A stretch of DNA of 64,000 nucleotides from Maribacter arenosus (GTDB taxonomy: Bacteria > Bacteroidota > Bacteroidia > Flavobacteriales > Flavobacteriaceae): NCBI RefSeq assembly GCF_014610845.1, contig NZ_JABTCG010000004.1, positions 186,001 to 250,000 of the forward strand, read 5' to 3'. A program made the translations under genes and the position numbers. Shown here piece by piece: positions 1-64,000 of this stretch. Position 1 is the first letter of the stretch; each line of letters starts with the position of its first letter. Below the pieces are notes generated by a model. The model was given only the letters and a program-made list of their open reading frames with translations, did not search any database and was not told the DNA's origin.

Positions 1-1518
1 GGTCTGTGTCATTAGGCTTGTTGTACCGGTCGGGGCAATGGTCAATAATGCAATATTACGACGACCGTATTCCAACATTTCGTAATATAATTTTTCATCG
101 GCTTCTTTGAGTCGCAGAATAAAAGGATTATCCTTTTCCCTTTCGGCATCAAAAATCTCGAACGCTCCGCGATCCTTGGCAGCATGCACTGAAGCTCGGT
201 AAGCTTCCAGGGCAATTGTTTTATGTACTTCGACCGAAAATTCGTTGGCTTTTTCACTACCGTACCGTAATCCTAAAGCCGCCAACATATCACCTTCGGC
301 AGTTATACCGATTCCGGTTCGCCGACCATTAATGGCCTTTTCCTTTATTTTTTGCCATAACCGTATTTCCACGGCCTTGGTTTCTTCCAATTCCGGATCA
401 GCAATGATCTTCGCTAGAATACCATCGACCTTTTCCAATTCCAAGTCGATAATATCATCCATAATGCGCTGGGCTGCTGCAATATGTTTTTTAAATAGTG
501 GGAAGTTGAATGCTGCTTTTTCAGTGAACGGTTCTTCCACATAGGAGAATAGGTTTATGGCCAATAATCTACAGGAATCGTAGGGGCATAAGGGAATTTC
601 ACCGCAGGGGTTGGTCGATACCGTTTTGTAACCAAGATCAGCATAGCAATCGGGCACTGATTCATTGATAATCGTATCCCAGAACAAAATCCCAGGTTCT
701 GCGGATTGCCAAGCATTGTGTACAATCTTACTCCATAATTTATTCGCTTCGATTTCCTTCGAAAATCTTGGATCAGCACTATGTATGGGAAACTTTTGGG
801 TGTAATTGGTATTGTTCTCCACCGACTTCATGAAGTCATCATCTATTCGCACAGAAACGTTGGCTCCCGTAACCTTACCTTGTTCCATTTTGGCATCAAT
901 AAAATCCTCGGCGTCGGGATGATTGATGGAAACTGATAACATTAAAGCTCCACGGCGACCATCTTGGGCCACTTCCCTAGTCGAATTTGAATAGCGTTCC
1001 ATAAAGGGCACAAGACCTGTCGAGGTCAATGCCGAATTTTTTACGGGCGAGCCTTTTGGTCGTATATGGGAAAGGTCATGGCCTACACCACCACGACGTT
1101 TCATTAATTGTACTTGCTCTTGATCTATTTTCATGATTCCCCCATAAGAATCTGAATTACCGTCATTTCCTATGACAAAACAATTGGATAACGAGGCTAT
1201 CTGATAGGGGTTGCCTATACCTGCCATAGGGCTGCCTTGGGGTACAATATATTTAAAGTACTTGATCAAATCATATATCTCCTTTTCAGATAGGGGATTG
1301 GGGTATTTTTGCTCAACGCGGGCAATTTCCTTTGCTATCCGATGATGCATATCATCGGGGTTGAGTTCATAGATATTCCCTTCAGAATCTTTAAGGGCAT
1401 ATTTGTTTACCCATACTTGGGCCGCTAAATCGTCGCCTTTGAAATAGGCCAAACTGGATTGATAAGCTTCTTCTTGGGAAAATGTTTTCCTTTGGGATTG
1501 GATTGTTTTTAATTGCAT
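1..1518 (-). CDS. nrdJ: Adenosylcobalamin-dependent (class II) ribonucleotide reductase, 5' part
   Basis: Reduces ribonucleotides to deoxyribonucleotides with an adenosylcobalamin-generated radical, so it needs no oxygen. The frame is open from the ATG at 1518 to the left edge: 506 codons, C-terminus missing. Visible motifs are LSNCFVIG with the first redox cysteine (C113) and NPCGEIPL with the expected radical cysteine (C305) and catalytic Glu307; this NPC-G-E variant is, from memory, usual for Bacteroidota class II enzymes. The start is followed directly by conserved sequence (MQLKTIQSQRKTF). A 20-bp palindrome lies about 70-85 bp upstream (see separate entry). I could not see the C-terminal cysteines or any B12 riboswitch. 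Identification is firm; the symbol could also be written nrdZ. Confidence 0.93.
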   Translation of the reverse strand, partial: MQLKTIQSQRKTFSQEEAYQSSLAYFKGDDLAAQVWVNKYALKDSEGNIYELNPDDMHHRIAKEIARVEQKYPNPLSEKEIYDLIKYFKYIVPQGSPMAGIGNPYQIASLSNCFVIGNDGNSDSYGGIMKIDQEQVQLMKRRGGVGHDLSHIRPKGSPVKNSALTSTGLVPFMERYSNSTREVAQDGRRGALMLSVSINHPDAEDFIDAKMEQGKVTGANVSVRIDDDFMKSVENNTNYTQKFPIHSADPRFSKEIEANKLWSKIVHNAWQSAEPGILFWDTIINESVPDCYADLGYKTVSTNPCGEIPLCPYDSCRLLAINLFSYVEEPFTEKAAFNFPLFKKHIAAAQRIMDDIIDLELEKVDGILAKIIADPELEETKAVEIRLWQKIKEKAINGRRTGIGITAEGDMLAALGLRYGSEKANEFSVEVHKTIALEAYRASVHAAKDRGAFEIFDAEREKDNPFILRLKEADEKLYYEMLEYGRRNIALLTIAPTGTTSLMTQT

Positions 1519-1585
1519 TTGTGAATAATATGGTTTTAAGTGCTTAGTAAGAAAGTATAAAAGTAGACAAAAAGAAAAGAATTGA

Positions 1586-1605
1586 TTTATGACAAATGTC
1601 ATAAA
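1586..1605. promoter_or_regulatory. 20-bp perfect palindrome, CRP/FNR-like geometry, upstream of nrdJ
   Basis: TTTATGAC-AAAT-GTCATAAA: two perfect 8-bp arms around a 4-bp spacer. The core ATGAC-N4-GTCAT has the same 5-4-5 spacing as FNR/CRP-family operators (TTGAT-N4-ATCAA in the classical FNR case). It sits between nrdJ (minus) and the SPFH gene (plus), 68 bp from the nrdJ start and about 200 bp from the other start. The symmetry is seen directly; the regulator class is inference. Confidence 0.55.
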
Positions 1606-1753
1606 GTATACAAGAAAATATACTTAAAACACAGATAATCAGGTAAATAAAAAATTATCAACAAAATAAAGTTAACAAATTTATTTAAGTGTTCATTTTG
1701 ATTCCGTAACAATCCAAATCATGGTCAGACCAATAATTTATTGGGTTTTCCAC

Positions 1754-1784
1754 TTTGGAACATATAAAGAATTCCTTACCTTTT
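1754..1784 (+). promoter_or_regulatory. Bacteroidota-type promoter for the SPFH operon
   Basis: TTTG at 1754-1757, a 19-nt spacer, then TACCTTTT at 1777-1784. This matches the Bacteroidota sigma-factor consensus TTTG-N19-21-TAnnTTTG with one mismatch in the last base. It ends 22 nt before the ATG at 1807, giving a short leader. Confidence 0.5.
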
Positions 1785-1806
1785 AACAAATTAAAAAATT
1801 GGCAAC

Positions 1807-2946
1807 ATGAACTTATTTGATGAAATAAAAAACAAACTGAGTCACGAATTTATTGATATTATCGAATGGTTGGACACTTCAAATGATACCATTGTCCATA
1901 GGTTTGAAAGATATCAGAATGAGATCAAGAACAACGCGAAATTGATCGTTCGAGAAGGGCAAACGGCCGTATTTGTCAATGAAGGACAATTGGCGGATGT
2001 CTTTAAACCGGGCACTTATACCTTGAATACGAAAAACCTACCTATACTTACAACCTTAAAAGGATGGAAATATGGTTTCGACAGCCCCTTTAAAGCAGAA
2101 GTTTATTTTGTGAGCACACGTTTGTTCACCGATGAGAAATGGGGGACTAAAAACCCGTTTATGCTGAGCGATGAACGTTTTGGCTTGGTTGAGATTAGGG
2201 CATTCGGCACCTATAGTTTTCGGATTAATGATCCTGGTAAATTTGTGGTCGATGTCGTGGGAACCGATGGTAATTTTACGAACTATGAAATTAATGAGCA
2301 CTTAAAGAGTTTGATTGTGACCCGGTTTACCGATACTGTAGGGGAGGCCAATTTACCTATCGAATTGTATGCGGCCAATACCAGTGAGCTTTCTGAAACC
2401 TGTCAAGAGGTTATGCAACCTGAATTTGGTCGTGTGGGTATCGAATTGGAAAAATTCTATATCGAGAATGTTTCCATGCCCGAAGAGCTTAAAAAAGAAA
2501 TATTTGAATATAGTCGACTTGATAAATTGGATATGACCAAGCTTTCTCAGTTCAAAGCCGCAAAGGCCATGGAGGCAGCGGCCAAAAACGAGGGAGGAAC
2601 TGCTGGTGCAGGCATGGGTATGGGTATGGGCTTTGTTCTAGCCCAACAAATGGGTAATATGATGAGCCAACCAGGAACCCAACAGCCTTTTGGTGGGCAA
2701 CCGCAACAAGTGGCAGCTGTACCTCCGCCAATGCCCGCACAGGTATACTATCATTATGCGGTTAACGGGCAACAAGCCGGACCGGTGACTTTCGATAAAT
2801 TAAAAGAGCTATTCGCAAGTAGAACCATCAATAGGGATTCCCTAATATGGAAACAAGGCATGGCCAATTGGACAGCTCTAAAGGATATTGAAGAATTAAA
2901 GGTATTCCTTGGGGGTAGCACACCACCACCATTACCATCGGCATAA
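1807..2946 (+). CDS. SPFH-domain protein with C-terminal GYF_2 domain (YdjI-like)
   Basis: A membrane-scaffold type protein of the stomatin/prohibitin/flotillin (SPFH) superfamily, resembling B. subtilis YdjI. Residues about 45-250 carry the SPFH core (REGQTAVFVNEGQL, then the FGTYSFRINDP strand). A Gly/Met/Gln-rich linker follows (about 255-310), and residues about 318-370 form a GYF_2-like module (YYHYAVNGQQAGPVTFDKL ... WKQGMANWTAL). There is no obvious transmembrane segment, so membrane association would be peripheral. It is the first of three closely spaced same-strand genes with the zinc-ribbon protein and a metallophosphatase, suggesting a membrane-stress role; that role is inference. 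The start is the only good ATG, 22 nt after a promoter match. Confidence 0.82.
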   Translation: MNLFDEIKNKLSHEFIDIIEWLDTSNDTIVHRFERYQNEIKNNAKLIVREGQTAVFVNEGQLADVFKPGTYTLNTKNLPILTTLKGWKYGFDSPFKAEVYFVSTRLFTDEKWGTKNPFMLSDERFGLVEIRAFGTYSFRINDPGKFVVDVVGTDGNFTNYEINEHLKSLIVTRFTDTVGEANLPIELYAANTSELSETCQEVMQPEFGRVGIELEKFYIENVSMPEELKKEIFEYSRLDKLDMTKLSQFKAAKAMEAAAKNEGGTAGAGMGMGMGFVLAQQMGNMMSQPGTQQPFGGQPQQVAAVPPPMPAQVYYHYAVNGQQAGPVTFDKLKELFASRTINRDSLIWKQGMANWTALKDIEELKVFLGGSTPPPLPSA

Positions 2947-3005
2947 GTGACCATATAACTGTTTTTTGAATTTCCACTTCAATTTGGAAAAGGCATCATT
3001 TGTGT

Positions 3006-4088
3006 ATGGAAGAAACCCTTAATTCAGAAGTAAATAAGCCCTGTGCCAATTGCGGTGCCGAACTTAAATTCAAACCAGGTTCGCACCAACTTATATGTGC
3101 ATATTGCGGTTACGAGGAATTTATTGAACAGGCCAAAAGCAGTTTTGAGGAGCTTGAACTGCAACACTACCTTAAAATCGTTGGGGAAAATGCCTATACG
3201 GAAACCATAGATCTACTCCACTGTAAAAACTGTGGGGCAAATCAACATGTTGAGGAGAATTATAAATCCCTTGATTGTGTCTACTGCGGGGAACCTTTGA
3301 TTCGTGAAGATATTGAGAAAGAGGGGTGGATCTTGCCAGGGGCTTTGGTTCCATTTAAATTGGATGCCAAAAAAGCAAGAACGATCTTTAAGAATTGGGT
3401 CCGAAGTATTTGGTTTGCCCCAAATAATTTAAAACGGGCAGCTTTGGATCCGGAAGGCCTCCATGGTTTGTATGTACCTTACTGGACGTTTGATTCCAAT
3501 TTATTCGCGACATATCAAGGGCAACGTGGGGATTATTATTATGAAACCCAAAGGGTACGTACCAAAAATGGGATGCAGACCCGACAGGTTCGCAAAACAA
3601 GATGGTCACCCGCCTCTGGAACGGTCGAAGGTTTTGTCGATGATATCCTGATCAACGCATCGGAAAAAAAACGAAGGGAGATTCCGAATAAAATAGCCCA
3701 TTGGAATTTAAAGGAATTGGTTGTTTTCAATTCAAAATACTTAGCAGGTTTTGTGACTGAAAAATATACCATATCCTTGAAAGAGGGGCACCATCAATCT
3801 TTTCAAGAAGCCAAACATATAGCTTATACTTGGATCCGGAGGGATATCGGAGGGGACACCCAGCGTATCAACCATGCCGATATTAAATTATCAGATGAAA
3901 CGTTTAAGCATATTTTACTCCCGGTATATATTAGTGCATATAGGTACGGCGGAAAGGAATACCTCTTTTATATCAATGGGCAAACAGGGGTGTTGAGCGG
4001 TACAAGACCTTATTCTTTCTGGAAAATTTTCTTTTTTGTGCTTTTTATTGTGGTTATAATTGCCCTAATATCGATTTTTGCAAAATGA
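3006..4088 (+). CDS. Zinc-ribbon membrane protein (YdjG/YdjH-like)
   Basis: 360 residues. Two zinc ribbons are visible: CANC...CAYC near residues 15-37 and CKNC...CVYC near 75-97. A central beta-rich region follows (about 105-320), then one C-terminal transmembrane helix (FWKIFFFVLFIVVIIALISI). Proteins of this type are often labelled replication factor Y or helicase-like because of the zinc ribbon, but no helicase motif is present. I start at the ATG at 3006; a TTG two codons earlier is in frame but less likely. The stop overlaps the next gene (ATGA). The partnership with the SPFH protein recalls the B. subtilis ydjFGHI operon. The molecular function is unknown. Confidence 0.75.
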   Translation: MEETLNSEVNKPCANCGAELKFKPGSHQLICAYCGYEEFIEQAKSSFEELELQHYLKIVGENAYTETIDLLHCKNCGANQHVEENYKSLDCVYCGEPLIREDIEKEGWILPGALVPFKLDAKKARTIFKNWVRSIWFAPNNLKRAALDPEGLHGLYVPYWTFDSNLFATYQGQRGDYYYETQRVRTKNGMQTRQVRKTRWSPASGTVEGFVDDILINASEKKRREIPNKIAHWNLKELVVFNSKYLAGFVTEKYTISLKEGHHQSFQEAKHIAYTWIRRDIGGDTQRINHADIKLSDETFKHILLPVYISAYRYGGKEYLFYINGQTGVLSGTRPYSFWKIFFFVLFIVVIIALISIFAK

Positions 4089-4819
4089 TTACAAGTAGAA
4101 CATTGGTCATAGGCGATATTCATGCAGGTTTGAAAGCACTTGAACAGGTTATGCACAAAGCTGGGGTTTCACAGAGTGACAGACTGATTTTTCTTGGCGA
4201 TTATGTAGACGGTTGGAGTACTGCGGTGGAAACCGTGGATTTTTTGATCGAACTCGAACAAACCCACAATTGTCTATTTTTACGCGGCAACCATGACGAA
4301 CTCTGTTCCAATTGGCTACTTACAGGGGAGGATAACCCAATGTGGCTTCAACATGGCGGGGTATCAAGTGTGCGTTCATATAAAAAAGCAGATACTTCGA
4401 CCATTGAAAAACACATTCGATTTTACAATGCATTGATAAATTATCACAAGGATTCCGACAATCGATTATATCTTCATGCGGGTTTCACCAATGTTAAGGG
4501 TGTTGAACATGAATACTTCCCTAAAACTTTTTATTGGGACAGAACGCTATGGGAATTAGCCCTATCATTGAATCCTAGCTTACAGGAAGACCATGAACAT
4601 TTTCCGAAAAGGCTTTTACATTATAATGAGATATTCATCGGCCATACCCCTGTTACCCGCATAGGCAAAATCACCCCACAAAAGGCTGCCAACGTTTGGA
4701 ACATGGATACAGGAGCTGCATTTTTAGGCCCGCTATCAATAATGGATGTGCATTCAAAGGAGATTTGGCAAAGTGACCCGGTTCATACCTTCTATCCCGG
4801 TGAAAAGGGCAGAAACTAA
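4085..4819 (+). CDS. Calcineurin-like metallophosphoesterase (PPP-type Ser/Thr phosphatase family)
   Basis: 244 residues with the diagnostic metal-binding motifs in order: GDIHAG (D10, H12), GDYVDGW, GNHDE, and later His residues in LHAG and GHTP. This is the PPP/ApaH-like arrangement, so substrates could be phosphoproteins or dinucleoside polyphosphates. The start overlaps the stop of the zinc-ribbon gene by 4 nt (ATGA), which implies translational coupling and one operon with the SPFH gene. An AT-only hairpin (4818-4846) follows. The family call is firm; the substrate is unknown. Confidence 0.88.
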   Translation: MITSRTLVIGDIHAGLKALEQVMHKAGVSQSDRLIFLGDYVDGWSTAVETVDFLIELEQTHNCLFLRGNHDELCSNWLLTGEDNPMWLQHGGVSSVRSYKKADTSTIEKHIRFYNALINYHKDSDNRLYLHAGFTNVKGVEHEYFPKTFYWDRTLWELALSLNPSLQEDHEHFPKRLLHYNEIFIGHTPVTRIGKITPQKAANVWNMDTGAAFLGPLSIMDVHSKEIWQSDPVHTFYPGEKGRN

Positions 4820-4846
4820 AATTTAGCACAACTTTATCTAAATTTT
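4818..4846 (+). terminator. AT-rich hairpin after the SPFH operon
   Basis: AAAATTTAG (4818-4826) pairs with CTAAATTTT (4838-4846) around an 11-nt loop; it begins inside the phosphatase stop codon. Nine perfect pairs, but almost all A:T and with no clean T-run after, so termination is only plausible. Confidence 0.35.
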
Positions 4847-4880
4847 ATGGATATAATTGTACTTTAATAAAAACAAGTGT

Positions 4881-5876
4881 ATGGTTAAGAAGAATATACG
4901 ATTAGAGGTTATGCAGGCCATTGAGCCAAAAGTGGGGGAATTTATGGACTCCTATTTGATACCCATTGAAGATATTTGGCAACCCTCTGATTTTCTTCCC
5001 GACCCTGATAGTAATGGGTTTTTAAATGACATTGAACAATTACGGGAAGAATCGAAGGAATTGGGCTATGACTTTTGGGTGACTATGGTGGCGGATACTA
5101 TTACCGAGGAAGCGTTACCAACTTATGAGGCATGGTTAATGGATGTAGAGGGAATAAATCAGCATGAGGGCAAGGATAATGGTTGGTCTAAATGGGTACG
5201 GGCATGGACAGCGGAAGAAAACCGACATGGCGATGTCCTAAACAAGTATTTATATTTATCCGGGAGGGTTAATATGCGTGAAGTTGAAATCACTACACAG
5301 CATTTGATTGCCGACGGATTTGATATTGGGACAGATAGGGATCCCTACAAGAATTTTGTTTATACTTCATTCCAGGAATTGGCTACGAATATTTCCCACA
5401 AACGGGTTGGGCAAATGGCCAAAAAGAAAGGCAATGCCCTCTTGGGAAAAATGTGTACGATCATTGCTGGGGATGAAATGAGGCATCATTTGGCGTATCG
5501 GGAGTTTGTGAAATCCATATTCGGGGAAGATCCCTCTGGGATGATGTTGGCTTTTGCCGATATGATGAAGAAAAAAATCGTAATGCCTGCACATTTTTTA
5601 CGGGAATCAGGTGGAACTATAGGGACCGCCTTTGAGAATTTTTCTAACTGTGCGCAGCGCCTGGGCGTTTATACGGCTAATGATTATATTGATATTCTTA
5701 AGAAATTGAATTCCTATTGGGAATTGGATACGGTGCGAAATCTTACTGACGAAGCCGAAAAGGCACGTGATTATTTAATGAAACTTCCAGACAGATTACA
5801 CCGCATTTCTGATCGGATGTCCTTTCCAAAAGATCAATACCATTTTAAATGGGTAGAGGCCAATGGAACATTATAA
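4881..5876 (+). CDS. Acyl-[acyl-carrier-protein] desaturase (ferritin-like di-iron)
   Basis: 331 residues. Introduces a cis double bond into acyl-ACP chains using a non-heme di-iron centre. The two metal motifs are plain: EENRHG (residues 112-117) and DEMRHH (198-203), with additional helix glutamates TEEAL (about 76-79) and SFQEL (E166). This matches soluble plant-type stearoyl-ACP desaturases. I use the ATG at 4881; an in-frame TTG 24 nt upstream would add eight unconserved residues. A strong bidirectional hairpin follows, so it is probably transcribed alone. Likely involved in membrane-lipid unsaturation. Confidence 0.9.
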   Translation: MVKKNIRLEVMQAIEPKVGEFMDSYLIPIEDIWQPSDFLPDPDSNGFLNDIEQLREESKELGYDFWVTMVADTITEEALPTYEAWLMDVEGINQHEGKDNGWSKWVRAWTAEENRHGDVLNKYLYLSGRVNMREVEITTQHLIADGFDIGTDRDPYKNFVYTSFQELATNISHKRVGQMAKKKGNALLGKMCTIIAGDEMRHHLAYREFVKSIFGEDPSGMMLAFADMMKKKIVMPAHFLRESGGTIGTAFENFSNCAQRLGVYTANDYIDILKKLNSYWELDTVRNLTDEAEKARDYLMKLPDRLHRISDRMSFPKDQYHFKWVEANGTL

Positions 5877-5877
5877 T

Positions 5878-5909
5878 AAAAAACCGGTTCATTTTTAAAC
5901 CGGTTTTTT
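5878..5909. terminator. Bidirectional rho-independent terminator
   Basis: AAAAAACCGGTT (5878-5889) pairs perfectly with AACCGGTTTTTT (5898-5909) around an 8-nt A/T loop. It has T-runs in both directions, placed between the converging desaturase and H3TH-protein genes. Confidence 0.85.
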
Positions 5910-5923
5910 ATTATATGAATGGA

Positions 5924-6487
5924 TTATAACTTTCCATGGTCATGTTTGTCTTGCCATTTTGCAAGTTCCTTCCATTTGTTTTCGTAGCACATTTTGGCTT
6001 GCATAGGCCATGAGGCTGGATCATGAACTTTATAACGATTGCCACCGCTATCAAGTATTTTTTGACAATCGGAGACTGCGGTTTCAGAAAGGGCTTTCCA
6101 AGTCTTTATCCCAGCGTCATTGAACATTCCGGCAATTTTAGGACCAATTCCCTCAACAACCTTTAAATCATCCTTTTTAATCGCCTTACCCAAGGCAGCT
6201 TTCGCCGCTTCCGCATCAAACGAAATTACCTTTTCTTCTTTTGTAAAGGAAGTGGCCGCAACTGCACTACTTACACCGGTTACGGCAGCGCCCGTGGATA
6301 GCTTGCCTTTACAGGCATCCAAATCGGCCTGAAGTTTCGCATTCTTATCTTGTAAGAGTTTCAAATCGCCAGAATTGTCTATGGTCTTGCTTTTACCTTT
6401 CCCTATAAGGTATCCGAAATACGCACAAAGTAAACCTACTAATAGCGGAATTAACCAGCACCAAATATTCATTGTTGAAAAATCCAT
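5924..6487 (-). CDS. Membrane-anchored protein with C-terminal H3TH/helix-hairpin-helix domain
   Basis: 187 residues: an N-terminal transmembrane helix (WCWLIPLLVGLLCAYFGYLIG, about 10-30), a short coiled segment (about 40-65), an Ala-rich linker, and a C-terminal HhH-like fold (DLKVVEGIGPKIAGMFNDAGI, about 107-127). The last about 60 residues (GGNRYKVHDPASWPMQAKMCYENKWKEL) are characteristic of the COG3743 group, described as flap-endonuclease-like because of the H3TH motif; no nuclease residues are visible. In related flavobacteria I recall this gene next to an OmpA-family gene with an MTKKT...CC N-terminus; here only a fragment of such a gene follows at 6705-6800. Function unknown. Confidence 0.7.
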   Translation of the reverse strand: MDFSTMNIWCWLIPLLVGLLCAYFGYLIGKGKSKTIDNSGDLKLLQDKNAKLQADLDACKGKLSTGAAVTGVSSAVAATSFTKEEKVISFDAEAAKAALGKAIKKDDLKVVEGIGPKIAGMFNDAGIKTWKALSETAVSDCQKILDSGGNRYKVHDPASWPMQAKMCYENKWKELAKWQDKHDHGKL

Positions 6488-6704
6488 TTTTTATACGTTT
6501 TATTATATTAGTTATTTAATTTAAAGTGATTACGGTTCGTCTGTTTTGGTCCCTACCCTTTTTCGTTGCATTACTTGTCATGGGTTTATCAGGACCTTTT
6601 TAAGTTTGCGTTGTAGATAAATTCCCTAACGTAAAAAAGAAAATTTTACGAGACGGATTCAAGCGCTATAAGAGCCATAACTTCTTTTCGGGCTCCTTCT
6701 TTGA

Positions 6705-6800
6705 TCACATCCCACATTCACTGCAACATGTGATGAAGAAATAAGTCCCCGCCAGGATGGTTATGATTATTCCAAGCAGGTTGGTTGTTTTTTTTGTCAT
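6705..6800 (-). pseudogene. Truncated N-terminus of an OmpA-family envelope protein (31 codons)
   Basis: Reads MTKKTTNLLG, a hydrophobic helix to about residue 24, then CCSECGM and stop. The start, helix and CC motif look like the N-terminus of flavobacterial OmpA-family proteins that normally run several hundred residues (recollection, not searched). Nothing recognisable follows: past the TGA the frame reads 12 more codons to another stop, and the other frames also close quickly. It could instead be a genuine 31-residue membrane miniprotein, since start and stop are intact. Confidence 0.4.
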
Positions 6801-7212
6801 AGACTATAATGATTTAGTGTTGAGTTTACAATGTATTAAAAAAAACTTATATTTTGTTAAAAACTACCTTTTAAATCCTCTAAATCAAGACGGTATAGTA
6901 TTGCTCGTTTTGCTGTTCGAACCCTTTTTCCACGCGATCTTTAATATTTGAGTACATGTATGCTATTTCAATAAAAAGACGAAAGAAGAAGTGTACACCC
7001 AAGTCGTTTTGAACCTAGTTCAATAAGAGAGGTAATGGTTCTAAGTATAACCTTTAGGAAAGGAAATAAGTAGTTTGCCTTGAAGCATTGCTATAAAAAG
7101 GGTAAATATGTACATCTATACACTAGTTAAGACCAGTGGTACAGAAAAACTTGATTTCACCTGAAATATGATGTAAGTTTAATTATTCAAGAACATAATA
7201 GAACCCAATCGT
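6801..7212. other. Gene-poor AT-rich stretch
   Basis: No convincing gene. The longest plus-strand frame (6757-6951) is low-complexity, Leu/Phe-rich and lacks a signal or domain. With the fragments on either side this looks like decayed or spacer DNA. Confidence 0.5.
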
Positions 7213-7335
7213 ATGAAAGCGAAAATTAAAAATTTGTTGATGTTTTGTTGTATGGTCATTGTTCTGGGCACCCAAGCTTTGCTAGAAGGTAGTTGGAAAG
7301 TAGAACCTTCTAAAAGCAAAAGGGTAAAGGCTTGA
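7213..7335 (+). pseudogene. Truncated secreted-protein N-terminus (40 codons)
   Basis: Signal peptide MKAKIKNLLMFCCMVIVLGT-QA followed by LLEGSWKVEPSKSKRVKA and a stop. The segment after the signal resembles the beginning of the mature part of SusE/SusF-like or carbohydrate-binding surface proteins (EGxWKxxP); that comparison is from memory. No open frame continues downstream, and a good plus-strand terminator stands 80 nt later, so this is either a remnant of a larger gene or a small secreted peptide. Confidence 0.35.
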
Positions 7336-7416
7336 TTTTTAACAGGGCATTCAAAGGGATGGAAGACAGTAATTTCTTTATAGTTTGAGTTAGTTAGTTA
7401 GATTAGTTGGTAGGGT

Positions 7417-7489
7417 AAACCCGCTGACCGTTTGAGCCAGTCAAGCTTTTGGCATGACGAAGGAGCTAAAGGGTCAGCGGGTTTCTTTT
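7417..7489 (+). terminator. Long-stem terminator with plus-strand T-tract
   Basis: AAACCCGCTGACC (7417-7429) pairs perfectly with GGTCAGCGGGTTT (7472-7484) across a 42-nt loop and is followed by CTTTTT. The T-tract is on the plus side, so it fits the truncated gene at 7213-7335, although it also lies just beyond the end of the minus-strand ALDH gene. Confidence 0.6.
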
Positions 7490-7493
7490 TGGA

Positions 7494-9047
7494 TTAGAAA
7501 TCAAATTTAATACCTTGTGCCAATGGCAATTCAGTAGTATAGTTAATCGTGTTCGTTTGTCTTCGCATATAGATTTTCCAAGCATCAGAACCTGATTCAC
7601 GTCCGCCACCAGTTTCCTTTTCCCCTCCAAAAGCGCCACCGATTTCAGCACCTGAAGTCCCAATGTTTACATTGGCAATGCCACAGTCGCTACCTGCACA
7701 GGAAAGGAATTGTTCCGCCTCTCGCAGATTGTTGGTCATAATGGCAGAGGAAAGTCCTTGAACCACCCCGTTTTGAAGTGCTATGGCGTTTTGGACATCA
7801 CCCGAATATTTAAGCAAATACAGGATAGGCGCAAAGGTTTCATGTTGTACAATTTCATATTCATTCTTTGCTTCGGCTATTGCCGGTTTTACATAACAAT
7901 CACTTTCATATCCGTTTCCTTCTAATACCCCGCCTTCCACAATAATTTTCCCACCTTCTTCAACAACCTTTCTCAATGCACCTTGGTACATTTTAACGGC
8001 ATCAGTGTCAATTAATGGACCAACGTGATTGTTTTCATCCAGAGGATTACCAATTCGTAATTGTTCGTAAGCATTTACTACAGCATCTTTAACGGTATCA
8101 TAAATCGATTCGTGAATGATTAGCCTTCTAGTTGATGTACAACGTTGTCCTGCAGTACCTACAGCGCCGAAAACGGCGCCAATCACCGTCATTTTAATAT
8201 CGGCGTCGGGTGTGACTATTATGGCATTATTGCCACCAAGTTCCAATAATGATTTTCCCAATCTGGCCGCTACAGCTTGGGCAACTATTTTACCCATTCG
8301 TATTGACCCTGTTGCCGAAATCAATGGCACTCGTTTATCATTGGTCATCAATTCACCGACTTTGTAATCACCATTGATCAAGCAAGAAATGCCTTCGGGT
8401 AAATTATTGGCTTTAAAAACCTCAGCTGCAATATTCTGACAGGCTATGCCACATAAAGGTGTTTTTTCCGATGGTTTCCAAACACAGACATCCCCACAAA
8501 CCCATGCCAAAGCGGTATTCCATGCCCATACAGCTACAGGGAAGTTAAAAGCTGAAATGATACCTACTACACCTAGAGGATGGTATTGCTCGTACATTCG
8601 GTGCCCTGGACGTTCGGAGTGCATAGTAAGTCCGTGGAGTTGTCTTGAAAGACCAACGGCGAAATCACAGATATCGATCATCTCTTGAACCTCACCCAAG
8701 CCCTCTTGGTAACTTTTACCCATTTCATACGAAACCAATTTTCCTAAAGGTTCTTTTAATTCACGAAGTTTGTCACCAAATTGTCGTACAATTTCACCGC
8801 GTTGGGGTGCAGGTGTGGTTCTCCACGTATTAAAAGCTTGGGTAGCCGTTGACATCAACTTTTCATAATCGGCTTTGGTAGTACTGTTGACCTTTCCGAT
8901 CAATGTCCCATCTACTGGGGAATACGAAGCAATGGTTTCTCCAGAGCCAAAGCATTGACTGCCTGTTGAGGTGCCCTTGTTGACTTCTTCTATTCCTAAT
9001 TTTTTTAAGGCATCCATGATGCCGAAATCCGTTGCTATTTTTGACAT
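7494..9047 (-). CDS. Aldehyde dehydrogenase, ALDH7 (antiquitin/aminoadipate-semialdehyde dehydrogenase) family
   Basis: 517 residues, the usual length of ALDH7. NAD-dependent oxidation of an aldehyde, classically alpha-aminoadipate semialdehyde in lysine catabolism. Catalytic residues are visible: Asn168 in AFNFP, Glu269 in LELGG and nucleophile Cys303 in GQRCTSTRR; ALDH7 signatures include MYEQYHPLGVVGIISAFNFP. A perfect minus-strand -7 box TAGCTTTG (complement of 9085-9092) precedes the start by 37 nt. The gene lies downstream of the hydroxyanthranilate dioxygenase genes on the same strand, so a role in tryptophan-derived semialdehyde oxidation cannot be excluded. Family certain, substrate inferred. 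Confidence 0.9.
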   Translation of the reverse strand: MSKIATDFGIMDALKKLGIEEVNKGTSTGSQCFGSGETIASYSPVDGTLIGKVNSTTKADYEKLMSTATQAFNTWRTTPAPQRGEIVRQFGDKLRELKEPLGKLVSYEMGKSYQEGLGEVQEMIDICDFAVGLSRQLHGLTMHSERPGHRMYEQYHPLGVVGIISAFNFPVAVWAWNTALAWVCGDVCVWKPSEKTPLCGIACQNIAAEVFKANNLPEGISCLINGDYKVGELMTNDKRVPLISATGSIRMGKIVAQAVAARLGKSLLELGGNNAIIVTPDADIKMTVIGAVFGAVGTAGQRCTSTRRLIIHESIYDTVKDAVVNAYEQLRIGNPLDENNHVGPLIDTDAVKMYQGALRKVVEEGGKIIVEGGVLEGNGYESDCYVKPAIAEAKNEYEIVQHETFAPILYLLKYSGDVQNAIALQNGVVQGLSSAIMTNNLREAEQFLSCAGSDCGIANVNIGTSGAEIGGAFGGEKETGGGRESGSDAWKIYMRRQTNTINYTTELPLAQGIKFDF

Positions 9048-9145
9048 TTTATAACTTTTAGGGCGTTTATTGTTAAATTTTAGACAAAGCTACAAATAAT
9101 CGGGCTTTGGTTTGTCTAGGGTTTCAAATAAGTAAATAAAATTAA

Positions 9146-9508
9146 CTATCGTAAAAAAAGCAGTATAATCGCAATAATCGCCGGCAAAGCCTGAACGAAG
9201 AATATTTTCTTATCTGCTGAAAGGGCACCATAGATTCCGGCAATGGCCACACAGCCTAAAAAGAAAAGTGCAATATTCGATTTCCAGTAAGGGTCTGTGA
9301 TAAAAAAGGTCCAAATAAGTCCGGCAGCCAAAAACCCATTGTAAAGGCCTTGATTGGCAGCTAGTGGTTTGGTAGGTTCGAATAGTTCTGGCGGAAAGTT
9401 CTTGAACACCTTTCGGCCTCTAGTGGTCCAAGCGAACATTTCGAACCATAAAAAATAAAGGTGCAATATTGCAACCAAGCCTATAAGTATATCGATGGTA
9501 ATTTGCAT
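9146..9508 (-). CDS. DUF1304 integral membrane protein
   Basis: 120 residues with four predicted transmembrane helices. The family pattern is plain: HLYFLWFEMFAW in helix 1, NQGLYNGFLAAGLIW in helix 2, and YGALSADKKIFFVQALPAIIAI at the end. The start lies 3 nt after the stop of the hydroxyanthranilate dioxygenase gene, so the two are almost certainly cotranscribed. No function is established for the family. Confidence 0.85.
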   Translation of the reverse strand: MQITIDILIGLVAILHLYFLWFEMFAWTTRGRKVFKNFPPELFEPTKPLAANQGLYNGFLAAGLIWTFFITDPYWKSNIALFFLGCVAIAGIYGALSADKKIFFVQALPAIIAIILLFLR

Positions 9509-9511
9509 AAG

Positions 9512-10051
9512 CTAGTCATCTGTTGTAAAGCGTTCGTCAACTGGCATAACCGTTCCACAATTATCACAGGTTCGCAAGTCTTCAGACCCGTAAAAATGTT
9601 TAAAATGGCTTAAAAAATCTTTTTCAATATCATTCAAGGTAAAATACACCTCATATAGTTTGTGATTACAATTATCACAAAACCAAAGGAGCCCATCATC
9701 AACTTTCATATCAGATCTTTTTCGCTCGATGACTAACCCAATAGACCCTTTGTGACGAACCGGCGAATGGGGTACCTTGGCGGGGTGCAGATACATGTCG
9801 CCAGGGCCAAGTTTCATCGTCTTCTTCTGACGATTTTCCTGGATATGGACTTCGATATTACCTTCCAACTGGTAAAAAAGTTCTTCGGTCTCATTATAAT
9901 GATAATCCTTGCGGGCATTGGGCCCTGCCACGATCATAACGATATAATCCCCAGATTCTTTATATAGGTTTTTATTGCCTACAGGGGGCTTCAACAATTC
10001 CCTGTTTTCCTCGATCCATTTATTTAAATTAAAAGGGGGTGATATAGACAT
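9512..10051 (-). CDS. nbaC: 3-hydroxyanthranilate 3,4-dioxygenase
   Basis: 179 residues. Opens the ring of 3-hydroxyanthranilate to aminocarboxymuconate semialdehyde in the kynurenine route of tryptophan breakdown. Cupin metal ligands H51, E57 (HYNETEE) and H95, and substrate residues R47, R99 and E110, fall at the numbering known for the Cupriavidus enzyme; the C-terminal rubredoxin-like site has CDNC (125-128) and CDNC (162-165). I start at MSISPPFNL (10051); a frame extending to 10087 adds twelve unconserved residues. It leads a tight pair with DUF1304. No other kynurenine gene is visible here apart from a possible aldehyde dehydrogenase partner. Confidence 0.93.
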   Translation of the reverse strand: MSISPPFNLNKWIEENRELLKPPVGNKNLYKESGDYIVMIVAGPNARKDYHYNETEELFYQLEGNIEVHIQENRQKKTMKLGPGDMYLHPAKVPHSPVRHKGSIGLVIERKRSDMKVDDGLLWFCDNCNHKLYEVYFTLNDIEKDFLSHFKHFYGSEDLRTCDNCGTVMPVDERFTTDD

Positions 10052-10151
10052 AGTAACTATTTGAATGTTTACAGTTTGGTAAAACAACCGATTCTAGCCT
10101 TTTTATATGGCCAGTGATTCAAATGTAAGAAAAGAAAGCGGGACTTCGGAT

Positions 10152-10628
10152 TTAACGATAGAAGAGCTGCGTAAAGTACAAATTTCCCTGGGGGTCTTTC
10201 TTAACGCTAACCGCAGTGTGGGTAAAATTGCCTTCCATTGTTTTCTTATGATCGGAACTTGCCAGCCAATTTTCAAAAGCTTCCACCGCGGAGACATAAT
10301 CCTTGGCAACATTTTCGGCGACAAATTCGGCATTGACCGCAGAAGCTATGCTCGAGGCCCTTGAACTAAATCCATCATGGCTGATATTACCGGTAGTGAT
10401 CATATAGTCATTATGGTCATTCGCATATTCATAGGCAACAAGGCTCAATTCCAAAGAAGTGTAGCCCAATGAAACGCGATGGACATTAACAATGTCCAAC
10501 AGTTCATTCTCAACTTCGAGGGCATTCTTGGCCTCTATTATATTTGTCTTATCCAATGATTCCTTTGAACATGAACCTAAAATAGCAACAAATAAAATGA
10601 GGAATGCATGTGGCAATCTCATCTTCAT
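10152..10628 (-). CDS. CAP-domain (SCP/PR-1) lipoprotein
   Basis: 158 residues with a lipoprotein signal (MKMRLPHAFLILFVAILGSC, lipobox LGSC). The mature part is a CAP domain: an N-terminal helix (VENELLDIVNVHRVSLGY), HDGFSSRA, the AENVA motif, WLASSDHKKTMEGNFTHTAVSV and a final beta strand. This matches the bacterial YkwD-like group. The start ATG at 10628 is chosen because it begins the signal peptide; a longer frame to 10793 adds 55 residues without signal character. Function unknown; the protein should sit in the outer or inner membrane facing the periplasm. Confidence 0.85.
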   Translation of the reverse strand: MKMRLPHAFLILFVAILGSCSKESLDKTNIIEAKNALEVENELLDIVNVHRVSLGYTSLELSLVAYEYANDHNDYMITTGNISHDGFSSRASSIASAVNAEFVAENVAKDYVSAVEAFENWLASSDHKKTMEGNFTHTAVSVKKDPQGNLYFTQLFYR

Positions 10629-10972
10629 ACAATGTTCTAAATTGCAAGTAGGTAGACTATAAAATAAGTAGGAGGAGAATTGGGAGTCTCTGATTAAAAG
10701 TTGAATGGGGTTGTTCAACTGCTGTAATGATAGAGAAATTTGCCGTATAATCATATGAAAGATACTTTTTTTTCGATGAAATGCATCCAACATTTCAAAA
10801 TCAGCAATAAGAACCCTTTATTTTTCTTATTTAAGTGGCTTAAACCAACGATACATCATCGATTTTATATCCCAGCCCTAAAAAGAAAGGTATTTTGGAA
10901 TTTCAATTTCATGCTATACCAGAATGGATTTTTGAACAATCTCCACTACTTTTATAATCAAATTATTCGTCC
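10629..10972. other. Divergent intergenic region, CAP lipoprotein / A2M
   Basis: AT-rich spacer between two divergent lipoprotein genes. A 78-codon plus-strand frame (10740-10976) overlaps the A2M start but is low-complexity (Phe/Asn/Lys/Ile-rich) without a recognisable motif. A TACTTTTA box is present about 25 nt before the A2M start without a TTTG partner at the right distance. Confidence 0.4.
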
Positions 10973-13900
10973 ATGAAAATTATCCAAATATTGCGCCTGT
11001 CTTTCATCTTCATATTTCTTATCGGATGTACTTCAAAAAAAGAATCTTCAATTGGAAAATTTGACGAATTGAACAAATACCAAGAATATATTTCAGAAGT
11101 GAGTCACGGTATTATTTCGGCAAAAAGCGATGTTCGGGTAGTGCTCAATCAACCCATTGAATCCTGGAATAATGGCGATGAGCTTGATAGTGATCTACTT
11201 GTGGTCGAGCCAAAGGTAAAAGGAAAGGTGGTCGCCTTGAATAATAGGACCATTGCATTTGTTCCGGAAAAAAGTTTTAGACAGGATACCGATTATACGT
11301 TTACATTGGTTTTAAAGAACATCATAGACGATATTCCCAAAGACCTTAGAACGATGGTCTTTGGTGTACGAACCCAAAAACAACAGTATAATGTCTATAC
11401 CGAACCTGTGCAATCGCATTCAAAAAACCTGCAGTATATCAATGGGCAAGTGCGAAGTTCTGATGTAATGTCATTGTCTATATTGAAGGAGCTTATTGTT
11501 GTCAAGCGAAACGGAAAAATCCTCGAACTGCAGTTTGACGCTGCCGTGAGCGAAGGCAACCAGTTTTTTTTTAAGATCGATAGCATACAACGGTATGAAG
11601 ACGATACCGAACTTGAAATTTCTTGGGACGGATCTAAGTATAATATTGACAGTTTTGGAAAGAATGTAATCAAAATACCGGGAAAGAACAATTTCACGGT
11701 TTTGGAAGCCTTGGTGCAAACTGGGGAAGAGCAACTGGTATTGATTAATTTTTCAGATCCTATTAAGAAAGGCCAAAATTTTAAGGGATTGGTTGTTTTG
11801 GAAGGTGTTGATAGTCCTAAATTCTCAATTGATGGGAATACTTTGAAGGTATATCCTAACACTGATATGAAAGGTACTGCCCAACTAGAGGTTTTTGAAG
11901 GAATTGAAAGTGTAGATGGCTATAAATTAAAATCGAAATTCGAGGAACGCATGGCCTTTGAACAGATAAAACCCGAGGTTCGGCTTTTATCCAATGGTAC
12001 GATTTTACCCTCTTCAAACAACTTGAAGATTAATTTCGAAACCGTAAATCTAAAAGCAGTTAATGTTTCTGTTTTGAAGATATATGAAAATAATATCCTA
12101 CAATTCCTTCAAGGTAATACAATCGACGGCAATTATAATTTGCGTTCCGTTGCCCGACCAATTGCCAAAAAAAGAATCGTCTTAGAGAATCGATTGTCTA
12201 ACACCAACGGTAAATGGTCGGCACACGCTTTGGATCTCAAAACCTTGATTACCCCTGATGTTGGAGCCATTTATAGGGTAGAATTCGATATTGACCCTTC
12301 TTTCAGTTCCTATCAATGTGAGGCGACAAATTTTGGGACTGTGACCGATATCGAAGAAAATTTTGATGAGGACCAGGAAGATAGTTCTTGGGACGACATG
12401 GAAACCTATTATGAGGATTATTATTATAATTATGATTGGAACGAGCGTGAGAATCCTTGCCATACTTCCTATTACTATAACAAGGTAATCGGCATTAATG
12501 TATTGGCCAGCGACCTTGGTGTCACCATAAAGAAAGGGGTGAACAATAGCTATTTTATCGCTGTAAATGATATTTTGAACACGAATCCCGTTGCCGGTGC
12601 AAAGGTTACGTTCTATAATTACCAACAACAAGCCATAGGCAATGTCACTACGAATGTCGAAGGCACGTCGATTTTTGATGCCCAAAAGGTGGCATACTTC
12701 GCCATAGTGGAGAATAACGGACAAAAGACCTATGTTAAACTCAACGATGGCAATGCGCTTTCGGTAAGCAAATTCAATGTTGCAGGGGTACAACTGCAAA
12801 AAGGGATCAAAGGTTTCCTCTTTGGGGAACGTGGTGTTTGGCGTCCAGGTGATCAAATCTTTCTTTCCTTTTTATTAAATGATAACGCTAACAAACTTCC
12901 CCCAGACCATCCCGTGAAACTTGAATTGTTGGATCCCTACAATAAAGTCGTCTTACGTGAAATTCAAAAGGCAGGATTGAATAATTTTTATCACTTTGCC
13001 ATTAAGACCGAGGAGAATGCCCCTACGGGCAATTGGTTGGCAAAAGTATCGGTCGGTGGGGCTTCATTTACCAAAACCATTAAGATAGAAACCATCAAAC
13101 CCAATCGATTGAAAATAAAAACGGAGTTTGAACAGGAAGTTCTTTCGGGTTCCAATCCGATCAATGGGTCTTTGGAAGTGAAATGGCTTCATGGAGCCAC
13201 TGCAAAAAACTTGAAAGTTGACCTCACAGCGAAGTTTAATGCCCACAAAACAAGTTTTGAGTCCTTCCCGGGTTTTGTTTTTGATGACCCGACTAGGACT
13301 TTCACCGCTGAGGAACAGCGTGTTCTTGAAGGTAGATTGAATACCGAAGGTAAGGTCGATTTTAGTATGAAGCCACAACTTACTAACAGGGCACCCGGGA
13401 TGCTCAATGCTGCGTTTATTACAAAAGTATATGAAAATGGTGGCGATTTTAGCACGGATGTATTTGTTAAACCGTATTCCCCCTATAAAACATATATAGG
13501 GTTGAACACCCCTAAAGGCGATAAAACCAGAGGGATGTTGTTGACCGATACCCAACATCGTTTTGAGGTGGTTTCCGTGGATGAAAAAGGAAATCCCAAA
13601 GCGGTTAAAAACCTAAAGGCGGCCATATATAAAGTCAATTGGAGGTGGTGGTGGGATACGTCTGCCGATAACCTCAGTAACTTTAGCGGTAGCAATTACC
13701 GCGAGAAGGTATTCGATGTCAACTTGAGTACGAATGCCAATGGAAAAGCAACTTTTGATTTTGAATTGAAATATCCTGATTGGGGCCGGTACTTGGTACT
13801 TGTTGAGGATCCAAATGGAGGCCATGCCACAGGAGAGACCATTTATATAGATTGGCCGGGTTGGGCAGGAAAATCCAGAAAAAATGATCCCTCAGCAGCT

Positions 13901-16492
13901 ACGATGCTTGTTTTTACGGCAGACAAGGAAAATTATAAGGTAGGGGAAACGGCCAAAGTGACCTTCCCTAGTTCCGAGGGCGGAAGTGCTTTGGTCACTG
14001 TGGAAAATGGAAGTGAAGTGCTAGAATCTCTTTGGGTTTCGACCACAAAGGGAGAAACCCAATTCGAACTGCCTATAAAGGCACTTTATACACCAAATGT
14101 CTATATTCATATTTCACTTCTGCAACCACACGCTTCAACGCTCAATGATTCTCCTATTCGCTTGTATGGGGTAATTCCGATTGCGGTTGAAAATCCAAAA
14201 ACGAAATTGCAACCTGTTATTACGATGCCAGAGGTGTTGCAACCCGAGGAAATCATAAACCTAAAGGTAAGTGAGGCAAAAGGGAAAGCGATGACCTATA
14301 GTGTCGCCATAGTCGATGAAGGGCTATTGGACCTGACGCGATTCAAAACCCCAGACCCATGGAATACCTTCTATGCACGGGAGGCTTTAGGGGTAAAGAC
14401 ATGGGATGTCTATGATGATGTAATCGGTGCCTTCGGCGGGCGTATTGATCAGGTGTTTGCTATAGGGGGTGATAGTGAATTGGCAGGTGCAAAAAACAAA
14501 AAAGCAAATCGTTTTGAACCCATGGTCATTTATTTGGGACCATTTGAATTGAAGGAAGGTCAATCCCGAACACACCAAATTAAAATACCCAAATACGTAG
14601 GTTCGGTCCGGACTATGATCATAGCCGGGGAAAACACGAGCGGGGCCTATGGAAGTGCCGAAAAGACCACTCCTGTTCGCAAGCCATTAATGGTATTGGC
14701 ATCCTTACCACGAAAGATTACGCCTGGTGAAAAAGTAACCCTTCCTGTTACGGTATTTGCCATGGAAAATAAAGTGAAGAGTGTCACAGTTAAAATCAAG
14801 GAAAATCAAGCTTTTACCATCGATGGTGCTAATTCACAGACGATTTCGTTTACCCAACCCGATGAGAAAATGGTCTATTTCAATTTGAATGTGACCGATT
14901 TCATAGGCATAGGAAAAGTAATTGTAGAAGCCTCTGGGAATGGTGAAAAAGCTTCTTTTGAGATCCCTATAGACGTGGTGAATCCCAATCCTATGACATC
15001 CACTGTTGAAGATTTGGTTCTTGACGCCCAAGGAAGCCAAACCATAGACCTACAAACTTTTGGAATTACCGGCAGCAATTCGGCCCAAGTCGAATTTTCA
15101 ACCTTACCCCCCATGAATTTCAATGGCCGTATGAAATATTTGATCCGTTACCCCCATGGATGTATAGAACAGGCAACTTCTGCCGCCTTTCCTCAACTAT
15201 ATTTGTCCGATATCTTTGATTTGGATGGCAATCAAAAAAAACAGATTCAAAAACACGTGGAAAATGCCATTCAACGGTTGGGAGGTTATCAATTGCCAAA
15301 TGGAGGATTCTCCTATTGGCCAGGTCAAGGTAGCGTCAACGATTGGGGCACTTCTTATGCCGGACATTTCTTGTTGGAAGCCGAAAATAAGGGTTATGTA
15401 CTACCTATCGGGTTTAAATCGAGTTGGGTAAGTTATCAGCAACAGATTGCGAAACAGTGGCGAAGCGGTTCTGGAAATTCTGATTTGGCACAGGCCTATC
15501 GCTTATATACATTAGCGGTGTCGGGGAATGCCGACGTGGCTTCTATGAATAGATTAAGGGAGATCAATAACCTATCCAATGAATCCAAATTCCGCTTAGC
15601 GGCCACCTATGCTTTAATAGGTCAAAAACGTGTTGCAGATCAGTTGCTGTCGACTACTACGTACGATTTTGACGACAATGAACATAATTACTATACCTAT
15701 GGTTCGGAAGCTAGAAATAGGGCGATGGCCCTTGAAACATTGATTTTGATGCAAGACAAGGTCAAAGCTCAAGAAATGGCCAAGACTGTAGCCCGGCAAT
15801 TGGGCGAAAAGCAATGGATGAGTACCCAGAGCACGGCCTATTGTCTTTTGGCGATGGCCAAATTTGCTGAAATGGTGGGCGGAAAAGGAATCAAGGCGAA
15901 AGTTATCCTAAATGGTACTTCGTTTGATGTAAATACACCCAAAACATTGGCAAATCATGAGCTCGGAATCAAGGCAGGTAACAATCGTATTACTTTAAGC
16001 AATATGGAACAGAATACGCTTTATGTGACGATTGTCAACAGTGGAATATTGCCTGTTGGGAAAGAGAAGGAGTTTCAAAGAAACCTTAAGGTCAGTTCCG
16101 TATTCAAAAGTAGGGATGGATCATCAATGGATGTGGCCAAAGTGATGCAAGGTACCGATTTTGTTGCTGAGGTTACATTGACCAATACGTCGGGTAACAA
16201 AATTGAAAATGTGGCATTGACCGAAATTTTCCCTAGCGGATGGGAAATTGTCAACACTCGATTTACCGATTTCGGCGACTTCGCACAAAATGAAGTTGAC
16301 CACACCGACCTTCGGGACGACCGTGTTAATTTCTATTTTACGTTGAAGAAGAATGAGACTAAGACTTTAAGATTGTTACTGAATGCATCTTATTTGGGCA
16401 CGTACTATTTGCCAGGAGTACAGGCAGAGGCCATGTATGACAATGACTATGCAGTACGAACCAAAGGAAGATGGGTAGAAGTGGTACAATAA
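10973..16492 (+). CDS. Bacterial alpha-2-macroglobulin lipoprotein with intact thioester
   Basis: 1839 residues. A periplasmic protease trap: a cleaved bait region lets an internal thioester capture the protease. Lipobox IGC (C19) anchors it. N-terminal macroglobulin-like domains run to about 900, MG/A2M domains to about 1350, and the thioester motif CIEQ lies at 1397-1400 in YPHGCIEQ, followed by the alpha-helical toroid domain (GGFSYWPGQG, then repeated helices) and a C-terminal domain. An acidic/Tyr-rich stretch (about 460-500, DEDQEDSSWDD ... YYYNYDW) is unusual. PBP1C, its usual genomic partner, is 2.3 kb downstream. Length agrees with large Bacteroidota homologues. Confidence is high. 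Confidence 0.94.
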   Translation: MKIIQILRLSFIFIFLIGCTSKKESSIGKFDELNKYQEYISEVSHGIISAKSDVRVVLNQPIESWNNGDELDSDLLVVEPKVKGKVVALNNRTIAFVPEKSFRQDTDYTFTLVLKNIIDDIPKDLRTMVFGVRTQKQQYNVYTEPVQSHSKNLQYINGQVRSSDVMSLSILKELIVVKRNGKILELQFDAAVSEGNQFFFKIDSIQRYEDDTELEISWDGSKYNIDSFGKNVIKIPGKNNFTVLEALVQTGEEQLVLINFSDPIKKGQNFKGLVVLEGVDSPKFSIDGNTLKVYPNTDMKGTAQLEVFEGIESVDGYKLKSKFEERMAFEQIKPEVRLLSNGTILPSSNNLKINFETVNLKAVNVSVLKIYENNILQFLQGNTIDGNYNLRSVARPIAKKRIVLENRLSNTNGKWSAHALDLKTLITPDVGAIYRVEFDIDPSFSSYQCEATNFGTVTDIEENFDEDQEDSSWDDMETYYEDYYYNYDWNERENPCHTSYYYNKVIGINVLASDLGVTIKKGVNNSYFIAVNDILNTNPVAGAKVTFYNYQQQAIGNVTTNVEGTSIFDAQKVAYFAIVENNGQKTYVKLNDGNALSVSKFNVAGVQLQKGIKGFLFGERGVWRPGDQIFLSFLLNDNANKLPPDHPVKLELLDPYNKVVLREIQKAGLNNFYHFAIKTEENAPTGNWLAKVSVGGASFTKTIKIETIKPNRLKIKTEFEQEVLSGSNPINGSLEVKWLHGATAKNLKVDLTAKFNAHKTSFESFPGFVFDDPTRTFTAEEQRVLEGRLNTEGKVDFSMKPQLTNRAPGMLNAAFITKVYENGGDFSTDVFVKPYSPYKTYIGLNTPKGDKTRGMLLTDTQHRFEVVSVDEKGNPKAVKNLKAAIYKVNWRWWWDTSADNLSNFSGSNYREKVFDVNLSTNANGKATFDFELKYPDWGRYLVLVEDPNGGHATGETIYIDWPGWAGKSRKNDPSAATMLVFTADKENYKVGETAKVTFPSSEGGSALVTVENGSEVLESLWVSTTKGETQFELPIKALYTPNVYIHISLLQPHASTLNDSPIRLYGVIPIAVENPKTKLQPVITMPEVLQPEEIINLKVSEAKGKAMTYSVAIVDEGLLDLTRFKTPDPWNTFYAREALGVKTWDVYDDVIGAFGGRIDQVFAIGGDSELAGAKNKKANRFEPMVIYLGPFELKEGQSRTHQIKIPKYVGSVRTMIIAGENTSGAYGSAEKTTPVRKPLMVLASLPRKITPGEKVTLPVTVFAMENKVKSVTVKIKENQAFTIDGANSQTISFTQPDEKMVYFNLNVTDFIGIGKVIVEASGNGEKASFEIPIDVVNPNPMTSTVEDLVLDAQGSQTIDLQTFGITGSNSAQVEFSTLPPMNFNGRMKYLIRYPHGCIEQATSAAFPQLYLSDIFDLDGNQKKQIQKHVENAIQRLGGYQLPNGGFSYWPGQGSVNDWGTSYAGHFLLEAENKGYVLPIGFKSSWVSYQQQIAKQWRSGSGNSDLAQAYRLYTLAVSGNADVASMNRLREINNLSNESKFRLAATYALIGQKRVADQLLSTTTYDFDDNEHNYYTYGSEARNRAMALETLILMQDKVKAQEMAKTVARQLGEKQWMSTQSTAYCLLAMAKFAEMVGGKGIKAKVILNGTSFDVNTPKTLANHELGIKAGNNRITLSNMEQNTLYVTIVNSGILPVGKEKEFQRNLKVSSVFKSRDGSSMDVAKVMQGTDFVAEVTLTNTSGNKIENVALTEIFPSGWEIVNTRFTDFGDFAQNEVDHTDLRDDRVNFYFTLKKNETKTLRLLLNASYLGTYYLPGVQAEAMYDNDYAVRTKGRWVEVVQ

Positions 16493-16518
16493 TCGAAAAC
16501 TATTAGGGTAGGTAAACG

Positions 16519-16971
16519 TTAAAGCGAAGCCTTTTTGGCTTTAAGAACCAAAACTTCTGTGTTAGAAATGTGGTCGACCCAAGCAATGGCGTCTTCCAAG
16601 GAATTGAACCATCGTAACTTCGTATTTACGAACATTCTTTCGAGCATGGCATTAAAATACCCTGTCTTGGTATAGCTTACGATGCCATAGGCTTTAAGGT
16701 TGTAACTTAGTTTAAAGAATTTCTTCCAATCTGTTGGGACCAATGAGTAATCGTTCACCCTATTGGATATATAGACTAAGTCCTTTCCATTATTATCATA
16801 AAGGTTAGATAACTCCTCAGCAATCGTCTTTCCATGCTCATTCCACGAAATATGGACATCCTCATGGAATTCGCCCACAATAAAAGTATCGAATAGATAG
16901 AAATCACCGAAACTATAATTGATTTCGTGAATTGCCCTGTAATAATATGGTGTATCCCTCAACTTTTTCAA
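16519..16971 (-). CDS. STAS/SpoIIAA-like uncharacterised protein
   Basis: 150 residues, soluble, no signal. Alternating strands and helices (FGDFYLFDTFIVGEFHEDVHISWNEHG ... YGIVSYTKTGYFNAMLERMF ... SLEDAIAWVDHI) resemble the STAS/SpoIIAA-like fold found in many small flavobacterial proteins. The start is TTG (no ATG available upstream before a stop). It lies tail to tail with A2M. No function assigned. Confidence 0.6.
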   Translation of the reverse strand: MKKLRDTPYYYRAIHEINYSFGDFYLFDTFIVGEFHEDVHISWNEHGKTIAEELSNLYDNNGKDLVYISNRVNDYSLVPTDWKKFFKLSYNLKAYGIVSYTKTGYFNAMLERMFVNTKLRWFNSLEDAIAWVDHISNTEVLVLKAKKASL

Positions 16972-17467
16972 TGCGCCCTCATTTTCTCGTTCTCACCTAC
17001 AAAAGAATAAAAACCAATACAATTGCAGGTCATAAATCGTTAAATAGCCGTTTTAATCTCTAAAATGCCGAATCAATACTTTACAAGTTATTGTTCTACA
17101 AGTTGTTATGCGAATCGGATTACATTTTTTGAGCCAATTGAACCAATCCTCAAGAATGATTATTTTTCGCCTCTACGATTCCCAGATTACTTGGCTTATG
17201 ACCAATTTAATTCTATTCGTTGAAATAAACAGTGCTGCAAATACTATTTTTTCTGGGTCGATTCTTGAATTAAAATAAGGTTTTCCTAGACTATAACTTA
17301 GGGTATTTATAGATGACGATCAGTGAACACCTATTTTAAGAAATCGGGTGTTGGTATGTAGTAAGGTCGAAAGGTCTAGGTATTGGCTTGTCTTTGATGG
17401 AATTCGTTTAATACTGTATGATTAAAAAAACCTGTATTTAAGAAAGCGTTTTAAAATGATGTTCTAA
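16972..17467. other. Intergenic region without recognised genes
   Basis: About 500 nt, AT-rich. One 56-codon plus-strand frame starts at 17108 (MRIGLHFLSQLNQSS...) but shows no signal, domain or promoter. No RNA gene or repeat seen. Confidence 0.45.
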
Positions 17468-17980
17468 TTACTCTTCTTCGTTCTTATTATCCTTATCCGT
17501 CCCTTTAAGGACCTTGGAAAATACCAATGCCCCAATCTCTTTTATAGGTTCGTAAAGAATAGATTTTTCAAGCGTATCACTATGTACCAAATTCACCGAA
17601 GAATTGGCTCGTTCAAAGAAAATCAAAAGAGCACCGATAATCACGGCCACTTTAAGGGTCCCAAAAATGGCTCCCGCTAATTTATTCAACAGGCCCAACA
17701 TAGCAAAGTCGGCTATTTTAGTTAAGAATTTTGCGGCTAATTGCACTACAAGAACGATGATAGCAAAGGTAATGATGAATGCCGTAATATTTATATAACG
17801 CTCGTTCCACTGCATGTTTTGTGAGAGGTATTCCCCTGCGATATAAGAAAAGTGGATGGCCCCATATAGTCCGGCTATCAAGGCAATAATTGAGGCGATT
17901 TCAACAAATAATCCATTTTTAAAACCGGTGTAAAGGCCATACAAAAGCAAAAGACCTAAAACAATATCCAAAATTCCCAT
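17468..17980 (-). CDS. CvpA-family membrane protein
   Basis: 170 residues with four hydrophobic helices (MGILDIVLGLLLLYGLYTGF; ASIIALIAGLYGAIHF; INITAFIITFAIIVLVVQLAAKFL; LKVAVIIGALLIFFE) and a charged C-terminal tail. This is the CvpA pattern, named after E. coli colicin V production; the wider family is linked to envelope homeostasis. A small hairpin (CCCAAG-AAAAA-CTTGGG, 18004-18020) lies in the presumed leader. Its location between A2M and PBP1C fits an envelope role, but that is inference. Confidence 0.82.
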   Translation of the reverse strand: MGILDIVLGLLLLYGLYTGFKNGLFVEIASIIALIAGLYGAIHFSYIAGEYLSQNMQWNERYINITAFIITFAIIVLVVQLAAKFLTKIADFAMLGLLNKLAGAIFGTLKVAVIIGALLIFFERANSSVNLVHSDTLEKSILYEPIKEIGALVFSKVLKGTDKDNKNEEE

Positions 17981-18122
17981 TTTCTTACATTTTAAAATGA
18001 TGTCCCAAGAAAAACTTGGGATTAACGCTACGCTCAGTGTTGGTATGGGGTCAAATTACCAAAACAAATAACTGAACAAAGATAGAACATTGATTTGTAC
18101 CTTTGGAACAGAAAACAGGACT

Positions 18123-18479
18123 ATGTCTAGAGACCTACTACTAAAGGAACGCTGGGAGCTTTTGGTTAAAAAGCTATCGGTACAATTCGCCGATGGTGAC
18201 CCCATGGAGTTGGATGCCATTATATATTTGGTCGGGGTTCAGGAATTGGGGCAATATCACAGGACCTTTAAAAAAGAAGAGAAATTGAATCTTATGCATA
18301 TTGCCATTTGTAGATTATTGGAACCTTATGGATATTACGAATTCGATTTTTTCGATGAAGAAGGTTGGCCACATTATACGATAAAAGAGGAATTGCCAGC
18401 TTTAAAGTCAGGGGAGCAATCCGTGTTGATGAAAGAGGCGATCGTAGGGTATTTTTTGGAGAAGGAATATATAAATTAA
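18123..18479 (+). CDS. Conserved hypothetical protein
   Basis: 118 residues, acidic and helical, no signal or membrane segment. Contains MELDAIIYLVGVQELGQYHRTFKKEEKLNLMHIAICRLLEPYGYYEF. I start at the ATG at 18123; an upstream in-frame start at 18090 adds eleven unlikely residues. I do not recognise a named domain, although similar proteins seem common in flavobacteria. It heads a run of three plus-strand genes ending with pbpC. Confidence 0.6.
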   Translation: MSRDLLLKERWELLVKKLSVQFADGDPMELDAIIYLVGVQELGQYHRTFKKEEKLNLMHIAICRLLEPYGYYEFDFFDEEGWPHYTIKEELPALKSGEQSVLMKEAIVGYFLEKEYIN

Positions 18480-18546
18480 TGGGTAATAATTTTTTTTGCG
18501 AAAGAAGTAATCCATTTGCATCACTAGGATTCCAGACCTTACTGGA

Positions 18547-18864
18547 ATGATGGAAAAAAATATGAAAGCACCTTATTATGCTGTTATTTTCACGAATCAA
18601 AGAACCGAGGAAGACCATGGATATTCTGAAATGGCCCGAAAAATGGAAGACTTGGCACGACAACAACCTGGGTTCGTGGATTTTGAAAGAGCAAGGGGAG
18701 AAATAGGTATCTCGGTCAGTTATTGGAAAAGCCTGCAAGACATTGCCGATTGGAAGGCAAATACCGACCGCTTATTCGCCCAGGAAAAAGGGAAATCAGA
18801 ATGGTATGCATGGTATAAGGTGAGAATTTGTTTTGTAGAAAGGGAATATGGGTTCAGTAAATGA
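18547..18864 (+). CDS. Antibiotic-biosynthesis-monooxygenase (ABM) family protein
   Basis: 105 residues with a dimeric alpha-beta-barrel fold: YYAVIFTNQRTEEDHGYSEMARKMEDLARQQPGFVDFERARGEIGISVSYWKSLQDIADWK. The order PGF-strand, YW and W-helix matches the ABM family (heme-degrading or quinol monooxygenase relatives). The stop overlaps the pbpC start by 17 nt, implying coupling. Substrate unknown; many such proteins are annotated only as enzymes with an ABM domain. Confidence 0.8.
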   Translation: MMEKNMKAPYYAVIFTNQRTEEDHGYSEMARKMEDLARQQPGFVDFERARGEIGISVSYWKSLQDIADWKANTDRLFAQEKGKSEWYAWYKVRICFVEREYGFSK

Positions 18865-21238
18865 AAATCCCCAATCAAAAAGGGAGCGCATTCTTTTGAA
18901 AATAAAACTATGGGGCAAATCCCACCCCATAACCCTATTTGTTCTCTTGGGATTACTGATAGCCTATTACTTCTGTTTGCCTAAACATCTTTTCGTAGCA
19001 CCCACTGCTACGGTTGTTGAAAGTAGAAACGGGAGACTATTGGGCGCTATTATCGCCGATGATGGACAATGGCGATTTCCTCTGGTTGATAGTGTGCCTA
19101 AAAAGTTCAAGACCTGTATTATACAGTTTGAGGATGCTTACTTTCAAAAACATCCGGGTTTTAATCCTGTTTCGATGATCAAGGCCATAGGCACCAATAT
19201 TAAGGCTGGTAAATCGGTTCGTGGGGGAAGTACACTGACCCAACAGGTGATTCGACTATCCCGAAAAGGAAAAAGACGTACTTATTGGGAAAAGGCCATC
19301 GAATTATTATTGGCCACACGACTAGAACTTCGCCATTCCAAAGCGGAAATTCTAAAATATTATGCAAGTTATGCCCCGTTCGGGGGCAATGTGGTAGGTC
19401 TTGATGTCGCGGCTTGGCGTTATTTTGGGTTGCAACCGTATCAGTTATCCTGGGCCGAATCAGCTACCTTAGCTGTACTGCCTAATGCGCCAAGTCTTAT
19501 ATATCCTGGGAAGAACCAGGAAAAGTTACTTCAAAAACGGAATCGTTTATTACTTAAGTTATTCCAAAAGGGTATTTTGGATCGTACGACCTATGAATTG
19601 GCACTATTGGAAAAATTACCTCAAAAACCGTATCGTCTACCACAATTGGCACCTCATGCAGTTCAGTTTTTGGCTAAGGAGCAAAAAGGGAAGCGAATAA
19701 CCTCGACCATTGATGAAAATTTGCAGGCCAATGTGAATTCCATATTGAAGAAGCATTATACGGATCTAAAACAAAATCAAGTCTATAATGCTGCCGTATT
19801 GGTATTGGATGTAAAGACTAGAGCGGTTTTGGCTTATGTGGGTAATACGCCAACAGATCGGAACCATCAGAAGGATGTGGATATGGTACAGGCGAATCGA
19901 AGTACAGGAAGTATCCTAAAACCATTACTTTATACCGCTATGTTGGATGCTGGTGAATTACTGCCAGAAATGTTGGTGCCCGATGTGCCGACTCAAATCG
20001 CCGGATACACTCCGGAAAATTTCAATGAGGACTATACTGGGGCTATCGAAGCAAATAAGGCATTGGCCCGTTCCCTAAATATACCCGCAGTAAGGTTATT
20101 ACAGGAATATGGATTGGAGAAATTCCGTAATCAATTAAATGCCTTTCAACTTGAGGGCATCGATAAACCCGCCGATCATTATGGGTTGACCCTTATTCTT
20201 GGTGGAGCCGAAAGCAGTCTTTGGGATCTTTCTAAAACCTATGCATCCATGGCATCGACTATCAATCATTTCAATACCACTTCCAGCGAGTATTTTAAGC
20301 AAGAATTTACAAATCCGATCGTGATTAAGGATAAGTTGGTCGATTTTGGAATAAAATCCATTGAAAAAACCATTTTTGATGCGGGGAGTATCTATCTCAC
20401 TTTCGAAGCCATGAAAGATGTAAACCGTCCGGAAGGCAATGAATCTTGGGAGTTCTTTGACAGCAGTAAGGAAATAGCCTGGAAAACCGGGACAAGCTTC
20501 GGAAATAAGGACGCTTGGGCCATCGGTACAACAAAAGACCATGTGGTTGGTATATGGGTGGGTAATGCCGATGGGGAAGGTCGACCCAATGTAACCGGAT
20601 TATCGAGTGCCGCCCCTATACTTTTTGATGTATTCGATGTATTACCACGATCGAAATGGTTCACTAAACCCTTGGATGAATTCGCTGCCATGGAAGTTTG
20701 CCAAATCAGTGGGTTTTTGGCAACGGATCGTTGTCCCACAAAAACCATTAGTGTTCCCAAAAAGAACAATTATGTAAAGGCATGTGCATATCATAGGACT
20801 ATTCTTTTGGATCCACAGAGGCAGTTCAGGGTCAATTCATCATGTGCCGATTTATCCCAAGCCCATACCGAATCTTGGTTTGTACTGCCACCATTGATGG
20901 AATTCTATTATAAAAAGAACCATGCAACGTATAAAACCTTACCCTCTTTTAAAGCGAATTGCAAAAATCCGTTAGAACCTTCCTTGGAGTTTATCTATCC
21001 TAAAAATGGCAACCGGATTGGTCTAACCAAGAATTTTGCGGGCAACTATAATGAATTGATACTTAAATTGGCCCATATTGAACCTCGCACCCCGGTCTAT
21101 TGGTACTTAGATGATAGGTACTTGGGTCAAACCTCCAATTTTCATGAAATGGGGATTTTGCCTTCACTAGGCCAACATCGAATAACCGCAGTAGACGCCG
21201 TAGGTAACGAGGCAAATATTACGATACAGGTAGAATAG
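18848..21238 (+). CDS. pbpC: Penicillin-binding protein 1C
   Basis: 796 residues. Bifunctional peptidoglycan synthase of the inner membrane: transmembrane helix about 26-43; glycosyltransferase 51 domain with catalytic EDAYFQKHPGF (95-105) and GGSTLTQQ (126-133); transpeptidase domain with S355-I-L-K358, SLN (409-411) and KTGT (546-549); C-terminal BiPBP_C domain (about 700-796). All active-site motifs are intact. It is the classical partner of alpha-2-macroglobulin; the two may cooperate in repair after a protease attack on the envelope. The start lies inside the ABM gene. Confidence 0.95.
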   Translation: MGSVNENPQSKRERILLKIKLWGKSHPITLFVLLGLLIAYYFCLPKHLFVAPTATVVESRNGRLLGAIIADDGQWRFPLVDSVPKKFKTCIIQFEDAYFQKHPGFNPVSMIKAIGTNIKAGKSVRGGSTLTQQVIRLSRKGKRRTYWEKAIELLLATRLELRHSKAEILKYYASYAPFGGNVVGLDVAAWRYFGLQPYQLSWAESATLAVLPNAPSLIYPGKNQEKLLQKRNRLLLKLFQKGILDRTTYELALLEKLPQKPYRLPQLAPHAVQFLAKEQKGKRITSTIDENLQANVNSILKKHYTDLKQNQVYNAAVLVLDVKTRAVLAYVGNTPTDRNHQKDVDMVQANRSTGSILKPLLYTAMLDAGELLPEMLVPDVPTQIAGYTPENFNEDYTGAIEANKALARSLNIPAVRLLQEYGLEKFRNQLNAFQLEGIDKPADHYGLTLILGGAESSLWDLSKTYASMASTINHFNTTSSEYFKQEFTNPIVIKDKLVDFGIKSIEKTIFDAGSIYLTFEAMKDVNRPEGNESWEFFDSSKEIAWKTGTSFGNKDAWAIGTTKDHVVGIWVGNADGEGRPNVTGLSSAAPILFDVFDVLPRSKWFTKPLDEFAAMEVCQISGFLATDRCPTKTISVPKKNNYVKACAYHRTILLDPQRQFRVNSSCADLSQAHTESWFVLPPLMEFYYKKNHATYKTLPSFKANCKNPLEPSLEFIYPKNGNRIGLTKNFAGNYNELILKLAHIEPRTPVYWYLDDRYLGQTSNFHEMGILPSLGQHRITAVDAVGNEANITIQVE

Positions 21239-21246
21239 GAAAGTGT

Positions 21247-21277
21247 TTTGATTTCGAAAGGGTAAAGGCTATCTTTA
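21247..21277 (+). promoter_or_regulatory. Bacteroidota-type promoter for glpK
   Basis: TTTG (21247-21250), 19-nt spacer, TATCTTTA (21270-21277), ending 23 nt before the glpK ATG. One mismatch to TTTG-N19-TAnnTTTG. Confidence 0.55.
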
Positions 21278-21299
21278 ATATCTAATCCCAATAATAGGC

Positions 21300-22796
21300 A
21301 TGTCGAAGCAATATATAATTTCCCTAGATCAAGGCACTACAAGTTCTAGAGCCCTATTGGTTGATCAAGATGGCGTCATAGTGCATATGGTGCAACAAGA
21401 ATTCCAACAGATTTTCCCTAAGCCAGGTTGGGTAGAGCATGATCCTAAAGAAATTCTGGAATCCCAGTTGAGTGTCATGCACCAATTGGTGGAAGAATCA
21501 AAAATAAATATCGATTCTATTAAGGGTATTGGTATTACCAATCAACGTGAAACAACCCTGGTGTGGGATAAAAATACTGGAGTACCGGTTTATAATGCCA
21601 TCGTTTGGCAAGATAGGCGTACGGCGAATACCTGTGAAGATCTAAAGCGCAAAGGCTTGGTCGATTACGTAAAAATGACGACGGGCTTGGTTATAGATTC
21701 CTATTTCTCAGGGACCAAGGTAAAATGGATTTTGGATAACGTGGAAGGTGCGAGGAATAAAGCCGAGAAAGGAGATCTTATAATGGGAACGGTCGATACT
21801 TGGTTGGTATGGAATATGACCAGAGGCCAGAATCATGTAACCGATTATACCAATGCTTCAAGAACTATGATGTACGATATCGTGAATCTTAAATGGGATG
21901 ATCGATTATTAAAAACACTGGGTGTGCCAAAACAAATGTTGCCCACGGTTCAACCATCGGCCTATCATTTTGGGGATTATGAATTAAATGGAAAGACTAT
22001 TCCGATCGCCGGTATTGCCGGCGATCAACAAGCAGCACTTTTCGGCCAGGGTTGTTTTAAAAAAGGGACAGCAAAGAATACCTATGGTACGGGTTGTTTT
22101 ATGTTGATGAACACGGGCGAAAACCCCCAGTTTTCGGATAATGGTCTCTTAACAACGATTGCTTACGGATTGAACGGAAAGGTGAATTATGCCTTTGAAG
22201 GAAGCATTTTCATAGCCGGGGCCGCGATACAATGGTTACGTGACGGACTCGGACTAATTAAGGAGGCCAAAGAAACCGAAGCCCTAGCGAACTCAATTGA
22301 AGAGGATAGCTCTGTTGTGGTTGTTCCTGCCTTCGCGGGATTGGGGGCACCTTATTGGGATATGTATGCCCGGGGTGCTATTTTTGGACTGACCCGCGAT
22401 ACAGGAAAGGCCCATTTGGCCAAAGCGACCCTAGAATCACTGGCCTACCAAACCAAAGATATCCTGGACGCCATGGAAGAGGATTCCGGGGTGGAACTTC
22501 AGAACTTAAAAGTTGATGGAGGTGCCTGTGCGAACAACTATTTAATGCAGTTTCAGGCCGATATTTTGGGAACAGAGGTCCATCGCCCTACAGTAATCGA
22601 GTCTACGGCCATGGGTGCCGCATTTTTGGCTGGTATTCAAGTGGGAATATGGACACAGCAAGATATTAATCAAAATAGACCCATGGACCGAATTTTTAAA
22701 CCGACATTCGATCGTATTAAACGAAAGCATTTATATGACCGGTGGCAAAAAGCAGTTGATCGGACCAAAGGATGGGAAGATAAACTACCTGATTAA
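21300..22796 (+). CDS. glpK: Glycerol kinase
   Basis: 498 residues. Phosphorylates glycerol to sn-glycerol-3-phosphate with ATP. FGGY-family signatures are clear: phosphate-1 loop DQGTTSSRA (10-18), [27 protein letters not shown]-type motif ([20 protein letters not shown]) and the C-terminal [22 protein letters not shown]. Full length. It starts the glycerol operon; glpD follows after 91 nt. No glycerol facilitator gene (glpF) is in the window. Confidence 0.97.
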
Positions 22797-22887
22797 TAGG
22801 ATGTTGTTAAAAGATGCATGAAATATGATCTGCGTCATGGTTCTAACCTCGCGTATAGAATTCCTAGATCAAAGAATATAATAAGGT

Positions 22888-24555
22888 ATGATAAAAAATA
22901 TTCGGTTCTCAAATCTTGAAAGAACCAAAATCATTAAGGAATTATCCGAAGAGCACTATGATCTTGTGGTCATCGGTGGAGGAATTACAGGTGGGGGTAT
23001 AATTTTGGATGCCGCTTCAAGAGGATTAAAGGTAGCAATGGTTGAAAAAGGGGATTTCGCCTCGGGCACCAGTAGCAAGTCGACCAAACTGATCCATGGG
23101 GGATTACGGTATTTAAAGCAATTTGATTTTTGGTTGGTCAAAGAAGTAGGTTCGGAACGTGCCATTGTTCATAATTTGGCGCCCCATTTGGTGCTACCTG
23201 AAAAAATGCTCCTACCCCTAATTGAAAATGGTTCGTATGGCAAATGGTTAACATCGATTGGACTAAAGGTCTATGATGTTTTGGCACAGGTAACGGGGGA
23301 TGATAAACGCAAAATGCTGGAGAAGAAGGAAGCGTTGAAATTGGAACCACTTTTACCAAAAAAGATTTTGAATGGTGCTGGGTATTATGCAGAGTATAGA
23401 ACCGATGATGCCCGGTTGACCATTGAAATTATTAAAACGAGTTTGAAATTCGGAGCAAAAGCATTGAATTATGCCGAGGTCACAGATTTTAGCTATGATA
23501 AGGAAAAAGTTGCCGGGGTTATTGTAAAAGATGTAGTCTCTGGAACCGAATTCAAAATAAAATCGAAATACGTAATCAGTGCGACAGGGCCTTGGGTCGA
23601 TGATCTTCGAAGTTTGAACAATTCCAAAAAAGGCAAGCGCTTGCATTTGACCAAGGGGGTACATTTGGTGTTCCCCTATGAAAAATTACCGGTAAAGCAA
23701 TCCGTTTATTTTGATATTCCAGATGGTCGTATGATGTTCGCAATCCCAAGGGGCAAAGTGACCTATATAGGAACCACCGATACAAATTACCTGAACGATA
23801 AAGACCATGTTGAAACCGATCTCGCCGATGCCATTTATTTGATATCGGCCGTCAACAATATGTTTCCGAGCATCAACTTGGAAATGGATGATATTGTATC
23901 TTCCTGGGCGGGACTACGCCCATTGATCCATGAAGAAGGAAAGTCTGCCTCGGAACTATCAAGAAAGGATGAAATTTTTGTTTCAGACTCAGGTCTAATA
24001 AGTATCGCAGGGGGCAAGCTTACAGGGTATCGAAAAATGGCCGAACGGGTCGTAAACCGAATTGCCAAGAAAATGGAGGAGGATTATGACCAAGAGGTAG
24101 GGGAATGTACTACAGCTGAAATTCCCCTATGTGGCAATGGTTTTAAAAATGCCAAACACGTTAACAAGTACATTGGCGAGATTTACGGGCGTATCAAAGG
24201 TGATGGTTTTAAAAGGTATAATGCTTGGTTCCTGGTGACTAATTATGGTATTCAGACCGAAACCATTCTAGGGTACTATTCGAAACAGAAAGGGGATACA
24301 AACGAAATACGGTTGGCATTGGCCGAACTTCATTTCGGTATCGAATTTGAAATGGTTCAAAACCCTATGGATTTCTTCATTCGGCGTACAGGCCGTCTTT
24401 ATTTTGATATAGAAAGTGTCCGTCAACTTATGGAGCCTGTTTTATTGGTGTTTAAGAAGGTCTATGCCATTAATGATTCCCAAATCGCAGCTTGGAGAGA
24501 TGGGTTGCATGCCGAAATTGAAGCACATTCGAATTTTTCTTTGGATAGGGGTTGA
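22888..24555 (+). CDS. glpD: FAD-dependent glycerol-3-phosphate dehydrogenase
   Basis: 555 residues. Oxidises glycerol-3-phosphate to dihydroxyacetone phosphate and passes electrons to the quinone pool. FAD-binding GGGITGGG (30-37), then the DAO-type SSKSTKLIHGGLRYL (62-76), SATGPWVDDL and the conserved SSWAGLRPLI near 350; the C-terminal domain (about 400-555) is the helical GlpD cap. Peripheral inner-membrane enzyme. It follows glpK on the same strand and faces gpsA. Confidence 0.96.
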   Translation: MIKNIRFSNLERTKIIKELSEEHYDLVVIGGGITGGGIILDAASRGLKVAMVEKGDFASGTSSKSTKLIHGGLRYLKQFDFWLVKEVGSERAIVHNLAPHLVLPEKMLLPLIENGSYGKWLTSIGLKVYDVLAQVTGDDKRKMLEKKEALKLEPLLPKKILNGAGYYAEYRTDDARLTIEIIKTSLKFGAKALNYAEVTDFSYDKEKVAGVIVKDVVSGTEFKIKSKYVISATGPWVDDLRSLNNSKKGKRLHLTKGVHLVFPYEKLPVKQSVYFDIPDGRMMFAIPRGKVTYIGTTDTNYLNDKDHVETDLADAIYLISAVNNMFPSINLEMDDIVSSWAGLRPLIHEEGKSASELSRKDEIFVSDSGLISIAGGKLTGYRKMAERVVNRIAKKMEEDYDQEVGECTTAEIPLCGNGFKNAKHVNKYIGEIYGRIKGDGFKRYNAWFLVTNYGIQTETILGYYSKQKGDTNEIRLALAELHFGIEFEMVQNPMDFFIRRTGRLYFDIESVRQLMEPVLLVFKKVYAINDSQIAAWRDGLHAEIEAHSNFSLDRG

Positions 24556-24572
24556 ATGGTTTGGGTTGAAAT

Positions 24573-24600
24573 CCTGCAAGGGTCTACAAGACCTTGTAGG
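24573..24600. terminator. Hairpin between converging glpD and gpsA
   Basis: CCTGCAAGG (24573-24581) pairs with CCTTGTAGG (24592-24600) with one G-T wobble; an alternative inner stem CTACAA/TTGTAG is also possible. No T-run follows on either strand. It lies exactly between two convergent genes and may stop both transcripts, or be a dispersed intergenic repeat. Confidence 0.4.
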
Positions 24601-24614
24601 TCTATGAGGTATGA

Positions 24615-25616
24615 CTAATCTATCTTGTTTGTCAATGCAGCAAAAGTATGTTTGGCATTTTTACCTAAATATAGCACATCGTAAACGGCATCGATTATAG
24701 GTGTACGAACCTTGCTTTTAAAATTCGTTTTTAGTTCATAGGCGCTTTTGGTGGCATAATACCCTTCGGCCACCATGCTCATTTCCATCATGGCACTTTT
24801 TACGGTATACCCTTTCCCGATCATATTTCCGAACATACGGTTCCGGCTGAAAGTGGAATATCCCGTTACCAATAAGTCCCCTAGATAAGCGGAATTATTG
24901 ATGTTCCGTTTCATTTTGTGAACTCGTTTTATATAGCGCTTCATCTCGCGAATGCTATTGCTCATCAGTACACTTTGAAAATTATCGCCATAACCCAAGC
25001 CATGGTATATACCTGCGGCAATGGCGTAAATATTCTTCAACATGGCCGCATATTCCGTTCCAATGATATCATCGGAAATTTTGGTTTTGATGTAGTCGCT
25101 TTTTAAGGAATTTGCGACTTTTACGGCATTCGTTTTGTCGGCACATGCAATGGTTAGATAAGAAAGTCGTTCTAAGGCAACTTCTTCTGCATGACAAGGC
25201 CCCGTAATGACTCCTATGTTCTCAAAAGGTATATTGTAGATCTCATGAAAATGCTCACCAACGATCAGCCCTGTTTCGGGAACGATACCTTTTATTGCAG
25301 AAAAAATGATTTTACCCTCTAAGGAAACGGTCAATTTTTTCAGTTCAGATTCTAGAAATACAGAGGGGATGGCAAAGATGAGAATAGTATTGTTTTTTAC
25401 GGCCTCATCAATATCAGCGGTAAGGACCAATTGAGAGGTATCGAATTCAACCGAACTTAGGTAATTGGGATTGTGTCTTTGCTTTCGTATATGGGCAATC
25501 GCATCCTCGTTTCGCATATACCAGGTAATCTTCTGCAGGTTTTCGGTTAGCATTTTAACAATGGCCGTTGCCCAACTTCCTCCACCCAATACCGCAAAAC
25601 GTAGTTCCTTGTCCAT
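24615..25616 (-). CDS. gpsA: NAD(P)-dependent glycerol-3-phosphate dehydrogenase
   Basis: 333 residues. Makes glycerol-3-phosphate from dihydroxyacetone phosphate for phospholipid synthesis. Rossmann loop GGGSWATA (11-18), a GPCHAEE motif, catalytic-lysine region AAMLKNIYAIAAG and GLGYGDN are visible. A perfect -7 box TACATTTG (complement of 25636-25643) stands 19 nt upstream. It faces glpK/glpD, so synthetic and catabolic arms of the pathway are neighbours with independent promoters. Confidence 0.95.
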   Translation of the reverse strand: MDKELRFAVLGGGSWATAIVKMLTENLQKITWYMRNEDAIAHIRKQRHNPNYLSSVEFDTSQLVLTADIDEAVKNNTILIFAIPSVFLESELKKLTVSLEGKIIFSAIKGIVPETGLIVGEHFHEIYNIPFENIGVITGPCHAEEVALERLSYLTIACADKTNAVKVANSLKSDYIKTKISDDIIGTEYAAMLKNIYAIAAGIYHGLGYGDNFQSVLMSNSIREMKRYIKRVHKMKRNINNSAYLGDLLVTGYSTFSRNRMFGNMIGKGYTVKSAMMEMSMVAEGYYATKSAYELKTNFKSKVRTPIIDAVYDVLYLGKNAKHTFAALTNKID

Positions 25617-25741
25617 TCGGAAAATTAATTCACATCAAATGTAAATAAAAATACCATAACACATTAATAGCTGATATACAGGCAATTATAAATCATGGCA
25701 TGGTGCTTGTTTTGTTTCTACCGAATCGAAAGCATTGAATT

Positions 25742-26665
25742 ATGAAAGCAACAAAACTACTCCTTGGATTTTTACTTATAGGTCTATTGATGACTTCATG
25801 TTATACCGAAGTGATTCTTGATGATGAATTTATAGAGGAATCAGGTTTTAATACGGCCCAAGTATTACAATCCTTTGATCTTTGGTATATAGACATACAA
25901 GCGACCAAAGGAAATGGTGAGGTGCCTTTCTTGGAGCGGGCTTTCACAATTTCATTTGAGAACGGTAGGGTCTATGCGAACAATAATATGGTGGGTTTGG
26001 GTAAAACGGGAAATGGATATGGTATAGATGTAGGGTATTTTGATGTTTTCCCTGGAGCGATCGAAATAGATCATGATGTGGACGGTCGTTGGCTTTTAGA
26101 TGTATTTGCGGTCAATGGAAATACCTTGGAATTGTACGATTCCAATTCAAACACCTCTTATTTCCTAAAAGGGTTTCAATTAAACCGGTTCGATTTTGAT
26201 ATGGTCTTTTATGATAACATACATTATTTCTTGCAGGAGTATGATGCATGGGAGAAAACCTATACCAGTGAACAAGGGGCATTGAATGATTTTGATGATG
26301 AGAATTTCCTCCAATTTATTTCAGGTGGAGATGGCGACTTTTTTAGATCATCAATCGATCCCATAGGAACATCGGTAAATTACCTACAATGGGATTTTGA
26401 AGGGGATTATACGGTCTATGATGTAGAAAACGATGAAACGCTCAAAACTTTAACATTGGCGTATGATTTTATGGGCAATGATTACTTTGAACTATACGTT
26501 ATTAATGATAGTACCATTGAGTTGTATCACCCTAGTAGTGAAACGATCTATGAGTTTAAAGGAAGGGGATACCAGCAGTACTTGAAATCGGGCAAGGGCT
26601 CGGTCTCTAAAAAGAGAAGAAAGACTTCTAACCCTGTAATGCAGGTAAAACGAAGTAAAAAATAA
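25742..26665 (+). CDS. Lipoprotein with two related beta-rich domains and a basic tail
   Basis: 307 residues. Lipobox MTSC (C20). The mature part has two similar halves: about 35-140 ending LLDVFAVNGNTLELYDSNSNTSYFLKG, and about 155-285 ending YFELYVINDSTIELYHPSSETIYEFKG, which suggests internal duplication of a lipocalin-like unit. The last about 25 residues are strongly basic (KKRRKTS...KRSKK), odd for an acidic lipoprotein. In flavobacteria such proteins carry a misleading nicotinate-nucleotide adenylyltransferase label; no nucleotide-binding motif is present. Followed by a clear terminator. Function unknown. Confidence 0.7.
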   Translation: MKATKLLLGFLLIGLLMTSCYTEVILDDEFIEESGFNTAQVLQSFDLWYIDIQATKGNGEVPFLERAFTISFENGRVYANNNMVGLGKTGNGYGIDVGYFDVFPGAIEIDHDVDGRWLLDVFAVNGNTLELYDSNSNTSYFLKGFQLNRFDFDMVFYDNIHYFLQEYDAWEKTYTSEQGALNDFDDENFLQFISGGDGDFFRSSIDPIGTSVNYLQWDFEGDYTVYDVENDETLKTLTLAYDFMGNDYFELYVINDSTIELYHPSSETIYEFKGRGYQQYLKSGKGSVSKKRRKTSNPVMQVKRSKK

Positions 26666-26750
26666 TAATACAAAACTGAGGTACGCTTTATTACCTGAGG
26701 TGGCGTAAACACAGTTGAAAAGTATTTTTTTGGTTGGTTATTTAGTTAGG

Positions 26751-26786
26751 AACCGCCCTACCAGCTAAGAGTGGGGCGGTTTTTTA
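26751..26786 (+). terminator. Rho-independent terminator
   Basis: AACCGCCC (26751-26758) pairs with GGGCGGTT (26774-26781), 15-nt loop, then five Ts. It lies 86 nt after the duplicated-domain lipoprotein stop. Confidence 0.8.
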
Positions 26787-26802
26787 TTACGGCCAGGTAC
26801 AA

Positions 26803-27501
26803 TTACTTTCTTTTTATTTTAAAATGATCCAGTTTTATGTCATCGAGCCCTTTGTCATCAAATGGGTATTCTAAATGATCCTGTATGTTGTAAAGGGAAA
26901 TAAGTATAAATTCCGTAAGAATTACAACAAAATATACAGCTGCATGATTATAATTTTGTCCAATGTTGAAAATTATTGTGGGGGTATACATAAAAGGGAA
27001 AATATAGATAAACACCTTACAATAGGCTTTAAGGCTCAAAGGGGTCCTATGCACGTGAATAGCGTGAAGATTGTCAATGGCTTCATGTAGATCATTCAGG
27101 TACTTGAAAACCCGATCTTTCAATTTTGTGGAAATCATTCCGTTCTTCGAAAGAATAAAATCATAAACCTTTTCTATTTCATCATCCAAATCCTTAATTT
27201 CCTCATTCTGATTTTTAAGACGTTCCATGGTTTTATTCCCCACATCCTCAAGGATAATTTCCAACTTATTTTTTTCTTCCAACGTTAAATTACTGGTGGT
27301 AGTAAAATAATAAAGGGTTTTCATGGCACTCCTAAATTGGCTTAGGTGTTCAAGGGCTTTTTCCCTTCTTCTGAATGAACCTCTAATGGTAAAAACCAGT
27401 GGGAATATTATAGCTATACTTAATAAGGTGAGATCAACATTGAAAAATATTTGGTACCGATAACATACAAAAACCGATAATCCCGATATAAGGATCACCA
27501 C
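26803..27501 (-). CDS. Bestrophin-like membrane channel protein
   Basis: At least 232 residues: hydrophobic helices at both ends (VILISGLSVFVCYRYQIFF; CKVFIYIFPFMYTPTIIF; AAVYFVVILTEFILISLYNI) with a long helical cytoplasmic middle, and the family-like ending HLEYPFDDKGLDDIKLDHF. The listed GTG at 27501 is the only usual start, but the frame stays open 19 more codons (to 27558) and reads IKNLVIKLYLTTLNYRTLV, like the N-terminal helix of bestrophins; an ATT at 27553-27555 or CTG at 27526-27528 could be the true start. Likely an anion or small-ion channel; substrate unknown. Confidence 0.65.
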   Translation of the reverse strand: MVILISGLSVFVCYRYQIFFNVDLTLLSIAIIFPLVFTIRGSFRRREKALEHLSQFRSAMKTLYYFTTTSNLTLEEKNKLEIILEDVGNKTMERLKNQNEEIKDLDDEIEKVYDFILSKNGMISTKLKDRVFKYLNDLHEAIDNLHAIHVHRTPLSLKAYCKVFIYIFPFMYTPTIIFNIGQNYNHAAVYFVVILTEFILISLYNIQDHLEYPFDDKGLDDIKLDHFKIKRK

Positions 27502-27581
27502 TAATGTTCTATAATTTAATGTGGTCAGGTAGAGCTTAATAACTAGATTTTTAATACATTACATTATAAAGTTAACCGAAT

Positions 27582-28646
27582 ATGGGTAATAATCAAATAA
27601 ATAGCAATCTCCTTATTTTATATTTTTTGTGCACCTTATCCTGTTTTTCCCAGGAAAAGAATGTAAATAAGAAAATTGGTAAGGTATCTAAGCTATTCTC
27701 GAGCGATACCATTGTTCATATTAAAATGAATTATGCCAACAAGGTTATCAGGAAAAGCACAAATGACAGTACATATTTAAATCTTGATTTAAACTATCAA
27801 GTTGAAGGTGATACATGGAAAAACCTCCCTGTTAGAGTACGTGCCCGAGGGAATAACAGGTTAAAGAACTGCTATTTTGCCCCTTTAAAAATTAAATTGA
27901 AAAAAGAAGATACCAAAGAAAGTTTATTTAAAGGGAATAAGGAACTGAAACTGGTATTGCCTTGTCTTACCGAAAAGGCTGGAGACGATTATTTGTTAAA
28001 GGAATTACTGGCCTATAAGTTATATGAGCTAGTTTCCCCGTACCATTTTAAAACTAGGCTTTTGAATATTACGCTTTCGGAACCAAAAGGTAAGAATATC
28101 AGAGAGCATAACATGAAAGGTTTTTTTATAGAAGACATCAAGAAAGTGGCCAATCGACATGGAGGGAATGTCTTAAAAAGAAATGTGCACCCAATGCAAC
28201 AGGACGCAATTTGTTCTGTTCAAAATGCATTTTTTCAGTTTATGATTGGGAATACCGACTTTTCAACGGCCTATCAACATAATGAAAAGTTATTGTTTGT
28301 GAATAATACTTCCATTCCAGTGCCCTATGATTTTGATATGTCTGGATTATGCGACACGAGCTATTCAGTAGTCTCGCAGGTTGGCAACGATGTTTTGCCG
28401 ATTACCGAAGTAACCCAAAGAATGTATAGGGGGTTCAAAAGGGACAACGAAGTGATGTTCGAGGTAAGAAATCAGTTTTTAGAGAATAAATCAAAAATGT
28501 TGGCACTTATTGAGGCTTTTAAGGGTCATTTTGAGAACCCAAAGGAATACGCACGCTGTACGACATATATTAATGATTTTTTCGATGTACTTGCCAATGA
28601 TTCAAAATTTGAAATAGAAATTTTAAATCGGGCTAGAACGAAGTAA
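27582..28646 (+). CDS. CotH-like secreted protein
   Basis: 354 residues with a signal peptide (LLILYFLCTLSCFSQ, about 10-25). The body resembles the CotH family: RVRARGNNRLKNCYFAPLKIKLKK, KELKLVLPCLTEKAGDDYLLKELLAYKLYELVSP, and the C-terminal FMIGNTDFS ... VPYDFDMSGLCD, which recalls the CotH NxD and DxD kinase-like residues. CotH of Bacillus is an atypical protein kinase; whether this protein is active is unknown. It is divergent from the bestrophin-like gene. Family assignment is moderate. Confidence 0.55.
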   Translation: MGNNQINSNLLILYFLCTLSCFSQEKNVNKKIGKVSKLFSSDTIVHIKMNYANKVIRKSTNDSTYLNLDLNYQVEGDTWKNLPVRVRARGNNRLKNCYFAPLKIKLKKEDTKESLFKGNKELKLVLPCLTEKAGDDYLLKELLAYKLYELVSPYHFKTRLLNITLSEPKGKNIREHNMKGFFIEDIKKVANRHGGNVLKRNVHPMQQDAICSVQNAFFQFMIGNTDFSTAYQHNEKLLFVNNTSIPVPYDFDMSGLCDTSYSVVSQVGNDVLPITEVTQRMYRGFKRDNEVMFEVRNQFLENKSKMLALIEAFKGHFENPKEYARCTTYINDFFDVLANDSKFEIEILNRARTK

Positions 28647-28667
28647 ATCTTCAGATTGGGTAAAGAT

Positions 28668-30344
28668 TTAATCAAATAATTCACTTAAAGGCTTCCCTTG
28701 AACAGCACTTGGCAGTTGTAGGTTCAAGAACATTGCTAGGCTCGGGGTAATGTCTATCGGATTTACACTTCGAACCGACTCTCCCTTTGGAATTCCTGAT
28801 CCCATCCACAATAAGGGAACATGTGTATCATAACTATATCCTGAACCATGCACGGTACCTTTTACCCTTTCAACCACCATTTGTGGATCTGGGTTTAGAA
28901 TGGTCCCGGAGTTATAGGAAATCAAGACATCGCCCGACCTCTTGGGATGATATCCATTTTGTATGGTTTTTCTTAAGCCTTCTTCATAGGTTTTGGTTTG
29001 AAGTTCATGTGCGGTAAGGGCCAAGTACACCCCTTTCTGGGTCATTAAAAAATCAGCTACTTCCTGCTGTATAACTGGTAAGACTAATTTTTTTTCATCT
29101 ACTGTATTCTTATTAAGGTAAACTTGGTCCCCGTCAAAATTATCGATCCAAGAACCTGCACCATATTTTGCTTCCAAAAATGACTTTAGTTGATTGTTAT
29201 ACTCTACTATCCTTGCAATATCACCATCAAGTTTGTTATCCCTTAGATAGGAAACCACAGGTATCGCGGCATGGTCAGAAGTTAAAAAGAGCAAATAATC
29301 ATCTTTTCCTACCTTAGAATCTAGGGTAGCAAAAAGTTCCCCCAGGTTTTTGTCCAAACGCAGATAAATATCTTCCATTTCAACCGATTGTGGCCCAAAA
29401 GTGTGCCCGATTACGTCGGTAATTGAATAGCTCACATTCAATATGTCAGGATATTCATCCATACCTAATTCTTCGTTTTCAATCGCGGCAATGGCAAACT
29501 CGGTCAATAAAGAGTTACCTCCCGGAGATACCAAAAGCAATTGATATTCCAATCCACTTTTTACATATTTTTCACGCATGGTTTTAAAGTCGTACGGAAA
29601 GGTAGGGCTCGACTTGCCCCCTAGGGAAGGCTCATATTTATTGTTATCAGGAGAGCTGGCTGTGTACGTAGAAAGAGGATATAAGGTGTTCCAGGAATGG
29701 TTGAGATAAATGTTGGATTTTCCTAATTCATTAAACTTGGAAACCCATTTAGGTACTTTTTTCATGTAGAAAGAACTACTTACAAAATAGCCAGGACTGG
29801 ATTCCCAATCGAACCAATAAGCTGCATTTGCAGACTTTCCTCCTGGGAGTATAGCAGCTCTGTCCTTTATGGAAACACTGATTACTTTTGATTTAAATTT
29901 ACTCCTTAGCCTTAACTCGTCCGTTATTGTGGTGGCTGCTAAATTTTTGGGAGAGGTGCCGTTTGGATTCTCATTTATTGACCCAACTATTTTTTCATTG
30001 GAATCGATTACATTGCCCACATAATTCCCTAAATCCCGGTCATACCAACTATTGCCGATAATGCCATGATATGCAGGAGTGGTCCCCGTGTAAATTGAAG
30101 CATGTCCAGGGGCAGTTTCCGATGGAATATAATTGACATTTGCGTTTTTAAAATTGAATCCATCCCTTATCAGTCTTTTAAATCCGGTCTCGCCATATCT
30201 GTCGTGATATTTATACAATTGGTCAAAACCCATTTGGTCGATAATCACCCCAACAACCAACTTGGGCTTATTCGAATCTTGGGCCAAACCTTGATAGGAA
30301 TATCCGATAATAAAAAGAAGCAAAAAAATATAGAAATTACGCAT
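28668..30344 (-). CDS. PafA-type alkaline phosphatase
   Basis: 558 residues with a signal peptide (FLLLFIIGYSYQGLAQ). A secreted or periplasmic phosphomonoesterase of the alkaline phosphatase superfamily. Nucleophile Thr77 in SETAPGH, Asn98 in IIGNSW, and Lys160/Arg162 in SIKDRAA sit two positions before the known T79, N100, K162 and R164 of Elizabethkingia PafA; metal ligand Asp36 (IIDQMG), DVIGHTFGP and the SDHAAIP motif are also visible. This residue set is the diagnostic PafA active site, so a phosphate-releasing role is well supported. Likely scavenges phosphate from organic esters. Confidence 0.9.
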   Translation of the reverse strand: MRNFYIFLLLFIIGYSYQGLAQDSNKPKLVVGVIIDQMGFDQLYKYHDRYGETGFKRLIRDGFNFKNANVNYIPSETAPGHASIYTGTTPAYHGIIGNSWYDRDLGNYVGNVIDSNEKIVGSINENPNGTSPKNLAATTITDELRLRSKFKSKVISVSIKDRAAILPGGKSANAAYWFDWESSPGYFVSSSFYMKKVPKWVSKFNELGKSNIYLNHSWNTLYPLSTYTASSPDNNKYEPSLGGKSSPTFPYDFKTMREKYVKSGLEYQLLLVSPGGNSLLTEFAIAAIENEELGMDEYPDILNVSYSITDVIGHTFGPQSVEMEDIYLRLDKNLGELFATLDSKVGKDDYLLFLTSDHAAIPVVSYLRDNKLDGDIARIVEYNNQLKSFLEAKYGAGSWIDNFDGDQVYLNKNTVDEKKLVLPVIQQEVADFLMTQKGVYLALTAHELQTKTYEEGLRKTIQNGYHPKRSGDVLISYNSGTILNPDPQMVVERVKGTVHGSGYSYDTHVPLLWMGSGIPKGESVRSVNPIDITPSLAMFLNLQLPSAVQGKPLSELFD

Positions 30345-30439
30345 TACGATTTTTATTAAGTATCAATATTTGTTAGTAGCCTAGCCTGAAAAAAAAACTT
30401 TCGTTTAATAAGATTACCCTCCAAGTTAAAAATTAGCAT

Positions 30440-30460
30440 CGAAAAGAACCCTTCTTTTCG
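30440..30460 (-). terminator. Probable terminator of the araC-family gene
   Basis: CGAAAAGAA (30440-30448) and TTCTTTTCG (30452-30460) form nine perfect pairs around a CCC loop; on the minus strand ATGCTAATTTTTAA follows. About 60 nt past the AraC-family stop. The T-run starts 7-8 nt after the stem, so efficiency is uncertain. Confidence 0.45.
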
Positions 30461-30519
30461 GCCATTATTTTATTGGGAACGTTTCATCCCCTCATGTTTG
30501 GATTTTGGTACGAATAATT

Positions 30520-31374
30520 TCATATCAAATTTGGCGTCAATTTCTTTTTAAATTCAGAAGGATTTTCATTTGTAATCTTTTTGAAGGTCCTATTAAAATA
30601 GGACAAACTTTCGAATCCACATTCATAACAGGTCTCACTGATGTTCTTGCCAGTCAACAACAGTCTTTTGGCCTGACTGATGCGATATTGGTTCAGGAAT
30701 CCGATAAAAGTACTACCCGTAGCTTTTTTAAAGTAACGACAAAATGCGGGTTTGGTCAAGTTGCATAGGTATGCCACCTCATCGACCGTAATCTTTTCTT
30801 GATATCGCTCATCGATCAAAGCATATATCTTACGAATACGGTCTTGTTCTTTTTTACTGTATTTGTTGACAAAGGGCTTTTTATGAAGTAATTTAAAGTC
30901 CTTGCTATGCGAAAGCCTTTTCAGGATATGGATGACCTGCATAAAAAAATCAAACGGCGGAAGGGTATGCAGGGTTTTTAAAAGTTGGCCCACCTCGGTT
31001 TTCGTTGTCCCGGAGAAGGCGATTCCGTATTTGGAGAGTTCCAACAGGTGTTCCAAGGATTGTAGTTCGGGCGTTTTCTGAATAATATCCGTTCTAAAGA
31101 ATGGTTTGATATGCAATACCTCTTTCTGGTACAAAGTATGTACACCATAATCAAAATTTAGATGCGGAATATTCGAACCAATGAGCACAAGATCGCTGTT
31201 CGTATAATTGGAGATATGGTCGCCCACATGCCGGGTGGCACTAGCTCCTTCTATGTAGACCAATTCAATCTCAGGATGGAAATGCCAATAAAAAAGATGG
31301 TTCAACTTAGGGTCATGCAAAAGTCTAAATGGACTTTTGGATTGTTGGTCGAAGGTTTCAAGTTGAATTTTCAT
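30520..31374 (-). CDS. AraC-family transcriptional regulator with cupin sensor
   Basis: 284 residues. The N-terminal cupin-like domain (FYWHFHPEIELVYIEGASATRHVGDHISNY, about 28-60) binds a small ligand; the C-terminal two helix-turn-helix motifs (ITVDEVAYLCNLTKPAFCRYFKKATG and ISETCYECGFESLSYFNRTFKKITNENPSEFK) bind DNA. It is divergent from the PhyH dioxygenase gene, and a 21-bp-spaced direct repeat lies between them, so it very probably regulates that gene. Ligand unknown. Confidence 0.88.
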   Translation of the reverse strand: MKIQLETFDQQSKSPFRLLHDPKLNHLFYWHFHPEIELVYIEGASATRHVGDHISNYTNSDLVLIGSNIPHLNFDYGVHTLYQKEVLHIKPFFRTDIIQKTPELQSLEHLLELSKYGIAFSGTTKTEVGQLLKTLHTLPPFDFFMQVIHILKRLSHSKDFKLLHKKPFVNKYSKKEQDRIRKIYALIDERYQEKITVDEVAYLCNLTKPAFCRYFKKATGSTFIGFLNQYRISQAKRLLLTGKNISETCYECGFESLSYFNRTFKKITNENPSEFKKKLTPNLI

Positions 31375-31424
31375 TGCCTTTGGGAATACAAAATTATCCC
31401 AATATGGATTAAAAAACTACAAAT

Positions 31425-31453
31425 ATATCAATAAAGTTCAAATTAATATCAAT
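31425..31453. promoter_or_regulatory. Candidate AraC-family operator: direct repeats 21 bp apart
   Basis: ATATCAAT occurs at 31425-31432 and again at 31446-31453, same orientation, 21 bp start to start (two helical turns), as expected for the two half-sites of an AraC-type monomer or dimer. A perfect minus-strand TATATTTG box (complement of 31420-31427) overlaps the proximal copy, which fits autoregulation. Confidence 0.45.
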
Positions 31454-31473
31454 ATTAAGGTAGAGCCGTACGG

Positions 31474-31504
31474 TTTGGATGTATAGTTTTATAATCTAGT
31501 TTTC
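31474..31504 (+). promoter_or_regulatory. Putative promoter for the PhyH dioxygenase gene
   Basis: TTTG (31474-31477), 19-nt spacer, TAGTTTTC (31497-31504); one mismatch. It lies 21 nt beyond the direct repeats and about 100 nt before the ATG. Confidence 0.35.
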
Positions 31505-31603
31505 ATCATTATATCCAGTTGTACTGGGTACATCGATAATTTATTTTTTATTAAGCATCCGAAATCAAAGATTCATGAACACCATTTTAAAAGACTTTAG
31601 GGA

Positions 31604-32578
31604 ATGAAAAATACAAACACAAAGTTGGAGATGGCCAATAAGGCGCATGAGGATATTCCTGGCAATCCGTCAACGGCCACCAGTAGTAAAGTAAAATTGA
31701 ATGACCGTTCCAATGGGAAGCCGTTAAAGGTCTTGAGTGAAGATGATTGGAAGTTCTGGGGGCATAATGGGTATATCGTCATAAAGAATGCTGTTGCAAA
31801 AGACCAAGCACAAAAAACAGCTGATTTTTTATGGGAATTTGAGGAAAAAGACCCCAATGATCCCGAGACCTGGTATGCACCCCCAAGGGCAGAAATGAAA
31901 ATGAAGGAGTTAACGGGAACGGGAATGGTTGAGGTCTATAATCACCAACATCTATGGAACAATCGTCAAATGCAGCGCGTTTATGAGGCCTTTTCAGATG
32001 TCTGGGGTACAGATAAATTGTGGGTAACCATTGACCGTGCCAATCTGAATTTTCCGAACAGACCGGGTCATGAGCAAAAAGGATTTATTCATTGGGATTA
32101 TGATCCAGAGACCAGACCACAGAATGTTCAAGGGGTTTTGGCCCTTGCGGATCAGACCGATGAAAACATGGGTGGGTTTCAGTGTATTCCTTGGTTGTAT
32201 AGAAATTATGATTCTTGGAAATTGACCCAACCCGACGACCGAGATCGTTTTCAACCCGATATTACCGGTCTCGAGGATAAAATCGTAAAGGTAAAATTGG
32301 AAGCTGGGGATTTGTTGATATTCAACAGTACCGAACCCCATGGAATTCGGCCCAACAAATCGAAGGATAAAGTGCGCATTGCCCAGTACATTTCCATGAT
32401 GCCTGCTGAAGAAGATAATAAGGCCTTAAAGAATTGGCGTATTAATTCCTGGAAGAACAGAATAGCTCCTGAAGGCTATGCTTTTCCTGGAGATCCTAGA
32501 AATTGGGAACAAGAGAAATATGAAACCGCCAAATTATCGCCCCTCGGTGAGAAATTATTGGGTTTAAAGCCGTGGTAA
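31604..32578 (+). CDS. Phytanoyl-CoA dioxygenase (PhyH) family protein
   Basis: 324 residues. Fe(II)/2-oxoglutarate-dependent oxygenase: the iron triad is H163-x-D165 (FIHWDYDPE) with distal H246 (TEPHGIRPN), and Arg258 can bind 2-oxoglutarate. The first about 45 residues are polar and probably disordered. The substrate is not predictable; PhyH enzymes act on lipids, ectoine, hydroxylated amino acids and others. Divergent pairing with an AraC-family regulator suggests induction by a nutrient-derived compound. Confidence 0.85.
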   Translation: MKNTNTKLEMANKAHEDIPGNPSTATSSKVKLNDRSNGKPLKVLSEDDWKFWGHNGYIVIKNAVAKDQAQKTADFLWEFEEKDPNDPETWYAPPRAEMKMKELTGTGMVEVYNHQHLWNNRQMQRVYEAFSDVWGTDKLWVTIDRANLNFPNRPGHEQKGFIHWDYDPETRPQNVQGVLALADQTDENMGGFQCIPWLYRNYDSWKLTQPDDRDRFQPDITGLEDKIVKVKLEAGDLLIFNSTEPHGIRPNKSKDKVRIAQYISMMPAEEDNKALKNWRINSWKNRIAPEGYAFPGDPRNWEQEKYETAKLSPLGEKLLGLKPW

Positions 32579-32632
32579 GTTGCCAATTCCCTAATAATTA
32601 GGCGTTTTAAGATCATACCAACTTAAAAACAG

Positions 32633-32640
32633 TATTTTTG
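32633..32640 (+). promoter_or_regulatory. -7 box TATTTTTG upstream of the SulP gene
   Basis: Perfect TAnnTTTG match ending 20 nt before the GTG start. No TTTG box at the standard distance (a T-rich run lies at 32605-32608). Confidence 0.4.
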
Positions 32641-32660
32641 CGCCCTTAAAATCCTAGGGC

Positions 32661-34238
32661 GTGAAGAAGTATTTAAATATTTTCGATTTTAAACAGAAGG
32701 TAGATTATAAAACCGAGATTTTATCAGGTCTTACTGTTGCTTTGGCATTAGTGCCAGAAGCCATCGCATTTGCCTTGATTCCAGGCTTTTCACCCTTGAC
32801 TGGGTTATATGCTGCCTTTGTACTGGCATTGATCACTTCTATTTTTGGGGGTAGGCCAGGAATGATATCCGGTGCCACAGGGGCCGTTGCCGTGATTTTT
32901 GTGGGATTGATATTGCAGCTTAAGACTACCTTCCCCGGAATTGAACCGGAAACCATTTTGCATTATGTATTTGCCACGGTAATCTTAGCCGGACTTTTAC
33001 AAATAATCGCAGGAGTTTTGCGTTTGGGTAAATTCATTCGATTGGTACCGCATCCCGTGATGTTCGGATTTGTAAACGGATTGGCCATTATCATTTTTAT
33101 GGCCCAGTTTCCCAATTTTTACCAAAAGGGAACCGATGAACTTTTGACAGGTGCTTCCATGTATACTATGCTCGGACTTACTTTGCTGACCATGCTGATC
33201 ATTTGGGGATTTCCAAAACTGACGAAGGCCATTCCGTCTTCCTTATTGGCCATTGTAGTCGTTTCGGCAATCGTTATCGGTTTTGGGGTTGATACGCTTA
33301 CCGTAGCGGATACTATGAAAGAAGGACAAACCATTCAAGGGGGCTTTCCACCACTGTCAATTCCTGAAATACCCTTTACATGGGAAAACCTGAAAATCAT
33401 CTTTCCGTTTGCATTGATCGTAGCTGTGGTAGGTTTAACAGAAAGCTTACTTACCTTGAATATAATAGATGAAATCACCGACACTCGGGGTAGTGGTAAC
33501 AAGGAATGTGTAGCCCAAGGAACGGCCAATATTCTTTCCGGATTCTTATCAGGAATGGGAGGCTGCGCCATGATAGGCCAGAGTTTGATAAACACTTCTT
33601 CAGGAGCCCGTGCGCGGCTGTCTGGAATAACTGCCGCGGTTATGCTTTTAGTGTTCATCATGTTTGGAAGTAGCTTGATCGAACAATTGCCTATGGCAGC
33701 TTTGGTAGGCTTAATGTTCATGGTGGCGATAGGGACTTTTGAATGGGCGAGTTTTAAAACCTTTAGGAAAATGCCGAACTCCGATGTTATCGTCATGGTC
33801 TTGGTTACCTTGATTACTGCTATTACCCATAATTTGGCCATCGCCGTGCTGTTCGGGGTCATTATCTCCGCCTTGGCCTATTCTTGGGAGAACGCAAAGC
33901 GGATTCGGGCCAGAAAATATATCGATGAAGATGGGGTAAAGCATTATGAAATATTCGGACCCTTGTTCTTTGGTTCTACAACCTTATTCAATGAAAAGTT
34001 CGATGTGCAAGGTGATCCGGATGAAGTCATCATCGATTTTCAAGAAAGCCGTGTAGCCGATATGTCGGGTATAGAAGCCTTGAACAAACTTACCGAGCGC
34101 TACGCCAAAGCCGGTAAAAAAGTGCATTTAAAACATTTAAGTAAAGACTGTATTCGACTCTTAAAGAATGCCGATGATATTATCGATGTGAACGTGTTGG
34201 AAGATCCTACCTATAAGGTTGTGGTTGATGAGCTTTAA
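32661..34238 (+). CDS. SulP/SLC26 family anion transporter
   Basis: 525 residues. An inner-membrane anion permease with about 12-14 hydrophobic segments from residue 18 (ILSGLTVALALVPEAIAFALIPGFSP) to about 420, then a cytoplasmic STAS domain (about 440-520: VIIDFQESRVADMSGIEALNKL). The early P-x-A motif and GMIGQSLIN-type sequence fit SulP. Sulfate or bicarbonate is the usual substrate; which one cannot be read from sequence. The start is GTG, 20 nt after a -7 box. Converges with the GH5 gene. Confidence 0.92.
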   Translation: MKKYLNIFDFKQKVDYKTEILSGLTVALALVPEAIAFALIPGFSPLTGLYAAFVLALITSIFGGRPGMISGATGAVAVIFVGLILQLKTTFPGIEPETILHYVFATVILAGLLQIIAGVLRLGKFIRLVPHPVMFGFVNGLAIIIFMAQFPNFYQKGTDELLTGASMYTMLGLTLLTMLIIWGFPKLTKAIPSSLLAIVVVSAIVIGFGVDTLTVADTMKEGQTIQGGFPPLSIPEIPFTWENLKIIFPFALIVAVVGLTESLLTLNIIDEITDTRGSGNKECVAQGTANILSGFLSGMGGCAMIGQSLINTSSGARARLSGITAAVMLLVFIMFGSSLIEQLPMAALVGLMFMVAIGTFEWASFKTFRKMPNSDVIVMVLVTLITAITHNLAIAVLFGVIISALAYSWENAKRIRARKYIDEDGVKHYEIFGPLFFGSTTLFNEKFDVQGDPDEVIIDFQESRVADMSGIEALNKLTERYAKAGKKVHLKHLSKDCIRLLKNADDIIDVNVLEDPTYKVVVDEL

Positions 34239-34297
34239 AAGCATCTGCCTATATCAGCATGGATGATAAGATTGAAGCTATATCAAGGGTATCCTAT

Positions 34298-36112
34298 TTA
34301 TTTATTGATTCTTTCAATACTGGATTCAATGCTTATTTTTCCTGATATTCCCATCGGGCCCATCCATTTTTCATTGGCCTTCGCACTTGAATTTACCAAA
34401 TAGTACGTTCCTTTGGCTAAGGTTACCTTTTCACTGGTTTCTGCTTTGCATATTGAGCCAAACTGACAGGTGATTTTAATAAAGCTTTTCAAATCACCAT
34501 CACTTGACCTGATCTCACTGGTTAAATCTACAGACAAATCATCCCGTGTAGGTTCTAGTTTATATTGTATTTTCTGCACCCCTCCTTTAGATACCCATAG
34601 GTTATGATTTATGGTCTGTGTCTTATGCAATACGAGATTACCTGATTCCCTTTTGCAATATTCAAAGATCTCTCCTTCTTTATCGATACATGCCCCCGGA
34701 GAATTATGCAGGTATAACAGTTGTTTTGTCTCATAATTTACGGTGACCGAATCTAAAGGTTCTGTTGTAATTTCGAGGTTTACATGGGTTTCTTCATTTG
34801 AGGTATCGATTGGCTCATAGGATGATTCATCGTTCCAGCCCGTGGTAAGTATTTGTTTTATTTCCTCATCAATCACAAGATTTTCTCCTTTTAATGATTC
34901 AATAAAGCCATTCATGGCCTTTATGGCCATTTCCTGTGTAATTTTTTTATTGGGCCCGAACAAATCTGCGATACTCAGTGCCAGTTGTTTCCATTCCTCA
35001 CTAGGGCGGATTGCTGCTAAATCCCGAAAGCGTTCACTATTTTCGGAAACTCGTTTCCATGGCCAAAAAATCCACCCATTGACATGATATTGGGGGCTTT
35101 CATACAATGCCACTTCTTCTTTTATCCATTTAGCGTTATGTGCCCCAAACTCGCCATTCCAAAGGGGAACGTTATGAGCTTTTGCAATATTGGCCAGTTT
35201 GAGCAAATTGGCCTGATCGGTATCATTTGTGAAAAAGTTATAAGAATGAAAACTGTATACCTGGTTGGCATCCAAGGGCGAAGTGTACATACTGAAATCA
35301 CTTGAAAATTGACTTCCTTCAAGGATGATCATATGTAAGGGATCAACTTTACGTATTTCTTGTATGATACGACGATGTAAATCTACCAGGTTCTCTCCTT
35401 TTGGTGGATCCGGTTCATTGATCAGGTCATAGCCGGCAATGATTTTTCGGTTCGCATAGCGTTTTGCAATGGCTCCCCAAATTTCTACGGTTCTTTGCTG
35501 ATACTTAGGGGTATGCCATACGTTTATAAGTTCGGGATCAGAAACAAATGCACCTTGCCCACCGGGCACTGAATGAAAATCCAGTACCACATAGACCTTG
35601 TGTCGTTCGCACCAATCAAGTAAATTATCTATGTATTTCCATCCTCTTGCAGAATAGTTCCCCAAAGGATTTTCATCTTCCAAGATGGTATGGTTAAAGG
35701 GTACACGCACGACATTAAGCCCTAATTCGGCAATCATTTCTATGTCTTTTTCGGTGATGAAATTATCATAAACGGCCGTACGGAACTTTTCGGCATTGGC
35801 TTTTCCCGCCATTTCTTCCAAACGACTTGCAATCTTGGTTTCAGAAGTCAATCCAGCTCCCCAAAGGGGACCGTTCCACATTAACCAACCTTCCAACAAT
35901 ACACCTCGCAATTTAATCGGTTTGTTGTTGCCGTCAACGATTTGAAGACCCTTGGTATGGACCATGGAATTGTGTGTTGGTGCTGCAATTGGTGTTTGGG
36001 TTTGGCTTTCACCTGCTGGTTTAGGGGTTACACATCCGCCCATAGAAATGAAGGTAAAAATCACAAGTGCTACCGTATTTGCGATTCTTCTTTGGAAAGG
36101 GAGTAAACTCAT
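34298..36112 (-). CDS. Glycoside hydrolase family 5 lipoprotein with C-terminal extension
   Basis: 604 residues. Lipobox GGC (C27). GH5 (beta/alpha)8 barrel about 50-385: acid/base Glu233 in LINEPD, nucleophile Glu321 in WNGEFG, plus NVVRVPFNH and VVLDFHSVPGGQG. The family cleaves beta-glucans, mannans and related chains; sub-specificity unknown. Residues about 410-604 form a beta-rich extension without recognised CBM signature (LTSEIRSSDGDLKSFIKITCQFGSICKAE), perhaps carbohydrate-binding. Surface or periplasmic location. It stands alone; no SusC/SusD pair is adjacent. Confidence 0.85.
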   Translation of the reverse strand: MSLLPFQRRIANTVALVIFTFISMGGCVTPKPAGESQTQTPIAAPTHNSMVHTKGLQIVDGNNKPIKLRGVLLEGWLMWNGPLWGAGLTSETKIASRLEEMAGKANAEKFRTAVYDNFITEKDIEMIAELGLNVVRVPFNHTILEDENPLGNYSARGWKYIDNLLDWCERHKVYVVLDFHSVPGGQGAFVSDPELINVWHTPKYQQRTVEIWGAIAKRYANRKIIAGYDLINEPDPPKGENLVDLHRRIIQEIRKVDPLHMIILEGSQFSSDFSMYTSPLDANQVYSFHSYNFFTNDTDQANLLKLANIAKAHNVPLWNGEFGAHNAKWIKEEVALYESPQYHVNGWIFWPWKRVSENSERFRDLAAIRPSEEWKQLALSIADLFGPNKKITQEMAIKAMNGFIESLKGENLVIDEEIKQILTTGWNDESSYEPIDTSNEETHVNLEITTEPLDSVTVNYETKQLLYLHNSPGACIDKEGEIFEYCKRESGNLVLHKTQTINHNLWVSKGGVQKIQYKLEPTRDDLSVDLTSEIRSSDGDLKSFIKITCQFGSICKAETSEKVTLAKGTYYLVNSSAKANEKWMGPMGISGKISIESSIERINK

Positions 36113-36397
36113 GGCTGTTTATTTTTGTATAATAGCTATTTATGGGGTCCTAATCGTGTTTATTGATCAAAACAGAATTTTTTATACCTATTAAGTGGTT
36201 TGGTAATGAAGACGATTACTATAAGGTTTTGTAACATGATATTTATAAAAACTTAATTTTCAGGAGTTTATTATTTGTGGTTAAAAATAATACTTGTTTT
36301 GAACCAAGGAGCCAACTTGAAGATCTAACAAATATGGTTAAGGCAACAAGTTTTGATGGGTGTAAATGGATTTAGGAATCGATTTGTCGCTTCACTA

Positions 36398-37519
36398 TCA
36401 AATGAAAGTCAGGACATACCCTAGAAATGCACCCCCCATTACAATAAAAGCACTGTTCAGTTTTTTGAAATAGAAAACGATTATCAAACTTACAACAGCG
36501 ATTAGGATGGTGCGCCAATCGGTCAAAGTGTCTTTCCCCATCACTATACAAACAGCAATGATTAAGGCAACGGCCGCCACATTTACGGCGTCTAAAAGCG
36601 CACCTATCATTTGTGACTTGCGCATTTTGGGGAATAACGGGTTCAATATCAGAACGAACAGAAACGATGGGAGAAATATACCTATAGTTGCTGCCAATGC
36701 CCCGGTTACCCCATTCATTTGCCAGCCAATAAAAGTTGCCGTAGATAAAACAGGCCCTGGGGTCATCTGACCTACGGCTACGGCATCGATCAAGGCTTGT
36801 CGTGTTAACCAACCATTAGCCACCAATTCCGAATCCAAAAACGCAAATAATACATAACCGCTTCCATAAAGAATTGCCCCTACTTTTAAAAAGGTCAGGA
36901 ATATTTTTAGAGTACCAATTTTTAGTGGGTCACTGGCCTGTAGAATTATTAGAGGTAAAATACTATGAATGGTTTTGACCCTCTTCTTAATCAAATAGAG
37001 TATCAATCCTAGTATACCACAACCGAAAAGTGCAATGATCTCATTTAATCCCCATAAACAGGCCACTAAGGTGCTGACCCCTAATAGGGCCATTTCATTA
37101 CTTTTCACCGCTTTTTTACCAAGTCGATAGGCAGCCATGATAATGATGGAGATTACGGCGGGTTTTATTCCATAAATAAAGGGATCTACTTCGGGCAATT
37201 GCCCATATTTTACATACAACCACGCAAAGACGGAGGTGATGACCACGGCGGGGAATATAAAGCTGAAACCTGCTATAAAAAGTCCTTTCCACCCTCCGCG
37301 CTCATATCCGCAATGCATGGTCATTTCGGTAGAATTAGGACCTGGAATTAAATTGGTAGCCCCGATGAGGTCCAAAAAATGGGCTTGGGTCATCCATTTT
37401 CTTTTGGTGACGACCTCGTCTTCCATCATGGCAATATGGGCCGCTGGACCACCAAAAGAAATACAGCCCAACTTAAAGAAGAGTTTTGCTATTTCTAATT
37501 GCTCATTGTTGCGCGACAT
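36398..37519 (-). CDS. chrA: Chromate transporter, ChrA family (two-domain)
   Basis: 373 residues with about ten transmembrane helices in two homologous CHR halves. The first half carries FGGPAAHIAMMEDEVV and NLIPGPNSTEM; the second has GQMTPGPVLSTATFIG. This duplicated layout is the long-chain CHR family. Members export chromate, but many homologues have unknown physiological substrates. No chrB or other metal-resistance gene is nearby. Confidence 0.9.
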   Translation of the reverse strand: MSRNNEQLEIAKLFFKLGCISFGGPAAHIAMMEDEVVTKRKWMTQAHFLDLIGATNLIPGPNSTEMTMHCGYERGGWKGLFIAGFSFIFPAVVITSVFAWLYVKYGQLPEVDPFIYGIKPAVISIIIMAAYRLGKKAVKSNEMALLGVSTLVACLWGLNEIIALFGCGILGLILYLIKKRVKTIHSILPLIILQASDPLKIGTLKIFLTFLKVGAILYGSGYVLFAFLDSELVANGWLTRQALIDAVAVGQMTPGPVLSTATFIGWQMNGVTGALAATIGIFLPSFLFVLILNPLFPKMRKSQMIGALLDAVNVAAVALIIAVCIVMGKDTLTDWRTILIAVVSLIIVFYFKKLNSAFIVMGGAFLGYVLTFI

Positions 37520-37623
37520 GGTATATCGTATTCATTTTATGCTATAGACGACAGGGATTGGCGCAAATTTACGCAGATTATAGTTTGTCTTTTGAGGAAG
37601 GTTTCCCTTTGCCAGATTCGGTT

Positions 37624-38223
37624 TTATTTTATTTTTTTAATACTATCAGCGTATAAATAGATCATAAGTTCCTCTTGACCTGTTAGCTCCCAAAAGCGCA
37701 ATTGAAATTGAATAAGTGTCTGCTCCAAATTATTCAAATTATGCGTTTCTGTTTCGAAATAAAAGTTCAATAATTCGCTAATGGTTTTATCGATGATTAA
37801 GTCTTGTAAGGAATAAACCTGAGTCAGAATTTCAGTAGTTTCGAAATCGAATTCTGCCACTATTCCAGTCGATTTAGCAGATTCCCATGCTGTTTTTGTA
37901 AGCGTATTGTCAATAAGACCTTCTTGATTGGTTAATATTCCTAGATCAAAAATTTTATTTTTTAGCAACTCACTTTTAATACTGTCATTATCTCCGTTAT
38001 TTATCGACACTAATTTATCCCTGATAATGACGTGTTTCGTTTTCCAATCCTGAATGATCAATGCGTTTCTATTCAATTCCTTTTTAATACTTTCTATTGC
38101 AACTTCTTTTTTTTGCAGCGTTTTGTAATCATCAAATAGTTTATTGATAAGGAGCGCAAATAAAACGCTAAATACAATAAGAAAACCTTCAGCTAAGTAT
38201 TTTTTAAAAGTCTTATTTTTCAT
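37624..38223 (-). CDS. Single-span membrane protein (DUF6090-like)
   Basis: 199 residues: a short basic N-terminus, one transmembrane helix (AEGFLIVFSVLFALLINKLF, about 11-30), then a helical extracytoplasmic domain (about 35-199) rich in Leu, Asn and Glu. It resembles a group of flavobacterial proteins with the layout membrane helix plus helical domain (DUF6090 and relatives). No catalytic motif. Function unknown. Confidence 0.55.
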   Translation of the reverse strand: MKNKTFKKYLAEGFLIVFSVLFALLINKLFDDYKTLQKKEVAIESIKKELNRNALIIQDWKTKHVIIRDKLVSINNGDNDSIKSELLKNKIFDLGILTNQEGLIDNTLTKTAWESAKSTGIVAEFDFETTEILTQVYSLQDLIIDKTISELLNFYFETETHNLNNLEQTLIQFQLRFWELTGQEELMIYLYADSIKKIK

Positions 38224-38703
38224 GAAATTCGAAATTTACCCATGGGTCTGGCATTGGTCGGTTGCCTTAATTCTCGCAAAGCATAGTCCAGCCGAAATTA
38301 AAGTTAGCTTTTTACACCGAATTTCCGTTTAAAAAATCGGATGTAACGGATTTTTGGTTCTGTTGTAGCGTGGTATTTTTTATCCAATTCTTCCGTTTAT
38401 CACTTTAATTTCTAACAAGTCGACCTCCAATCCGTATATAAATTTAGGCAGGTCAGCCCAATTATCCTTCACTGTTTTGAGTCCTTATTTAAAGCAACGA
38501 TTAACATGTCCGTATCCAAAATAAGGAAATCCCAAACAACTTATACAAGAGGTAAACCGAATATTGTCTTTTTTCAATTAATAACACAATCAATCTCAGA
38601 ATTACTTATTAATGTTCTGTTACATGCTTATTCCTTTCAAAAAATACCGTAATCCCAGTTAAAAATATTGAATCACAGCGATGGAATACTTCGTTTTATA
38701 AAT
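38224..38703. other. Intergenic region downstream of the broken cytochrome c
   Basis: About 480 nt, AT-rich, with no open frame of note on either strand. In flavobacterial nitrous-oxide clusters, as I recall, nosZ would follow a cytochrome of this type at this place; I see no recognisable remnant. Confidence 0.45.
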
Positions 38704-39183
38704 TTATAGTGTTCGCAGATATTCTACAATCGCCCTAGCATCTTCCTCGCTCAGATTTTGGTTGAGCATTACCGCATTATTATATTCTTTCAACAGGGCT
38801 TTGGCTATTGGATCTTCCTTGAGCATGCCATCAGGATTCAAAATCATATTCATTACCCATTCTGGACTTCTGCGATCGTAAACTCCTTTCAAGGCTGGCC
38901 CGATCATACGTTGTTCCGCTATATGTCAAGCAACACAAATGGTCCAAAAGGTCTTTTCCCCTTGGGCGGCCATTTCAGCGTCTATTTCAGCACCAAAATC
39001 AACAGAGGTAATTGGTCCTACGCCTTTGTTGTTCAGGTCAATGGGAACTTCTTCGGCCATTGTTTCTGCCTTGACCTCCTTTTTTGTGCGGTTCATTTCA
39101 AAACCACTTTTCTTTTCCTCTTTTTTTTCGCCACAACCAAGATTAAGTCCGGCGATGGTTAAAAAAGCAACTATTTTTTTCAT
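38704..39183 (-). pseudogene. Cytochrome c lipoprotein with in-frame UGA in the heme motif
   Basis: One continuous frame of 159 codons with a single TGA at codon 86 (38926-38928). Lipoprotein-type start (NLGC), Lys/Glu-rich linker, then T-I-C83-V-A-UGA86-H87: the stop replaces exactly the second cysteine of CXXCH. Downstream the frame is intact to residue 159, with RMIGPALKGVYDRRSPEWV and the probable axial Met139 (VMLNQNLSEEDARAIVEYLRTL). The sequence resembles the small cytochrome c that, as I recall, accompanies nosZ in flavobacteria; no nos genes are present here. Explanations: recent nonsense mutation of an orphaned gene, sequencing error (TGC or TGT read as TGA), or, unlikely, recoding. 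UGA is a normal stop elsewhere in this window. Confidence 0.8.
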
Positions 39184-39230
39184 GTTTTTAATTTTTAAGC
39201 CCTTAGGATAATGAATGGAATCTTTAAGGT

Positions 39231-40190
39231 TTATACCCCATCAAAAAACTTTAAAGCCCTCTTTTCGGTATAGGTGGTATTATTTCTTCCATAAAAACCT
39301 ACATGTCCGCCGGAGTTGGGCACTTCCAAAAAGACTGAACTGTTTTCCTCGGCTTCCTTGTAAGGATAACATTCTGGACCTAAAAATGAATCGTTTTTGG
39401 CATTCATAATGAGCGCAGGAATCGTGATATGGGGTAAGAACTGTAATGAACTGCACTTTTCGTAATAGTCCAAGGCATCTTTAAAACCATGTGCTCGGCT
39501 GGTATAGATATCATCAAAGTCTTTCAATGTTTTTACCTTGTCGATATCGGCATCCGATATTTTTGTAGGAAACAATTGTTGTTTCTCTTTCATTTTGGCT
39601 TTTAAATGATTTTTGAAACGTTTGGCATATAAATAGTTCTTGGGTTGCAAGAGCTGTTTTAAGGAACTATACAAGCTACAGGGAACGGAGACAGTTACAA
39701 CCCCTCTGATTTCTTTGGGAACAGTTCGTTCCTCGCCTAGATATTTTAGGGCGAGATTACCGCCCAAACTGAAACCTTTCAAAAAGATTTCATCATATTT
39801 TCGCGTATTCAGAATATGTAGCAGAATAGCTTCCAGATCTTCCGTTGCGCCTGAATGATAGGAACGATAAAAAGCATTGGGCTCGCCACTACAGCTTCTA
39901 AAATTCACGGCACAAGCATCATAGCCATAAGCATTGGACAGTTTTGCACTTCCGGTGATATAGGGCCTTTGGGCATTACCTTCCAGTCCATGCAAAAGAA
40001 TGATGACTTTACGGGTTTGTTGGGGTGTATAACTCCAATCCAAATCCAGAAAATCCCCATCGGGCAGTGAAATTCTTTCCCGTTCTTGGGTTAGGCCCGA
40101 TACGGTTCGTACCAAACCCGCATAAAGGGTCGAAAAATGCCCATTCTTAAATGGGATTGGGGGATTATAATTCGATGCTAGAATTGGCAT
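39231..40190 (-). CDS. YheT-family alpha/beta hydrolase
   Basis: 319 residues. Oxyanion-hole region ILLHGLEGN, nucleophile Ser141 in GFSLGG, and a late His in GGHVGFYG; family hallmarks include FRSCSGEPN and RSYHSGATEDL. Soluble, no signal. YheT homologues are esterase-like with unclear physiological substrates. Lies 47 nt upstream of the cytochrome c pseudogene on the same strand. Confidence 0.88.
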   Translation of the reverse strand: MPILASNYNPPIPFKNGHFSTLYAGLVRTVSGLTQERERISLPDGDFLDLDWSYTPQQTRKVIILLHGLEGNAQRPYITGSAKLSNAYGYDACAVNFRSCSGEPNAFYRSYHSGATEDLEAILLHILNTRKYDEIFLKGFSLGGNLALKYLGEERTVPKEIRGVVTVSVPCSLYSSLKQLLQPKNYLYAKRFKNHLKAKMKEKQQLFPTKISDADIDKVKTLKDFDDIYTSRAHGFKDALDYYEKCSSLQFLPHITIPALIMNAKNDSFLGPECYPYKEAEENSSVFLEVPNSGGHVGFYGRNNTTYTEKRALKFFDGV

Positions 40191-40218
40191 TTTTGTTCCA
40201 TGAAAAATTCAAAAAAAA

Positions 40219-41193
40219 CTATTTGGGAAAAATGTTCAACACCTTGATTTGCTCCTCTATGGCCGATTTGAATTCCGATTTTAACGAATTTACCAATTCT
40301 GAAACAGGCAATACATTTTCGATGGTCGCAACCCCTTGTCCCGCAGACCAAATGGTCTTCCAGGCCTTGGCTTCGGTATCCAGTTCTTTGCCGAAATCAA
40401 CCTTCCTATCTTTTTTCAGATCTTCCTCGGTGATACCAGCAGCTTTAAGACTGGCCCCCAAGAAATTTGCATGTACTCCTGAAATGGCAGCTGTATAGAC
40501 CACATCGCTGGCACCGGCTTCCATGATCATTTTTTTATAGGCATCGGTAGCCTTGCTTTCTTGGACATTAATGAATCGCGTTCCCATATAGGCCAGATCT
40601 GCCCCCATTTGAAGGGCCGATGCGATATCCCTTCCAGTACTTATACAACCCGATAGAATAATGGTCTTGTCATAGAATTTCTTTATTTCGGCTACCAGAG
40701 TCATCGGATTTATAGTCCCTGCATGACCACCTGCCCCGGCGGCTACCAATATGAGTCCGTCTACTCCGGCTCCAGCTGCCTTTTGGGCATGTCTTTTTTT
40801 AATCACATCGTGAAAAACAAGACCCCCATAACTGTGAATAGCATCAACTACTTGTGAAACGGCACCTAGGGAGGTAATGATCAGGGGTACCTTATGTTTT
40901 ACACATAATTTTATATCGGCTTCAAGCCGTGGATTAGTGGGGTGCACGATGAGGTTTACTCCGAATGGGGCGGCCTTTTTCCCTGTCTCGCTCTCGAACT
41001 TGGTTAGGGCGGTTTTAATTTCAATGAGCCATTCCTCAAACCCATCACTGGTGCGTTGGTTCAAGGCAGGAAAAGTGCCCACAATTCCGTTTTTACAACA
41101 CTCAATCACCAATTGGGGACCAGAGATAAGGAACATAGGGGCAGCTATTACGGGTAAGGAAAGGTCATTTATAAATGGTGCTTTTTGCGACAT
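40219..41193 (-). CDS. Nitronate monooxygenase-like flavin oxidoreductase
   Basis: 324 residues. FMN-dependent TIM barrel of the NMO / 2-nitropropane dioxygenase family: PVIAAPMFLISGPQLV at the start, LVAAGAGGHAGTINP phosphate/FMN loop, ILSGCISTGRDIASALQMGADLAYMGTRF. These residues fit NMO or the related enoyl-ACP reductase FabK; the neighbourhood does not decide. Lies 28 nt upstream of the yheT start on the same strand, so the two may be cotranscribed. Confidence 0.85.
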   Translation of the reverse strand: MSQKAPFINDLSLPVIAAPMFLISGPQLVIECCKNGIVGTFPALNQRTSDGFEEWLIEIKTALTKFESETGKKAAPFGVNLIVHPTNPRLEADIKLCVKHKVPLIITSLGAVSQVVDAIHSYGGLVFHDVIKKRHAQKAAGAGVDGLILVAAGAGGHAGTINPMTLVAEIKKFYDKTIILSGCISTGRDIASALQMGADLAYMGTRFINVQESKATDAYKKMIMEAGASDVVYTAAISGVHANFLGASLKAAGITEEDLKKDRKVDFGKELDTEAKAWKTIWSAGQGVATIENVLPVSELVNSLKSEFKSAIEEQIKVLNIFPK

Positions 41194-41354
41194 AGTATAT
41201 TTTTTAAGTTCAAGGATAGGATATCAATCCATAAAACTACAGTGTATTCCTGGGATACGCAATTGATCCATAAGGAACTCTTAAAGTTCAATAGAGGGCT
41301 TTAAATTATAACTATATTGTAAGGAACCTACACGAAATCGAAAAAATTAATTCT

Positions 41355-42443
41355 ATGCAAAAAAGAAGAACCTTTATAAAACAGACTGGGATATTACTTG
41401 CGGGTATCGGTTTATGGCCACATTACGCCTTTAAGAAAAGGCCATTAAAGGAAAAGTTAGGGGTTTGTTTGGTTGGACTTGGAAATTATAGCACTAACCT
41501 TTTAGCCCCGGCCCTACAACTGACGCAGTACTGCGAACTCAGGGGAATAGTTACGGGGACCCCTTCAAAAATTCCAATATGGCAAAAAAGATATGGTATT
41601 CCGGACAAAAACGTCTACAATTACCAGAATATGGATCGTATGGCCGACAATCCCGATATTGATATAATTTATATTGTTCTTCCGACAGGACTTCATGCGC
41701 TGTATGCCATTAAAGCGGCTAATACGGGCAAACACGTATGGTGTGAAAAGCCTATGGCAAAATCGGCCAAGGAATGCCAGGCGATCATTGATGCCTGCAT
41801 CCAAAACAATGTTACCCTTTCAATTGGGTATCGCATGCAACATGAACCCAATACTAAAAAGATCATCGAATGGTCCAAGACACTACCTTACGGGAAAATA
41901 AAGAAGGTAAAGGCCCATGTAGGGTTTAAAATCACTAATCCTGGAAATACTTGGCGAATGGATAAGGAATTGGGGGGTGGACTTTTATACGATGTCGGCG
42001 TCTACTGCATAAATGCGTTACGATATACCTTCGGGGAAGAACCCATTGCCGTAATGGGCAAGCATGAAAACACCAGGCCCGAAGTTTATAAAGAAGTCCC
42101 TGAAACCAGTATCTTCGAATTCGATTTTCCAAATGGAAGTATAGGGGATGGCAAAACAACGGCAACGCAAAGTGTGAACCTTTTACACGCCGATTGTGAG
42201 AAAGGATGGTATGAGCTTGAGCCTTTTCAAGCATATAATGGGGTGCAGGGAAGATCATCCGATGGGACCTTATTAAACACTTATATTGAAAACCAACAAG
42301 CCCGACAAATGGATGACGATGCCCTGGCGATAATGGAAAACCGCCCTATGATGGTCCCCGGTGAAGAGGGAATGAAAGATATCGTTTTGTTGGAAGCCAT
42401 CAATGAATCTGCAGAAACCGGTAAAAAAGTAATGTTATCCTAA
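41355..42443 (+). CDS. Gfo/Idh/MocA family oxidoreductase
   Basis: 362 residues. NAD(P)-dependent sugar or cyclitol oxidoreductase: nucleotide loop GLGNYS (41-46), catalytic EKP (131-133) in WCEKPMAKS, and GGGLLYDVGVYCINALRYTFG. The N-terminus KRRTFIKQTG plus a hydrophobic stretch (ILLAGIGLW) is a possible Tat signal, which suggests periplasmic export as for glucose-fructose oxidoreductase. The substrate is unknown. Transcribed alone. Confidence 0.85.
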   Translation: MQKRRTFIKQTGILLAGIGLWPHYAFKKRPLKEKLGVCLVGLGNYSTNLLAPALQLTQYCELRGIVTGTPSKIPIWQKRYGIPDKNVYNYQNMDRMADNPDIDIIYIVLPTGLHALYAIKAANTGKHVWCEKPMAKSAKECQAIIDACIQNNVTLSIGYRMQHEPNTKKIIEWSKTLPYGKIKKVKAHVGFKITNPGNTWRMDKELGGGLLYDVGVYCINALRYTFGEEPIAVMGKHENTRPEVYKEVPETSIFEFDFPNGSIGDGKTTATQSVNLLHADCEKGWYELEPFQAYNGVQGRSSDGTLLNTYIENQQARQMDDDALAIMENRPMMVPGEEGMKDIVLLEAINESAETGKKVMLS

Positions 42444-42543
42444 AAGACTGTTTAGAATTCTACCTAATTTTTTTCGGTATCCAGATCATAATGATTTAGG
42501 TTGAAGTATTTCATTGATTCCCCTCTTTGTTTATCGGAATTGG

Positions 42544-42551
42544 TATTTTTG
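42544..42551 (+). promoter_or_regulatory. -7 box TATTTTTG upstream of the thioesterase gene
   Basis: Perfect TAnnTTTG, ending 19 nt before the ATG at 42571. It lies inside a longer open frame (from 42514), which supports the ATG at 42571 as the real start. Confidence 0.45.
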
Positions 42552-42570
42552 CCGAACTAAATTTTGTAAG

Positions 42571-43044
42571 ATGTTTTTAAAAGAGTTCGAAGTACGTTGG
42601 AACGATATTGATGCCAATGGCCATTTGGGCAATTCGGCTTATACTAATTTTATGAGTCATACCAGAATGGCCTTTTTGATGGAACTTGGTTTAGGACTTG
42701 GGGTTCTGGTCAAAAACAAAATAGGGCCTGTGGTTTTTTATGAACATATGTACTATTTCAAGGAGGTTTTTCTTGGGAAACCCATCAGGGTATCCTTGGA
42801 GGTTAAGGGGATGAGCGAGGATGGTTGTTTCTTCGAATTCCATCATAATTTTTATGACAGTAATGGCAAAAACGTCGCCCATTGTGAAATGATGGGCGCA
42901 TGGATCAGTCTGGAGTCAAGACAGCTTATACCCCTTTCGAAGGAGTTGTTACAGCGCTTTAAACAAGTTGATAAGCCTGAAGGCTTTCGTGTTCTAACCA
43001 AGGATGATACTCGTAAGTTTGCGAAAAGACCAAATGATTTATAG
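42571..43044 (+). CDS. Acyl-CoA thioesterase, 4HBT hot-dog family
   Basis: 157 residues. Single hot-dog domain: FEVRWNDIDANGHLGNSAYTNFMSHTRMAFL (the D-x-N-G-H-x-N-x-x-Y pattern of 4-hydroxybenzoyl-CoA thioesterase relatives) followed by KIGPVVFYEHMYYFKEVFLG. Asp17 (first D of DIDANGH) is the expected catalytic acid. Hydrolyses an acyl-CoA; chain specificity unknown. The stop lies 1 nt before the left inverted repeat of the GIY-YIG unit. Confidence 0.87.
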   Translation: MFLKEFEVRWNDIDANGHLGNSAYTNFMSHTRMAFLMELGLGLGVLVKNKIGPVVFYEHMYYFKEVFLGKPIRVSLEVKGMSEDGCFFEFHHNFYDSNGKNVAHCEMMGAWISLESRQLIPLSKELLQRFKQVDKPEGFRVLTKDDTRKFAKRPNDL

Positions 43045-43045
43045 C

Positions 43046-43071
43046 TTGTCATTCCGAGGCACGAGGAATCT
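43046..43071. repeat. Left 26-bp inverted repeat of the GIY-YIG unit
   Basis: Begins TTGTCATTCC and ends GAGGAATCT. It is the exact reverse complement of 43436-43461. Internally ATTCC/GGAAT can pair around a 9-nt loop, so each copy can fold by itself, as REP sequences do. Confidence 0.92.
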
Positions 43072-43087
43072 TTCGTAATTTTTGAGG

Positions 43088-43414
43088 ATGGATACTGAGG
43101 GATATCATGTTTATCATATTTATATAATTACCAATTCTACAAAATCCGTGTTGTATACTGGAGTAACCAATTATTTGGCAAAAAGACTTTATCAGCACAA
43201 AGAGAATATTACTTTGAAAAGAGAATCTTTTGCCTCAAAATATAAATGTAAACATCTGCTCTATTATGAAAAATTTACATGGATTCAAGATGCAATTGCC
43301 AGGGAGAAAGAAATTAAAGGGTGGCGTAGGCAAAAGAAATTGGATTTAATCAAAACTATTAACCCCAATTTAAACTTTTTAGAGTATCTATTTCCTTTCC
43401 CAAACAATCATTAG
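43088..43414 (+). CDS. Single-domain GIY-YIG nuclease
   Basis: 108 residues from the ATG at 43088 (a TTG two codons earlier is in frame). GIY-YIG fold: VYHIYIITNS with Tyr12, LYTGVTNYLAKRLYQHK with Tyr23-Thr-Gly25, Arg33 and His37, then EKF (E61) and AIAREKEIKGWRRQKKLDLI. These residues match UvrC-type and URI-family nucleases, but there is no UvrC C-terminal half; labels such as excinuclease subunit C would be wrong. It is the only gene between two perfect 26-bp inverted repeats. The first motif is Y-x-x-Y-I rather than GIY, as is frequent in this subgroup. Confidence 0.88.
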   Translation: MDTEGYHVYHIYIITNSTKSVLYTGVTNYLAKRLYQHKENITLKRESFASKYKCKHLLYYEKFTWIQDAIAREKEIKGWRRQKKLDLIKTINPNLNFLEYLFPFPNNH

Positions 43415-43435
43415 AATTCTGGCAAGTTATTGTTT

Positions 43436-43461
43436 AGATTCCTCGTGCCTCGGAATGACAA
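43436..43461. repeat. Right 26-bp inverted repeat of the GIY-YIG unit
   Basis: Begins AGATTCCTC and ends GGAATGACAA; exact reverse complement of 43046-43071. Confidence 0.92.
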
Positions 43462-43472
43462 ACAACTAGGCT

Positions 43473-44360
43473 TTATTGCCTCACTTTTCTACTTGACAAA
43501 TACACTCCGATAAATACCAATGAAGCTGCAACAATTTTTATCGTGGTCAACGTATCCTTACCCGTAGCGAGCGCATAAAGAATGCCAATGAGTGGTTGCA
43601 GATAAACAAAAGCGCTCAAGGTAGAGGCCTTTAATTGGGTTAGTGCAAACACATTGAACAGGTAAGTAAAAAAGGTTGTCCCGATAACCACAAAGGCAAT
43701 ACGCCAAATGATTTCAAAGGGTAAAAGCAACCATTCGATTTCTAAAAACTCCTGGTAACCAAAAGGGAGGCAAATAAGAATACCTAATGAAAACAACCAT
43801 TTCATAAATGTGAATGGGTGGTATTTCGATATCAATATTTTGGCCAGTATCAAATAGGTGCCATAGAAAAAGGAATTTAATAAAATCAGAAAATTCCCGA
43901 GGGGAATATTCGGGGCATCCTGCCGTAGTTCATTACTGAATAAAATCAAACCCAAAGCCCCAAGAAGCCCGATAAAAATCCCAAATACTTTTCTTCCAAC
44001 TATTTTTTCCTTGATCAATACGGAAGACAATATCAAGACGATGATGGGGGTGGTGGTTATTAGTACGGCACTATTTATAGGTGTTGAAAGGGATAAACCT
44101 TTAAAGAACACGAGCATATTTACCCCCATACCGAAGATTGCGCATACGAATATCCGCAGATAATCTTTCTTTTCGATTTTCTCTTTGGGTCCCCAAAGAG
44201 AAATAAGCCAAAAAAGTGCCGATGCACCCAAGACCCTTAGTAACACAAAGCCAAAAGCGCCTACATAATTGGGCATAACACCTTTGGCGATGGTATGGTT
44301 TAGTCCATATATGGTGGTCGCCCCAATGGCTGCAAGAATAGCTAAGGTTCGTTTGCTCAA
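43473..44360 (-). CDS. EamA/DMT-family transporter
   Basis: 295 residues with ten hydrophobic helices in two EamA repeats (first: AAIGATTIYGLNHTIAKG to about 140; second: FLILLNSFFYGTYLILAKIL to the end, LKASTLSAFVYLQPLIGILYAL). The drug/metabolite transporter layout is clear; substrate unknown (amino acids or metabolites are usual). The start overlaps the stop of the ArsC-like gene by 4 nt (ATGA). Confidence 0.9.
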   Translation of the reverse strand: MSKRTLAILAAIGATTIYGLNHTIAKGVMPNYVGAFGFVLLRVLGASALFWLISLWGPKEKIEKKDYLRIFVCAIFGMGVNMLVFFKGLSLSTPINSAVLITTTPIIVLILSSVLIKEKIVGRKVFGIFIGLLGALGLILFSNELRQDAPNIPLGNFLILLNSFFYGTYLILAKILISKYHPFTFMKWLFSLGILICLPFGYQEFLEIEWLLLPFEIIWRIAFVVIGTTFFTYLFNVFALTQLKASTLSAFVYLQPLIGILYALATGKDTLTTIKIVAASLVFIGVYLSSRKVRQ

Positions 44361-44710
44361 GGGTGGATTGTTTCTTTCGCTGCTTCAACCACCTTTTTAC
44401 TATTGCCTATAAAGATCTTATCATTGAACAGTATTACCGGTCGTTTTAAAAAGGTGTAATGTTCTAGAATCAACGTTTTAAAATCCTCTTCGCCTAGTTT
44501 TTTAAGGGCCAGTCCTCTTTCTTTATAAAGTCGAGCCCTTTTACTAAAAAGGGATTCATGACTGCCGGCCAAATCTTTCATTTCCTTAAGTTGGGCAGTT
44601 GTGATCGGTTCCGATTTAATATCCTGTAGGTGAAAATCCTCTAACGGATCCAATTCTTTCAGAATCCTTTTGCAGGTATCGCAGGTGCTTAGATAATATA
44701 TTTTTTTCAT
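44357..44710 (-). CDS. ArsC/Spx-family thioredoxin-fold protein
   Basis: 117 residues. CDTC at 10-13 in STCDTCKRIL, then the ArsC pattern LKEMKDLAGSHESLFSKRARLYKERGL and a late RPVILFNDKIFIG. Family members are arsenate reductases or Spx-like regulators; without ars neighbours a redox or regulatory role is equally likely. Translationally coupled to the EamA gene. Confidence 0.8.
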   Translation of the reverse strand: MKKIYYLSTCDTCKRILKELDPLEDFHLQDIKSEPITTAQLKEMKDLAGSHESLFSKRARLYKERGLALKKLGEEDFKTLILEHYTFLKRPVILFNDKIFIGNSKKVVEAAKETIHP

Positions 44711-44835
44711 AGGACGCAGGTTTCAGGTTCCATAATGGATTGTCTTACAAAGAAACCCAATTCCTTTTAATTGTGCTATTTTTAGCTATCTTGTTATTTA
44801 TAATCGACACGTTAGACTTGTAAAACAACTTCCTT

Positions 44836-45594
44836 TTGAAAAGACGTTCAGTAGGCCTATATCTTGTATTTCCTGCCTTGGTTTTGGGCATTTTCTGTAT
44901 AGGTGGTTTAAGAGGTCAGGAACCAGAAGAAGCCATCATATATTCCCAGTTCGATATGAGCATAGGGCCTATCAATTCCGGGATTTTTGCCGGATTTGCT
45001 TATAAAGAGGAATTTAGGGTTTTGGGTCACAAACATAAGTTCTTTTATAGTCCCGATTTTCTCCTCGGTTCGGTAATCTATGACGGACAGTCATATTTCG
45101 GTTATGAAATGAAATATGATGTCTATGGGGACGAACTTTTACTGTATCATCCTATGGTAAACGGTTCTCAAGCTGTTCAATTGATCAAGGAAAGGGTGAC
45201 GAGTTTTAAGATTGAAAGCCATAGGTTTGTGAACCTTCCCAAGCAGACGGGTAACGAATTGCCCGTTTCAGGATTTTTGGAAGTGCTCTTGGTCGGGGAC
45301 CATTTCACTTTTTATAAAAAGCACAGAAAAAGGATTCTTAAAAAATCAGATCGTAAACTATTGTATCACGAGTTCAAGGATCGCAGTGCGTACTATATAA
45401 GTTTGGATAATGAATTGACCCAAGTGAAGTCGCTTGTCCATATAGTTGCACTTTTTCCAGAGTATAGAAAGCAGTTGAATGATATTGCAGTGAAATATAA
45501 GGAATTGAAAAAGAGTGATCTAGAGTATTATTTTACCGCGGTATTGTCTGATTTGGATATGATGGTTGACCCCAAAAAGGAAAAAGACCTATGA
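44836..45594 (+). CDS. Secreted protein of unknown function, first gene of TonB-receptor operon
   Basis: 252 residues from a TTG start that begins a signal peptide (LYLVFPALVLGIFCIGGLRGQ); the next in-frame ATG would lose the signal. Mature part is beta-rich (FDMSIGPINSGIFAGFAYKEEF ... VSGFLEVLLVGDHFTFYKKHRKRIL) and ends in a Lys/Glu-rich helix. I do not recognise the family. The stop overlaps the TonB-receptor start by 4 nt (ATGA), so the two products are probably made in equal amounts and work together at the outer membrane. Confidence 0.7.
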   Translation: MKRRSVGLYLVFPALVLGIFCIGGLRGQEPEEAIIYSQFDMSIGPINSGIFAGFAYKEEFRVLGHKHKFFYSPDFLLGSVIYDGQSYFGYEMKYDVYGDELLLYHPMVNGSQAVQLIKERVTSFKIESHRFVNLPKQTGNELPVSGFLEVLLVGDHFTFYKKHRKRILKKSDRKLLYHEFKDRSAYYISLDNELTQVKSLVHIVALFPEYRKQLNDIAVKYKELKKSDLEYYFTAVLSDLDMMVDPKKEKDL

Positions 45595-48353
45595 AGGGTA
45601 GCCTGAACATCCTTGCATTATTATCCCTCTTTCTTGTCTACGGACAAGAAAACGCAAAGAACTTTTCATTTGATTTTCAGAATATAAGTTTGGAGGAGGC
45701 ATTGGAACAAGTACAGGCATCAACAAGTCATTCGATATATGTGGCTAATGAGTGGCTACAGGGTAAAAAGGTTACCAAGCAGTATTCGAACACTTTACTT
45801 GAGGATATACTTTCAGATCTTTTGGCCAATACCCAACTTAATTTTTTCATTTCCGCCGATGATCGTATTATCATTACCCAGAATAATCGAATTTACCCAG
45901 AATTACCTGAAACCTATTTTGGGGAAACAGAGATTATCTCGGGTGACCCTGAGGAAACGGATACCGGGCCGAACATATTTTTATCGGATAAGGCTTCTGA
46001 AACTAATATAAAGGTGGAGACCGTTCGTATCGGAAAGGAGCAAAAGAGCTATTCCCAAAAAAGGTTTAAACTTTCGGGAACCATAAAAAACGCAGCCAAT
46101 AACGAACCGGTAGCGAATATGGCACTTATCGTACGTGCCTTGGGAATCGGAACAACTACCGACAATTTAGGAAGGTATACATTAAACCTACCCATAGGCC
46201 TCAGTGTTTTAGAAACCAGTTCCCTAGGGTATGAAAATACCATGACCAATATTATCATCTATAACAATGGTACGTATGATTTCAGCGTGGAGGAGAATTA
46301 CGAGCTTTTGGATGAGGTAGTCCTAAAGGCCAATGCGATAAGCAATATTGATGATGCGACCACAGGAAATACCAAAATAGGGGCCGAGGAATCGAAGAAT
46401 ATTCCTTTAGTTTTGGGCGAACGTGATCTCTTGAAAGTAGCGACCACTTTACCAGGGGTCACCACTGCCGGTGAGGGGGCTGCGGGCTTTAATGTCAGGG
46501 GCGGAAAAACAGACCAAAACTTGATTCTTTTGGATAATGCTGTTGTTTATAATCCATCGCATTTTTTTGGAATTTTTCAGGCCTTGAACCCATTTGCCAT
46601 TAGTGATGTCAATATCTATAAAGGTGCCATACCGGCTCAATTTGGCGGGCGATTGTCGTCTGTTTTCGATATCAGTACGAAAAATCCGGATACCGAGAAA
46701 TTTAAAGGGGAAGTCTCTTTGGGCCCTGTCACGGCAAATGCTGTGGTCGAGATACCAATAATCAAGACAAAATCTGGTCTTATGCTGGGTGGTCGAGGGG
46801 CCTATTCCGATTGGGTGCTGCGTTCATTGAAAGATGTTTCACTAAAAAATAGTAGTGCTAATTTTTATGACGTGATGATGAAATACAACCATCAGATCGA
46901 CGAAAATAACAGTGTTAGTGCCTCCGGATATTATAGCAAGGATGCCTTTAGTATTACCTCCGATTCGCTTTACGGTTATAGTAATCGATTGTTCTCATTA
47001 AAATATGACCATAAGTTCAATGAAAAAAATGCGGGAAGTTTAATCTTGACCAATAGCCAGTACAAATTCGATATTGATTTTGATGGGAGTGTAAACGACA
47101 ATTTTTTACAGCAATATCAAATCGATGAAACCGAACTGAAGGTTCGCATGAAGTATCTGTTCAATGAGCAACATAATATTGATTATGGAATTTCCGGTAA
47201 GCTATACGGTGTACTTCCGGGACAGATAGAACCCAAAGGCTCCCAGGATATTATCTTACCCTTGAGTATTCCCAAGGAAAGGGGTCTGGAATCGGCAATT
47301 TTTGTTACTGATAGTTATACGATAAACAAGAGACTTTTACTCGATATCGGTTTGCGGTATTCTTTCTATACCGCTTTGGGGGCAAGTACTCAAAGGGTAT
47401 ATGAAGATGGATCGCCGAAAAGTGCGGGTACGGTAATCGACACCTTGACATTTGATAAAAATGAAGCGATAAAGACCTACGGCGGACCTGAAGTACGGGT
47501 TTCGGCACGTTATTTCTTGGGGGAGGATTTCTCCCTAAAGGCCAGTTATAATAATACCTATCAATTCATTCATACCTTATCAAATACGACTACGGTTTCG
47601 CCCATCGATACATGGAAGTTGTCCGATTATAATATCAAACCCCAACAAGCCAATCAGTGGGCCTTGGGAATCTATAAAAACTTGGATAACAACACCTATG
47701 AGCTGAGCTTGGAAGGGTTTTATAAGAGACAGAAAAACCTACTCGACTTTAAGACAGGGGCCAAGTTGATTTTAAACGAGTCTATAGAAACCGAAGTACT
47801 TCAAGGCAAAGGTAAGGCCTACGGTTTGGAGTTCTTTATTCGTAAAAATGCAGGCAAGCTCAACGGTTGGTTAGGGTATACGTATTCACGTTCCTTATTG
47901 AAATTGGATAGTGAATTTGGGGAAGAACGTGTAAACGATGGCCGGTATTTTCCCTCCAACTTTGATAAACCTCATGATTTTAGTCTTGTGCTCAACTACA
48001 AGTTTACCAAACGCTATAGCATATCGACCAACTTTCTGTACCAAACCGGACGGCCGGTTACGTTTCCGGTAGGCAATTATACTTTTGACGGGGCGGAGTA
48101 TGTGCTATATAGCGACCGCAACCGATACCGTATCTCGGATTATTATCGGTTGGATATTGGATTGAACATAGAAGGAAACCACAAAGCTAAAAAGGCAGGA
48201 CATAGTTTCTGGAATATTTCAGTGTATAATGTCTTGGGCAGGAATAATCCGTATTCGGTATTTTTTGTTTCGGATTCGGGTGAGATCAAAGCTTTGCAAA
48301 GCTCTATTTTCGCCATTCCCGTACCTTCAATAACCTACAATTTTAAATTTTGA
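45591..48353 (+). CDS. TonB-dependent receptor with STN and carboxypeptidase-regulatory domains
   Basis: 920 residues. Signal peptide, STN domain (about 25-95: FQNISLEEALEQVQASTSHSIYVANEWL), linker, CarboxypepD_reg-like domain (about 155-240), plug (about 260-370: NVRGGKTDQNLILLDNAVVYNP, VNIYKGAIPAQFGGRLSSVFDI) and a 22-strand barrel ending in FKF. An STN domain usually talks to a FecR-type anti-sigma factor, but no fecI/fecR pair is in the window. Operon with the upstream secreted protein and the downstream DUF4249 lipoprotein. The ligand cannot be inferred. Confidence 0.92.
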   Translation: MKGSLNILALLSLFLVYGQENAKNFSFDFQNISLEEALEQVQASTSHSIYVANEWLQGKKVTKQYSNTLLEDILSDLLANTQLNFFISADDRIIITQNNRIYPELPETYFGETEIISGDPEETDTGPNIFLSDKASETNIKVETVRIGKEQKSYSQKRFKLSGTIKNAANNEPVANMALIVRALGIGTTTDNLGRYTLNLPIGLSVLETSSLGYENTMTNIIIYNNGTYDFSVEENYELLDEVVLKANAISNIDDATTGNTKIGAEESKNIPLVLGERDLLKVATTLPGVTTAGEGAAGFNVRGGKTDQNLILLDNAVVYNPSHFFGIFQALNPFAISDVNIYKGAIPAQFGGRLSSVFDISTKNPDTEKFKGEVSLGPVTANAVVEIPIIKTKSGLMLGGRGAYSDWVLRSLKDVSLKNSSANFYDVMMKYNHQIDENNSVSASGYYSKDAFSITSDSLYGYSNRLFSLKYDHKFNEKNAGSLILTNSQYKFDIDFDGSVNDNFLQQYQIDETELKVRMKYLFNEQHNIDYGISGKLYGVLPGQIEPKGSQDIILPLSIPKERGLESAIFVTDSYTINKRLLLDIGLRYSFYTALGASTQRVYEDGSPKSAGTVIDTLTFDKNEAIKTYGGPEVRVSARYFLGEDFSLKASYNNTYQFIHTLSNTTTVSPIDTWKLSDYNIKPQQANQWALGIYKNLDNNTYELSLEGFYKRQKNLLDFKTGAKLILNESIETEVLQGKGKAYGLEFFIRKNAGKLNGWLGYTYSRSLLKLDSEFGEERVNDGRYFPSNFDKPHDFSLVLNYKFTKRYSISTNFLYQTGRPVTFPVGNYTFDGAEYVLYSDRNRYRISDYYRLDIGLNIEGNHKAKKAGHSFWNISVYNVLGRNNPYSVFFVSDSGEIKALQSSIFAIPVPSITYNFKF

Positions 48354-48360
48354 TACACAA

Positions 48361-49593
48361 TTGACCAAGATCGCAACATATCGCCCATGTAAATTAAGTA
48401 GCAAGATTATATTGTTCTCATTTTTGCTGTTCTTGATTGGCTGTGTTGAACCTTATGAAGGGGAAGTTGCCGATTATGAGGATGTGCTGGTGGTAAATGC
48501 GAACCTTACGAATGAATTCACTCGACATGAAGTGCGATTAACTAGATCATATCGTTTCGAGGAAGACGGACCCCGTGCCGAATCCAATGCCAATGTAATG
48601 ATTATTGGTGATGATGGTAGTCTGTTTGCTTTTGAGGAAACCGACCCCGGAACTTATCTTACTTTGGAAACTTTTGCGGCCCAACCCGATATTGCCTATT
48701 CGCTTTCCATTGAGACTGAAAACGGAAATTCATATGCTTCTGATGCCATGCAATTACCAAGCATGACAACCATAGAAAATTTGTATGCCGAGCTTACCAC
48801 CAATGACGATGGGGAGGATGGCATTGGAATATTCGTAGATAGTTACGACCCCGGATCCCAGTCGAAATTCTATCGGTTTGAATTTGAGGAGACCTACAAG
48901 ATCATAGTTCCATTTTGGAGCCCTTTTGATGCCGTAGTCGTTAGTGAAGGTGAGGATACGTTCTCTTTGAATGTGATTCTAAGGGAGCGTGAGGAGCAGG
49001 TGTGTTACGGAACCGACTCAGCCAAGGAAATATTGATCCAAAGTACATTAGGCTTAGCTGAAGATCGAATAACACGCTTCAATGTACGGTTCATTAAAAG
49101 TGATAATTATATCATATCACATAGATATAGCATATTGGTAAGGCAGCATGTCCAGAATCCGGAGTCTTTTGCTTATTATGAGACCTTAAGAGGGCTCTCA
49201 AAATCAGCTGAGAATATTTTTTCAGAAGATCAACCGGGTTTTTTAGGGGGCAATATTTCAGCTACCGATGGGTCTGGGGAGAATGTGGCAGGCTTTTTCG
49301 AGGTATCTACGGTGAATCAGAAACGGATTTTCTTTGATTATGAGGATTTTTATTTGGAGGAGGAAAAACCACCCCATAAAACAGCATGTCTTTTTGCAGC
49401 CCCCACCACTTCAGGTAGGTTGGGGGAAAGGGAATTGCTCAATGCCATTTACGAAGACCGGTTACGGTTTTATGATTACAATCGCAATCCGACACCGGCC
49501 ATAGGTTCGGGTCCGTTTCTAATGGTTCGTCCAGAATGTGGCGACTGTACCGTTTTAGGAAGTAATAAAGTGCCTGATTTTTGGGAGGAATAA
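48361..49593 (+). CDS. DUF4249 lipoprotein
   Basis: 410 residues. TTG start beginning a lipoprotein signal (SKIILFSFLLFLIGC, lipobox IGC, C28). The beginning of the mature part (VEPYEGEVADYEDVLVVNANLTNEFTRHEVRLTRSY) and the later Ig-like strands are typical of DUF4249, a family that accompanies TonB-dependent receptors in Bacteroidota, possibly as a surface-exposed partner. Lies 7 nt after the receptor stop. Confidence 0.88.
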   Translation: MTKIATYRPCKLSSKIILFSFLLFLIGCVEPYEGEVADYEDVLVVNANLTNEFTRHEVRLTRSYRFEEDGPRAESNANVMIIGDDGSLFAFEETDPGTYLTLETFAAQPDIAYSLSIETENGNSYASDAMQLPSMTTIENLYAELTTNDDGEDGIGIFVDSYDPGSQSKFYRFEFEETYKIIVPFWSPFDAVVVSEGEDTFSLNVILREREEQVCYGTDSAKEILIQSTLGLAEDRITRFNVRFIKSDNYIISHRYSILVRQHVQNPESFAYYETLRGLSKSAENIFSEDQPGFLGGNISATDGSGENVAGFFEVSTVNQKRIFFDYEDFYLEEEKPPHKTACLFAAPTTSGRLGERELLNAIYEDRLRFYDYNRNPTPAIGSGPFLMVRPECGDCTVLGSNKVPDFWEE

Positions 49594-49600
49594 TAAGATT

Positions 49601-51394
49601 ATGAAGAGCGTAGTGTCCTTAGTGTTTTTGTTGTATATGATCGGTCTGCCGGTCAATGGGCAGTCTATTCCAAAAAGCAAGAAAGAGGCTCAGGGTTTTG
49701 CTGACATCGCCCCTGAAAACCTTTATGTCCATTTTAATACCACCCTCTTATTCCCGGCCGAATACATGTACTATAAGGTCTATTGTTTTGATTTGGATAG
49801 GAAACGGTTAAGCGAGATAAGTAAAGTAGCTTATGTTGAGCTGATTGGGGAAGATAAAAAGGCAGTTTTTAAGCATAAGGTGAGGTTGCATAATGGTGCT
49901 GGACAAGGTGATTTCTTTGTCCCGGTCTCACTCCCATCGGGCAATTATAAACTGATTGCCTATACGAACTGGATGAAAAACTTTGGGAATGGGCATTTCT
50001 TCGAAAATGATATAAGCATCATCAATCCCTATCAATCGGATCAAAAAGCGATTTTGGCCCCACCGGTCAAACAAATCGATAGTTTGAAGAATTCATTAGC
50101 AATCGAAGAAACGAGTGTCATGAATCTTTCCAATACAGTCCATAATAAAGTCGGACCAATAAAATTGAGGCTTGGGAAACGTACTTACACCAAACGTTCA
50201 AAAGTGACCTTGGTATTAAATACGGATAAAAATATTGATATGGCCTCAGGGGATTATTCCCTTTCGGTACGACAAATAGGAAACTTACCCCAGCACGACA
50301 GGATATATATGAATACCGGGTTGTTTTCAACCTCTGACATTGCAGGTTCCTTAGACGGGCGATTGCAATTGCATTTGCCCGAATTAAGAGGTGAACTGAT
50401 TTCCGGTCGGGTAATTGCTACTAAGGAAGGAATATCGATTGCCAATCAAAAAGTGGCCATCTCTTTACCGGGTAAGGACTATCAATTCAAGATTGCCCAG
50501 ACAAATTCCACTGGAGCTTTCTATATCAATCTTGACAAAGCCTATCCTGGTGAACAGGTGATTGTCCAAGCTTTGGGCAAAGACCGGTTTGGGCTTGATG
50601 TTGAGTGGTACCAACCTAGTTCGCCGGATTATTCACAATTGGAATTTAAAAAATTGAAAATAGATCAAGGTAATGCCGCAAGTATTCAAGAAAGAAGTAT
50701 TCATAATCAGATTGAGAGTGCCTATTTTAAATTTAAGCCAGATTCGATTTTGCCTGCCACCCATGTTCTGCCATTTGCCGATCAAAATGTTCGAAACTAT
50801 GATATGGTTGAATATACCGATTTTAAATCAGTTCGGGAGGCGCTATTGGAGATTATCAAGGCTGCATGGGTTCGTCGAAACACCGAAAATGAGGAAGAGA
50901 TCGAAGTGAAGAGTATGGATTTGGTTTCTAACCCTGACCTTTTACCTTTGGTAATCGTCGATGGACTTATTGTCCAGGATCATGGCAGGTTATTGGAGTA
51001 TGATGCCAGAAACTTGAGTTCCATTCGGGTCTTTAGGGATAAATATGTTTTTGGACCACAAATCTTCCAAGGGGCCCTTGTTTTCGAGACCAAGAAATCG
51101 AATTATACCCAAGATGTCAATGACCCATACATTGAGCGGTTTCAAATGCTCAAACCTCAGCTACGAAAGCATTATTTTACACAGCGGTATAACGCGGAAA
51201 GCGATTCGACAGCGTTCAGTTTACCCGATGACCGGTTGCAATTACTTTGGATGCCCGAAATGATAATGAATGGAAATGCAAATACCATTGAATTTTTCAC
51301 CTCGGATGTTACCGGCGAATTCGAAATATGCCTAGAGGGGTTCTTGAATAGTGGTAAACCGGTTTCAATACGGGAAACTTTTTTTGTGGAATGA
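49601..51394 (+). CDS. Secreted macroglobulin-like protein with plug-like C-terminal part
   Basis: 597 residues with a signal peptide (VVSLVFLLYMIGLPVNGQ). Residues about 38-150 (PENLYVHFNTTLLFPAEYMYYKVYCFD ... SLPSGNYKLIAYTNW) resemble an MG2-type domain; about 265-330 (LRGELISGRVIATKEGISIANQKVAIS) looks like a carboxypeptidase-regulatory fold; about 440-510 (LVIVDGLIVQDHGRLLEYDARNLSSIRVFRDKY ... GALVFETKK) resembles a TonB plug without a barrel. Last gene of the 44836-51394 operon. Role probably in ligand handling with the receptor (inference). Confidence 0.75.
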   Translation: MKSVVSLVFLLYMIGLPVNGQSIPKSKKEAQGFADIAPENLYVHFNTTLLFPAEYMYYKVYCFDLDRKRLSEISKVAYVELIGEDKKAVFKHKVRLHNGAGQGDFFVPVSLPSGNYKLIAYTNWMKNFGNGHFFENDISIINPYQSDQKAILAPPVKQIDSLKNSLAIEETSVMNLSNTVHNKVGPIKLRLGKRTYTKRSKVTLVLNTDKNIDMASGDYSLSVRQIGNLPQHDRIYMNTGLFSTSDIAGSLDGRLQLHLPELRGELISGRVIATKEGISIANQKVAISLPGKDYQFKIAQTNSTGAFYINLDKAYPGEQVIVQALGKDRFGLDVEWYQPSSPDYSQLEFKKLKIDQGNAASIQERSIHNQIESAYFKFKPDSILPATHVLPFADQNVRNYDMVEYTDFKSVREALLEIIKAAWVRRNTENEEEIEVKSMDLVSNPDLLPLVIVDGLIVQDHGRLLEYDARNLSSIRVFRDKYVFGPQIFQGALVFETKKSNYTQDVNDPYIERFQMLKPQLRKHYFTQRYNAESDSTAFSLPDDRLQLLWMPEMIMNGNANTIEFFTSDVTGEFEICLEGFLNSGKPVSIRETFFVE

Positions 51395-51401
51395 CCCAAA
51401 A

Positions 51402-52592
51402 CTATTCTTCCCTGGCCCAACCATTCGCCCAATCGGGAAAATCTGCCCTGTTTCCCGAGCCCGATGTTATACCCTCGGTATAGAAAGAAGTATTGGGACC
51501 TGTATAGTTTGTCTCGGAAAAACCTTCGTCCATAGAATCAAATTGAATGGTGTTTACCTGCCATTCCCCATTATCGATTCTTGAAGTAGCCACTGGGCCA
51601 TCAATGTTGATTCCCAAGGGTAGGCTATTGGTATATAGGCTGTAGATAGTCCCGATACCGCCACCATGGTCAAAGAGCAATGCCCCTTCACTTACCGGGC
51701 CTAAGATGGAGACATTTTTGATAGTTCCCGCAGTAATGGGAGCAACTAATCCGTCAGTTGCATTATTGGAAGTTTTAATACCTGATTTCGCGTTGTTATA
51801 TAGGTGGAATGAATCTGCATTCCCCATCCATCCATCCGATACGGTAACCCCATGCCCCTGGTGCCCGCTGGCAATAAGCCGTTCAGGATTCACGTTTCCA
51901 CCATAAAAAACAAAACCATTGCCCTTACCCTTGAATGACTGTATATATTCCAGACTCGTTAAGGCTCCTGTACCAAAGAGGGTAATCCCATTGAAAGTCA
52001 TTGTTTCCTCAAAGGATGACCCTGTATATTCCACCCTTAGGTATTGGATGGTACCCGAAGAATCTTCAATTTCATTACCCCCATAAAACAGGTCCCCTAA
52101 TTCTGATCTCGCATTCCCTCCCTTATTGGTTGGCGCCTTTCCGCAAAGAATAAGACCTCCCCAATCCCCAGGGGCCGGAGTATCGGCATCCGAAGTAATG
52201 ACAACGGGTGCATTGGGTTTTCCGTAAACAAAGATTTTACCTCCTTGTGCTACCGCGATATAGGCGTTAACATCTTTATGGGCCTTAATTACCGTTCCTT
52301 CCCTTATTTCAAGCTCGCCACCATCGCGAATGATCAAGGGGCCGATTAGCTTGTATTCCACCGTATTGTCAAGAATGACCCTTGAAACAATATGACCTTC
52401 CAATCCGTTTTTGGCTTCACATGTATTGGAACAGGCCCAACCACAATCAATCCCCGTTTCATTGCCATTCTGAATGCCATCGGAGCAATTGGCCACTTCA
52501 CCTACAACTTCAATTGTAGTATCGTTGGAACATGAATGAAATAAGAAAAACATCATGGCCATTGGCGCGGTAAATAAAAAAAATCTTTTCAA
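51402..52592 (-). CDS. Beta-helix surface lipoprotein
   Basis: 396 residues from a TTG start (52592) that gives a clean lipoprotein signal (KRFFLFTAPMAMMFFLFHSC); an ATG at 52676 is in frame but adds 28 residues in front of the signal. After the lipobox come NCSDGIQNGNETGIDCGWAC, a cysteine-rich motif common in Bacteroidota surface proteins, and a right-handed parallel beta-helix (GGELEIREGTVIKA, GGKIFVYGKPNAPVVITSD, DWGGLILCGKAP). No catalytic motif recognised. Converges with the 44.8-51.4 kb operon. Confidence 0.75.
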   Translation of the reverse strand: MKRFFLFTAPMAMMFFLFHSCSNDTTIEVVGEVANCSDGIQNGNETGIDCGWACSNTCEAKNGLEGHIVSRVILDNTVEYKLIGPLIIRDGGELEIREGTVIKAHKDVNAYIAVAQGGKIFVYGKPNAPVVITSDADTPAPGDWGGLILCGKAPTNKGGNARSELGDLFYGGNEIEDSSGTIQYLRVEYTGSSFEETMTFNGITLFGTGALTSLEYIQSFKGKGNGFVFYGGNVNPERLIASGHQGHGVTVSDGWMGNADSFHLYNNAKSGIKTSNNATDGLVAPITAGTIKNVSILGPVSEGALLFDHGGGIGTIYSLYTNSLPLGINIDGPVATSRIDNGEWQVNTIQFDSMDEGFSETNYTGPNTSFYTEGITSGSGNRADFPDWANGWAREE

Positions 52593-52812
52593 GGGCTTTA
52601 TACTTTTATATGTAGAAAAATACAACAAATTTGACGTACGACTTTGTTTCAAGGGTCTATAATTTTTCAGGTCCACACGATAAAAGTAACGATAGTTGTA
52701 AAAGTAGCTGAAGCTGGGTTACTTTAGGCAATCGAGTACTGATTATTCAATTAAATGGGATTCCCATTCCGCTTTAAAAGTTCTATTTTTATGCCCATAT
52801 AAAAATCTACTA

Positions 52813-53280
52813 TTGGAAAAGTTATTCAACATTACGCTTGAGAATCGAAAAATATTATATAAGGTCCTCACCAATACACCTGAAGAGCAATTATTGAAAA
52901 TCCCTAGCGGATACCGGAACAATATCTGGTGGAATATTGCCCATGTCTTGGTAACCCAACAACTATTGGTCTATGCTTTGAGTGGTTTACCTATGAAGGT
53001 GCCGAAAGTGTTGGTCGATAAATTCAGGAAGGGTACCGTACCCGATGGTACTGCTACCAAAGAGGAATTGGATCTGATCAAAGGATTCTTGTTTTCCACC
53101 ATCGAATGGGCACAGGAAGATTATGAAAAAGGCATTTTCAAGAATTTCACGGAGTATACTACCAGTGCGAATGTCACCTTAAAAGATATTGACGATGCTA
53201 TAGCCTTCAATATGTTCCATGAAGGATTGCATTTAGGGGTGATCCTATCGCTAGAAAAGATGCTGCTGGGTGGGGCCTAG
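52813..53280 (+). CDS. DinB-family four-helix protein
   Basis: 155 residues. DinB/YfiT metal-binding bundle: WWNIAHVLVTQQLL supplies the first His, FNMFHEGLHLGVI the other two, giving the usual three-His site. DinB_2 members are thiol-transferases or uncharacterised stress proteins. Start is TTG; a TATTTTTA box lies about 20-25 nt upstream. Ends 2 nt before the stop of the convergent DUF3298 gene. Confidence 0.82.
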   Translation: MEKLFNITLENRKILYKVLTNTPEEQLLKIPSGYRNNIWWNIAHVLVTQQLLVYALSGLPMKVPKVLVDKFRKGTVPDGTATKEELDLIKGFLFSTIEWAQEDYEKGIFKNFTEYTTSANVTLKDIDDAIAFNMFHEGLHLGVILSLEKMLLGGA

Positions 53281-53282
53281 GA

Positions 53283-54026
53283 TTACGATTTGATTCTTGT
53301 GGTCAAATAGCTTTTCACCTCGTTAAAGGGCAAGATCAGTTCAATGGCTCCATCGGCATAGGAAGCAACTTCATATTGGTTGTATAGCAAAACCAAACCC
53401 TCTTGGGTAAAACCAATATTTTCGGGGAGGTAAAACGTATCTTGCTCAAACATAAATCCAGTACTGTTTATGGCATCGTCTTGGGGAATAGCTTCTTGGA
53501 TTCTAAATTTAGTCTCGGCAAAATGTTCAAAGTGCTTTCGGTCTTTGAAAAGTTCCCAATTTTCGATTTCAGAACCCTTACGTTTGTTGAAATTCAAGAA
53601 CCGTCGGGTCGTATACCCGTGGGCACCTCCGGTGAATAGGTATGAATTAAGTGCAACCGTTAGAATATTTTTGTCCTCATAGGAAACAGTACCTGTAATT
53701 TTGGTCTCCCATTTCGCCGTTTCATCCGGGTATAAATTTTGCAACTCGTCAAACCCGTTTTTAAAGGATTGAATGGCTTCGGGTACGGTTGATGCTTTGA
53801 TTTCGTCATCATAGACCAAAAGGGTAATCAATTCCTCCTCTAGTGCCGTATTTATGGTTTCTGCAAGCCTCGTACGATCTATGGCTTTTGGAATCTCGAT
53901 GACTATCTGGGGGCATTTTTCGCACGCAGCGTCCGAAATTGTCAAAGGTTCGAAAGTAAGTTTACTTTCCTCTTTGCACCCTAGAAAAAGGAGTATACAA
54001 AGTATTAAGGATATTGAGGTTTTCAT
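53283..54026 (-). CDS. DUF3298/DUF4163 (PdaC-RsiV-like) lipoprotein
   Basis: 247 residues. Lipoprotein signal MKTSISLILCILLFLGC. DUF4163-like N-terminal part (about 30-115) and DUF3298 part (about 125-245: ILTVALNSYLFTGGAHGYTTRRFLNFNKRKG ... FTQEGLVLLYNQYEVASYADGAIELILPFNEV), the arrangement of PdaC and RsiV. The GGAHG motif is diagnostic. I start at ATG 54026; a TTG six codons earlier is possible. Function in cell-envelope sensing or deacetylation not known. Confidence 0.85.
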   Translation of the reverse strand: MKTSISLILCILLFLGCKEESKLTFEPLTISDAACEKCPQIVIEIPKAIDRTRLAETINTALEEELITLLVYDDEIKASTVPEAIQSFKNGFDELQNLYPDETAKWETKITGTVSYEDKNILTVALNSYLFTGGAHGYTTRRFLNFNKRKGSEIENWELFKDRKHFEHFAETKFRIQEAIPQDDAINSTGFMFEQDTFYLPENIGFTQEGLVLLYNQYEVASYADGAIELILPFNEVKSYLTTRIKS

Positions 54027-54113
54027 AAGTGTCTTGGGTTTCAAGGTGCTAAATTACAGCTTCATTGCAATCTCCAAAAGATAACGATACTTTTATATAG
54101 TAAATTATTACCT

Positions 54114-55268
54114 ATGGGAACAAAAGATTTAAAATTCAATAGCAAAACCATTCATGGGGGCCAATACCCCGATAAGGCTTATGGTGCGGTAATGCCTCCG
54201 ATATACCAAACTTCGACCTATGCCCAAACTACGCCTGGAGGGCATAAAGGATTTGTATATTCCCGTAGTGCAAATCCTACCCGTTCGGCATTGGAGAACG
54301 CATTGGCCAGTATTGAAAACGGACAATACGGACTTGCCTTTGCTAGTGGCTTGGCTGCTATTGATGCCGTAATTAAATTACTAAATCCGGGGGACGAAGT
54401 AGTGTGTACAAATGATCTTTATGGAGGCAGTTATCGTCTTTTTAAACGGATATTCTCGAAGTACGGTATTGTGTTTCATTTTGTGGATATGCAAGTGCCT
54501 GGGAATTTGGAGCATTATATCAATAAAAGAACAAAACTGATTTGGGTTGAAACCCCGACCAACCCTATGATGAAAATCATAGACATTAAGGCGGTCGCGG
54601 CAATTGCGAAAAAATACCAAATGCTCTTTGTGGTCGATAATACCTTTGCTACTCCCTATTTACAGCAACCTTTGGACTTAGGAGCCGATATTGTAATGCA
54701 CTCCGCAACCAAGTATCTTGGCGGGCATAGTGATGTTGTTGCAGGGGGACTTATAGTAAAAGGGAAGGCTCTGGCAGATCGGCTTTATTTTATTCAAAAT
54801 GCGAGTGGAGCGGTTTGTGGCCCCATGGATAGTTTTTTGGTGCTGAGAGGAATAAAGACATTGCATGTTCGTATGCAAAGACATTGTGAAAATGCCAGTT
54901 ATGTTGCTAATTATCTAAACAAGCATCCTAAAATTCAGCATGTCTACTGGCCCGGATTCAAAGATCATCAAAACCACGATATCGCCAAAGAACAAATGAA
55001 GGAGTTCGGTGGTATGATTTCCTTTATTCCCAAAGGAAGCAATATTGATGAAACCATAAGAATTGTGGAAAAATTGAAATTGTTCACCTTGGCAGAATCA
55101 TTGGGAGGGGTCGAAAGCCTGGTCGGTCATCCCGCTAGCATGTCGCATGCCGGTATTCCCAAGGAGGAACGTGAAAAAGTTGGGGTTTTAGATGAGTTGA
55201 TCCGTTTGAGTGTGGGTATTGAGGACAAGGATGACCTTTTAGCCGATCTAGAACAGGCTTTGATGTAA
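54114..55268 (+). CDS. Cystathionine gamma-synthase / trans-sulfuration PLP enzyme
   Basis: 384 residues. PLP fold type I of the Cys/Met metabolism family: YSRSANPTR (49-57), WVETPTNP, PLP-binding Lys200 in SATKYLGGHSD, SLGGVESLVGHP and SVGIED. Could be cystathionine gamma-synthase, gamma-lyase or beta-lyase; sequence alone does not separate them and no met genes adjoin. Divergent from the DUF3298 lipoprotein. Confidence 0.88.
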   Translation: MGTKDLKFNSKTIHGGQYPDKAYGAVMPPIYQTSTYAQTTPGGHKGFVYSRSANPTRSALENALASIENGQYGLAFASGLAAIDAVIKLLNPGDEVVCTNDLYGGSYRLFKRIFSKYGIVFHFVDMQVPGNLEHYINKRTKLIWVETPTNPMMKIIDIKAVAAIAKKYQMLFVVDNTFATPYLQQPLDLGADIVMHSATKYLGGHSDVVAGGLIVKGKALADRLYFIQNASGAVCGPMDSFLVLRGIKTLHVRMQRHCENASYVANYLNKHPKIQHVYWPGFKDHQNHDIAKEQMKEFGGMISFIPKGSNIDETIRIVEKLKLFTLAESLGGVESLVGHPASMSHAGIPKEEREKVGVLDELIRLSVGIEDKDDLLADLEQALM

Positions 55269-55404
55269 CGTATTAATAAATTTTCAGACACCGACAGACC
55301 GTTCATTAACCAGAAGGATTGAACATTATACAATTGGCATCCGACAAACTAAAACATTTTTACAGTATTTTTAAAAAAACAGGGTTTAAATTATAGGAAT
55401 ATTA

Positions 55405-55412
55405 TAATTTTG
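55405..55412 (+). promoter_or_regulatory. -7 box TAATTTTG upstream of gdhA
   Basis: Perfect TAnnTTTG, 47 nt before the gdhA ATG. No TTTG at the standard distance upstream. Confidence 0.4.
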
Positions 55413-55453
55413 CCGTTATATTCTAAATTCAATAAAACTAAAAGTATAATTGA

Positions 55454-56803
<1,350 letters not shown>

Positions 56804-56825
56804 ATCATAGTCCAAAACAATTGAT

Positions 56826-56863
56826 AAAAGGGAAGTTTCCGTGAGGATACTTCCCTTTTTTAT
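56826..56863 (+). terminator. Rho-independent terminator of gdhA
   Basis: AAAAGGGAAG pairs with CTTCCCTTTT around a 14-nt loop, followed by a T-run; 23 nt after the gdhA stop. Confidence 0.85.
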
Positions 56864-56953
56864 TTGAAATACATTTTTAAGTATAATATTACATATCCCT
56901 GCTATGGTGATTTTTGGAAGGTCTTTTTTATGTCTATTTCATTTAGATAACTT

Positions 56954-56961
56954 TATCTTTG
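56954..56961 (+). promoter_or_regulatory. -7 box TATCTTTG upstream of recO
   Basis: Perfect TAnnTTTG ending 20 nt before the recO ATG; the upstream TTTG box is not at the standard distance. Confidence 0.45.
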
Positions 56962-56981
56962 GGTTTTGCTAATAACCCATC

Positions 56982-57701
56982 ATGCAGGTAACTACAAAAG
57001 CTATTGTTTTATCGGTCTTAAAATATGGTGACACGAGCCTGATCGTCAAGGCCTTTACACTATCCGATGGACTAAAAACATACTTGCTCAAAGGGGTGCT
57101 TACAACCAAAAGAGGAAAATTAAAATCGGCCTATTTTCAACCCTTGACGCAGTTGGAATTAGTCGCTAACCATAAGAACAAAGGTACTTTGGAATCGATA
57201 AGGGAAGTTAGGGTATCCTATCACTATCAAACCTTGCATTCCGAGATTTCAAAGAATGCCATAACCCTTTTTTTAGCAGAAATGTTGACAAACAGCATAC
57301 AGGAAGAAGAATGTAACGAGGGACTTTTCCATTATGTGGAAAGTGCCCTTCAATGGCTTGATGCTAATATCGAAATCACCAACTTCCACATTTATTTCTT
57401 GATAGATCTCACGAAGTATTTGGGCTTCTATCCTGATGTTACAAACCTATCCAAGATTCATTTTGACCTGTTGGAGGGGGAATTCACCGATACCACTACC
57501 TTAAACCCAATGATCACTGGCGAAAATTTAATTTTCTTCAAAAGGTTTTTAGGCATAAATTTTGAGGATATTCATAAAGTAAAGATGAAGAAGGCCAACA
57601 GACAGCAGTTACTGCAGACTATAGTCCTTTATTTTGAACTACATTTGCAGGGTTTTCGAAAACCCAAGTCACTCGCTATTTTAAATCAAGTTTTCAGTTA
57701 G
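56982..57701 (+). CDS. recO: DNA repair protein RecO
   Basis: 239 residues. Mediates RecA loading on SSB-coated DNA with RecR. N-terminal OB fold (TTKAIVLSVLKYGDTSLIVKAFTLSDGLKTYLLKGV), then a helical domain with LLEGEFTDTT. The zinc-binding cysteines of some RecO proteins are absent, as seen in Bacteroidota. The TonB-receptor gene starts 1 nt after the stop, so these are cotranscribed. Confidence 0.92.
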   Translation: MQVTTKAIVLSVLKYGDTSLIVKAFTLSDGLKTYLLKGVLTTKRGKLKSAYFQPLTQLELVANHKNKGTLESIREVRVSYHYQTLHSEISKNAITLFLAEMLTNSIQEEECNEGLFHYVESALQWLDANIEITNFHIYFLIDLTKYLGFYPDVTNLSKIHFDLLEGEFTDTTTLNPMITGENLIFFKRFLGINFEDIHKVKMKKANRQQLLQTIVLYFELHLQGFRKPKSLAILNQVFS

Positions 57702-57702
57702 C

Positions 57703-60114
57703 ATGAACAAAGTAGTATACATCTTGTTTTTCTTGATTTTTACTACCGTTTCAGCACAAGAGGTCGAGATTCTGGATTATTATTCCAAGGAGGCAATTGT
57801 GAACGTTGCCGTATTCAATAATGACAAGTCCAAAACAGCACTTTCAGACCTTGATGGCAAATGTGATATTTCACATTTCGACACCAATGAACGAATTACC
57901 TTCAAACATTTGAGTTATGAGGTTTATAAGGTCACCAAATCACAGATTTTAAAGAACAATTCCCTTGTATTGATGGTTTTAAAACCTGAGCAGCTAGATG
58001 AAGTAGTCATGTCAATTTCGAAATGGGAACAGCAGAAAAAGGACATTCCCCATAAAATAGTTTCTTTAAATGCTAGGGCCATAGCATTTACCAACCCACA
58101 AACCTCTGCGGATTTACTCCAGAATAGCGGAAAGGTATTTGTGCAGAAAAGCCAACTAGGGGGGGGGAGCCCAATGATCAGGGGCTTTGCGACCAATAGA
58201 TTGTTGTTGACCGTCGATGGTGTGCGCATGAACAATGCCATTTTCCGTGGCGGAAATCTTCAAAATGTCATCTCTATAGATCCCTTTACTATAAAGAAAA
58301 CCGAAGTTATTTTTGGTCCCGGTTCGGTTATTTATGGAAGCGATGCCTTGGGTGGGGTCATGAACTTTTATTCAAAAGAAGCAACACTATCCACGAAAGA
58401 CAGTCTTTTGTTCACAGGGAATACCAACTTAAGATATTCATCGGCCAATAATGAAAAAACCACACATATAGATTTCAATTTAGGAAAAAGAAAATGGGCT
58501 TATTTAACCAGTTTTTCCTATAGTACTTTTGATGATTTGAAGATGGGATCCCATGGCCCGGAGGCTTATCTAAGAAACGCTTATGTTAGCACCCAGGACG
58601 GGGTCGATGCCCTGGTAACAAACAACAACCCTCAAAAACAGGTACCTACAGGATATGATCAGTGGAACCTTATGCAGAAAATCACGCATAAGCCCAACAA
58701 TTATTGGGATCTGGATATAGGATTGTTCTATTCTGAAACTTCCGACTATTCACGCTACGACAGATTGATCGGACCGAACAGTGAAGGCAATGGCCTCCAC
58801 TCTGCTGAATGGTACTACGGACCCCAGAAATGGTTTATGGGAAATGTACAGTTGAACAAAAAAGGAAAGGGCAAGTTTTATGACGGACTTAGAATTACCA
58901 CTGCGTATCAATATTTTGAGGAAAGCAGAAACAATCGAGGATTTCAAGACCCCATTTTATATTCTACGAAGGAAATGGTCAATGCCCTTTCGACCAATGT
59001 CGATTTTGAGAACAAGAAAATAGGTGACCTTCGATTGTACTATGGAGCATCTTATATTTATAACAATGTGAATTCAGGTGGGAGCCAGAAAGACATTAGC
59101 ACGAATGTGGTTTCTGATGCACCTTCCCGCTATCCCGATGGTTCGTCATGGCAAACGGCTGCGGCTTATTTGACTGGGGAATATAAGGCAATGCCCAATT
59201 TCTCCCTACTTTCAGGATTGAGATACAGCCATGTTTGGATCGATGCCGAATTTGACAAAACCTTTTATCCTTTTCCTTTTGATGATGCCGATCTAAGTAC
59301 AGGGGCTCTTACAGGAAGTATAGGTTTTAGCTGGTTTCCTAGGGCCAATTTGCAGATAACGCTAAATGGGGCAACTGGTTTTCGGTCCCCAAATATCGAT
59401 GATATAGGAAAGGTCTTCGACTCTGAACCGGGCTCTGTTGTGGTTCCCAACCCAGATTTGGAGCCCGAATATGCCTATAATATGGAGCTTGGAATAAAGA
59501 AGAATTATAAAGACAAATTGGTTTTTAAAGGGGCAGCATTTTACACCTATTTGGTAGATGCCTTGGTAAGAAGGGATTACCTATTCAATGGGGAACCCCA
59601 AATTGAGTACAATGGCGAATTGAGCAATGTTCAGGCCATGCAAAATGCAGCCAAGGCGTATGTATATGGTTTCGAATTTGGTTTGGAAGCCGTTTTGACC
59701 GAAAATATATCCCTGGTGTCAAACCTTACATTGACCGAAGGTGTCGAAGAGGAAGCGGATGGCACCGATTCACCTGCAAGGCATGTGCCCCCTACATTTG
59801 GTGATGTTCATCTTATTTTTAGAAATCAAAATCTAAAAACAGATTTGTTTTTGAATTATAATGGTGAAATAACGAATGATGATTTGGCTACCTCTGAACA
59901 GGAAAAAACCTATATCTATGCCAAGGATGCTAACGGCTTGCCCTATGCCCCGTCATGGTACACTTTGAATTTTCGTACCCAATACGAGCTGAACAAGGAA
60001 TGGCGTATCGGCTGTAGTCTAGAGAATATAACCAATCAACGATATAGATCCTATTCCTCGGGGATAGCAGCTCCGGGCACCAATCTTATCATTGGTGTTA
60101 GCTATAGTTTTTAA
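57703..60114 (+). CDS. TonB-dependent outer-membrane receptor (heme/siderophore-type layout)
   Basis: 803 residues. Signal peptide, short carboxypeptidase-regulatory-like domain (about 20-105), plug (about 115-230: GGGSPMIRGFATNRLLLTVDGVRMNNAIFRGGNLQNVISID, IKKTEVIFGPGSVIYGSDALGGVMNF) and beta barrel to a terminal Phe (GVSYSF). The plug motifs match the HemR/hemoglobin-receptor and colicin-receptor branch rather than the SusC branch; the ligand is inference. Followed by a strong terminator. Confidence 0.9.
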   Translation: MNKVVYILFFLIFTTVSAQEVEILDYYSKEAIVNVAVFNNDKSKTALSDLDGKCDISHFDTNERITFKHLSYEVYKVTKSQILKNNSLVLMVLKPEQLDEVVMSISKWEQQKKDIPHKIVSLNARAIAFTNPQTSADLLQNSGKVFVQKSQLGGGSPMIRGFATNRLLLTVDGVRMNNAIFRGGNLQNVISIDPFTIKKTEVIFGPGSVIYGSDALGGVMNFYSKEATLSTKDSLLFTGNTNLRYSSANNEKTTHIDFNLGKRKWAYLTSFSYSTFDDLKMGSHGPEAYLRNAYVSTQDGVDALVTNNNPQKQVPTGYDQWNLMQKITHKPNNYWDLDIGLFYSETSDYSRYDRLIGPNSEGNGLHSAEWYYGPQKWFMGNVQLNKKGKGKFYDGLRITTAYQYFEESRNNRGFQDPILYSTKEMVNALSTNVDFENKKIGDLRLYYGASYIYNNVNSGGSQKDISTNVVSDAPSRYPDGSSWQTAAAYLTGEYKAMPNFSLLSGLRYSHVWIDAEFDKTFYPFPFDDADLSTGALTGSIGFSWFPRANLQITLNGATGFRSPNIDDIGKVFDSEPGSVVVPNPDLEPEYAYNMELGIKKNYKDKLVFKGAAFYTYLVDALVRRDYLFNGEPQIEYNGELSNVQAMQNAAKAYVYGFEFGLEAVLTENISLVSNLTLTEGVEEEADGTDSPARHVPPTFGDVHLIFRNQNLKTDLFLNYNGEITNDDLATSEQEKTYIYAKDANGLPYAPSWYTLNFRTQYELNKEWRIGCSLENITNQRYRSYSSGIAAPGTNLIIGVSYSF

Positions 60115-60119
60115 CAAAA

Positions 60120-60147
60120 AAAACCCTGACGGTAACGTCAGGGTTTT
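60120..60147. terminator. Rho-independent terminator
   Basis: AAAACCCTGACG (60120-60131) and CGTCAGGGTTTT (60136-60147), twelve perfect pairs around GTAA, with A and T runs on both sides; serves the TonB receptor and the convergent Ala/Glu-rich lipoprotein. Confidence 0.9.
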
Positions 60148-60166
60148 GTACGATTAGGTTATACAC

Positions 60167-60499
60167 CTAGTTTTTAATCTCTTTTTTTACTTCTTTAGCC
60201 GTTTCTTTGACTTTATCGGCAGCTTCGTTAGCGGCGTCTTTTACGTCCTCACCAGCTGCTTTTACTTTGTCAGCGGCTTCATCGGCAGCGTCCTTAACCT
60301 CTTCAGCTGCATTTTCACCGGCTTCCATAACATCGTCGGCAGCTTCACCAGCTTTATCCATTATATCGTCAGCAGCTTCACCCATGGCCTCACCAGCCTC
60401 TTCGGTAGCATCCTGCGCTTTTTCAGCGGTTTCCCTACATGATACGAATGATACACTCATGGCGATCATTAAAATTGCACTTAAAACTAATTTTTTCAT
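60167..60499 (-). CDS. Ala/Glu/Asp-rich repeat lipoprotein (LEA-like)
   Basis: 110 residues. Lipobox FVSC (C21). The mature part is built from near-11-residue repeats of the type AADxxxDKAGE / EVKDAADEAADKVK, predicted to form an amphipathic helix like LEA or apolipoprotein repeats. No enzyme motif. Such proteins may protect or space the envelope; function unknown. The opposite-strand Ser/Ala frame is a shadow. Confidence 0.75.
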   Translation of the reverse strand: MKKLVLSAILMIAMSVSFVSCRETAEKAQDATEEAGEAMGEAADDIMDKAGEAADDVMEAGENAAEEVKDAADEAADKVKAAGEDVKDAANEAADKVKETAKEVKKEIKN

Positions 60500-60649
60500 T
60501 TTGTTTTGGATTTTATGTATTTAATTTCAATTCTTAAGATATACGTACGATAGTGACTTTTGGATGCTTTATTTTAACATTTGCCGCATAACACCCTAAC
60601 TACCTGTATTTCATTTGGTATAATATGGAGTTAATTCAATCTAAATTTA

Positions 60650-60657
60650 TAATTTTG
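60650..60657 (+). promoter_or_regulatory. -7 box TAATTTTG upstream of ileS
   Basis: Perfect TAnnTTTG, 33 nt before the ileS ATG. No T-box leader seen in the short upstream region. Confidence 0.45.
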
Positions 60658-60690
60658 CAGCCTTATTAAAAATGCAATATTAGAGATAAG

Positions 60691-63600
60691 ATGAAGTTTG
60701 AAGGATACAAAAGTTTGGATCTACCAAGAGTCGCAAAGGAAGAACTCCAATACTGGAAAGAACACTCCATTTTCGAAAAAAGTGTATCCAGTAGGGCAGG
60801 TAATCCTAACTATGTATTTTATGAAGGACCACCTTCGGCAAATGGCATGCCCGGTATTCATCATGTGATCGCTAGAACGATAAAGGACATCTTTCCACGC
60901 TATAAGACCATGAAGGGTTTCCAAGTAAAACGAAAAGCGGGTTGGGACACCCATGGCCTTCCCATTGAATTGGGAGTAGAGAAAGAATTGGGTATCACCA
61001 AAGAGGATATCGGAGTAAAGATTTCTGTGGAAGCCTATAATGAGGCCTGTAAAAAAGCCGTGATGCGATATACCGATGTTTGGAACGAAATGACCGAACG
61101 AATTGGCTATTGGGTAGACATGGAAGACCCCTATATTACCTATAAGTCCAAATATATGGAATCTGTCTGGTGGCTCTTAAAGCAGATCTATGACAAAGGC
61201 TTGATTTATAAGGGATATACCATACAGCCATATTCCCCCAAGGCAGGAACAGGATTAAGTTCGCATGAACTGAATCAACCCGGCACCTACCAAGATATTA
61301 CCGATACGACCGTGACCGCCCAGTTCAAGGTAATCAAAGAGACTTTGCCTGGCATATGGGATGATGTAATAGGTGATATCCATATATTGGCGTGGACCAC
61401 TACACCTTGGACACTTCCTTCAAACACCGCCTTGACAATAGGCCCCAAAATCGATTATGTTCTGGTAAGGACATTCAATCAATATACCTTTGAGCCTACA
61501 CATGTGGTATTGGCCAAAAACCTGGTGGCCAAACAGTTTAGTGGAAAGTTCTTTGAGTCAAATGAGGAGAGTGATTTTTTAAATTATTCCAGTGATGACA
61601 AGAAAATCCCATATAAGATCATCAAAAAAGTAGCTGGGAAAGATCTGATCGGAATTCGGTACGAGCAACTACTGCCTTATACCTTACCTTATCAAAATCC
61701 AGAAAATGCCTTTAGGGTCATCGCAGGTGATTTTGTTACTACGGAAGACGGTACCGGTATCGTACATACGGCACCAACCTTTGGTGCTGATGATGCCATG
61801 GTAGCCAAACAGGCGAAACCGGAAGTACCACCCATGTTGGTGTTGGATGAGAATAAAAACCCAGTACCCTTGGTTGATTTGCAAGGCAGGTTTAGGCCCG
61901 AAATGAAGGAGTTGGGCGGTAAATACGTTAAGAACGAATATTACGAAGATGGAGAGGCTCCCGAACGTTCTGTCGATGTTGAAATCGCGATTAAACTAAA
62001 AGAAGAGAATAAGGCCTTTAAGGTTGAAAAATACGTTCATAGTTATCCCAACTGTTGGCGCACAGATAAGCCTATTTTGTATTACCCTTTGGATTCTTGG
62101 TTCATAAAGATTACCGACATTAAGGATCGTATGTTCGAATTGAACCAGACCATAAACTGGAAGCCCAAGGCCACAGGGGAGGGTCGGTTTGGGAACTGGT
62201 TGGCGAATGCCAATGATTGGAACCTCTCCCGTTCACGATATTGGGGCGTCCCATTACCGATTTGGCGTACAGAGGATGGCTCTGAAGAAATGATCATCGG
62301 TTCAGTCGGGGAACTAAAAGCAGAAATGGCCAAGGCTGTTGAAGCTGGGGTTTTGAAAGCGGATATTTTCAACGATTTTGTCGTTGGCGATATGAGTGAA
62401 GGGAATTATGAAAAAATAGACCTTCATAAAAACATCGTGGATCAAATTATCTTGGTATCAGCGTCAGGAAAGCCGATGAAACGGGAAAGTGATTTGATAG
62501 ATGTTTGGTTCGATAGTGGGTCCATGCCCTATGCCCAATGGCACTATCCTTTTGAAAATCGGGATTTGATAGATAAGGGCGAGAGTTTCCCTGCAGATTT
62601 TATTGCAGAGGGTGTTGACCAAACACGTGGTTGGTTTTATACCTTACACGCCATTGCAACCATGGTATTTGATTCTGTAGCCTATAAAAATGTGGTTTCG
62701 AATGGACTGGTACTCGATAAGGATGGTAAGAAAATGTCGAAACGCCTTGGGAATGCTGTTGATCCTTTTGAGACTATGGACCAGCATGGGCCAGATGCCA
62801 CACGTTGGTACATGATTTCAAATGCCAACCCATGGGACAATCTCAAATTTGACATCGAAGGAATCGTTGAGGTAAAACGAAAGTTTTTTGGGACACTCTA
62901 TAATACCTATTCGTTTTTCGCTTTGTACGCGAATATAGACGAATTCTCTTATGCCGAGGAAAATATTCCTTTAAATGAACGGCCAGAAATTGACCGTTGG
63001 ATCTTATCGGAATTACATACATTGATCAAATTAGTCGATGAGGCCTATGCCGATTATGAACCTACCAAGGCCACGCGGGCTATTTCCGATTATGTTCAGG
63101 AAAACCTGAGTAACTGGTATGTTCGATTGTGTAGAAGACGTTTCTGGAAAGGGGATTATCAAAGGGATAAGATTTCGGCCTATCAAACATTGTACACATG
63201 TTTGATTACCGTAGCGAAATTATCGGCCCCGGTTGCACCTTTCTTTATGGACCGTTTGTATAAGGATATGACCAATACGACGTCTATCGACAAATTTGAA
63301 AGTGTGCATTTATCACATTTTCCGAAGTATGACGAATCGATGATCGATTCGGCTTTGCAAAGTAAGATGGCCAAAGCTCAAACGATTTCCTCTTTGGTAT
63401 TGTCCATACGCCAAAAAGAAAAAATCAAGGTGCGCCAACCCTTGCAAAGGATAATGATCCCAGTATTGGATGAAGTACAACGGAAAGAAATCGAAGCTGT
63501 TGCCGATCTGATCAAAACAGAAGTGAATGTAAAGGAAATTGAATTATTGGATGATGCTTCGGGAATACTAGTGAAGCAAATTAAACCGAATTTCAAGGTT

Positions 63601-64000
63601 TTAGGCCCAAAATTTGGTAAGGATATGAAAATGATAGCACAGCGAGTAAGTGCCTTAGGACAGGAAGATATCCAAAAAATTGAGCAAGAGGGCGAAATTT
63701 CTTTCCCCATCGAAAATAAAATTATTAAATTACAGTTACAGGATGTAGAGATCACTTCCCAAGACATTGAAGGGTGGTTGGTCGCCAGCCAAGGGCCATT
63801 GACAGTCGCCTTGGACGTAACTATAAGCGAAGATCTAAAAAAGGAAGGGATAGCTCGAGAACTCGTAAACAGGATTCAGAACATTAGAAAGGAATCAGGT
63901 TATGAAGTAACCGATAAAATTGACATAAAAATCCTAAAAGACGGACTCGTGGAAAATGCCGTTGAGAGCAACCTTACATATATTAAGGATGAAACGTTGA
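60691..64000 (+). CDS. ileS: Isoleucyl-tRNA synthetase, 3' end missing
   Basis: Open from ATG 60691 to the right edge (1103 codons); Bacteroidota homologues, from memory about 1130 residues, suggest only a few dozen residues are missing. Class I motifs: HIGH-type PPSANGMPGIHH (47-58) and KMSKR (681-685) in DGKKMSKRLGN; WDTHGLPIELGVEKELG and the CP1 editing region (AWTTTPWTLPSN, about 230-242). The anticodon-binding domain follows. Charges tRNA-Ile. Confidence 0.96.
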   Translation, partial: MKFEGYKSLDLPRVAKEELQYWKEHSIFEKSVSSRAGNPNYVFYEGPPSANGMPGIHHVIARTIKDIFPRYKTMKGFQVKRKAGWDTHGLPIELGVEKELGITKEDIGVKISVEAYNEACKKAVMRYTDVWNEMTERIGYWVDMEDPYITYKSKYMESVWWLLKQIYDKGLIYKGYTIQPYSPKAGTGLSSHELNQPGTYQDITDTTVTAQFKVIKETLPGIWDDVIGDIHILAWTTTPWTLPSNTALTIGPKIDYVLVRTFNQYTFEPTHVVLAKNLVAKQFSGKFFESNEESDFLNYSSDDKKIPYKIIKKVAGKDLIGIRYEQLLPYTLPYQNPENAFRVIAGDFVTTEDGTGIVHTAPTFGADDAMVAKQAKPEVPPMLVLDENKNPVPLVDLQGRFRPEMKELGGKYVKNEYYEDGEAPERSVDVEIAIKLKEENKAFKVEKYVHSYPNCWRTDKPILYYPLDSWFIKITDIKDRMFELNQTINWKPKATGEGRFGNWLANANDWNLSRSRYWGVPLPIWRTEDGSEEMIIGSVGELKAEMAKAVEAGVLKADIFNDFVVGDMSEGNYEKIDLHKNIVDQIILVSASGKPMKRESDLIDVWFDSGSMPYAQWHYPFENRDLIDKGESFPADFIAEGVDQTRGWFYTLHAIATMVFDSVAYKNVVSNGLVLDKDGKKMSKRLGNAVDPFETMDQHGPDATRWYMISNANPWDNLKFDIEGIVEVKRKFFGTLYNTYSFFALYANIDEFSYAEENIPLNERPEIDRWILSELHTLIKLVDEAYADYEPTKATRAISDYVQENLSNWYVRLCRRRFWKGDYQRDKISAYQTLYTCLITVAKLSAPVAPFFMDRLYKDMTNTTSIDKFESVHLSHFPKYDESMIDSALQSKMAKAQTISSLVLSIRQKEKIKVRQPLQRIMIPVLDEVQRKEIEAVADLIKTEVNVKEIELLDDASGILVKQIKPNFKVLGPKFGKDMKMIAQRVSALGQEDIQKIEQEGEISFPIENKIIKLQLQDVEITSQDIEGWLVASQGPLTVALDVTISEDLKKEGIARELVNRIQNIRKESGYEVTDKIDIKILKDGLVENAVESNLTYIKDETL

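Follow-up and report, generated by a model that had tools for sequence, protein, structure and literature searches.

The closest described systems to the locus considered here are the REPIN/RAYT systems, or REPtrons. In the portions of the two accounts on which we draw (PMC3116915, PMC8266576), these comprise short tagged imperfect palindromes (REPs) that are dispersed as inverted doublets, and a gene which is flanked by the same palindromes and whose enzyme co-varies with the repeat. REPs abound in bacterial genomes, and a second group of them is the CGTC superfamily, TGTC and CCTC variants included. According to the consulted sections of a 2013 survey, these repeats have a stem of 8-9 bp, a loop of 4-5 nt, and a CCA tail and "apparently lack a dedicated transposase", which leaves the superfamily without an enzyme (Di Nocera 2013, PMC3733652). 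A search of the open-access literature by title and abstract found no paper linking GIY-YIG nucleases with REPs. GIY-YIG enzymes are classic homing nucleases, with I-TevI and I-BmoI as free-standing examples. Here we describe a 416-bp unit of Maribacter arenosus in which a GIY-YIG nuclease gene is enclosed by TGTC-tagged REPs. We consider it probable that this is a REPtron-like mobile unit and that its UPF0213/Slx1-type nuclease is the dedicated partner of TGTC-tagged REPs, as RAYT is of GTAG-tagged ones.

The unit occupies positions 43046-43461 of the window, i.e., the whole 64-kb stretch of DNA that was analyzed. The preliminary description of this DNA had placed exact inverted arms around a single 108-residue GIY-YIG gene, and a letter-by-letter comparison bore this out: the left arm (43046-43071, + strand) and the right arm (43436-43461, - strand) are exact reverse complements at 26 of 26 positions, with their tags pointing outwards. 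The left arm reads as a TTGTC tag, A, the stem TTCC, GA, the loop GGCAC, GA, the stem GGAA, T, and CT, and thereby fits the REP grammar defined below. It is followed by a leader of 16 bases (43072-43087, + strand) and by the nuclease gene (43088-43414, + strand), which runs from ATG to stop and was the sole gene seen between the arms. Among the 24 inverted pairs of at least 20 bp in the window, the arm pair ranks first and is the only one with 100% complementarity; by simple arithmetic, a perfect 26-bp inverted pair is expected by chance about 5 × 10⁻⁷ times in 64 kb. The location between two convergent genes was likewise confirmed. A thioesterase-like gene (PF13279; 42571-43044, + strand) ends one base before the left arm, and the stop of an EamA transporter gene (PF00892; 43473-44360, - strand) lies beyond the right arm at a distance of 11 bases.

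Each arm had also been proposed to fold on itself through ATTCC/GGAAT. The pairing is present, though the hairpin predicted for free DNA is weak (-1.9 kcal/mol, z -0.39 vs shuffled sequences), and folding of single REPs as DNA with standard energies revealed no unusually stable hairpin. To our knowledge, standard DNA energies do not credit sheared G.A pairs. The unit as a whole folds far better (z -5.5 vs shuffles), because a long inverted repeat must fold better than its shuffles. An inverted repeat in this convergent setting could be a chance structure or a bidirectional terminator, as hairpins can end transcription. We regard this reading as extremely improbable, since it leaves unexplained the 26-bp identity across the gene and the upstream copy, as well as the phylum-wide recurrence around one gene family and the co-variation with the protein described below. 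In addition, an Rfam search of positions 42900-43600 gave zero matches.

A search of the 4.17-Mb M. arenosus genome with the 24-base core of the arm, allowing up to three mismatches, returned two matches, which are the two arms themselves. The preliminary description had held that a 26-mer found only here and behaving as a plain terminator would speak against a mobile repeat. For this genome the restriction to one place is literally the case, and the copy at 43046-43461 therefore has no visible offspring; the repeat family to which the 26-mer belongs is dispersed in relatives. The same genome contains nine Pfam GIY-YIG matches, four of which (the window gene and loci L003, L004, and L006) are small and, by alignment, of one type. 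These four are also the matches that the family-wide search gave in this genome. All four small genes are bracketed by palindromes on both sides, and these differ in sequence while having a common build: a perfect 27-bp pair at L003, arrays of two other types at L004, and long-loop types at L006. As a side observation, the L004 gene (G000:C1, ~918933) lies within a long alternating tandem array of two REP types with TTTC and TTCC stems.

All of these REPs share one build: the GTC tag is followed by a single base, in most cases A, and then by a stem of 4 bases, GA, the loop, a second GA, the complement of the stem, and as a rule T. The GA opposite GA would form a tandem G.A mismatch within the stem. 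Searching with this grammar yielded 681 matches in 1.31 Mb around 153 loci (own, database, and family loci, as sampled below) vs 15 in the reversed sequence, and 464 of the 681 lie beside the gene. In these 464 REPs, for which the search specified GTC, the tag is followed by A in 94% and preceded by T in 80%, so that it is of the TGTC(A) type and not GTAG. Most have the 4-base stem with an A-T foot and then GA/GA. The loop measures 5-8 nt in 294 of the 464 and up to 42 nt in others. After the stem, T is found in 83%, then C in 78%, then T in 59% or A in 26%. For the pair next inwards of GA/GA, the search pattern imposed no complementarity, yet 258 of 306 distinct REPs have a Watson-Crick pair there, as compared to 6 of 14 control matches. 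These REPs resemble the CGTC superfamily, as far as the consulted sections of the survey describe it, in the TGTC tag variant, the A-T at the stem foot, the inverted doublets, and the occurrence in Bacteroidetes; they differ from it in having an associated GIY-YIG gene and, it seems, in the post-stem bases, for the most part CT or CA in place of CCA (PMC3733652). The stem count of 8-9 bp in those sections may have taken the GA positions as paired.

The association between gene and repeat was followed in three samples, all of which consist of best matches and not of random draws: the best 80 of at least 503 relatives in a collection of species representatives (database sample), 69 of the 89 other family genomes with a match, each represented by a single gene and the 20 left out having weaker matches (family sample), and the best matches in the phylum of the window, 30 loci of which four repeated the family sample, leaving 26. 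Four loci were common to two samples (L029/L113, L031/L190, L062/L193, and L064/L131), and their removal gave 171 distinct loci. In this pooled set, a REP is found no more than 300 bp from the gene at 147 loci, on both sides at 116, and in inverted, tags-out arrangement at 95, vs 4-5% (either side) and 0.1-1% (both sides) for random placements overall. At the best 80 of at least 503 database loci, REPs were found on either side in 75, on both sides in 56, and inverted with tags out in 45; the corresponding values for 17,941 random placements on the same contigs were 4.0%, 0.06%, and 0.04%. The family sample gave 50, 40, and 34 of 69 loci (9476 random placements: 5.2%, 1.0%, and 0.16%), and the phylum-wide sample gave 26, 23, and 19 of 26.

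A test that is free of the motif led to the same association. Exact inverted repeats of at least 15 bp between the two 300-bp flanks occur at 28 of 79 database loci (from the best 80 of at least 503, one locus with a cut flank being omitted) vs 0 of 1122 random placements, and at 15 of 65 family loci with full flanks vs 1 of 1020. At 35 of 46 loci with such a repeat, the repeat overlaps the motif. The strict grammar finds no REP at 19 of the 69 family loci and at 5 of the 80 database loci (again the best 80 of at least 503).

The association is found repeatedly throughout the phylum and extends to another, and among GIY-YIG genes it is limited to the closest relatives. In the phylum of G150 (Spartobacteria), 22 of 145 genomes have a match. 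Among 30 loci from this phylum, some of them from one genome, a REP lies within 300 bp at 9 of 11 loci with tblastn scores above 70 bits and at 0 of 19 below, a split that was chosen after the result had been seen; random placements gave 11 of 517. A hint that the link reaches the Alphaproteobacteria comes from two Methylobacterium plasmid loci, where the gene, broken in one case, is flanked by CCTC-tagged REPs on either side. With the CCTC-tag grammar, a REP was found at neither of two Sphingomonas plasmid loci, which do not show the link. By eye, an inverted pair of palindromes is seen upstream of the GIY-YIG gene at one of the Sphingomonas loci (L224), with the order stem-GA-loop-GA-stem and GTTCA in place of GTCA.

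REP number is also related to the presence of the gene. The AT-footed REP pattern has 1250 copies in 149 family genomes vs 194 for the reversed pattern. In comparisons uncorrected for phylogeny and genome size, the mean is 11.0 copies in the 90 genomes with the gene vs 4.3 in the 59 without it (p 1 × 10⁻⁴), and at least 15 copies are present in 22 of 90 vs 2 of 59. Six of the 36 genomes with at least 10 REPs lack a close gene; a looser search of these six revealed broken remnants in two and nothing close in four. Two genomes without a close GIY-YIG gene, G094 and G036, have 64 and 50 AT-footed matches, respectively, and in G036, which has Y1 transposase genes, one of the latter has a REP doublet nearby.

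These counts bear on the proposal that TGTC-tagged REPs are moved by Y1 transposases (TnpA-REP/RAYT or IS200-like) of the same genomes and that the link with GIY-YIG is incidental. Such a role would fit G036, with its 50 REPs, its Y1 genes, and no close GIY-YIG gene. It would also fit a subclass of TnpA-REP in Bacteroidetes for which the part of the source used here reports atypical flanking structures that recur elsewhere in the genome (PMC6006769). In the uncorrected comparison, any Y1 match goes with more REPs (p 0.0013), whereas strong Y1 matches do not predict REP number (p 0.19). Moreover, of 20 Y1 genes selected from strong matches in 19 family genomes, 18 have no such REP nearby, two have one on one side, and none is flanked on both sides. 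We therefore consider it very improbable that the Y1 enzymes are responsible.

Nuclease and REPs also vary together. Across 152 loci with REPs, a set that includes the four doubly sampled loci, protein distance and REP distance are correlated with a Mantel rho of 0.57, the largest value among 999 permutations being 0.11. Since shared descent alone could yield such a correlation, paralogs were compared within genomes. The input consisted of 26 loci in seven multi-copy genomes; ten were dropped for want of a REP by motif or for a short ORF, 16 had a usable REP and ORF, and one of these had no partner left in its genome. For 14 of the 15 testable paralogs, in six genomes, the REP lies nearer to that of the closest foreign relative than does the REP of any co-resident paralog (Wilcoxon p 6 × 10⁻⁵; some of the 15 form reciprocal pairs, own/G032 and G044/G125, and so depend partly on each other). 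On the same contigs, REPs at a distance of more than 1 kb follow their gene as well: at 13 of 14 loci they resemble the REPs beside that gene more than REPs from other loci (p 1.8 × 10⁻⁴), and 15 of 32 are identical or nearly identical to the gene's REPs. The parallel to REPIN/RAYT that the preliminary description had drawn is thus strengthened by an association that is recurrent, confined to the closest GIY-YIG relatives, and accompanied by co-variation of repeat and protein.

The protein itself differs from the enzymes of the described REPtrons. The 108-aa product matches Pfam PF01541 (GIY-YIG, E 1.4 × 10⁻¹⁶) and no other Pfam family; neither a Y1 HUH transposase nor an IS200/IS605 tnpA Y1 was detected in it by Pfam. 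Among 175 proteins, including the four of M. arenosus, Y12 and Y23 are retained in 99% and G25, R33, H37, and E73 in about 100%. These six positions are what we take to be the catalytic-type residues of the GIY-YIG superfamily. The predicted structural model was confident (pLDDT 92.5), and the nearest solved structure in a fold search was the UPF0213 protein 1zg2 (E 1.7 × 10⁻³, probability 1.00), followed by Slx1 (probability up to 0.99; e.g., 4xlg) and, well below both, I-TevI; no solved structure was matched at E 0.001. The protein therefore shows both the fold and the Y, Y, R, H, and E residues by which the GIY-YIG superfamily is recognized. UPF0213 is also closest in sequence. Slx1 cleaves branched DNA, and the titles of the Slx1 entries in the fold search agree with this activity. 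For five proteins of the family, NCBIfam gave no match above its cut-offs. A UPF0213-type gene beside rsmI in Radiobacillus differs from the present ones in having no such REP nearby.

The kinship to UPF0213 and Slx1, together with the conserved catalytic-type residues, would also suit a domesticated host nuclease that processes REPs or resolves cruciforms for genome upkeep, with REPs as its working sites and their neighborhood a historical matter. Against this stand the patchy presence of the gene (90 of 149 family genomes), the occurrence within one genome of paralogs that each have their own repeat type, the non-syntenic locations, and the broken copies, and we judge a host function of this kind quite improbable. 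The lack of synteny is apparent in the database sample (the best 80 of at least 503 relatives), where 18 of 25 protein pairs with 80-89% identity have no neighbor gene in common within 3.5 kb, some of the contigs being short, whereas all four pairs with at least 90% identity do have one, as vertical descent would give.

Turnover of the unit was examined at two sites within the genus. At the thioesterase-EamA junction, the unit is present in two of 12 genomes, M. arenosus and G032. The search for orthologous junctions without the unit, suggested by the preliminary description, was thus successful in the other ten, which have neither gene nor REP at this junction: the two genes overlap tail to tail in six, a 32-bp gap lies between them in one, the thioesterase match is broken in one, and two lack the thioesterase. 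Between M. arenosus and G032, the arms agree at 25 and 26 of 26 positions and the leader at 15 of 16, while the sequence just outside the unit gives a poor, gap-rich alignment (agreement in 60 of 81 and 60 of 91 columns). The nucleases are 91% identical and the neighboring genes 78% and 82%; at third codon positions the values are 74% for the nuclease vs 53% and 47% for the neighbors. In a six-gene tree the two genomes are not sisters, and therefore either one gain and one loss or two gains may have taken place at the site in the window.

The second site, between metG and tex, holds the sister unit L003 and was readable in 10 of 12 genus genomes. Four contain the unit (G000, which is M. arenosus, G458, G449, and G452, the last being partly N-masked). 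In G450 and G451, inspection by eye revealed decayed ends of the gene together with a REP that is itself decayed or stands alone; G456 has only a degenerate REP, also found by eye, and no metG. The remaining three (G032, G455, and G457) have a bare gap of 6 bp. From these filled, decayed, and bare sites it follows that REPs and gene come or go together. Target duplications, for which a search had been suggested as a further check, were sought at both sites and none was identified. In G449, L003-type REPs stand beside the gene (L306) in steps of 215 bp, which suggests local amplification. Upstream of tex and apparently inside metG, a long-loop REP of another type is seen at about 1030 bases in M. 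arenosus (L304) and at about 553 bases in G032 (L309).

The chief rival to dispersal of REPs by the nuclease is homing. According to this explanation, something else spreads the REPs; the GIY-YIG gene encodes a free-standing homing endonuclease that recognizes them, and it has found a safe place to insert between the two REPs of an existing doublet. The gene does lie between REPs, and in genome G127 (locus L317) between whole doublets; the way in which repeat types follow protein clades and the higher REP load in genomes with the gene would fit as well. The unit further resembles I-TevI and I-BmoI in carrying a small GIY-YIG catalytic domain and in coming and going. It is unlike them in that the protein has 108 aa without a separate DNA-binding domain, its structure is nearer to UPF0213 and Slx1 with I-TevI far below, and the gene is bounded by its own palindromes. 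In addition, the gap is free of REPs in genomes that lack the gene (10 of 12 at thioesterase-EamA and, with the bare 6 bp, 3 of 10 readable at metG-tex), so that at these two sites, a small number, the REP was not a pre-existing target. A homing recognition site outside the REP is possible. On balance we hold homing to be rather unlikely.

The doublet form of the repeat, as in REPINs, is present in a relative, while the 26-mer is not dispersed in the genome of M. arenosus. G127 has one such gene at E 1 × 10⁻¹⁵ or better, and of its 16 pairs of neighboring REPs, 15 are inverted and have their tags on the outside. Fourteen of these lie far from the gene. The doublets fall into two size classes, 86-87 and 98-101 bp, and the 14 are 71% alike inside vs about 30% across the adjoining 100 bp; their boundaries, TT|GTC and GAC|A, are sharp. 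The gene itself (L317) has a doublet on each side, the downstream one identified by eye. Judged from their sequences, the G127 doublets look REPIN-like.

Returning to the nuclease as the partner of TGTC-tagged REPs, a mechanism can be proposed. In single-stranded or extruded DNA, each REP would fold into a hairpin with a stem, the tandem GA/GA mismatch, the inner pair, and the loop. The nuclease would recognize this hairpin together with the GTC tag and, at each of the two REPs, introduce a nick close to the tag. The doublet could then be copied or moved to an intergenic site, either alone or with the gene enclosed, and host enzymes would seal the ends. Sealing by the host is proposed because a GIY-YIG enzyme is not expected to form a covalent protein-DNA intermediate. 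In this respect the system would be unlike REPIN/RAYT as portrayed in the parts of the sources used here, with a GIY-YIG nuclease in place of a Y1 HUH enzyme, TGTC(A) in place of GTAG, and no covalent tyrosine intermediate (PMC3116915, PMC8266576). The earlier proposal that a GIY-YIG protein is linked to the dispersal of palindromes therefore stands for the association and for the turnover of the unit; that the nuclease does the moving is what we infer from them.

In a broader form, the proposal is that GIY-YIG proteins are the missing enzymes of the CGTC/TGTC REP superfamily and thus a second, independently evolved REP-mobilizing machinery in Bacteroidota, Verrucomicrobia, and perhaps Alphaproteobacteria, which would move REP doublets through structure-specific nicking followed by repair by the host, and not through tyrosine transesterification. 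We give this an even chance. For a superfamily left without an enzyme in the consulted part of the 2013 survey (PMC3733652), the nuclease is a specific and testable candidate partner, and at about 100 aa it is small enough for simple biochemistry. If the proposal is true, REP dispersal was solved twice in nature with unrelated nuclease chemistry, and a function would be suggested for small bacterial proteins that are widespread (in the 90 of 149 family genomes) and have no NCBIfam name.

The remaining five GIY-YIG matches of the M. arenosus genome have no REP bracket of this kind. Small GIY-YIG ORFs were also observed directly adjoining tRNA genes, at L008 (G000:C20:178799-179011) next to tRNA-Pro and at L009 (G000:C12:261393-261590) next to tRNA-Leu. 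On the far side of each ORF there is a partial tRNA copy, with about 37 and 23 identical bases, respectively, and small palindromes lie beside the copy at L008. These two loci possibly represent a tRNA-targeting GIY-YIG unit.
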